Shown here piece by piece: positions 1-29,812 of a stretch of 29,812 bases of DNA. Source of the DNA: a virus. The position numbers were made by a program, and so were the translations under genes. The notes beneath the pieces were generated by a model that ran no database searches, was not told the DNA's origin, and was given only the letters and a program-made list of their open reading frames with translations. The first letter of the stretch is position 1, and the number at the start of each line of letters is the position of its first letter. Location of the stretch: positions 1-29,812 of the IMG/VR virus record IMGVR_UViG_3300021961_000431. One strand, given 5' to 3'.

Positions 1-3000
1 TTCGCTACAGTGTCGGCGCGGATAAGGTTCTTAGCGTCACGCAACTGCTCTTCAGCTAAAGTGCGCAGCTCACCGTCACGCAAAGACTTCAGGTCTGACT
101 CTGCTTTTGCAACAATTGATTCTATCTCCGTCGGATTGTAGCCAACTGCAGCCATCTCCTGACGAATCTTTGCAAGCTGATCTAGTCCACGGTCTGCGTT
201 ATACAGCAGTGCGGAGACCCGATTGTTGTGAATGGCAGCGTTCTCTTCAACCAAGCGGTCTGATTCAGCACGTTGCTCTTCTGCTGAAGTCTGACGAGCC
301 TGTGATTCGACGTATGCTTCCTGACCAAGCGCACCTACCTCAGCCAGTAGCTTCATCACCATACCTGCGTCATCGGTGAACTGAGACTTAGGTGGTGCCT
401 CGCCAACCAACTCATCGGCACGACGTTCAGCTTGAGCCCGACGAGCAGCTTTGTATTGAGAAATAGCCAAGCCTTTGCGCTGAGCGACGGTCTCTTCCAC
501 GCGCTTAGTCACACCGCTTAGAACTTTGTCAACCTGCTTCTCGAAGGTAGCCTTCCTAGACTTGAGCGACAAACGCTTCTGCTCTTCGGTTTGGAACTGA
601 GCTTGGCTAACACGCTTCTTGCTTTCCTCCGCAATCTGCTTGGACATTTCGACGAAGTTCTCACCGAAGGCTGCTAGGTTGCCAGCTTTGAAAGCCTTAG
701 CTGCTTGCGATGTCTGACCGCGACGTAGCAAATCAGTAACTTCTAGGTAGGTGGCCTTAGCATTCTCAGCATCGATGTCTTCCTGAGCACGACGCAACGG
801 CACCTCAGCCTCTTCCACTACTGCTGGCTCTGCAACCTTGGCGGCTTCCTGAGTTTCGATCTCATTGAAGTTCAGGCCAGTTTCTTTCCACAGGTTTGCA
901 GACTTGAACGCAGCCGCAGCCTCAGACCTCTTGCCTTCTCCCAACAATGTACGGACATTTTGTAGAGCTTCTGCCTGAGTTGCATTAAGAGAAACATTGT
1001 CCTCGATAGAGGTGCCTCTTGACTGTTGCTCGATAGCGTCATTCAAGAATGCTTGCATCATCCCCTGAACCCGGGCGAGATCTTTGATGGCAGACTTCAC
1101 CATCTTTTCCCTAACCCCGAGGTTGGACATGCGTTGGATCATCTGGTCAATAATATCGATGATCTTCTCAAGCAGGGTGGGCTGGGATCTAGCCATGCCT
1201 TGCCAGAAACTAGGTTCGCTAAACAAAACACCTAGCACGTCGGCAACAATTTCCTCCCGAAGCGCACCTTCTTTGTAACCAACCTCACGTAGCTTTTGCT
1301 TTAGCTCTGTGGTGATGTCACCATCAAGGTACTGCTCTATCAAGTCCATCAGAACTCGGGCAGACACGGGGTCACGCTTGGTAAGCTCATGGAACAGCTC
1401 GTGCCCAAAGACAACAAACTCTCCGCCTTGAGATGTCATGCCACCGTTAATGCCGATGACACCGCTACCCATTGATATACCCTGACGCTGGCCTATCCAG
1501 TTCTTGCCCTTGTAGTTCCAGACCTTAACCTGAACGCCAAACGCTTCAGCTAGTCTCTGAAGAGGCGGAGGGGTAGGAATGATCTCGTAGTCTTCTGTCG
1601 TGGACGTGCCGGGGCCTTGACGCTGGTTATCCCAATTGATAATATTTTGTACGAACTGGTCGTCTGACATGGAACCGTCGGACATGCGGTATTCACCGTC
1701 CTCAGTCACAATAGACACAGGCTCAGGAGGAGCGCCTTCCTGCTGCGTTTGGGTGTCGGTTGGTATTCCGGTATCACCTAACTCCTGAACGCCTTCTGTA
1801 GCCCCGTAGCCGCCTTCCTGAAGCACAGTCTCTAGGCTTGGGCCGAGCAGGTTGCTGAACACACCACGAGCCACCGTTTCTGGGAACCCCTGATCCACCA
1901 TTTCCTGCACTGACAACTCGGCTTGCTCCCGACGGTAGTTCTCTGGGAGGCGCTCAAGGTTCTGGGCGCGGCGCTTATATCCATTCAGACGTAGGCCGAT
2001 CTCCTCAGTTGACATATCGCCAATTTGCCTTACGCCAGTGTCGGTGGCTACGGCTGTCTCTTCATCGGTAGAGAGGGGAGGCGGAGTGGTTGTGATACCC
2101 ACGCCAGCTTCTTGTCTGCCAAGCTCGGATAGATTCTTGACATCCTCCAAAGACTCGGGGCCAGCAATACGGGTAACACCAGCAGCCTCAGCACGAGCGG
2201 CCTCAAGATCAAAGCCCTCTAGTTGGTTCAGGAATGCTGGCGCAAAGTTAGGATAGTTGGCTGCGATGCGGCTACCCTGATTAACCAGATCAACGTCTTG
2301 CGACAATTGGCTTAGGTTAAGGTTAGGGTTAGCATTTTGTAAACGAATACGGGTCTCTTCGTCGGACGTAGCGTACAGGTGTGCCATGAATGCTGGCGAA
2401 CCTGCGGCTGAAGACATCTCGACTGCGGTTAGCTGACCACCAGTGGGGCCACGATATGCGGGTGCGTCGGCGGGAGCGGTAGCAGCAGCAACAGCATCGG
2501 TAGCTTTCTCGGTTGCAATTTTTGCTCCACCGAATCCAGCACCAGCAAGCAGACCCATTGCACCACCAGCGCCAGCAGCCTCGGGAACTCCCTCGAACAG
2601 ACCGACCTCTGGTGTAGCACCTGATGTTCTGCCACCCACGTTCTGAGCAAACTGAGCGCCGCCTTCTTGCGCGGTCTCTTCAATAGTTTCTCTGCCCACG
2701 TTGAAGCCAAACTTCTTAGCAACTTGCATGCCAGTTTGTTTGCCGACTTCCTGCTCGACCTTGTTGGCTACGCGACCCAAGATAGCAGCTTCCAGTTTAT
2801 CCGCGCCAGTTACTTTTGTGGCAATAGCGGATATGGATGCGGCCAGAGCGGTAGATACCAAAGAAGCATCATTGGCTAGTTTGGTACGAGCAAGGAACGG
2901 ATCCATGCCTGACTTCAATAGCTCTTGGTACTGAGGAGACTTCAGTAGCTCAGCTTCTTTCATGTTCAGGATGTGGGTACGGCTATCAGCACCAGCCATA

Positions 3001-3815
3001 CCACCTTCCATCACAGCGTTCAGACCAAGAACAGTACGCGCCGCGTTAGTAGATGCAGCAGCGGTGGCGGCTTCAGCGCTTAAACCAGCCTCGGCCCCCC
3101 AAGCAAGAGTACGCATAGCAACTGCACGAGCAGCCATACCAATAGTGGCAAGCTGGGGTGCCATCTGTACAACCATTGAACCAGCAAGTCGAGGGTTAGT
3201 GACAACAGCCGCGAAGCTATCAACGAATCCTTTAGCATCTTCGAGTTCCTTTCTTTGTGCCTTCAACGCAGGGGACTGATCCTCCTGAAGCATTTGACGA
3301 CCCTCGGCAAGATTCTCTGTTCCTGTCTTGCCAGTGCGATCCTTGATTGCTTGGTCTATTGCACCGCCTGATACCAAGTTGGCAATCTCATAACCAGCAC
3401 CATAAAGCTGTAACCCGCCAATAGCAAGATCGTTGGCAGCGTCGCCCAAGAAGTTACCCTGAGGTTTAGACGTAGAAAGACCTGAGTCGGGGGTGTCCCG
3501 CTGGATTGATTCTTCGTAGGCTTTTAGGGGGTCAAACGTGGGAGCGGCGCTGGGGCCTGATGGGGAGGGCGCAATGCCTCGGCGTGTAGAGGAAGGGGAA
3601 GGGAGTCCAGTAGCCATTGCTTGATCGGCCAGCACACCCGGCTGGTAGTCTTGACCGATTTGAGCAGATGCGTACTGACCCGGAACATACTCTTTGCCAA
3701 TTGCTTGACGAGCAAATGCTCCGGGTTCGTACTTACCACTGGATATCGCTTGACCCTTTCTCCGTGTTTCGGTTCCTGCTTCGTTGGAAGTCTTATAGAT
3801 CGGAGAAGTTGCCAT
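1..3815 (-). CDS. Large internal virion-type protein with HExxH zinc-peptidase motif (3' end beyond window)
   Basis: Open from an ATG at 3815 to the window edge without a stop, at least 1271 residues. The start follows an AAGGA-type ribosome site and lies 10 bases after the upstream stop. Residues 27-68 hold three 14-15-residue repeats with a Y-x-PG core. A Gly/Ala-rich hydrophobic stretch around residues 420-435 could contact membrane. At residues 805-809 it reads HELFH, followed about 45 residues later by REEIVAD (E854/E855), the usual layout of a zincin (two His plus a downstream Glu as zinc ligands). The C-terminal third is Lys/Glu/Ala-rich and predicted helical. Very large proteins at the end of a podovirus virion operon are typically packaged in the head and ejected with DNA. 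That role, and peptidase activity against host or virion proteins, is inference. The C-terminus is not visible. Confidence 0.8.
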   Translation of the reverse strand, partial: MATSPIYKTSNEAGTETRRKGQAISSGKYEPGAFARQAIGKEYVPGQYASAQIGQDYQPGVLADQAMATGLPSPSSTRRGIAPSPSGPSAAPTFDPLKAYEESIQRDTPDSGLSTSKPQGNFLGDAANDLAIGGLQLYGAGYEIANLVSGGAIDQAIKDRTGKTGTENLAEGRQMLQEDQSPALKAQRKELEDAKGFVDSFAAVVTNPRLAGSMVVQMAPQLATIGMAARAVAMRTLAWGAEAGLSAEAATAAASTNAARTVLGLNAVMEGGMAGADSRTHILNMKEAELLKSPQYQELLKSGMDPFLARTKLANDASLVSTALAASISAIATKVTGADKLEAAILGRVANKVEQEVGKQTGMQVAKKFGFNVGRETIEETAQEGGAQFAQNVGGRTSGATPEVGLFEGVPEAAGAGGAMGLLAGAGFGGAKIATEKATDAVAAATAPADAPAYRGPTGGQLTAVEMSSAAGSPAFMAHLYATSDEETRIRLQNANPNLNLSQLSQDVDLVNQGSRIAANYPNFAPAFLNQLEGFDLEAARAEAAGVTRIAGPESLEDVKNLSELGRQEAGVGITTTPPPLSTDEETAVATDTGVRQIGDMSTEEIGLRLNGYKRRAQNLERLPENYRREQAELSVQEMVDQGFPETVARGVFSNLLGPSLETVLQEGGYGATEGVQELGDTGIPTDTQTQQEGAPPEPVSIVTEDGEYRMSDGSMSDDQFVQNIINWDNQRQGPGTSTTEDYEIIPTPPPLQRLAEAFGVQVKVWNYKGKNWIGQRQGISMGSGVIGINGGMTSQGGEFVVFGHELFHELTKRDPVSARVLMDLIEQYLDGDITTELKQKLREVGYKEGALREEIVADVLGVLFSEPSFWQGMARSQPTLLEKIIDIIDQMIQRMSNLGVREKMVKSAIKDLARVQGMMQAFLNDAIEQQSRGTSIEDNVSLNATQAEALQNVRTLLGEGKRSEAAAAFKSANLWKETGLNFNEIETQEAAKVAEPAVVEEAEVPLRRAQEDIDAENAKATYLEVTDLLRRGQTSQAAKAFKAGNLAAFGENFVEMSKQIAEESKKRVSQAQFQTEEQKRLSLKSRKATFEKQVDKVLSGVTKRVEETVAQRKGLAISQYKAARRAQAERRADELVGEAPPKSQFTDDAGMVMKLLAEVGALGQEAYVESQARQTSAEEQRAESDRLVEENAAIHNNRVSALLYNADRGLDQLAKIRQEMAAVGYNPTEIESIVAKAESDLKSLRDGELRTLAEEQLRDAKNLIRADTVA
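3612..3737 (-). repeat. Three short Y-x-PG protein repeats in the N-terminus of the large virion protein
   Basis: Residues 27-40, 40-54 and 54-68 of the large protein align as GKYEPGAFARQAIG, GKEYVPGQYASAQIG and GQDYQPGVLADQAMA. Conserved positions are G-x-Y-x-PG and a later A-x-x-A/I. A fourth, degenerate half unit (GQAIS) precedes them. They lie before a Pro/Ser-rich linker, so they may be docking motifs. The role is unknown. Confidence 0.7.
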
Positions 3816-3825
3816 TTAGGTATCC

Positions 3826-4971
3826 TTACTTTTTCTTGCCAGCCACCGCTTCGGGCACTGGAATCTCTGTGGTTGCTTTCGCCGCCGCCTCAGGAATAGA
3901 CATACCCTTCTGACGGTATTGCTCAGCCTTTGCTGCTACTGTGGTCGCCCAGCGCATATAGCCGCCGCCATCCCAAGTGAACGAAGGATTGCTTGCGAAC
4001 TTGCCAGCAAATTCCAGCGTGTACTTGTACAGGTCTTTGGCATCACCGTCGCCTTTGTCCTTGTTGGCTGCAACCATGCGCGCATTTGCTTCGTATATGG
4101 TGCGATCCATTGCTGCTTTTGCTGCTTTGTCTGCGCGAACATTCTCTTGCTTCTGCTCAATACCGAGCTTGCGCATATCGGCTTGAACCTTGCCGTAAGC
4201 ATCAGCAGACATTGACGGAAGTATAACATCGTCGAACATATCAAATATCTTTTTGCCACCACGCATACCAATAACTTTGGGGCCGACTATAGGATCGTTC
4301 TCAACCTGAAGCTGGACATCATCACCGATCTTAATCTTGCCAGCCTTGTTGAACATATCCTTGGCAGTTTTCTGATCGCCAGTTGTCATAAAGAAACGAG
4401 CGGCATCAATAGCGCCCTCGCTTTCAATCTGCTTGCGCTGAGCCCGTGCTTCTGCCAGCATCTTGGGGTCAAGCTTACCTGCCCGTGCGTGAGCCGCCAT
4501 GAACGTATCACCGAACTTCATTTGATATTCCAGCGGATCCATAGGGCCAACTTGCTTGATGGTGCCGGGCTTGAATGCTAGGCCACGCTCCTTCATTGCG
4601 CCTATCTCTTGATCTGGATTTTGGAATCGCTTGAAGCCCTGAGACTTACCAGTGCGAGTATCAACAATCTCGCCCTCGTATCCAGCATCGCGCTCAGCTT
4701 GCAATTTAGCTAACGATTCCTTAAGATCTATCTGGAAGTCTTCGTCACGCTTAGCAGCAGCAATGTCCATAGTGGTCTTCTGCATGCCGAGTTCTGCTTG
4801 CTGTTTATCCAAGGCGAAGCGTTCCTTGTCCATCGCAGCTCGGTTCTGCTCAAGAGCAAGACGTTCTTTGTCACGCTCCATCGCAGCACGACGAGCTTCA
4901 ATCTCACTCATCTGGCCGTAGCCTTGAGCAAAGCCCTCAGCAAATGCGCCTATTCCCCGTGCAGTAGCCAT
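3826..4971 (-). CDS. Probable internal virion protein, coiled-coil N-terminus
   Basis: A 381-residue protein with a small Gly/Ala-rich N-terminus followed by a long charged helical segment at about residues 20-100, rich in Glu, Arg, Lys, Met and Gln in a coiled-coil pattern. A mixed helical remainder ends in a Lys-rich tail. The ATG overlaps the stop of the upstream gene by one base (TAATG), indicating translational coupling. No enzymatic motif is visible. Its place between two other large structural-type proteins at the distal end of the late operon, with no tape measure elsewhere, suggests an internal core or ejection protein. It could equally be a scaffold-like or tail-interior protein. 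Confidence 0.75.
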   Translation of the reverse strand: MATARGIGAFAEGFAQGYGQMSEIEARRAAMERDKERLALEQNRAAMDKERFALDKQQAELGMQKTTMDIAAAKRDEDFQIDLKESLAKLQAERDAGYEGEIVDTRTGKSQGFKRFQNPDQEIGAMKERGLAFKPGTIKQVGPMDPLEYQMKFGDTFMAAHARAGKLDPKMLAEARAQRKQIESEGAIDAARFFMTTGDQKTAKDMFNKAGKIKIGDDVQLQVENDPIVGPKVIGMRGGKKIFDMFDDVILPSMSADAYGKVQADMRKLGIEQKQENVRADKAAKAAMDRTIYEANARMVAANKDKGDGDAKDLYKYTLEFAGKFASNPSFTWDGGGYMRWATTVAAKAEQYRQKGMSIPEAAAKATTEIPVPEAVAGKKK

Positions 4972-6143
4972 TATTTGCCTCTCTTCTTCATGCCGCGCTT
5001 ACGTTGAATAGCTGCGGGTGTGTGTGTTTTCTTGACAACCTTATCAAGATTCTTCTTGCCAATTGCTTTGACGGTATCTGCTGGGACAACATATTCTCCG
5101 TCTGACAACATTGCAGGAATCATATCATCTACCGGGCCACCGGGGCCATTAACTAAGCCGCGCTTCCTAGGGGGCATACCACCGTCAGCGAATCCAAACA
5201 TTTTGCCGCCGATAGATGCTGTTGGTGCGCCGAAAGCCATACCTGCCAGACCGCCAAGACCTTTGAACAAACCACCAGCCGCTTCTTGTTGCGCGTTGTA
5301 GGCTTGCATGCGGCCTTGATACTCTTGACCGTAGATGTTGCCAGCGGTACCGTAGGCGTTAGTTGCTCCACTGTATCCCTGCATTGCACCTTGGAATCCG
5401 GGTGCCATAACTTGACCGGGAACCAGAGCGCCCTGTTGAGCACCGCCAGCCGCAGCCAAACCAATCTGCTGTGAGCCAGTAATGTTCGATGGTAGGCCAC
5501 GACCAAGTGCAGCAGCGTCGTACTTCAGCGCACGGGATTTGTCCAGCGCACCTTCACGAGCACCAGTTGATGCAGCAGCCCTAGCCAATGCTTCTTGCAG
5601 GTTGAGCTGTTGATTCAGTTGGGCGAATCTGCCTGAGCCGGGTTGGAGACCCATTGCCCTAGCTTGACGAGTGCCTTGACCTCTCATCTGCTGGAACGCG
5701 CTACCGATGTCGCCAACCGCACGACGAGCTAATTGCTCACGGCCAGCCTCGGTGTCGTAACGCATTGCGTCTTCAGCTAGTCTTTCTTCCAGAGGGCGGA
5801 AGGTATCCTTCATGTACTGCTCATACTCTTTGCCTTGGCGCATTGCCTCACGCTGAGTATCTACCTGACCAGCAAGAACCTCCTGCAGAACAGGCTTCAT
5901 GTCGTTGTACTGCTGCTTGTAGAAGTCCAGAGTATTTCTGGCTATCTCCTTCTGAGCTTCAGCAGTTTCCTTTGCAGCCTCAGCAGAAGCAAGCATGCCG
6001 GGGTTGGGATCAGGAGCGCTGCCCTTACCGCCGAAAGCTATGTTGCGCTTTTGCAACACTGCAAGTTTACGATCAACAGGGTCGCGTGGGTTTTCGCACA
6101 CGTCCCCATAGAACTCCATGAAACTATCATATTTGTCGAACAT
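4971..6143 (-). CDS. Probable internal virion protein with C-terminal SDGEYVVPA motif
   Basis: A 390-residue protein. Residues about 50-130 form a charged helical region. The middle is Ala/Gly/Gln-rich and low in complexity, with a Gly-rich hydrophobic patch (GGLFKGLGGLAGMAFGA) near residue 290. The C-terminal 70 residues contain FADGG, then GPGGPVDDMIPAMLSDGEYV, then VPADTV, and a basic tail. The GP-x-DD-x-IPAxLSxGEYVV signature is recurrent at the C-terminus of phage tape-measure and internal virion proteins (family knowledge). The start ATG follows AAGGGAAAAATAA. A second in-frame ATG nine residues on (MEFYG) is an alternative. Function in DNA ejection is inferred from position and the motif. 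Confidence 0.78.
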   Translation of the reverse strand: MFDKYDSFMEFYGDVCENPRDPVDRKLAVLQKRNIAFGGKGSAPDPNPGMLASAEAAKETAEAQKEIARNTLDFYKQQYNDMKPVLQEVLAGQVDTQREAMRQGKEYEQYMKDTFRPLEERLAEDAMRYDTEAGREQLARRAVGDIGSAFQQMRGQGTRQARAMGLQPGSGRFAQLNQQLNLQEALARAAASTGAREGALDKSRALKYDAAALGRGLPSNITGSQQIGLAAAGGAQQGALVPGQVMAPGFQGAMQGYSGATNAYGTAGNIYGQEYQGRMQAYNAQQEAAGGLFKGLGGLAGMAFGAPTASIGGKMFGFADGGMPPRKRGLVNGPGGPVDDMIPAMLSDGEYVVPADTVKAIGKKNLDKVVKKTHTPAAIQRKRGMKKRGK

Positions 6144-6154
6144 TTATTTTTCCC

Positions 6155-6562
6155 TTACAAGAATCGACAATCTTTACGCCACAAGACATAGATGACTACA
6201 TCTCCACCGTCAGGTGCGGCACCCTTTAGCCGCGTTTCTTCTGTGAATCCAATCTTCTCTACAAGGGTTCGTGACTCTTTGTTAGTCTCGTCAACCCACG
6301 CAGATACCCTGTTTACTTTCAGTTGTCCGAATGGATAAAAAAAAGCCGCCTTCAATAGCGACTTGCTTATCCACTTCTTCCCCCTGCCAGCGCAGTGCAT
6401 GAAGATGTTCTTGCCTGTGAAGCCTTCGTAAAGAATGCCGCCTACGAGGCCACCATCTATTTCCCTACCTATACCTTGCATCCCAGCAGAATACATAACT
6501 GGCACCCCTAAGTCTTTCAGGAAGTGCCATACTCTATCTGGATCGTTGATTAACTTTTCCAT
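6155..6562 (-). CDS. GNAT-family N-acetyltransferase
   Basis: A 135-residue protein of typical single-domain GNAT size. Visible family features are the central strand-loop CAGRGKKW (around residues 57-64) in the acetyl-CoA pyrophosphate-loop position, and RVSAWVDETNKESRTLVEKI then GF (residues 85-106). That N-x-x-S-x-x-L-x-E-K-x-GF block is the classical GNAT C-terminal helix and strand. The enzyme would move acetyl from acetyl-CoA to an amine. The substrate cannot be read from sequence. Acetyltransferases embedded among short-tailed phage virion genes are known but little studied. Its ATG lies three bases after the upstream stop with no clear ribosome site, so it probably depends on coupling. 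Confidence 0.85.
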   Translation of the reverse strand: MEKLINDPDRVWHFLKDLGVPVMYSAGMQGIGREIDGGLVGGILYEGFTGKNIFMHCAGRGKKWISKSLLKAAFFYPFGQLKVNRVSAWVDETNKESRTLVEKIGFTEETRLKGAAPDGGDVVIYVLWRKDCRFL

Positions 6563-6565
6563 ACA

Positions 6566-6814
6566 CTAGTAGTTTATCTTGGCGATGACTTCGTTCAACT
6601 TTGTTATCACTTGATCTAGGTCTGCCGTGTTGTCTAATTGCTCCACCCTGCCGCCGCGAACCCCTGTAATCATCTCAATGTTTTGTTTTATGGGCTCAAT
6701 TACAGAAGCCAACCTACGATCAACCACAGTACTTGATTGAATCGCAGGTATGGCTGGCTTCTTTGTTCTACCAGTTTGAGGGACAAACGTCCGTGGTGGT
6801 TGTGGTGCTGCCAT
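6566..6814 (-). CDS. Small conserved-type phage protein, unknown function
   Basis: An 82-residue protein not recognised as a named family. The first 30 residues are Pro/Thr/Lys-rich and probably flexible. The rest is a predicted helix with heptad-like spacing (VIEPIKQNIEMI, then LDQVITKLNEVIAKINY), suggesting a short coiled coil or oligomerisation tail. The ribosome site GGAG overlaps the end of the upstream nozzle gene three bases away. Position between the nozzle candidate and internal virion genes suggests a minor structural or assembly protein. Confidence 0.7.
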   Translation of the reverse strand: MAAPQPPRTFVPQTGRTKKPAIPAIQSSTVVDRRLASVIEPIKQNIEMITGVRGGRVEQLDNTADLDQVITKLNEVIAKINY

Positions 6815-6817
6815 CTT

Positions 6818-8686
6818 TTACTCCAATCTCGCAAGTTCTTTCATGGACGATGCCAGCTTCACATACCGCAGCTCCAAGTTACCAGCCAACAGCAACTCAA
6901 ACTTCTGCGACTTCACACCAGACGGTAAGCGGTACACACCATTCGCTAAGTACACAGCGTTGTGAATCTCAGTCATACTGCCATCCACCTCTGCGTACAG
7001 TGTGAACTGCACAAACCTGTCATCGATTAGGTTAGGTATGTTCTGCAGTGTCGAGCCATTCAAGTCAAAGTGATTAAGCGCAGTGTCATTTACCAAGCTC
7101 TTCAATGGAGCGCCCGTATCCCACAGAGCGTTGTTCGCGTCTATGATTTCTTGTCGAGCTGCCTCAGCTTGCTCCGCCGCCTCTATGCTTGTAAACTCCC
7201 CGCCAATTTCTATAGCGGCCAAGTTCGTTGGCATATCAAATATGAAACGCTTTGACAACCATTCAAACGGGAAGTTGTTGTATATGTCGGCTTCCCACTC
7301 GTAGATAGTAATACCATCTAGGTAATACATCTTGGCCGTTACAGGGTCAACGTATGTAGCGCTTGCCGCCACACTGGTGATTGACAACGGACTTGAAGGT
7401 ATACCCCTGTCAAGAACTATGCCGCCAGTAGGGATCGGTCTTTGCGCCCCCTGCCTGTAGAACCCGAAATACTTGCCATTATATACAGCAGCGCGAATAG
7501 TTGTCGGGTTAAACTGTCCGAACTCATTCCTAGTAAAGAGGTTGCCAGTTGCTAGGCCAGCGGTACCAGACCCAACCACACAGATACCGTTGGGGCTTGC
7601 GTACATCACACCCATGTCATCTGCTGTAATCGACCGTTCACTAACGCACGGCTCGAGTACTGGCATCTTCTCAGGAGTCATCGTCTCTGGTAGGTTGCCG
7701 CTCATAACATAGGGATATCCCTTTGTCATAATAGCAACGGAGTTACCATAGACTCCCATTCCGACAATATCAAAGTCAATGACTTGTCGATACGCCAGCG
7801 GGTATGCGTGTGGTGCGTTGACCTCGGAGATAATAATTTCTCTACGATGCCAGCCGATCAGGAAGCCGCCGGGATGGAATACAACTCCACTCATGTCTGG
7901 CGGCTCTAGCCAATCTGCACTAGGCAGCGCTTCGCCCAAGTCTTCTATATCGACCGCATCGTTGTAGACGTGAGCCGAAGGTGTAGGCAGAAGAGTCGAA
8001 GCATTGATCTCAGCAACCAGCAGGAATGTGGGATTGCCACCAGCGCTAGTTACCGAGCGGTATATGCGAACCTTGGTGATGTTGGTGTTTGGATAAACAA
8101 ACGGATCATCAAAGTTAGTAAGGTCGATTGTGTTAGTTGTAGACCAATCAACAGGTGCAGATGGTGGGCTAGGTGCAGACTCTTGCTCTGTGCCGCCAAA
8201 TGTTTCCACAAAGGTGTACACGTACACACGAGTCTCAGATACTACGCCACCACCAACACGGGTGGGAACCAGAGCAGTCACAGGTGCCTGAACACCGCCG
8301 TAGTACCAATCTTGTGGGGGCTGGCCGTTGAAAGAAGAATCGCCAGCCAAATCAGCATTAGTCTTTTTGAGAGACAGATCTTCAGTGTAGAAGATGTTGC
8401 TACCCGCTGGCTGTGTCTCATCAAGCAAAGGAGAACGAGCCACCCAAACAGTACTATCCCACACTAACCACCGAGCATCATTGTTGTCGTCAACGGACTT
8501 GTAGATTGTTTCGCCGTTTTCTATACATGAAAAGCTTGGCTGTACTGCTTTTGGCTTGAACCACGACCTGAGATCACCGCTGTAAACTTTCGTGTTAATT
8601 GCGCGTTGACCAGTTGCGTTGTCAAGTAGGTGAGCAGCAATCTTTGGATTGTACCCACCTTGGCTCATCAGCTTCAGACCCGCCAT
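6818..8686 (-). CDS. Probable tail nozzle / beta-rich tail hub protein
   Basis: A 622-residue protein. The frame is open up to 8794, but the first plausible start is the ATG at 8686, preceded by AAGGA at good spacing and 10 bases after the upstream stop. The N-terminus (GGYNPKIAAHLLDNATGQRA, then NTKVYSGDLRSW) resembles short-tailed phage tail proteins that begin by positioning an N-terminal strand before a beta-propeller. The body is strand-rich with repeated short motifs such as RVYVYTFVETFGG, TKVRIYRSV and SGVVFHPGGFL, consistent with beta blades. Single-domain nozzle proteins (T7 gp12, P22 gp10) are of similar length. The assignment rests on composition, size and place, not on a catalytic motif. 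Confidence 0.7.
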   Translation of the reverse strand: MAGLKLMSQGGYNPKIAAHLLDNATGQRAINTKVYSGDLRSWFKPKAVQPSFSCIENGETIYKSVDDNNDARWLVWDSTVWVARSPLLDETQPAGSNIFYTEDLSLKKTNADLAGDSSFNGQPPQDWYYGGVQAPVTALVPTRVGGGVVSETRVYVYTFVETFGGTEQESAPSPPSAPVDWSTTNTIDLTNFDDPFVYPNTNITKVRIYRSVTSAGGNPTFLLVAEINASTLLPTPSAHVYNDAVDIEDLGEALPSADWLEPPDMSGVVFHPGGFLIGWHRREIIISEVNAPHAYPLAYRQVIDFDIVGMGVYGNSVAIMTKGYPYVMSGNLPETMTPEKMPVLEPCVSERSITADDMGVMYASPNGICVVGSGTAGLATGNLFTRNEFGQFNPTTIRAAVYNGKYFGFYRQGAQRPIPTGGIVLDRGIPSSPLSITSVAASATYVDPVTAKMYYLDGITIYEWEADIYNNFPFEWLSKRFIFDMPTNLAAIEIGGEFTSIEAAEQAEAARQEIIDANNALWDTGAPLKSLVNDTALNHFDLNGSTLQNIPNLIDDRFVQFTLYAEVDGSMTEIHNAVYLANGVYRLPSGVKSQKFELLLAGNLELRYVKLASSMKELARLE

Positions 8687-8696
8687 TATGTTTTCC

Positions 8697-9632
8697 TTAT
8701 TCGATAAGCTTACCCCGGAAGAAAGCCTTCTCTTTGTGAACAGAGCAGAACTCGGGGTAGATGAGTTCACCATCCACAATTGTAAGAACAGCAAACCCGG
8801 AGCAGTGATTCATCGGGTTGTCTTCTCCGTAGTGCATGTGGTCGCCATCAATTTCCGCTAGGGTGCCAGTATCGATCCCCCAACGTGTTCCTTTATAATC
8901 CGTGAACAAAGTGGCTTGCAACCTATGTAGGTGTCCTGTTGCCATAGACACTCCACTGTAGAGAGTGTTGTTCCATGTGGCATGTACACCATTACGGAAC
9001 CTGTGTTTAATCATCAAGCTGTCGTTGACGAATAAACTGATCGTGTGATTCCAGCGAGGGAAGTGATCCTTAAGAGTGAACCCGCCAACGCCTTCGTACT
9101 CTGGAACTGCTTGGGCTAACCGCGCCTCGAAGCGCATGTCGTGGTTGCCCATCGTCCACCAGAGCTTAGCTTTTCCAGCGACAGCCTCAATCTCAGCGAG
9201 ACGTATTTGCACAGCATCAAGCTCTTGCTTTACGTTAGGCGTACTACCCCAGCCCATCTTAGGGAATCGGCTAATAGACGAACCATCAAACAAGTCACCG
9301 TTCATTACGATGATTTCTGGTTTGATGTCTGCTATAACCTTCAGCATTGCTTTGTGTGCAGTGCTTTCAACCCCCGGCCAATAGTGAGCATCAGAAGCAA
9401 TAAGTATCGTGCCGTTTTTCAACTGACAGTCAACTCGTGGCGAATGCTCCCTAACCGTAAACGTAGGGGATCTTGGATCATCGCTGGTCAATAGCCGACC
9501 TAGCTTTTTCTCCAAGCTCTTACGACGTGCATGAACATTGCGAACATTTATGTCAAAAGCTTTTGCTACTTTCGCAGCCGACTTGAGTCTGTCCCATGCG
9601 GATATAAACTCGTGATCGCTGACTTTTTGCAT
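8697..9632 (-). CDS. Calcineurin-like metallophosphoesterase with N-terminal helix-turn-helix-like region
   Basis: A 311-residue protein. All metallophosphoesterase motifs are present in order: D81-x-H83 (SDAHYWPG), G112-D113-x-x-D116 (NGDLFDG), G162-N-H-D165 (MGNHDMRF), H210 (KHRF) and G233-H-x-H236 (TGHLH). These form a dinuclear metal site that hydrolyses phosphomono- or diesters. Residues 8-45 (ISAWDRLKSAAKVAKAFDIN, then a basic helix) read as a helix-turn-helix-like DNA-binding segment, so nucleic acid is a likely substrate. That is inference. A strong site (AAGGAGG) precedes the ATG. It lies between the lysis cassette and nozzle gene. The role could be host DNA or RNA processing, or repair. 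Confidence 0.92.
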   Translation of the reverse strand: MQKVSDHEFISAWDRLKSAAKVAKAFDINVRNVHARRKSLEKKLGRLLTSDDPRSPTFTVREHSPRVDCQLKNGTILIASDAHYWPGVESTAHKAMLKVIADIKPEIIVMNGDLFDGSSISRFPKMGWGSTPNVKQELDAVQIRLAEIEAVAGKAKLWWTMGNHDMRFEARLAQAVPEYEGVGGFTLKDHFPRWNHTISLFVNDSLMIKHRFRNGVHATWNNTLYSGVSMATGHLHRLQATLFTDYKGTRWGIDTGTLAEIDGDHMHYGEDNPMNHCSGFAVLTIVDGELIYPEFCSVHKEKAFFRGKLIE

Positions 9633-9641
9633 ACGGCCTCC

Positions 9642-9818
9642 TTAGACTAGCTGCTTGAGTACGTCTCCTATCGCAGCTAAATGGGGTGAGCCTAATGACA
9701 CAGCTATGATTGCATACAGAATCTTCTTCATGTGGCACAGCTCTCTCTCTAGTGCGGCAATCTTACCACCGTGGTTTTCGAGTTCTCGCTGCACTTGTAT
9801 TTGCAAATCGTCGCTCAT
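9642..9818 (-). CDS. Short coiled-coil plus single-TM protein (XhlA-like layout)
   Basis: A 58-residue protein starting MSDDLQIQVQRELENHGGKI. The first 30 residues are a polar amphipathic helix. Residues about 33-50 (ILYAIIAVSLGSPHLAAI) form one hydrophobic segment. Its ATG overlaps the stop of the endolysin gene (ATGA), and its own stop is fused to the ribosome site of the phosphoesterase gene (TAAGGAGG). Coiled coil followed by one TM near an endolysin is the layout of XhlA-type accessory lysis peptides, so it may assist the holin. No specific residue match can be claimed. Confidence 0.65.
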   Translation of the reverse strand: MSDDLQIQVQRELENHGGKIAALERELCHMKKILYAIIAVSLGSPHLAAIGDVLKQLV

Positions 9819-10234
9819 GCTATCACCTCACCCATCCTTAGTTGGGCCATAGTTTTGCCGCCTGTGTACTGGAAATGTGCAAGCTCTTTGAACTTCTTCC
9901 AATCACCAGCCCACTCTAAACCAGCCTCTTTGCCCAACTTACCTACGGTTTGCCATACTGGATCATTACCATCCCATACTGGCTTACCGCTGCGCAATGG
10001 TACTACATCTACGGCGCATCTGTAATTATGCCAACTTTCGCCAGCTTTTGCATTGGTTACCTTCTTTCCGGGTGCCGTTCTTCCCTGCGCGTACAGGGCG
10101 TTCTGGCTTTCGTTGTCCCGGTATGTCGAAGTTACCAATAAGTCAATATCGTTATTATGACACAACTCAATAAACTTGTTGACTTTTTCCTGCACAACTG
10201 GTAGGAGATCGTCTATCTTCCTGCTATTTATCAT
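9815..10234 (-). CDS. Endolysin, M15-type D-Ala/L-Ala-D-Glu peptidase
   Basis: A 139-residue protein, the usual size for phage M15 endolysins such as T5 Lys. It shows the T-S-T-Y-R-x-x-x-x-Q-x-x-L-Y-x-Q-G-R-T segment (residues 35-53), the zinc motif S67-W-H69-x-x-R-x-A-x-D76 and a third ligand in AHFQY (H120). In the common form this last motif is HxE; here it is H-F-Q, with W112 nearby. The enzyme cleaves peptide stems of peptidoglycan and acts in the periplasm. There is no signal peptide, so export needs the holin. It overlaps the Rz gene by 11 bases and the next small gene by 4. Confidence 0.92.
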   Translation of the reverse strand: MINSRKIDDLLPVVQEKVNKFIELCHNNDIDLLVTSTYRDNESQNALYAQGRTAPGKKVTNAKAGESWHNYRCAVDVVPLRSGKPVWDGNDPVWQTVGKLGKEAGLEWAGDWKKFKELAHFQYTGGKTMAQLRMGEVIA

Positions 10235-10718
10235 TTGATATCTCCCTCAAGATTCCTTGGCATGCGGTAAGTTGCTCGACTATTTTGTCGGCTTCGACTC
10301 TTCGTTCAACAAGTCGCTTGGCAACCTCATCAGAAAGTTTGGCTGTCGTTCCACCATCACATCGGCAGGGATTGGCGGGATCACCGGGCACTCCGTCTTT
10401 ACCAGCACTGGCTTCGACGCTGATGCGCAACCCGTCAGAACGAAAGCGCTCAAGAGCAGCAGCTTTTTCACGATCCTTCTCCTGTAGTTTTACTTGGTAA
10501 TGTTTCGATTGGCTGTTCAGCTTTTGGGTCAGTTCGCGTTCCTTGGACATCGCTTGGTCGTGGGCTTCCTTTACTGCCACAGCGACAGCTTCCGCCTCCT
10601 TTACACGAGCAGCGTCCCACTCCCCCTGTTTCAGAGAATCCCCTAGCCACCAGCCCGTCGCAAATAGGGCAACCGCTATCACTGCTGCAAATATCCATTT
10701 AGCGCTCCATATCGGCAT
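10224..10718 (-). CDS. Rz: Rz-like inner-membrane spanin
   Basis: A 164-residue protein with an N-terminal signal anchor at about residues 8-26 (WIFAAVIAVALFATGWWLG). A long charged helical periplasmic domain spans about residues 30-100 (AEAVAVAVKEAHDQAMSK and following), and the C-terminal region has three Cys (PCRC, TACQG). This is the i-spanin layout. It pairs with the outer-membrane lipoprotein encoded inside it and fuses inner and outer membranes at the last step of lysis of Gram-negative cells. It overlaps the holin gene upstream by 20 bases and the endolysin downstream by 11. Confidence 0.9.
   Translation of the reverse strand: MPIWSAKWIFAAVIAVALFATGWWLGDSLKQGEWDAARVKEAEAVAVAVKEAHDQAMSKERELTQKLNSQSKHYQVKLQEKDREKAAALERFRSDGLRISVEASAGKDGVPGDPANPCRCDGGTTAKLSDEVAKRLVERRVEADKIVEQLTACQGILREISNDK
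10280..10471 (-). CDS. Rz1: Rz1-like outer-membrane spanin lipoprotein, wholly embedded in Rz
   Basis: A 63-residue ORF in another frame, entirely inside the Rz gene. It begins MKKLLLLSAFVLTGC, a lipoprotein signal with lipobox L-T-G-C15. The mature part is about 49 residues with a Pro-rich piece (CPVIPPIPADV), as in Rz1 o-spanins. After lipidation it would sit in the outer membrane and bind Rz across the periplasm. Nested overlap in the alternative frame is the lambda-type arrangement and is hard to explain by chance given the lipobox. Confidence 0.9.
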   Translation of the reverse strand: MKKLLLLSAFVLTGCASASKPVLVKTECPVIPPIPADVMVERQPNFLMRLPSDLLNEESKPTK

Positions 10719-10983
10719 TGCTCTTCACCTTTTCAATTTTCTCTTGGCCGCGAGTAAAGGCCGCTACACCAAGCACTGCACCGAAAGCCATGTGGAACAA
10801 ACCACCATTGGACAATGTGAGGGGCACCCACTGTTGGGCAACTTCACCCTTGCCGTGGATTTGCAGCAAAGACCAAATGATAGGGAAGGCAAGGAAGTCT
10901 GCTAGGTTGATTATCATATAGACAATCGCCATCATGGGTCGCCACTTAGTAGTCATCCAATCTTCACCAAACCATTTTGTCAT
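10699..10983 (-). CDS. Holin, two hydrophobic segments
   Basis: A 94-residue protein. The ATG at 10983 overlaps the upstream stop by one base (TGATG) with GGAGG upstream. Two in-frame GTG codons just before it are less likely starts. It has two membrane segments (about residues 15-40, MMAIVYMIINLADFLAFPII, and about 62-80, GGLFHMAFGAVLGVAAFTRG), a charged C-terminus (KIEKVKSNADMER), and a W-x-P-L-T-L-x-x-GG linker. This agrees with a family of small phage holins. It would form the inner-membrane lesion that releases the endolysin. It is directly followed by Rz/Rz1 and the endolysin. Confidence 0.85.
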   Translation of the reverse strand: MTKWFGEDWMTTKWRPMMAIVYMIINLADFLAFPIIWSLLQIHGKGEVAQQWVPLTLSNGGLFHMAFGAVLGVAAFTRGQEKIEKVKSNADMER

Positions 10984-11504
10984 CACCACCTACCTCCTTG
11001 TGTGAACATCCATATCGTAAACGCGAATATTGCTATACCGATAATACCGCCAACCACTCCGACGATAATCTCGTTCCTTCTTGCCTTCTTGCGTTTGGCC
11101 TCGCCTATCAATCTTTGTTGGTGCATCCTTGCTGCGCGGATTGCCTCTTGCTCAGCGGCTATGATCTTAGCGCGCTCCATACACATCTCTTCATACAGAC
11201 CAGACTCATTAAAACCGTAGATCAAAGTCTCTCGTAGCTCAACCTCCATGCGTATCATCTCTCGACGCATGAATACTATGTCTAGTGCCTTCTGTGTTGC
11301 GGTTCTTCCGTCTTCCTCTGTTGTGGGTACGCCAGCTTGTGACTTCTGGTATGCGACTTCGATTTGGCCTTGGGCATTAAAAAAGGTGCTGAGATCCTTG
11401 TAGACCTCACGCACCTCTTTGCCTAACTGGACAGCAGCCTTAACTCCCTTGACTGCTGCCTGTGCTCCCTCGAAGACCGCAAACAACACTGCGGCTTCAA
11501 TCAT
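10983..11504 (-). CDS. Tail-anchored membrane protein next to holin, unknown function
   Basis: A 173-residue protein from the ATG at 11504, one base after the upstream stop. An upstream extension to 11585 would lie wholly inside the previous gene. The N-terminus is mildly hydrophobic (MIEAAVLFAVFEGAQAAVKG). The central part (residues about 60-140) is helical, charged and Met/Glu/Arg-rich. The C-terminus has a basic patch (KRKKARRNE) followed by one clear membrane helix (IIVGVVGGIIGIAIFAFTIW) and a short tail. The topology is that of a cytoplasmic protein anchored in the inner membrane. Overlap with the holin suggests a lysis-timing or membrane role. Alternatively, it is a virion membrane-interaction protein. 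Confidence 0.75.
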   Translation of the reverse strand: MIEAAVLFAVFEGAQAAVKGVKAAVQLGKEVREVYKDLSTFFNAQGQIEVAYQKSQAGVPTTEEDGRTATQKALDIVFMRREMIRMEVELRETLIYGFNESGLYEEMCMERAKIIAAEQEAIRAARMHQQRLIGEAKRKKARRNEIIVGVVGGIIGIAIFAFTIWMFTQGGRW

Positions 11505-11505
11505 T

Positions 11506-12225
11506 CTACTCTCCGAAAGTTTTCCTCCAATGCGCAAAGTCCTGCACAAATTTGGTTTGCTTAATCCAATCGAGCAGTCGGACATCCCTGTGTTTCTCAG
11601 GATTGTAGTTCTCGCAACTGTGTGAGATCTCGTCCTTTGGAACTAGGATGTACTGCGCTATAGGCGTTCCAGCAGGTATCAACTCGATGCCTTCTTTTAC
11701 ATTCCATCTAAAGAATGGATTCATCGCAGCCCAGCCGTAGTTTCTATCGAAGACCCCCGGCAGGATTTCAAACCTACTATCGTCTTGGTACGGTATGCCC
11801 ATCTCAAGAAGGTAGTATCCCTTTGGTACATTCACCCGCCAACCACTGTTGTACTTCAGTATGTGCCTCAGAGAATCCTTAGGCCAATCGTTGAAGTTCT
11901 TGGTTAGGTTCTGCTCGTGGAAAAAATCTATGGATGGAGTCTCCCAATTCCAAGGAGTTCTCCATTGGAAACCTAGGCCATCGCCATTTGTTTCAATTGT
12001 TATATCAGACCAAGTGCGCATCACCCACCCTGTGCGCAGCAAGTTGAATATGCCGGGGCACCTAGCTGCGTGGGCGTTGGAATTCAGTTTCCAAGACGGG
12101 TCTTTGCTCTTAGAGCGAAAGTCTTCTCTGGTTCTTTCTAGCCAGCCGTATGGAATGTCCTTGGACTTTTCCATTGGGTATAGATCTGCAACACGGTCTA
12201 CTTCATTTACGAACGTAAGATGCAC
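11506..12225 (-). CDS. DUF6065-like beta-rich protein, unknown function
   Basis: I place the start at GTG 12225 (HLTFVNEVDRVADLYPMEKS follows) because GGAGGG precedes it by four bases. An in-frame TTG at 12261 lies deeper inside the upstream gene and lacks a site. The product is 239 residues. Motifs include ARCPGIFNLLRTGWV and DITIET in the first half, then NSGWRVNVPKGYYLLEMGIP, GVFDRNYGWAAMNPFF and IPAGTPIAQYILVPKDE. The C-P-x-hh-x-h-h-x-T-G-W and GTPIAQ blocks recall DUF6065-type proteins seen in aquatic phages, probably a jelly-roll fold. It overlaps the end of the oxygenase-like gene by 23 bases. No function is known. Confidence 0.75.
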   Translation of the reverse strand: MHLTFVNEVDRVADLYPMEKSKDIPYGWLERTREDFRSKSKDPSWKLNSNAHAARCPGIFNLLRTGWVMRTWSDITIETNGDGLGFQWRTPWNWETPSIDFFHEQNLTKNFNDWPKDSLRHILKYNSGWRVNVPKGYYLLEMGIPYQDDSRFEILPGVFDRNYGWAAMNPFFRWNVKEGIELIPAGTPIAQYILVPKDEISHSCENYNPEKHRDVRLLDWIKQTKFVQDFAHWRKTFGE

Positions 12226-12754
12226 AAGCCCTCCGTAGGGTATCAAAATCGGTACGGACAAAACTCATAGTTAAAACCATGCGCCTTGTTCCCGGCCTCA
12301 ATGATACACCGTGTGGTACAGAAACGTCTAGCAGATAACTACTACCTTCTTCTGCCTCAAAGGATTCAATCTCTACTGGTGCCTCTCCGGGTTGCCAACT
12401 ATAGAAGTGCGTCTTCTCTCCGTTGACTTCCATGTAATAGTTAAGGCTTGCCACTCTTGCAAGATCTACATGCGCTCCAAACATCGGCTTGATTGAACCG
12501 AGTGGTACGTTCATCTCAAGTATCGAAAGCTCTGGAACTTCCAGCCTTAGGATGTTTGATGGTAGTTGCCCTAGTATGTAGTCCTTTGCCCTGCGACTAT
12601 CTATCAGTAGCACGTCCGTCGGAAGCAGGTCGTGATCCTTTGCCTGTTCCTGCGCGTACTTTTGTCTACGGCCTAAGGTTCTATGTACCGGAAGTGGTAC
12701 GCTCTTTAAACAATTGACATCAATCTGCAAGTCCAGCGGCGCGTAGTTTTTCAT
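12203..12754 (-). CDS. Putative 2OG-Fe(II) oxygenase, tandem copy B
   Basis: A 183-residue protein, paralogous to the gene just upstream over its C-terminal 120 residues with almost identical spacing. It has H95-x-D97 (GAHVDLARVASLNYY), a distal H148 (DVSVPHGVSL) and R158 exactly ten residues later. This is the facial-triad plus 2-oxoglutarate-binding Arg pattern of non-haem iron oxygenases. Shared elements with copy A are LP, AHxDxxRxAS, GE-x-T-x-FY, SF-x-A-x-x-G-x-x-YLL and SFV-x-T-x-F. Its ATG lies 35 bases inside copy A and has only a weak ribosome site, so it is probably coupled. Substrate unknown. Free amino acids, tail fibre residues or small molecules are all possible. Confidence 0.78.
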   Translation of the reverse strand: MKNYAPLDLQIDVNCLKSVPLPVHRTLGRRQKYAQEQAKDHDLLPTDVLLIDSRRAKDYILGQLPSNILRLEVPELSILEMNVPLGSIKPMFGAHVDLARVASLNYYMEVNGEKTHFYSWQPGEAPVEIESFEAEEGSSYLLDVSVPHGVSLRPGTRRMVLTMSFVRTDFDTLRRACASYVRK

Positions 12755-13280
12755 GTACTATCTCGAATGGCGTTGTCACAAATGAAAACCCAAGAGACTT
12801 GCGTATGTGGGGGTGGGCAAGTCGCACGTCGTGAACCTTATCGTTGTTTAGCAAATAGACATCACCACTATTTGCAACGAAGCTTGCAACCTTAACAAGA
12901 TTGGCTCCTTCGTACTCATAGAACGATGTCTCTTCTCCGTGAGTATCAAAGAAGAAAGTCACGCTTGCCAACCTAGTCATGTCCCTGTGAGCTGGTAAAA
13001 CATTAGCGCTGTGCTGTGGTCGGATGTTCATTGCCCACAAGTCAGGCATTTCTATCTCAACAAGTTCTTTCGGGAGGTGCTGCAACAACGCTTGTGCGTC
13101 TTCCTCCCTAGGAACATAGGTTGCATTTGGTATCGCAACGTAGTTATCAAATTGCTTACGAGCCCTCAAAGCGTGTTTCTGTGCTGCGTCGTAGTACTTC
13201 AACACTGGCATCTTAGTTGCATCCAGTAGCAACCCATCACTTGACACGGTTATATTGAGCTTTGTAAAGTAAGGTGACAC
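12720..13280 (-). CDS. Putative 2OG-Fe(II) oxygenase, tandem copy A
   Basis: A 186-residue protein starting with GTG at 13280 directly after the upstream stop (GAGAGG site). Predicted double-stranded beta-helix with H98-x-D100 (AHRDMTRLASVTFFF), distal H150 (KVHDVRL) and R160 ten residues on. That equals the iron and 2-oxoglutarate ligand set. E116 and F120-Y121 lie in the same GE-x-T-x-FY turn as in copy B. The first 90 residues are less conserved between copies. The family would couple oxidation of 2-oxoglutarate to hydroxylation of a substrate. It lies behind the tail-fibre genes, so fibre modification is one possibility; a metabolic role is another. Confidence 0.78.
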   Translation of the reverse strand: MSPYFTKLNITVSSDGLLLDATKMPVLKYYDAAQKHALRARKQFDNYVAIPNATYVPREEDAQALLQHLPKELVEIEMPDLWAMNIRPQHSANVLPAHRDMTRLASVTFFFDTHGEETSFYEYEGANLVKVASFVANSGDVYLLNNDKVHDVRLAHPHIRKSLGFSFVTTPFEIVHEKLRAAGLAD

Positions 13281-13281
13281 A

Positions 13282-13797
13282 TTAACCTCTCACAACAATC
13301 CACATGCTATCCATGTTGAACATAACTTCTTTGCTGCCAACAAAACGGATTGACCTCGGGCCAGTAACTTGACGACCCTCAATCACAAACCCGCCATCCA
13401 TCAGGAACACCTTGTCTCCATCTTGGAAGGTGTGAGCAGTGTTGGGTGCTACGCGATGAACATCAAAGTCAGGCAGTCCATCAGAGTTAGCTGTGCTATT
13501 AAAACAAAATACAACTGCTGGCTCTGTTACAGTAAGAAGGTAGTCACCTTGCACCAGTGGAGAGTCTTTGGTGTTCCAGCCGCGAGTCTGCTCAGTGACC
13601 ACGCCAGTTGCGAGATTCTCGTGGGTGTTGTGCCCTTGAACCATAAACCAGTGATATACACCAGCATCTTTAATCGAGCCATCAGCCTCAACCGTAAAAT
13701 AATTGGAAGCCATTACCTTGTCGTTGATTAGCTCACCGCGACGAAGTTCAGTCTTGTCAATTACCCAACCGTGGCAAGGGTAAGATTTAATGTTCAT
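13282..13797 (-). CDS. Beta-rich, cupin-like small protein, unknown function
   Basis: A 171-residue protein starting MNIKSYPCHGWVIDKTELRR. The ATG overlaps the upstream stop (TAATG) with GGAGG nearby. It is strand-rich throughout, with a segment VAPNTAHTFQDGDKVFLMDG and GFVIEGRQVTGPRSI that resembles the second half of a cupin barrel (His, then G-D, then G). Conserved metal residues typical of cupins are incomplete, so activity is uncertain. It is located between the adhesin's small partner and the tandem oxygenases. It may be a receptor-binding accessory, a fibre chaperone or a small sensor. I do not recognise a named family. Confidence 0.72.
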   Translation of the reverse strand: MNIKSYPCHGWVIDKTELRRGELINDKVMASNYFTVEADGSIKDAGVYHWFMVQGHNTHENLATGVVTEQTRGWNTKDSPLVQGDYLLTVTEPAVVFCFNSTANSDGLPDFDVHRVAPNTAHTFQDGDKVFLMDGGFVIEGRQVTGPRSIRFVGSKEVMFNMDSMWIVVRG

Positions 13798-14003
13798 TAC
13801 AGTACCTCCACATCTTCTTCAGGATTGCGCACTTGCACAAACTCTTGAGAGTCTGGGTAGTACACCCATGAGTCGGCCACAACATAGTCAGGGCAGTCAA
13901 CCCAATACAAAGGTTCTGCGACAGGGAACTCGGATGGCATAACCTCTGCCACCCGAAGAGCATCACCTCTTGGTTCATTAGGGGATATAAGTGCTTTCAT
14001 CAT
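13797..14003 (-). CDS. Small acidic tail-fibre-associated protein
   Basis: A 68-residue acidic protein starting MMKALISPNEPR. Either of the two adjacent ATGs may be used; GAGGG lies just upstream. The core RVAEVMPSEFPVAEPLYWVD, then CPDYVVADSWVYY, recalls short proteins commonly found right behind phage tail-fibre genes (V-x-W-V-D-C-x-D-x-V-x-A-D pattern). It may help assemble or cap the fibre. It lies ten bases after the Gly-rich fibre gene and shares a base with the next gene. Confidence 0.75.
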   Translation of the reverse strand: MMKALISPNEPRGDALRVAEVMPSEFPVAEPLYWVDCPDYVVADSWVYYPDSQEFVQVRNPEEDVEVL

Positions 14004-14012
14004 TGCCCTCTA

Positions 14013-15299
14013 TTAGTAGAATTCCCATACTAGCACAAGACCGTCTGCGCCAGATCCAGCGTTGTTAGTGCCGCTGATGTACCCGCCGCCACCACCACCG
14101 CCATAGAGATAACCATTGCTGTTGTTTACTACTGCCGATGATGCGGTTCTTGCGCCGAATCCGCCAGCACCAAAGGCCAAGCCGGGTACGCCGCCAGCAC
14201 TTGAAACAGAGCCAGCCACGTCTGCGCCAGCAGTTCCTTGAACATTAACATCACCGCTAGAACCAGCGCCACCAGATCCACCAATAGACGAAGTGGTAGC
14301 AGGAGCAGATCCGTCATACTTAAAACCACCGCCGCCGCCAGTAGCAGAGTTGTGTGAGCCAAACGAAGAAGTTCCGCCAGCGCCACCATCAGTGTTGGTT
14401 GTTCCCGTCTTGGAAGCAGTACCACCAGTACCAACCGTAACAGTCTCGGTTGAACCAAGGGCGCTCTCAAGAATCATCTTGCGAGAATAGCCACCGCCAC
14501 CACCGCCAGCACCACCGTAAGTTACCTTACCAACAACACCGCGAGTAGAGCCGCCACCGCCAGCACCAACGACCTCAGTCATCACAGCCTTCAGGCCAGT
14601 GTCTTTAGTCCAAGTACCATTTGAGGCAAAGACAACTAGCTGCGGAGGATCTGACGTAAAGGTAATCGCGCCTGTCGAGCCGTTGAAGCTAGTCACACCA
14701 TCATTGGTGATTGTCTTATTGGCATTGGTTCCGGTAATTGAAATACCAGTACCAGCAGTCAGAGCAAGCACACCAGTGTTATCTATCTCCACGTTGCCAG
14801 CTTGACCATCACCGTTGGTTACAGTGATACCGTCGCCAGCAGTGATCGTGCGCGATACCGATGTGTGGTCGCCGTTACGAACGATGAAGCCGTTGCTGTC
14901 TGGATCTTGTGCAGCGTCCAGATTGATACGAGCGTCCAGAGCGTTGTCTGCGCCAGTACCACCTTGAGCAACTGCCAAGTCAACAATGTTCTCACCCTCA
15001 GCAGCAGCAGCTAAGCCAGCAGCAGTAGGACGCAGTTCAAACTTGTCACCACCTACCCATGCAGCAGCAGTGGTGCCATCTTGACCACGGACAACAGTCA
15101 TCACGTCACCAGAACGAGCCGTGACCTTGACGATCTCTATGTCGTTGTTGGAGTTGTTGAGTGTTGCATAAAAGTAATCAGCACCACCAGCAGCAGGGAA
15201 CAACGCGCCAGTAGCACCAGCAACAGTAATCGTGGTATCACCGCTAGTTATCCCTGACGCTATTGTGGTCGTGGCGTTGTTAGCCCATTTAATAGCCAT
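14013..15299 (-). CDS. Tail fibre / adhesin with glycine-rich C-terminal domain
   Basis: A 428-residue protein. The N-terminus (residues 1-95, IASGITSGDTTITVAGATGA, VTARSGDVMTVVRGQDGTTA) is a typical virion-attachment region of phage fibres. The middle repeats short beta motifs (AVAQGGTGADNA, LTAGTGISIT), as in trimeric fibres. From about residue 245 the protein is glycine-dense (VVGAGGGGS, YGGAGGGGGGYSRKMI, ATGGGGGFKYDG, LYGGGGGGGYISG) and ends GADGLVLVWEFY. This matches Gly-rich receptor-binding domains with polyglycine packing between loops that contact the host. The variable loops probably set host range. A good ribosome site (AGGAGAAACGA) precedes the ATG. Confidence 0.88.
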   Translation of the reverse strand: MAIKWANNATTTIASGITSGDTTITVAGATGALFPAAGGADYFYATLNNSNNDIEIVKVTARSGDVMTVVRGQDGTTAAAWVGGDKFELRPTAAGLAAAAEGENIVDLAVAQGGTGADNALDARINLDAAQDPDSNGFIVRNGDHTSVSRTITAGDGITVTNGDGQAGNVEIDNTGVLALTAGTGISITGTNANKTITNDGVTSFNGSTGAITFTSDPPQLVVFASNGTWTKDTGLKAVMTEVVGAGGGGSTRGVVGKVTYGGAGGGGGGYSRKMILESALGSTETVTVGTGGTASKTGTTNTDGGAGGTSSFGSHNSATGGGGGFKYDGSAPATTSSIGGSGGAGSSGDVNVQGTAGADVAGSVSSAGGVPGLAFGAGGFGARTASSAVVNNSNGYLYGGGGGGGYISGTNNAGSGADGLVLVWEFY

Positions 15300-15311
15300 T
15301 CGTTTCTCCTA

Positions 15312-15758
15312 TTAGGCTACGGTTACTTCCCAAGTGATGCTCATTGCATCGGCAGCACCTTTGTTAACCACAGCAAATGTAGTACGGCAAAGCATTGTGC
15401 CAGCCACGCCAGCGTTGAATATGCCAGCCTCTTCGATTGCGCCAGTTGCGGTACCTGCGCCGAAGGTGGCGACGTACTCAACAACAGAACCAGTAACGGT
15501 TGTGCTGGTCAAAGCAACACGGCCAAGCTCAGAGCCTAGGGTTGTGTCACCAAGAACCGGAGTAGTGCCATCGTCACCGACAGCCATGTGGCTCATTGCG
15601 CCGAAGGTTGTGTCCTTCATACGCGAGGCAATGTATTCCAAACCAGTGGTAACCACCAGATTGTCTACCTCGAGGGTTTGCTTTTCTGCGCCTGTGATCG
15701 TGTCCCATACACGGATCTTCAGACGACCTTTGATATTGAGTTGTTCCTTGGCTTGCAT
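15312..15758 (-). CDS. Conserved phage tail/fibre-base structural protein
   Basis: A 148-residue protein. I choose the ATG at 15758 (MQAKEQLNIKGRL) because AAGGAG sits six bases before it. The ATG at 15779 lies inside the previous gene without a site. The sequence shows MAVGDDGTTPVLGDTTLGSE, then LGRVALTSTT, and later ATFGAGTATGAIEEAGIFNA, then TMLCRTTF. This is a widespread structural family next to tail fibres, Thr/Ala/Gly-rich and beta-structured. Probable role: connector between tail hub and fibre. No enzymatic residue is seen. Confidence 0.8.
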   Translation of the reverse strand: MQAKEQLNIKGRLKIRVWDTITGAEKQTLEVDNLVVTTGLEYIASRMKDTTFGAMSHMAVGDDGTTPVLGDTTLGSELGRVALTSTTVTGSVVEYVATFGAGTATGAIEEAGIFNAGVAGTMLCRTTFAVVNKGAADAMSITWEVTVA

Positions 15759-15768
15759 CAGTGTCTCC

Positions 15769-16785
15769 TTATGGGCCATTCAATGTAAATACATTCAGCG
15801 GGAAGCTGTTAACTAATTGTGTAGCACCACTTACGATAATTATCGAAATGATACTGTCTGTTACGGTGACGCTATCCGATGCGGCTTTGTAGAAATGCCA
15901 AGCCGGGCTATCAGATGGTGTTGCCGAATCCTGCAGTGATTTGCTAAAAGAACTTACTAGCGCCTCAGTCACCGTCGCAGTATCGGTAAACGATCTACTG
16001 TATTGTACTTGCCTATCAAACAAGTCGGACAGGCTTACAGCATCAGTCAAAGGTTTGCTTACATCAATCGCCTTTGCTTCTGTGATCGACGCGCTGTCGG
16101 ACAGAACCTTATCGAATACGATATTGTTCAGAGCGTCAGACGCATCAACCCCATCAGCCAGAGCCTTGGCAAAAGCCCAGAACGAATCATCGTAAGGCGA
16201 CACACTATCTGCTAATGGCTTACTCGTTGAGAGTGCAGCATCATCAGTTAGCGTTGCTTGATCCGCTAGAGCTTTGGAAAAGTCTTTGACTGTTGTTTCG
16301 GTTGTAGCTACATTGTCAGACAGCCCTTTCACAGTATTGATGAACTGGATGCTGTCAGTTGTAGTTACGCTATCCGCTAGGTTACGGATAAATATAATTG
16401 TAATAACTAGTGTTTCAGTTACGCTAACAGAATCAGTGAGACTCTTGCTTACGTCAACTGCTGGGCTATCAGTAACGCCCACACTTTCTGTTAATGATTT
16501 AGATACAGAGATTGCCGCTATGTCACTAGCGTTAACTGTTTCCCGAAACTTCTTCCACCGCTGCAATTCATCTAGGAAAGCGGTGGACTCTGCTAGAACG
16601 TAATCAACCAGCGCCTCTGGTACAACCCTAGACACCGTAGCATTAGCATATCCCGCCGCTACAGCGGTTTGAACAAGAACCCTTTCAACAACTACGTTGA
16701 GGGCTTCTACGGAGATACTGCTTACTACATTGACTTCCGCTGTGAGGGCAGAGGCGAGGACATACGAAACCCTCGCTGTTGTCAT
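15769..16785 (-). CDS. Repeat fibre protein, 13 units of an 18-20-residue motif
   Basis: A 338-residue protein. Residues 1-75 are Val/Ala-rich and probably helical or an attachment region. From residue 79 to 310 there are 13 tandem units with core SL-x-DSV-x-x-TD, for example SLTESVGVTD, SLTDSVSVTE, NLADSVTTTD, GLSDNVATTE and AASDSVTVTD. Periods are 18 residues (most), 19 or 20. The last 28 residues are hydrophobic (ISIIIVSGATQLVNSFPLNV). The regular period suggests a solenoid or beta-helix rod. Situated between a BppU-like module and the conserved fibre-base protein, it is probably a spacer arm or side fibre. The repeat number may vary between relatives. Confidence 0.8.
   Translation of the reverse strand: MTTARVSYVLASALTAEVNVVSSISVEALNVVVERVLVQTAVAAGYANATVSRVVPEALVDYVLAESTAFLDELQRWKKFRETVNASDIAAISVSKSLTESVGVTDSPAVDVSKSLTDSVSVTETLVITIIFIRNLADSVTTTDSIQFINTVKGLSDNVATTETTVKDFSKALADQATLTDDAALSTSKPLADSVSPYDDSFWAFAKALADGVDASDALNNIVFDKVLSDSASITEAKAIDVSKPLTDAVSLSDLFDRQVQYSRSFTDTATVTEALVSSFSKSLQDSATPSDSPAWHFYKAASDSVTVTDSIISIIIVSGATQLVNSFPLNVFTLNGP
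15856..16551 (-). repeat. Thirteen-fold protein repeat inside fibre gene (18-20 codons each)
   Basis: Core positions begin at residues 79, 97, 115, 135, 154, 172, 190, 208, 227, 245, 265, 283 and 301. Consensus: small-Leu-x-Asp-Ser-Val/Ala-x-x-Thr/Ser-Asp/Glu followed by 8-10 variable residues. Unit 3 is preceded by an inserted hydrophobic TLVITIIFI. Units differ enough at DNA level that recent tandem duplication is unlikely for most. Confidence 0.85.
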
Positions 16786-16786
16786 C

Positions 16787-17122
16787 TTAGAACTCCGAAC
16801 GTAGTTTGAACTTTAGTAAGTCGTATACAGTTTGTCTGCTACCGTCACCAAACGTAATCTCGATCTCACCCTCGTAATCGCCGGGTGGGCCATCAAGGGC
16901 GGTAGGATCATCAGTCCAGAAGAAAGCCACAACGCCACCAGTAGGATTAGTAACGCTTCCCGTTATGGTTGCGGTCAAAGTGGTCGAGCCAACTTGACGG
17001 AACTTAAGCAGGACAGTAGCGCCACTGAGAACTATGGGTTCGCCCGAGGTTTCATCTGTCAAAGTACAGATCAGGGTAGGCCGAGTGTCCCCCTGCACTA
17101 ATCTTATTTTATCTACCGACAT
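16787..17122 (-). CDS. BppU-like N-terminal Ig-fold virion protein
   Basis: A 111-residue protein. It begins with VQGDTRPTLICTLTDETSGE, then PIVLSGATVLLKFR, and ends PPGDYEGEIEITFGDGSRQT, then VYDLLKFKLR. This is the beta-sandwich pattern of the N-terminal domain of baseplate upper proteins (BppU_N family), which anchors receptor-binding proteins. Here it stands alone. Its ATG overlaps the stop of the adaptor gene (TAATG) and its stop is one base before the repeat fibre's ATG, so it likely links that fibre to the tail. I infer attachment from family and order only. Confidence 0.82.
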   Translation of the reverse strand: MSVDKIRLVQGDTRPTLICTLTDETSGEPIVLSGATVLLKFRQVGSTTLTATITGSVTNPTGGVVAFFWTDDPTALDGPPGDYEGEIEITFGDGSRQTVYDLLKFKLRSEF

Positions 17123-17772
17123 TAGATTCTCCGTAACTTGACATGTTTGTTGGCGCGCACGAATGACTTCAATGCACGGTCACGAGCCACGTTCAAACCA
17201 GCGCGGTACAAAGCGTCCCTTGCAACAGCCAACTTAGTATCGTAGTAAGGCTTGTCAGGGGAGAGTGCCATCCTTGAGATTACACCGTGAGCGATAGTCT
17301 CAGCGTAGTCCTCAAAGATAAAGTCGTCGATTGTGTCAACCGCTCTTGTGGGCTTTAGCGCCACGCGCAAAGTTACTGCACTAGCAACTGTTTCGCTTGG
17401 CTCCGGGTACAGCGTAAAGGTACGTGGATCCTTTTGCATTATTACAAACGGATCGCCCTTGCGTGTGACCACATCAGTGATATGCTTGTTGTACAGAGTT
17501 GCATCGTTGATGTTGTCTGTGCTCTCAGCATCTAGCATTCTGTTCTTGTACCAGCCCCTTAGTATCTTAACAACCAATCGATGTCTTGGTGGCTCAAGGT
17601 CGTAGTCACTTGTGTTTGCTATTACAGCAATTGGATCGAGAGTTTCTTGTAGGATCAAGCTCTTCTCGCAGAAGTCTATGATCGTACTCTTGATCTCATG
17701 CAAAGCCATATTGACCGTGGCACCCGGAACATGCGGCATTACATAGTCTAAGAAATCGTTATGGCTTTTCAT
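17122..17772 (-). CDS. Probable head-tail adaptor / tail tubular protein A-like
   Basis: A 216-residue protein: FLDYVMPHVPGATVNMALHE, then IKSTIIDFCEKSLILQETLD at the N-terminus, a strand-rich middle (DPRTFTLYPEPSETVASAVT) and a helical C-terminus (ETIAHGVISRMALSPDKPYY). Helix-beta-helix layout and length agree with short-tailed phage adaptors (T7 gp11 type), which form the ring between portal and nozzle. No enzymatic motif is seen. Start overlaps the upstream stop (TAATG). Confidence 0.75.
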   Translation of the reverse strand: MKSHNDFLDYVMPHVPGATVNMALHEIKSTIIDFCEKSLILQETLDPIAVIANTSDYDLEPPRHRLVVKILRGWYKNRMLDAESTDNINDATLYNKHITDVVTRKGDPFVIMQKDPRTFTLYPEPSETVASAVTLRVALKPTRAVDTIDDFIFEDYAETIAHGVISRMALSPDKPYYDTKLAVARDALYRAGLNVARDRALKSFVRANKHVKLRRI

Positions 17773-18095
17773 TAGGTTAACTCCGATTTAAATAGTGAAC
17801 GCATCGCACTAGCCCGACCTTCGGCAGAGTACTCATCGTCGCGCAATTCTGCTCGGAATACCACATAGTAGTTCAGTAGGTTCTGGAACTTAAGTGGGAT
17901 TGGAATTTGATCTGTTTCAATATAAGTAACATCTGCTGCGGTGTAGTTGCCTAACAGGAAGTCAGGACGAATGCGATAGACTTCCTGAATACCGTCGTTG
18001 CAGAAACTCATCAACTCCGCAGTGCTATAACGAACAGCATCTACGTCATTGAGAGTTACTCTCGCATCATCTATGACTGTCTGAAAAGTTGCCAT
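17772..18095 (-). CDS. Small adaptor-like virion protein (DUF6682-like)
   Basis: A 107-residue protein. N-terminal FQTVIDDARVTLNDVDAVRY, then STAELMSFCNDGIQEVYRIR, matches the start of phage adaptor proteins of the DUF6682 type (A-x-x-x-L-N-D-x-x-x-x-R-[YW]-[ST]-x-x-E-L-x-x-x-x-N-[DE]-[GA]). This copy lacks the family's longer C-terminal half and ends soon after RASAMRSLFKSELT. It is followed by a longer adaptor candidate, so the two may share the connector role (one in the portal ring, one below). Confidence 0.72.
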   Translation of the reverse strand: MATFQTVIDDARVTLNDVDAVRYSTAELMSFCNDGIQEVYRIRPDFLLGNYTAADVTYIETDQIPIPLKFQNLLNYYVVFRAELRDDEYSAEGRASAMRSLFKSELT

Positions 18096-18099
18096 CTAT

Positions 18100-18363
18100 T
18101 CACCATTTAACTTTGTCTGCCCAATAGGCCGCAGACATTTTGCCTTTGGCGATGTTCTTCGCGTGACGTGCTTTGAATGAAGCTTGACGTTTGGTTGGCT
18201 GTCTATCACCTACCACGCCCTGTTGTCCAAAGCGTATCGTCTTTACCTCCTCCCCAACCTTAGCCACAACAACGTGTGACTTGGTTGGATGATCGGGTGT
18301 GCGCTTGGGTTGGTTGTAACCACTGACCCCGGCGCGCTCTAGCCTAGAGTCCTTCTTCTTCAT
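18100..18363 (-). CDS. Small basic conserved phage protein
   Basis: An 87-residue basic protein: SGYNQPKRTPDHPTKSHVVV, then EEVKTIRFGQQGVVGDRQ, and C-terminal FKARHAKNIAKGKMSAAYWA then DKVKW. This composition and wording recur in many phage genomes beside connector genes. I know of no assigned function. The C-terminal helix with H-x-K-N-I-x-K-x-K is basic and could bind DNA. The ATG overlaps the stop of the next upstream small gene (ATGA). Confidence 0.8.
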   Translation of the reverse strand: MKKKDSRLERAGVSGYNQPKRTPDHPTKSHVVVAKVGEEVKTIRFGQQGVVGDRQPTKRQASFKARHAKNIAKGKMSAAYWADKVKW

Positions 18364-18539
18364 TTTTTAAACCCTTTAAGTGTTTTCGCAAGACGAGCAC
18401 GTTGTCCCAGCTTTCCCGGGGCCTTAGCTGCCTTCTCCAACTTTTCCGCAGGGATCTTCTCACCCTTCTTGACACCCAGCGCTTTGCGAAGAGAACCCGG
18501 CTTCTGTATGGCATCTTGAATCCACTTCTTCTTAGACAT
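18360..18539 (-). CDS. Very small Lys-rich conserved phage protein (59 aa)
   Basis: A 59-residue protein: MSKKKWIQDAIQKPGSLRKA, LGVKKGEKIPAEKL, then KAPGKLGQRARLAKTLKG. The start overlaps the upstream stop (TAATG) and the stop overlaps the next start (ATGA), which strongly supports translation. The pattern KPGSLRK-x-LGVKKGEKIP-x-x-KL is common in tailed phage genomes near head genes, often uncalled or hypothetical. Amphipathic, highly basic, probably nucleic-acid or capsid-interior associated. Function unknown. Confidence 0.8.
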   Translation of the reverse strand: MSKKKWIQDAIQKPGSLRKALGVKKGEKIPAEKLEKAAKAPGKLGQRARLAKTLKGFKK

Positions 18540-18892
18540 TAGAGATCCTTACTATTCTCAGGGAATAAGACATTAACATCTGGCTCAAGCTCTGGCTCTA
18601 AATCTTCAAACGCATCCATAGGCCATACGCCAGTATTACTCTCGCCCTCAAACTTTACGACAACGGCATTACCCCTAGGCAACCAGCAGAACCTAGTCTT
18701 GTCGCCAACAGATGAGAAGGCGTAACCATCGAAAGCGTTCATGCCACCACACCACTTGGTTTTGTCTGTGATGACAGTCCAGCCACCTACGTTGTTCTTG
18801 AAGTACTTGGCATGCACATGCTTTTCAGCAAGCTCATGAGCCAATGCAAACGGTGTTGCCAAAATAGCTAAAGCAAGTATGAGGCTACGCAT
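18539..18892 (-). CDS. Secreted (signal-peptide) protein encoded among head/connector genes
   Basis: A 117-residue protein from ATG 18892, which has AAGGAG seven bases upstream; an earlier ATG at 18922 lacks a site. The first 20 residues, MRSLILALAILATPFALAHE, form a Sec signal with likely cleavage after ALA. The mature protein has two Cys (TKWCGGMNAFDG and KTRFCWLPRG), apt for a disulphide, and a very acidic C-terminus (EDLEPELEPDVNVLF). It should enter the periplasm. A periplasmic protein in a virion operon could be a superinfection blocker or lysis factor. No family recognised. Confidence 0.78.
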   Translation of the reverse strand: MRSLILALAILATPFALAHELAEKHVHAKYFKNNVGGWTVITDKTKWCGGMNAFDGYAFSSVGDKTRFCWLPRGNAVVVKFEGESNTGVWPMDAFEDLEPELEPDVNVLFPENSKDL

Positions 18893-18937
18893 AATGACGC
18901 TCCTTAAAGAGAGGCCACCCATGCAGCCTCACTTCCA

Positions 18938-19225
18938 TTATTCTTCAGTTTTGGATTTCTTGCTCTTGGCTAATACAGCTTTTGCCATTTCAGCAATAGT
19001 GGGCTCCTGCTCTTCTTGTTGAGCAACAGACTCTAACTTGATCTCGTCGGGCGTTTGCTTTGTTGCGCCTCTGCTGCCTACCTCTCGGGTGGGGTGTTTC
19101 CACTCAACCATATCGGGGCGTTTGGCAAGCTCCGGGTTCCAAGCAAAAATCGCGCCTGAGCTGGTCTGTTTAAGTAAACGAAACTTACTGCGTTCTATGT
19201 TACGCGGTGTAGGTTGAATAGCCAT
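18938..19225 (-). CDS. Hypothetical protein downstream of the capsid gene
   Basis: A 95-residue protein. The first half has short strands (FRLLKQTSSGAIFAWNPELA, then KRPDMVEW), the R-L-x-x-Q-T-S-x-G-x-h-x-x-W-x-P-E-L-A pattern seen in small proteins next to phage capsids. The second half is acidic or basic and low in complexity (VAQQEEQEPTIAEMAKAVLA, KSKKSKTEE) and probably disordered. AGAGGA precedes the ATG. It lies after the intrinsic terminator, so expression depends on read-through or an unseen promoter. Confidence 0.72.
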   Translation of the reverse strand: MAIQPTPRNIERSKFRLLKQTSSGAIFAWNPELAKRPDMVEWKHPTREVGSRGATKQTPDEIKLESVAQQEEQEPTIAEMAKAVLAKSKKSKTEE

Positions 19226-19240
19226 AAATCCTCTAAAGAT

Positions 19241-19280
19241 AAAAAAATGGGAAGAGGCTCCCGTGTAAGAGCCCCCTCCC
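19241..19280 (-). terminator. Intrinsic terminator after the capsid gene
   Basis: On the leftward transcript the stem GGCTC (19269-19273) pairs with GAGCC (19256-19260) and can extend through G-U pairs. Seven U residues follow (19241-19247) after CCCA. It begins 10 bases after the capsid stop. Placed between capsid and minor genes, it would make capsid mRNA more abundant, with partial read-through to the genes below. Confidence 0.75.
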
Positions 19281-19290
19281 TACCCCCTAA

Positions 19291-20238
19291 TTAGGGAATA
19301 GCAACTTTGGAAACATACAGATCGACCAAAGCTTCAGGCTTCACAACGCTGTAGCCATAAACATTCAGGCCACGAACGATGTTGCCGAAGGTGCTGGTCG
19401 AACGCAGAGATTCCACGTTGGTGATCTGCGAAGCAAACGAGATTGCATCACGGGTACCAGCGAGGACGTGCCATGCGTCAACTGTATCGGCAACAACATT
19501 CAGGTTGTTGGTTGTGTACAGAGTGAAACGGTCAACCATACCAATCTTACCGTTACGCAGCGGCGAGGTGTCGTCACCAGTAAGGTAAGCTTGCTTCAGG
19601 TCACTGTTCTTCAACAGAGGAGCCATCCACGAAGGGATAACCATCCAGCGACCATCTTCAGGTACGTTCTGCTCGTCGAGAACCAGACCAACGTCAAGGA
19701 TCTTTTCGAGGACGTTAGTCGTAGTGATGTGGATCGGAGCACCAGTTTCGCCCAGATCGATGTCACCAGAGATAGCGCCAGCATCAGGGCCCTTGTTAGC
19801 GGCAGCAGCGTCGGCAGCTACGTTGTTCAGAACGTCATTGTCGATTGCGATCTTCATCTGCTCGGATGCGTCGTTCGAGAAGATGTCCATCAGTTTCACG
19901 TCTGCCTGAACTTCATCAACGTCATCCACGACTACGGCGAAGTACTTACCCTTGTCGATCAACAGATCAATCGGAGTAGAGGTAGGTGCCTCAGTGGTCA
20001 GGGTTTGACCCTTCTCGTAGTTACGGATGGTGATTGTTGGGATCGAACGGATATGGACAGTATCGCCCATGCTCTTGATCTCACCTTCCCAATCGTTGTT
20101 GGTGATTTCGGCCAGAACGGTCGATTTGTAAAACTTAACTTGCAGCTTGCCAGACCAGATCTCTGGAATAAAGGCTGAGCCACTTGGGTTTGTATTGTAG
20201 CTATACTGAGGATAGCCACCACTTGCGGGTACAGACAT
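19291..20238 (-). CDS. Major capsid protein (HK97-fold type)
   Basis: A 315-residue protein with the arrangement of podovirus or siphovirus coat proteins: FIPEIWSGKLQVKFYKSTVL (N-arm), GDTVHIRSIPTITIRNYEKG (E-loop or spine region), TPIDLLIDKGKYFAVVVDDV, then ADVKLMDIFSNDASEQMKIA (spine helix), RWMVIPSWMAPLLKNSDLK and C-terminal NVYGYSVVKPEALVDLYVSK. It is preceded by the scaffold gene and has a good site (TAGGAGACTAAT). It forms the icosahedral shell. No protease gene is visible, so maturation cleavage may be absent or done by another protein. Confidence 0.92.
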   Translation of the reverse strand: MSVPASGGYPQYSYNTNPSGSAFIPEIWSGKLQVKFYKSTVLAEITNNDWEGEIKSMGDTVHIRSIPTITIRNYEKGQTLTTEAPTSTPIDLLIDKGKYFAVVVDDVDEVQADVKLMDIFSNDASEQMKIAIDNDVLNNVAADAAAANKGPDAGAISGDIDLGETGAPIHITTTNVLEKILDVGLVLDEQNVPEDGRWMVIPSWMAPLLKNSDLKQAYLTGDDTSPLRNGKIGMVDRFTLYTTNNLNVVADTVDAWHVLAGTRDAISFASQITNVESLRSTSTFGNIVRGLNVYGYSVVKPEALVDLYVSKVAIP

Positions 20239-20281
20239 ATTAGTCTCCTAAATAAAAAAGTTTGTACGCCGCGATTAAGGG

Positions 20282-21232
20282 TTAACGAATACGACCCTCA
20301 ATGGATGCGGCGTGGATTTCTGCTTCCATCGCCACCATATCCTTAGAAGATATGCGCCCATCCCTGCAAGCCGAATAGAAATCAGAAATCTCTTTGCGCG
20401 TGAAGTATCTCTTCGCGGCAGGAGACTGTCTGCTATTGTGACTGTCAGGTACTTGGTGCTTATCCTTTTGGACTAGTGGAGCTGGTGATGACACACCGGG
20501 TTGCTTGCTTGCTTCATACTTCTGGAAGAAGCGCGCAACACGTTCGGCATCCCGCTCTTGTTCAGCACTCTCAAGGAGGTCTTGGCGTGTGCGACCTGTA
20601 AGCTCGTCATATTCATCCAGCCAACTCAAGAAGCGTTCGTCGGAGTTGAGTGATACCCAATTAGGTGCCAACGCGTTCAGACGATCATAGAAGCTGGCCT
20701 CGGTCGTTTTTGCAGTAGATGTAACTACTTGCTCCATACGACGTTTAAGCTCAGCAATCTCCGCGTCCTTTGCGGTGGTAGCTTGTTGAGTTGCTCTTTG
20801 TATAACATCGAGCAGATCTTCTCCGTACTTCTCTTTGTCGGCATCAGTGATGAGTGGGGCTTTGGTTGCTTCTGCCTGACTCTTCAAACTTTCGACTTGT
20901 GCTGCAAGCTCGGCCAGTTGTGACCTAAGCTCTTTGTTTTCCGCGGCCATACGAGGAACTTCGGCCCTGTACTTACCCTCGATTACCTTGTAACGGTGTT
21001 CCCACTTATCATCCTCAGGCGGGGCTGGCGGCTCCGGTTGTGGTGGAATCCCGCCATTCCCTTGTTCCAGATTTGGATCTGGTGCAGGGTCAGATGGTGG
21101 TGTAGGATCCGGTTCAGGATCAGGTGTAGGTGGTTCCGGGTTCGGCTCAGGCACAGGTTGGTTCTCATAAAACTGTTTGTGCAGAGCTTCTGCTCGTTCT
21201 TCAGCTTCGCGTACTTTGCGTGGGATTGCCAT
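20282..21232 (-). CDS. Capsid scaffolding protein
   Basis: A 316-residue protein. Residues 25-75 are a Pro/Glu/Asp-rich linker with PEP, PDP and PPS repeats. Residues 90-170 form a coiled coil (AAENKELRSQLAELAAQVES and following). The C-terminus is helical and basic or acidic, as typical for internal scaffolds. Placement directly upstream of the capsid gene is the standard scaffold position. It would co-assemble with coat protein and leave before or during packaging. GGAGAACTT precedes the ATG. Confidence 0.88.
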   Translation of the reverse strand: MAIPRKVREAEERAEALHKQFYENQPVPEPNPEPPTPDPEPDPTPPSDPAPDPNLEQGNGGIPPQPEPPAPPEDDKWEHRYKVIEGKYRAEVPRMAAENKELRSQLAELAAQVESLKSQAEATKAPLITDADKEKYGEDLLDVIQRATQQATTAKDAEIAELKRRMEQVVTSTAKTTEASFYDRLNALAPNWVSLNSDERFLSWLDEYDELTGRTRQDLLESAEQERDAERVARFFQKYEASKQPGVSSPAPLVQKDKHQVPDSHNSRQSPAAKRYFTRKEISDFYSACRDGRISSKDMVAMEAEIHAASIEGRIR

Positions 21233-21285
21233 AAGTTCTCCATGAGTCTCAGAGCCTCGTCAGGTTATCTAAGATTTTCATTATT

Positions 21286-21305
21286 GCTAACTCAACCCTG
21301 TTAGC
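21286..21305 (-). other. Short hairpin in the 86-base gap before the scaffold gene
   Basis: GCTAAC and GTTAGC form a perfect 6-bp stem around an 8-base loop. The leftward transcript continues AAUAAUGAAAA, so there is no U-tract and it is not an intrinsic terminator. It could be an RNase-processing or stability element for scaffold-capsid mRNA, or chance. No other gene is visible in 21233-21319. Confidence 0.35.
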
Positions 21306-21319
21306 TTAGGGATCGTCGA

Positions 21320-21559
21320 TTATCTCGACCGAATCTTTCTAATCGTCTCTTCCGCCCCATTTGCTTTCTGTAGAAAGGTAGAGAGAACTTGTTGAGCACC
21401 TTGGTTCCAGCGAAGTTGAACTTCGTCCTTGGTCTGTGGGGTGATCTCGTCCAGTTCTCTCAGGGATTCTGCAAGCCACTGTTTCACTTGTTCGAAGTGA
21501 AGGTTGCCTTGCAGTTGCGCGAGAGCGTTAATTGTTTCTATATTGATTTGGTTTAACAC
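21320..21559 (-). CDS. Small helical head-region protein, unknown
   Basis: A 79-residue protein starting with GTG at 21559. GAGG lies six bases upstream, and the stop of the previous gene is three bases away. Predicted to be all helical: INALAQLQGNLHFEQVKQWL, AESLRELDEI, then VLSTFLQKANGAEETIRKIR. Small helical proteins between portal and scaffold are frequent in short-tailed phages, but this one is not a family I can name. Confidence 0.72.
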   Translation of the reverse strand: MLNQINIETINALAQLQGNLHFEQVKQWLAESLRELDEITPQTKDEVQLRWNQGAQQVLSTFLQKANGAEETIRKIRSR

Positions 21560-21562
21560 ACA

Positions 21563-22579
21563 TTACCTCTTAGATTCTTTTGCTGCCTTCTCGTACCGCT
21601 TCAAAGCTTCGTCCCTCATCTGCTTGTTGACAGCGTTGGGAGCTTTCTTGTAAGCATCGTCAGCCTCCTTGAATCTCTTACCGAGGTTCTGGACTGCTTG
21701 TTCTGCTGGGTACGGCTTTGACTTACGTGTCTCTGCGTCTCCACCACGGGCACCCGGCTTAGTCTTACGGGTTGCATTATCCGCAGGAGGACGAGGATTA
21801 TTAGGTATGACCACTCGCTTAGCTGTGGAATCCTTAGGCTCAGCAGGTTTTGTGCCTTGGCTGTTGGGTGCCGTGTTCCTTGCGGGAGCATCCTTGCCTG
21901 TAGACCGAGTGCGCTTCGGCTTAGTCTCAGCGTCGCCCATCGGACGTGGCACAGCGTTGGGATCCATCTTAGGAAGATTAGCGCCGCCCTTTAAAGCATC
22001 AGCCTTCATCTCATCGATGCTTGCATTTTGATAAGACATAGATGGCTTCGATGACAAAGGTTTCAGTTCGCCCTTGTCCTGATCGGGAACAGCACTTATC
22101 TCAGCGCCCTTGTTGGCATCCATGACCTTCATCTTGTCGCCGCGCATAACCATACCAGCGTCGCGCATACCGTCGCCTTGCATCTTGGCGTTCTCAGCGA
22201 AAGCCTTCTGGTTCTCATACTCACGCTTACCGCGACCAGCACCATAGCGCTCATACGCTAAACTACCGGGAGCATCGATGTTGCCTTCTTTGAAACGCTC
22301 GATGAGATTCCTAAAGCCGCCAACAATGCCGGGGCTACCAGCAGCTTCACGCTCACGGTTAGAAGCATCAAGACCCATCTGCTTCAGCACTGCCTCTTCA
22401 GGCATACCGCCATCAGCAAGATAAGCTGCAGCGGAGTGCGGGGACTTCTCTCTTAAAGGATTGTCCCGGTGAACATTCTCCGCATGGAAGATGGGGCGAC
22501 TCTTAACGCCGTGCTCCACCTTCGAGTTCGTGGTTTTTTTGTGGTTGCCACGCATCCACTCTGGGACGTGTCCTGACAT
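21563..22579 (-). CDS. Disordered, highly charged head-region protein
   Basis: A 338-residue protein of low complexity: Lys, Ala, Asp, Gly, Pro and Asn dominate. The N-terminal 40 residues contain MSGHVPEWMRGNHKKTTNSK. A DGGMPEEAV segment (residues about 56-64) recalls GGMPEE motifs of phage virion proteins. The middle and C-terminus have Lys/Pro-rich linkers (NNPRPPADNATRKTKPGARG). No folded enzymatic domain is evident. It abuts the K/M-rich gene (TAA then ATG) and the small GTG gene. It may be a minor capsid or DNA-condensing protein; this is speculative. Confidence 0.75.
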   Translation of the reverse strand: MSGHVPEWMRGNHKKTTNSKVEHGVKSRPIFHAENVHRDNPLREKSPHSAAAYLADGGMPEEAVLKQMGLDASNREREAAGSPGIVGGFRNLIERFKEGNIDAPGSLAYERYGAGRGKREYENQKAFAENAKMQGDGMRDAGMVMRGDKMKVMDANKGAEISAVPDQDKGELKPLSSKPSMSYQNASIDEMKADALKGGANLPKMDPNAVPRPMGDAETKPKRTRSTGKDAPARNTAPNSQGTKPAEPKDSTAKRVVIPNNPRPPADNATRKTKPGARGGDAETRKSKPYPAEQAVQNLGKRFKEADDAYKKAPNAVNKQMRDEALKRYEKAAKESKR

Positions 22580-22732
22580 TTACTTCCCCTTATGCTTTTT
22601 GCCCGGCATCATTTTGCCATCAGGCATCTTGTGTTTAGCCATACCACCGTTAGCCATTTTCTTTTTGCCCATCTTAGGCATCTCTTCTTTGCCCTTCAGT
22701 GGGCCTTTTTGCGATTTCATTTTGCCGTACAT
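22580..22732 (-). CDS. Tiny Lys/Met/Gly-rich protein (50 aa)
   Basis: A 50-residue ORF starting MYGKMKSQKGPLKGKEEMPK with 16 Lys and 9 Met, few aliphatics and no hydrophobic core. AAGGAG lies seven bases before the ATG; the stop abuts the next ATG. Short K/M/G-rich peptides with G-G-M-A and MPDGKMMPG motifs recur near portal or capsid genes in aquatic phages. Likely disordered and virion- or DNA-associated. Function unknown. Confidence 0.7.
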   Translation of the reverse strand: MYGKMKSQKGPLKGKEEMPKMGKKKMANGGMAKHKMPDGKMMPGKKHKGK

Positions 22733-22742
22733 TCTAGTCTCC

Positions 22743-24854
22743 TTATTGATTGACCAAATTGTTTTCTGCTAATGCTGCCAAGATGCGATCAGCCATATCG
22801 TTTTGTATGGCTTGTTCTTCCGTCATCCCAACCTGCCCACCGTCTGCCAACATCTGCGGCTCAGGTGGTAGGGGCTGCGACTGCGGGATCTCTGCTGGCG
22901 AAGGTGGCTGCTGCGCTTGCATCTGCATTGCCAACTGTTGAACCATCTGCTGCGCTAGAGCTTGAGCCTTCATATTGATCTCTTGCTGTTGCATGTTCTC
23001 AGCATTTGGTACCAGCTTATCCGTATCCATCTGCAGACCACGAGCAGCTTCGCGTAACAGATATGCTCTGCCACCCAAGCCAGTGATTTGAGAATCAATC
23101 GGATTTGCTGTTGCTATGAGGAACTCATTGCGGCGCATCTGTAAGGTCTCTTTGTGCAGCAGACCAATTGCACCTTTAGCAATCACACTGAAGTCGCCCT
23201 TGATATAAGGATCAGGATCGAACATCATATTGTGAATATATAGTTTCTGGACTATACCTGCTACTATTGTATCAATGTTTGCAATTGCTTGTTTGATACC
23301 TTTGCTGGCATTGTCCATCAACATAGACAGACCGGATGCTGTACGACCAGCGCCAGATACAGCGGAGCTACCATACACATAGTTAGGGATGCCAGTTACT
23401 TCGTCGGCTTGCTTGGCAAACTGCACGAAGACTTGCATCAACTCACCAGCGTTCAAGCTAGGCTGGAAGAAACGGATAGCAGGTTGACCACCCCCGGTTT
23501 TGTCACTGGTGGTTTGCCAGATCTTCCAAGGATAGATGTCGGTGATGTCCTCGCCATCAGGCAGTCGGTCAACTGTGACTTCCACCTGTGGGCCAGATGC
23601 AACACCCATGTTGTTTGCAATCGAACGAGCCGCTGCGTTACACATAACCTGCGTGTCGCGCATGATCTCTGGAAGCGCAACGCCCCAGAACGAATCAGGC
23701 ACATCTTCCCACGAGGCAATGAAGTAAGGACGGTCGCCTAGCGGATCTGGATTGATGACGCATTTCCATAAGGCACCGTCAGTCCACCAAGCATCAATCT
23801 CATAGATTGCGTCAGGATCGATCTCGTCTTCGATGCCCCACTCAAGAAGCATCGTGCCGGGGACAGAACCCCAAAACTCAACGGTCTCAACTTCTCCTGC
23901 GTTGATTGGATACTGGAAAGGTTTGCCAGCCAAGTTGCGCTGCTCATTGTCACCTTGGATCCAGTTACGATAACCAGACACACCAAAGCGGCTGATGACT
24001 GTTTCCAGTTCTTCATCATTAACCCCGGGCGTTCCGCGCATAGCCTCAAGGGAACGCAGGTTCAGGAAGTGCCGCTGGATTAGATAGTTGTCATTTGTGC
24101 CAGTAGATGCTGGCGAAGGGAAGATGTCGTAAGGACTGACCCGTTGGAAATCTTCTTTATAATTTGTTAATACGATAGGAGTAAAGTTCGGCCCCCACGC
24201 CATCTCCTTGCCGCGCTTGATAATCGGGCCTTTCATTATGGCGGTAGGGTACGTGGTAAAGTCATTGATGAACTTCTTCAGCTCACCAGAGAATCCACCC
24301 TTGCGCAACTGGTCATCGATCTTTTGCCCCATGCGACGTGCCGCGTCCTCCGCTTCCTCGCGCATACGTGCCAAGGTTGCATCGTGGACTTCTTCCATAC
24401 GAGCACGGAAAGCTTCGGGGTGAATAGGCTCAGGGCTTTGTGCCAAGAACTCTTCTGCCTCAACGCGAACCTGATCTACGATACCGCGCTTCATCTCAGG
24501 CGGCATGTCAGGATAGCTTGACACCTTCAGATCGAAGATGCGCTCTTGCTGACTTAGCATCACATCACGGATCCACGACTCAGCGGCACGAGCTTTCACA
24601 TCTGTCAACATCATAAAGATGTCGGAGCCACCCATGCGGTTGATCTCGGCCATGCGCTCAGGGTCATACTCACCCCGACGTTGACGCTCACACTTCAATA
24701 GACGCTCAGTGATTAGCGACTTTGCAACCTTAGCCTCATCCCAACTCTTGCGAACGTAGGCGCTGAGACGCGATTCAAAACGCGAATTGCTCTCCTGATC
24801 TTCTAGGTCGGTGATTGATGCTTCAACTTGTGGGCGCTTTAAGCTGTAACTCAT
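22743..24854 (-). CDS. Portal (head-tail connector) protein
   Basis: A 703-residue protein directly behind the terminase gene (TAA immediately followed by ATG). The length and segments such as ARAAESWIRDVMLSQQERIF, PYDIFPSPASTG, SLEAMRGTPGVNDEEL, CNAAARSIANNMGVASGPQV and YGSSAVSGAGRTASGLSMLM, then DNASKGIKQAIANI, agree with short-tailed-phage portals. The C-terminal 80 residues are Gln/Pro/Met-rich (QQLAMQMQAQQPPSPAEIP), a barrel or tail often seen in this group, ending near LADGGQVGMTEEQAIQND. It forms the dodecameric ring for packaging and ejection. Confidence 0.9.
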   Translation of the reverse strand: MSYSLKRPQVEASITDLEDQESNSRFESRLSAYVRKSWDEAKVAKSLITERLLKCERQRRGEYDPERMAEINRMGGSDIFMMLTDVKARAAESWIRDVMLSQQERIFDLKVSSYPDMPPEMKRGIVDQVRVEAEEFLAQSPEPIHPEAFRARMEEVHDATLARMREEAEDAARRMGQKIDDQLRKGGFSGELKKFINDFTTYPTAIMKGPIIKRGKEMAWGPNFTPIVLTNYKEDFQRVSPYDIFPSPASTGTNDNYLIQRHFLNLRSLEAMRGTPGVNDEELETVISRFGVSGYRNWIQGDNEQRNLAGKPFQYPINAGEVETVEFWGSVPGTMLLEWGIEDEIDPDAIYEIDAWWTDGALWKCVINPDPLGDRPYFIASWEDVPDSFWGVALPEIMRDTQVMCNAAARSIANNMGVASGPQVEVTVDRLPDGEDITDIYPWKIWQTTSDKTGGGQPAIRFFQPSLNAGELMQVFVQFAKQADEVTGIPNYVYGSSAVSGAGRTASGLSMLMDNASKGIKQAIANIDTIVAGIVQKLYIHNMMFDPDPYIKGDFSVIAKGAIGLLHKETLQMRRNEFLIATANPIDSQITGLGGRAYLLREAARGLQMDTDKLVPNAENMQQQEINMKAQALAQQMVQQLAMQMQAQQPPSPAEIPQSQPLPPEPQMLADGGQVGMTEEQAIQNDMADRILAALAENNLVNQ

Positions 24855-26300
24855 TTATGTCCATCCCCTTGCAGAGACTTTTTTAACGGATCTTGCACGA
24901 GCTGGTTGAGTACCGCTGCGGATTTTCATACACCCGTACTGCAAAGCATCCTGTGGGTGGGAGTAATCATCCTTGAGCGGCCTGTCTTTATACCTAGCTA
25001 GGCCAGAAGTCTTTATTCGTTCGTACTTGTATCTACCGAGGAAACCCTTCCTCAGACTCTTACACCGCGGGTTCAACATAAAGCCCGGCTTGCCATCCGT
25101 CATCTTCGTCATGAAGTAGGCTACGGACTCACGGCGCGGGATCCAATCGTTTGTCGAAGCGGGTTCCGTATAAATCCCGGCCTCGAGAAGTTCTTGAAAG
25201 CAAGTCCTCGTATCGGTTTGGGATCTAATACTGCCAGCAGGGTCGCCAGCAGACACGATCTGAAAGTGCGCATACTTGTTATTAAGGAAAGGTTTAACCA
25301 CATCGTTAGCAAACTCACGGATACCCATGTCTTCGGATACCAGTTCATCAACAACGTGTAGCGCTCCTCTGGCTGTCTCTTGCAAAATAATACAAGCAGG
25401 AGTCAAACCAAAGTCCCACCCCAGAATCAGCGGTAGTCCCGGCTGGGGTTCAGCATCGTCTTTCAAGCAGTGAACCTTGTCGTTGTATTCTGGATACACA
25501 GGCTTGCCATCCATCGTGGCACCGTAGTTACCCAAACAAAAGACATTGATCCAATCATCCGTCTTGGATGCTAACTGCTGGAAGTAATACCCATAGCCAT
25601 TCGGCAGGTTCCTGACATTCTCTGCGTGAGGGTTAGGCTGGTAATCATCTGTGCCATCTTCCTTCTGCAGCTTAAGCAGACCGCCGGGTTGACGGAAAAA
25701 CTCCCACCCCTCAGGCTTCTCTTCCTCTGCTACCTGATAATACCAATGGTCGTCATCGGGCGGGTTGGTATCTAAAATGATTCCGTGCCAGCTTGGGCCA
25801 CCTTGGGTCTTCGATGGATAACGGCCTACACGCTGTGTGACCATATCGAAGATTTCTTTTGGAACTTCGCTGGCCTCGTTAATCCATGCGCCTGTAAGCT
25901 CCAATGATCTTAGCTTGCCTGTCTCGGTTGGTTTGTCCAGAGCCATGAACATTACCTCAAGCTCCATGCCAGTGCCATCTCCGATGTCGCCAATGCGGAA
26001 CGTCGAGGTGATAGGTGTATCCCATTTGATTGGAGCCACCTCAGTAGGGAACCATTGCTCCCATGTCTTAATGGTTGTGGACTTCAGCTCAGGGTACGTG
26101 TTACGGATAATCAGCCAGCGCGAACGGCGTATGCCATCTTGGCTCGGGCGTTGTCGTAGTGCTCGGGAAACAATCTCCACGCAGCAGGAGGACGACTTGC
26201 CAGAACCAACAGGCCCCATCAGTCCACGGACGAATCCGTTAGCCGCATGGAACTTGGCTGCTTCTTTACCCGGAGGGCTGTAGTTGAATTGATAACTCAC
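24855..26300 (-). CDS. terL: Terminase large subunit
   Basis: A 481-residue protein with GTG start at 26300, three bases after the upstream stop. The ATPase domain has Walker A G29-P-V-G-S-G-K-S-S37 and Walker B with catalytic acid in LTGAWINEASE (E142). The nuclease domain carries the three acidic motifs: LGWDFGL (D296), SAGDPAGS (D353) and SHPQDALQY (D451). It packages DNA into the prohead through the portal and cuts concatemers. Gene order TerS, unknown, TerL, portal is conventional. Confidence 0.95.
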   Translation of the reverse strand: MSYQFNYSPPGKEAAKFHAANGFVRGLMGPVGSGKSSSCCVEIVSRALRQRPSQDGIRRSRWLIIRNTYPELKSTTIKTWEQWFPTEVAPIKWDTPITSTFRIGDIGDGTGMELEVMFMALDKPTETGKLRSLELTGAWINEASEVPKEIFDMVTQRVGRYPSKTQGGPSWHGIILDTNPPDDDHWYYQVAEEEKPEGWEFFRQPGGLLKLQKEDGTDDYQPNPHAENVRNLPNGYGYYFQQLASKTDDWINVFCLGNYGATMDGKPVYPEYNDKVHCLKDDAEPQPGLPLILGWDFGLTPACIILQETARGALHVVDELVSEDMGIREFANDVVKPFLNNKYAHFQIVSAGDPAGSIRSQTDTRTCFQELLEAGIYTEPASTNDWIPRRESVAYFMTKMTDGKPGFMLNPRCKSLRKGFLGRYKYERIKTSGLARYKDRPLKDDYSHPQDALQYGCMKIRSGTQPARARSVKKVSARGWT

Positions 26301-26303
26301 AGA

Positions 26304-26681
26304 TTAGAACTCTTTGTAAAAAGTAAACTGGACTTTCTGTCGTCCGGGTTCGTAGGCTACGCCCATGCTGCCGAACTTATTCTTGTAGGTAGCGTCAACA
26401 GCATCAAGGCTCTTGCCCGCTTGCCCGCCACCTTTCCAGTGTGAGCCGCTAACGCCCACGTTAACAGAGTCGTCATTGTCTAAATGAAAAGTCTTTCCAA
26501 TGCGGCCACCGCCACCGAAGTCTCCCACCCCTTGACCGGATGCGGAGTAGGAAAGCTCGACAGGGGATTCGTAGTCTTCGACTTCTGGTTCATAGCCTAG
26601 GCTGGGTACGTCACCGCCATCAGCCATCTTGACCGGGCCCTTCTTGAAGGACTTCCTGTTCCAATCAGCGCAGTGACCCAT
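26304..26681 (-). CDS. Unknown small protein between TerS-like and TerL genes
   Basis: A 125-residue protein. N-terminal NRKSFKKGPVKMADGGDVPS is basic and flexible with an M-ADGG motif, and the middle is acidic. The C-terminal half (GGGGRIGKTFHLDNDDSVNV, VSGSHWKGGGQAG, GSMGVAYEPGRQKVQFTFYK) alternates short strands and Gly, like a small beta-barrel or hairpin protein. Start overlaps the upstream stop (TAATG). No recognised family. Coupling suggests a packaging or minor head role. Confidence 0.68.
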   Translation of the reverse strand: MGHCADWNRKSFKKGPVKMADGGDVPSLGYEPEVEDYESPVELSYSASGQGVGDFGGGGRIGKTFHLDNDDSVNVGVSGSHWKGGGQAGKSLDAVDATYKNKFGSMGVAYEPGRQKVQFTFYKEF

Positions 26682-26932
26682 TACTCGTCTCCTTCTTCTT
26701 GGGGAGCACCCATGTTCAGGTTGAAGGTAATTGGCTGTGCATCGACTTCCATACGGACATCAGCCAAGTCAGGCAGGATCTTGCGCAGGAGAATCTCGAT
26801 GGCACGAACTTGGGTGGTAGTCATCTCGACCTCACCACGGGCATGTGCCTCAAGACGATTGATTAGCTGAGCAGCTTGGATCTTCAGCCGGGTATTCTCA
26901 TCGTGACGAATCTTTTTAATTCTAGCTGCCAT
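26681..26932 (-). CDS. Probable terminase small subunit
   Basis: An 83-residue protein: RHDENTRLKIQAAQLINRLE, AHARGEVEMTTTQVRAIEIL, then LRKILPDLADVRMEV. The central block (I-Q-A-A-x-L-I-x-R-L then T-x-x-Q-x-x-A-x-x-I-L-L-R-K-x-L-P-D-L) is a small all-helical family I associate with phage packaging genes. Size and place before TerL fit TerS, which recognises packaging sites. It lacks a clear long DNA-binding HTH, so the call is moderate. AAGGAAA precedes the ATG. Confidence 0.62.
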   Translation of the reverse strand: MAARIKKIRHDENTRLKIQAAQLINRLEAHARGEVEMTTTQVRAIEILLRKILPDLADVRMEVDAQPITFNLNMGAPQEEGDE

Positions 26933-26941
26933 TTAGTTTCC

Positions 26942-27205
26942 TTAGGTTTGTACGTCAACCCCAGCCTTAGAGAACGCTTGGATCATGCGCTTGGCAAGAA
27001 GCATCAAGTCGTCGTGGGAATGGAACTCAGCCAAGTTGATCTCGGCCTCAAACAAATGAGGGGTGCCGTGGACGTTGACCATCCCAGACAGCATCACCAC
27101 ATGCGGCGCTATCGCCTTCTTCAGATCAGACTCGTAGCCGACCTGAACCCCACGCAGAACTTCCACGCGGTTCAAGAACTCTTGGAGTTGATTGGGTTGT
27201 AACAT
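26942..27205 (-). CDS. Unknown small protein at the head of the packaging operon
   Basis: An 87-residue protein: LNRVEVLRGVQVGYESDLKK, then AIAPHVVMLSGMVNVHGTPH and FHSHDDLMLLAKRMIQAFSK. Mixed helix-strand, with several His (residues near 35, 46, 50 and 61-63), no family recognised. First gene after the terminator that follows the tRNA. Its ATG has GAGGG five bases upstream, and that site overlaps the end of the terminator U-tract region. Confidence 0.68.
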   Translation of the reverse strand: MLQPNQLQEFLNRVEVLRGVQVGYESDLKKAIAPHVVMLSGMVNVHGTPHLFEAEINLAEFHSHDDLMLLAKRMIQAFSKAGVDVQT

Positions 27206-27212
27206 AAGCCCT

Positions 27213-27264
27213 CAAAAGAAAACCCCCCGGTCAATCCAATCTCTGTGTAGGATGAGCAGGGGGT
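27213..27264 (-). terminator. Intrinsic terminator after the tRNA
   Basis: Read leftward, ACCCCC (27259-27264) pairs with GGGGGU (27222-27227), with an inner partial stem (AUCC and GGAU). It ends in UUUUCUUUU (27214-27222). It lies 7 bases past the tRNA CCA end and just before the packaging operon. It would end most tRNA transcripts and control read-through to late genes. Confidence 0.7.
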
Positions 27265-27271
27265 GTTAAGT

Positions 27272-27346
27272 TGGTTGCGGGAGAAGGACTCGAACCTCCG
27301 ACCTCTGGATTATGAGTCCAGTGCTCTACCGCTGCGCTATCCCGCG
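27272..27346 (-). tRNA. tRNA with CAU anticodon (Met, or Ile if lysidine-modified), CCA encoded
   Basis: A full cloverleaf is drawn by eye. The acceptor pairs 27340-27345 with 27277-27271-side bases, apart from a terminal C1-A72 mismatch. The D arm has loop AGCGGUA, the anticodon stem is CUGGA/UCCAG with loop CUCAUAA (anticodon CAU at 27312-27314), and the T arm is GGAGG/CCUUC with loop UUCGAGU. Discriminator A and genomic CCA follow (27272-27274). No intron. C1-A72 is typical of bacterial initiator tRNA, but the three G-C pairs of initiators in the anticodon stem are absent. Elongator Met or Ile2 is therefore more likely. Confidence 0.92.
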
Positions 27347-27393
27347 CTAGATGTTGTTAGCTATATATGCACACTATTCTCAATTGTGCCACA

Positions 27394-27402
27394 AGTATAA
27401 CA
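27394..27402 (-). promoter_or_regulatory. Candidate extended -10 promoter for the tRNA
   Basis: On the minus strand TGTTATACT fits an extended -10 (TGnTATAnT). No good -35 is visible 17 bases upstream. Transcription would start about 40 bases before the tRNA 5' end. An inverted repeat overlaps the site. The tRNA could instead be processed from the transcript of the upstream gene. Confidence 0.4.
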
Positions 27403-27439
27403 TAAGGTGTTTGAAAAATAGTAACTACTGTTATGTTAT
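27397..27439. repeat. 9-bp perfect inverted repeat across the tRNA promoter region
   Basis: ATAACATAA (27397-27405) and TTATGTTAT (27431-27439) are perfect complements with a 25-base spacer. The left arm overlaps the candidate -10 by six bases; the right arm ends 10 bases before the stop of the 27450-28196 gene. It may be an operator or an RNA hairpin. The A/T-rich composition makes a chance match possible. Confidence 0.5.
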
Positions 27440-27449
27440 GCCCCACCTG

Positions 27450-28196
27450 TTAGAGACTGTGAGTCCCGTCCCGGTACTTACGTTCCTGAGCCCAGCGCCA
27501 AACCAAACGCCGTACTCCCCAGCTTGACAAGTTCCGCAACACTTCGTGTATGCCATCCCTATCCGGTGCGTACTTGAAGTGCATTAGCCACGCCCTAGAG
27601 GGGTGCCACTTCCCCCTGCCCTCGCACAGATGGGAATGCCACTGCCACGTATCGATGCTGTACCAATCACCTTCGTTCAGATAGCACGTCTCAATCTTCC
27701 GGGCTTCCTCTTCCTCGCACTCATCCAAGATGTCATACTCGTAATCCCAATCCGGGTCGGCTGGCCTGTCGTCCTCGTATTCAAAAAATTCTCCACGCGC
27801 TCCCTTATTCCCCTCCCCAATCATCACAAGGTTCCACCGGGAGGTGGGGTTGTAGCAGTGCCGATGTATTCCCCAATTGCCAATCTTGTTCGTGCCAAGG
27901 TAAGGCTGCAGTTCCAACTCCTTGAACAACTCTTTCAAATATGGAAACTCCCGCATGATGTCCTCATACGTCACCTCAAGTTCCTCAGACACATACTCCT
28001 GATTGCTTGTCAAGTTAGCAACCGTTGTTTCCGTCGGGCTGTCCTTAGTCACTCCCCAATACTGAGCAGTCACAACCCTAGGATCCTGCTTTGCTACCCA
28101 GCTCTCAACGTCTGGCAATAACTGTTGCAGTTTTTTCAAACGATAATCTGTCTCATTCAACCTAATCCAATTCTTCCCCGCATCTAAAATTTTCAT
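27450..28196 (-). CDS. Putative aspartyl/asparaginyl hydroxylase-like (cupin/2OG fold) protein
   Basis: A 248-residue protein behind AAGGAGG at ideal spacing. Motifs recall the Asp/Asn beta-hydroxylase family: NWGIHRHCYNPTSRWNLVMI (H111, H113, R120, N122), then GDWYSIDTWQWHSHL (D182, H187, H189) and SRAWLMHF (R201). In that family the pattern is H-x-x, R-x-N-L, FD-x-x-x-x-H and a later Arg for 2-oxoglutarate. Here the distance from H187 to R201 is 14, against about 10 in reference enzymes, so the match is approximate. The N-terminal 95 residues are helical. A separate linker of acidic residues (DILDECEEEE) sits between the motif halves. Leftmost-reading gene after the strand switch. Confidence 0.68.
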   Translation of the reverse strand: MKILDAGKNWIRLNETDYRLKKLQQLLPDVESWVAKQDPRVVTAQYWGVTKDSPTETTVANLTSNQEYVSEELEVTYEDIMREFPYLKELFKELELQPYLGTNKIGNWGIHRHCYNPTSRWNLVMIGEGNKGARGEFFEYEDDRPADPDWDYEYDILDECEEEEARKIETCYLNEGDWYSIDTWQWHSHLCEGRGKWHPSRAWLMHFKYAPDRDGIHEVLRNLSSWGVRRLVWRWAQERKYRDGTHSL

Positions 28197-28312
28197 CGGG
28201 CACCTCCTTTTCTGATTCTACTCCAAAGTTGGGTGTTCCGTGTGCATACCGGATACTGCTGTATCTTAGCCCCCGGGGGGTAGTACCCTTGGGTGCCGGG
28301 TGGGGGGTTCAT
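28193..28312 (-). CDS. Short Pro/Gly/Tyr-rich ORF coupled to the hydroxylase-like gene
   Basis: A 39-residue ORF starting MNPPPGTQGYYPPGAKIQQY. Its TGA overlaps the next ATG (ATGA), a sign of coupling. There is no clear ribosome site before its own ATG, and no family is recognised. It could be a leader peptide or merely an open frame in a GC-rich stretch. Confidence 0.38.
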   Translation of the reverse strand: MNPPPGTQGYYPPGAKIQQYPVCTRNTQLWSRIRKGGAR

Positions 28313-28589
28313 GTAGGAGTTCTATTGCTACCTATCGGAGTTCTTAGCGTCCATTCTCCTTGTTTCCAGCGACAATCAGGGGTAATTGTTGCTATTTGTG
28401 GAACAATTAGACTCGCGTGCGGGAAGTCCCCTTGTTTTCATTAACTTTTTTGGAACTGACTAGGGTATCCCTTGTACCAATCTTCACCTTAATTCAATCA
28501 GCGCTACGCGCCCTTCTTTCCCTTCGGGAAGGTCGCTTCACTTTCCCTTTATATCAACGCTGTACTTTATCTTACTTAAGGAGTTCATC
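28313..28589. other. Divergent intergenic control region
   Basis: About 280 bases separating leftward and rightward genes. It holds an 8-bp inverted repeat (described separately) and a small hairpin, TTTCCC/GGGAAG, near 28520. The 28278-28308 stretch at its edge is G-rich on the + strand (four G-runs). A strong ribosome site AAGGAG (28578-28583) ends it. I see no sigma70 promoter on either strand that I would defend, and no ORF with a ribosome site of useful length. Confidence 0.5.
28383..28409. promoter_or_regulatory. 8-bp inverted repeat, candidate operator
   Basis: TAATTGTT (28383-28390) and AACAATTA (28402-28409) are perfect complements with an 11-base spacer, a centre-to-centre distance near two helical turns. 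It lies midway between the divergent genes, where a dimeric regulator controlling both directions would bind. No regulator gene is seen in the window. Confidence 0.45.
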
Positions 28590-28928
28590 ATGACTACATC
28601 TACACAAGTTCGTCCTATCACTGCAGCACAGAAGGCTCGTTTGATGGCTATGGCTGAGCGTGGCATCTTTGCTGGTGACATTCCTACTACCTCTTGGGAG
28701 GCTAGCTGGGCAATTCGGACATCTCCTGCTTCGAAGCGTGACAAGACTGAGTTGGCTGCAAAGGGTGGTCGAGTCTTAGCTCGTATGACTTCATCTGAGA
28801 TCGAGATGACTACTAAGGCTCTTCAGGCTTTGGATAAGCTCTCACGTTCTGGTTCTAAGGATGAGATGGTTATTGAGGCTGAGATCATCTTACGTGCCAT
28901 GTTTTGTGCTAAGGCTACTAATGCTTAA
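28590..28928 (+). CDS. Unknown 112-residue protein, first gene of the rightward block
   Basis: AAGGAG lies six bases upstream of the ATG. The protein (MTTSTQVRPITAAQKARLMA and following) is helical, Ala/Met/Lys-rich, with a segment SASKRDKTELAAKGGRV-like in its middle (residues 47-63) and a C-terminal helix MVIEAEIILRAMFCAKATNA. No known motif. Composition suits a small cytoplasmic or DNA-binding protein. Being first on the opposite strand suggests early expression. Confidence 0.75.
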   Translation: MTTSTQVRPITAAQKARLMAMAERGIFAGDIPTTSWEASWAIRTSPASKRDKTELAAKGGRVLARMTSSEIEMTTKALQALDKLSRSGSKDEMVIEAEIILRAMFCAKATNA

Positions 28929-28947
28929 CTAGTAGTCTTCTCTATAT

Positions 28948-28981
28948 GCGTCGGGGTGCCTGTTCTCAGGTTTCCCCGCGC
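28948..28981 (+). other. Nested hairpin after the 112-residue gene
   Basis: Outer arms GCG-U-CGGGG (28948-28956) and CCCCG-CGC (28974-28981) pair with one bulged U. Inside, CCUG/CAGG forms a 4-bp hairpin around UUCU. Internal loop UG/UUU. It starts 20 bases after the stop, without a U-tract, so it is not a standard intrinsic terminator. It could be a processing or stability element. Confidence 0.6.
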
Positions 28982-28997
28982 TAACCCTACATTTAAT

Positions 28998-29034
28998 CCT
29001 AAGGTCGCTAGCCGAAGCTAGGTAAATCCTTAGG
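28998..29034 (+). promoter_or_regulatory. Structured RNA element, copy 1
   Basis: Outer stem CCUAAGG (28998-29004) with CCUUAGG (29028-29034), 7 perfect pairs. Inner stem CUAGC with GCUAG (5 pairs) around loop CGAA. The stems are joined by UCG on the 5' side and GUAAAU on the 3' side. The junction bases are identical in copy 2 while both stems differ in sequence, so structure is conserved. Confidence 0.72.
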
Positions 29035-29036
29035 TC

Positions 29037-29078
29037 AGCGGGAGGTCGCCAGCTCAAGCTGGGTAAATCCTCCTTGCT
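29037..29078 (+). promoter_or_regulatory. Structured RNA element, copy 2, upstream of a ribosome site
   Basis: Outer stem AGC-GGGAGG (29037-29045) with CCUCCU-u-GCU (29069-29078), with one G-U and one bulged U. Inner stem CCAGC with GCUGG around UCAA. Joining bases are UCG and GUAAAU as in copy 1. Its 3' outer strand contains CUCCU (29070-29074), complementary to the AGGAG ribosome site (29090-29094) of the next gene, so an alternative fold could block translation. Confidence 0.72.
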
Positions 29079-29100
29079 GCTATCTTCTTAGGAGTCTTAC

Positions 29101-29370
29101 ATGTTTACTAACAAGGAAATGACATTCTATCGCTGGCTTCTAAGTGATAGCGATCTACCTGTCATCATCGGATGTCTGTTCTTGGCATTCGTAGCAGGTT
29201 TCGTAGTCTTCGGAGGCTGGGCTGTCGGCTGCATGTTCGTCGGCTTTGGCATGGGTGTTGGCTGTGGCTTACTCTGGAATGACTACCAAGAGTTCCGCAG
29301 GGATTGGGAGTTCCGTTACGAATTCGACACATGGGAGGAGTCATCATGGACTCAGAAACATTCTCGCTAA
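29101..29370 (+). CDS. Small membrane protein with two TM segments
   Basis: An 89-residue protein, start six bases after AGGAG. Residues about 19-38 (LPVIIGCLFLAFVAGFVVFG) and about 39-58 (GWAVGCMFVGFGMGVGCGLL) are hydrophobic, Gly-rich and contiguous, like a helical hairpin. The C-terminal 30 residues are charged (EFRRDWEFRYEFDTWEESSW). Unknown function; an early membrane protein such as a superinfection-exclusion factor is one possibility. Confidence 0.78.
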   Translation: MFTNKEMTFYRWLLSDSDLPVIIGCLFLAFVAGFVVFGGWAVGCMFVGFGMGVGCGLLWNDYQEFRRDWEFRYEFDTWEESSWTQKHSR

Positions 29371-29498
29371 TGGCTTTGGCTTACTATAGGTATTGCCAAC
29401 GTGCTGCCTTCAGTGGTTTCCAGCCGATCAAATTCTCTACCTTCTCCAAGCTGTATGAGTGCGGCTTGGATTTCACCTATCAACCTCGAGGAGAGTGA
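29346..29498 (+). CDS. Small unknown protein overlapping the membrane protein gene
   Basis: A 50-residue protein starting at ATG 29346 (MDSETFSLMALAYYRYCQRA), preceded by GGAGGAG with good spacing. Earlier in-frame ATGs at 29304 and 29331 are less well placed. It overlaps the preceding ORF by 25 bases in another frame. Aromatic-rich (YY-x-Y, F-x-P-x-K-F-x-x-F-x-K-L-Y-E), no TM, no family recognised. Confidence 0.62.
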   Translation: MDSETFSLMALAYYRYCQRAAFSGFQPIKFSTFSKLYECGLDFTYQPRGE

Positions 29499-29499
29499 C

Positions 29500-29622
29500 A
29501 TGGGATTTACTTTATTTATGATGTTAGTGATGGCTGTCACCGGATTCGGCATTGGCTGGGGCGTCGGTCATCATTCGGGTGTCCTCGACGAGATGCGTCG
29601 GAGGGCAGAGCTTAACCTGTAG
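29500..29622 (+). CDS. Tiny single-TM protein (40 aa)
   Basis: A 40-residue ORF from ATG 29500 with GAGGAG just upstream and the previous stop one base away. Residues 1-24 (MGFTLFMMLVMAVTGFGIGW) form one hydrophobic helix, then GHHSGVLDEMRRRAELNL, a charged tail. N-terminally anchored membrane peptide, function unknown. Confidence 0.68.
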   Translation: MGFTLFMMLVMAVTGFGIGWGVGHHSGVLDEMRRRAELNL

Positions 29623-29633
29623 TTGGTAGCTCC

Positions 29634-29663
29634 CCGGAGATCTTATCTCGCTTAGGTCTCCGG
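29634..29663 (+). other. Hairpin with 7-bp stem after the 40-residue ORF
   Basis: CCGGAGA (29634-29640) and TCTCCGG (29657-29663) are perfect complements, with a 16-base loop. It lies 12 bases after the stop and four bases before the terminator stem. It may be a processing site or part of a composite terminator. Confidence 0.6.
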
Positions 29664-29667
29664 TTTG

Positions 29668-29703
29668 GTGGGGGTTGGGGTTCTTCCAGCCTCCACTTTT
29701 TTT
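29668..29703 (+). terminator. Intrinsic terminator of the small-gene cluster
   Basis: GTGGGGG (29668-29674) pairs with CCTCCAC (29690-29696), including one G-U, and seven U residues follow directly (29697-29703). This fits a Rho-independent terminator closing the rightward transcript before the next gene. Between it and 29769 there is only a 5-bp hairpin (ATCAC/GTGAT near 29720) and a ribosome site. Confidence 0.85.
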
Positions 29704-29768
29704 CAGCGTTCGCTCGTCTCATCACCGAGGGAGTGATCGCTCCGTGCTTACTTCAATGGGAGGAAACA

Positions 29769-29812
29769 ATGAAGAAATCTATTAGCATCTTAGCAATGAT
29801 AGCTGGCATACT
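29769..29812 (+). CDS. Start of a secreted or membrane protein (cut by window edge)
   Basis: ATG at 29769 with GGGAGG at good spacing. Only 14 residues are visible, MKKSISILAMIAGI, a typical N-terminal signal peptide (two Lys then a hydrophobic run). The rest lies beyond the window, so identity cannot be given. Confidence 0.6.
   Translation, partial: MKKSISILAMIAGI

Follow-up and report, generated by a model that had tools for sequence, protein, structure and literature searches.

When two closely similar hairpins follow one another in a phage operon, the question is whether the pair forms a functional RNA and, if so, what it acts on. We addressed this question for an uncultured viral contig of 29,812 nt (IMG/VR record IMGVR_UViG_3300021961_000431; this whole stretch is hereafter the window), whose structural genes lie on the - strand and whose rightward genes form a short set on the + strand.

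Fold and conservation of the tandem hairpins

Unit 1 (28998-29034, + strand) reads CCUAAGG-UCG-CUAGC(CGAA)GCUAG-GUAAAU-CCUUAGG and unit 2 (29036-29079, + strand) reads CAGCGGGAGG-UCG-CCAGC(UCAA)GCUGG-GUAAAU-CCUCCU-(U bulge)-GCUG. The one unpaired nucleotide between the stems (29035, + strand) is a U in all 8 distinct sequences described below. Both units fold as an outer helix, UCG, a 5-bp stem with a 4-nt loop, GUAAAU and the returning outer helix; each stack has 12-15 pairs, and the asymmetric internal loops (3 x 6 nt) are identical in the two hairpins. The spacing from unit to unit is 41 nt and the two hairpins together span 82 nt (28998-29079). A pattern allowing 3 mismatches matched the window exactly twice, at the two units, and never in 100 shuffles. 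The 181-nt region around them folded at -66.2 kcal/mol (z = -5.0), a value equaled by none of 200 shuffles, and the units folded singly gave z = -3.2 and -3.8. The pattern scan and the folding against shuffles thus bear out a first-pass annotation of this DNA, which had described two tandem units with this fold and the same single-stranded joins, UCG and GUAAAU, in both. Its layout of the units also stands, except that the outer helix of unit 2, drawn as GGGAGG/CCUCCU, is longer: CAGCGGGAGG pairs with CCUCCU-(U)-GCUG to form 10 pairs with one bulged U, in agreement with RNAalifold.

A pattern scan of IMG/VR, with the second unit read loosely for tandem spacing, recovered the tandem in 13 further contigs, all with the 41-nt spacing, for a total of 8 distinct sequences (window included). 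Paired cells made up 95.8% of the alignment of these sequences, and 7 of the 27 pairs varied on both sides in a compensatory manner (12 cells). The covariation score was 0.208 compared to 0.119 in shuffles (0 of 500 reached 0.208) and fell to 0.000-0.089 when the partners were slid. UCG and GUAAAU were invariant in both units across all 8 sequences and the end loops differed (CGAA, AGAA, UCAA, CUAA, ACAC). Because the internal loops are invariant while tetraloops and helices vary, the surface that is recognized is probably the internal loops. The pair 29040/29074 is A-U, G-U or G-C on the + strand; the G-U forms, which the opposite strand would read as A-C mismatches, favor RNA of the + strand. 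Two homologues are partly degenerate. Unit 2 of contig L012 has lost the inner stem in register, with a shifted 4-bp CUAG/CUAG stem as a possible substitute, and unit 1 of L004 has three broken outer pairs. These results leave us highly confident that the element is a structured RNA under selection, as the first-pass annotation had proposed, naming homologues with further covariation and constant UCG/GUAAAU as the support to look for.

The annotation could not assign the element to a known class, nor could we: no Rfam 15 covariance model matched at the gathering threshold or even at E<=5, and no hallmark of a known ribozyme was recognized in it. A looser tandem pattern, using the invariant letters only, added no further convincing member. 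Single-unit matches in 20 extra viral contigs were rejected, none being tandem; some of them (L051, L061 and others) passed a loose filter with 4 of 5 inner pairs and 3-4 outer pairs and were taken as chance. There was no copy among the INPHARED phages and none above chance in Pelagibacter phage Hodr, Methylophilales phage MEP301, Burkholderia phage BcepC6B and five element-free relatives. In a bacterial genome collection, the tandem pattern gave 32 matches, all of them simple repeats, coding repeats or chance, and 768 bacterial genomes around a lake betaproteobacterium yielded 3-mismatch matches only (18 compared to 11 in the reversed control). By the libraries searched, the element is a new and narrow phage RNA family.

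Carrier phages and position in the operon

The carriers are uncultured, podovirus-like phages. The terminase encoded in the window shares 47% identity with its counterpart in Pelagibacter phage Hodr, 46% with that of MEP301 and 42% with that of BcepC6B. The group is probably temperate, because the contig of a larger relative (L013) encodes a tyrosine integrase, a helix-turn-helix repressor-like protein, a primase-helicase and ERF. A T7-like RNA polymerase (PF00940) was not detected in six contigs, a weak negative given that the control set could not give a signal. The window also has a tRNA-Met gene (CAT anticodon; 27272-27346, - strand) among its leftward genes, and tRNAs are present in L007, L153 and L155. 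Nearly all relatives keep, in the rightward operon, an Amidoligase_2 protein (PF12224) beside a weakly GATase_4-like protein (for example, L003 673-3287, - strand, and L010 6514-7995, + strand).

As an anchor for comparing relatives we used the first gene of the rightward operon, c12 (28590-28928, + strand; 112 aa), which had no Pfam or PHROG match. After the stop of this upstream gene comes hairpin A (28952-28978, + strand), CGGGG-U-GCCUG(UUCU)CAGGU-UU-CCCCG; its occurrence in relatives with and without the element marks it as a neighbor rather than as part of the module. In every contig where the context is visible, the element follows c12 on the strand of the operon, no more than several hundred to ~1000 nt into the rightward operon. 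The usual order is c12, hairpin A and then the element directly, with extra small ORFs before the element in L004 (one) and L012 (two). Other intergenic sequences recur in these phages. A conserved non-coding block, GACTCGCGTGCG...TTTTTTGGAACTGACT, precedes the first rightward gene in both lineages (28400-28480 in the window, and in relatives) and is a possible promoter or operator. The motif ATCGYTCCGTGC recurs after terminator hairpins and soon before ribosome-binding sites (at 29742 in the window, in L012 and in relatives). A CGTGC-containing intergenic motif and hairpin A were considered as repeated modules.

The gene that follows the element in the window encodes a small hydrophobic protein of 89 aa (29101-29370, + strand), a membrane protein by inspection, and the first-pass annotation had linked the hairpins to it and named homologues upstream of similar genes as support. 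This link was not supported by the comparison: the genes 3' of the element are unrelated between phages, the 89-aa protein is not a constant partner, and L004 and L012 have their additional ORFs. Hence, the element does not serve as leader to any one type of gene. The annotation's reading as a tandem ligand-binding riboswitch, or as a protein-binding operator of the next gene, would explain conserved tandem loops with covarying helices and the frequent location just ahead of the next gene's ribosome-binding site. A cis-acting regulator is, however, expected to stay with one gene, which the element does not; furthermore, a terminator-like hairpin stands between the element and the next gene in L001, G002 and G004, and there is no Rfam class to assign it to. 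We give this reading very little credence.

Terminator-like hairpins are found ~120-700 nt 3' of the element on the same strand. In the window, a strong intrinsic-terminator-like hairpin followed by a T run (29667-29697, + strand; -20.9 kcal/mol) lies in the same operon at +665 from the element. The offsets are +122 in G002 and L001, +432 in G004, and ~+430 to +700 in L010, G001 and G005. The hairpins were identified with a terminator finder in the window, G002 and G004 and by eye in L001, L010, G001 and G005. Terminator counts on the operon strand were no higher than on the other strand.

Exchange and loss of the module

Each genome carries the element once, and the part of the operon that it occupies is constant; its ends are abrupt and conserved (AATCC ... 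GCTGCTA). The window and L002 have elements that are 98% identical next to c12 genes that are only 63% identical, while the element of L001, the sister of the window by c12 (82%), is 81% identical. Averaged over all pairs, identity was 86% in the element, 70% in c12, 46% in the 60 nt upstream and 33% in the 100 nt downstream. These differences between element and flanks show that a module of ~87 nt has moved between lineages without its flanks. The module is also sometimes lost. Contigs L078 and L010 encode c12 proteins that are 96% identical; L078 has no element and keeps at the joint the letters CTAC, the last of the element, probably as a deletion scar. An exact empty site is present in L083, which reads TTTTAACCCGTTATCAGGAG where L003 reads TTTTAACCCGTTATCA-[element]-TTATCAGGAG; the filled site in L003 is flanked by TTATCA on both sides, and no target duplication was visible in the lineage of the window.

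The sharp boundaries, the 98% identity across lineages with unlike flanks, the empty site and the TTATCA repeats would suit a non-autonomous mobile DNA element whose hairpins a transposase or recombinase would recognize in single-stranded DNA, in which case the conservation would reflect recent spread. Against this reading stand the single copy per genome confined to one operon region and the lack of copies elsewhere in the viral and bacterial contigs searched, and TTATCA could be a coincidence or a deletion repeat. The compensatory changes and the constant tandem register imply lasting selection. We consider mobile DNA highly unlikely.

The hairpins could also be a site for processing or stabilizing mRNA, where RNase III would cut them or where they would protect an RNA end, in either case splitting off the message of the first gene. 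Consistent with such a site, the hairpins sit between genes of one polycistronic unit, in most cases immediately behind c12 and another hairpin, and their stems contain an asymmetric internal loop. Stacks of 12-15 pairs are, however, short and a poor fit for RNase III. Specific recognition is indicated by loop letters that stay invariant while the helices vary freely, and a processing site would have no need to be transferred as a conserved tandem unit. We regard a processing site as quite unlikely.

The intergenic slot of the element holds a different, second structured segment in L153 (~3383-3450) and L007 (~6210-6290, - strand), with the common sequence TAACGGGAG..TAGCT..GTGGCAA. A pseudoknot could form in L153, where the hairpin loop GGGAGC can pair with a downstream GCTCCC. 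The segment was found in these two viral contigs only and had no Rfam match above chance.

Such a slot, together with the loss and exchange of the element between lineages and the lack of a fixed downstream gene, would be in keeping with an accessory function in trans. The hairpins could be cut from the operon transcript and act as a small RNA or decoy that binds a host or defense protein through its two like sites and might, for instance, inhibit a nuclease or an RNA-guided defense. A terminator within ~50 nt after the element in L001 and G002 also fits; against this reading, most of the phages do not have a terminator directly after the element and no promoter of its own is evident. Mimicry of a CRISPR repeat found no counterpart either: no related repeat was recovered with the tandem pattern in the bacterial genome collection or with the unit pattern in the 768 genomes, a weak objection because the sample may not include the host's. 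On balance, a decoy seems unlikely to us, although less so than a processing site; both are serious rivals to the reading that follows.

A possible action on host RNA polymerase and its known counterparts

We searched for a partner encoded by the phages themselves. No protein family was present in all element-bearing genomes and absent from the element-free ones. Phyletic profiles yielded a single candidate, a small HTH protein, which was rejected because phages lacking the element have it too. An antisense target for the GUAAAUCC loop was also rejected, with one 8-mer match in the window and nothing consistent in relatives. Because no phage gene family tracks the element, a host partner is more likely.

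As the best of the readings considered, though still less likely than not, we tentatively propose, by analogy with the put RNA of phage HK022, that the nascent RNA may act on the host RNA polymerase. Once transcribed, the two hairpins would fold side by side across their one-nucleotide joint and their internal loops would serve as docking sites for a host factor. The most likely one is the transcribing RNA polymerase itself, which would then read through pauses and intrinsic terminators further down the operon. The anatomy of the element and its position near the operon start, ahead of terminators, are consistent with such a role. So is the missing phage partner, since a host factor would take that role. 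Furthermore, the identity of the downstream gene would be immaterial to an action on the polymerase, and the module moves alone, which a self-sufficient element would be able to do. The main objection comes from the element-free L078, L083, L153 and L075, which keep comparable downstream terminators; thus, the presence of a terminator does not by itself require the element. The equal or lower terminator counts on the operon strand and the absence of sequence similarity to put also speak against it. In its broader form, the proposal is that a protein-free RNA, exchanged horizontally and with an origin separate from that of put, reprograms the host RNA polymerase or another host machine through two like docking sites in its internal loops; we consider this conceivable but doubtful. 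Either a second RNA of the put kind or a structured RNA traded among phage genomes in the manner of an accessory gene would indicate that small RNAs are passed on as functional units of their own. Clear mutants for a direct test follow from the two-unit design and the invariant internal loops.

Among known systems, the nut sites of lambda are likewise RNA signals in a phage operon transcript upstream of terminators, but no boxA or boxB-type loop was noticed in the element and no phage partner protein tracks it. RNase III sites split the early transcript of T7. Those of T7-like early transcripts resemble the element as imperfect intergenic hairpins in a phage polycistronic transcript, whereas the element has shorter helices, invariant loop letters and a fixed tandem register. 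Tandem riboswitches (glycine, mini-ykkC/guanidine-II type) also join two small similar RNA units, but the element has neither a fixed downstream gene nor an Rfam match and carries its conserved letters in the internal loop rather than in the end loops.

The put RNA of HK022 is the best-studied RNA that alone alters elongation by bacterial RNA polymerase, and suppresses termination by binding directly to the enzyme (beta' zinc-binding domain). It has two stem-loops in ~70 nt and needs no phage protein, and putR lies ~270 nt from its promoter (PMC9378689). The listed annotation of HK022 (L148, NC_002166) has no putL or putR feature, and we located both at ~27.7-29.6 kb by their mutual similarity on opposite strands (GTCGGGAGCGCGGCGGGTTCAGG / GTCGGGTGCCCGGCGTGGTCAAGG). 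A model of the element (R1) had no match in HK022 24000-36000, the region that holds the sequences identified here as putL and putR. The stems of put are unlike each other and stem I holds a triplex (PMC9378689); in contrast, both hairpins of the element have one common internal loop. The likeness is in the design: two closely adjacent stem-loops with internal irregularities (82 nt here), placed early in a phage operon ahead of terminator-like hairpins, and no dedicated phage protein apparent. If the proposed action on the polymerase is correct, the element would be a second compact RNA of the put kind, unrelated to put, that alters RNA polymerase.
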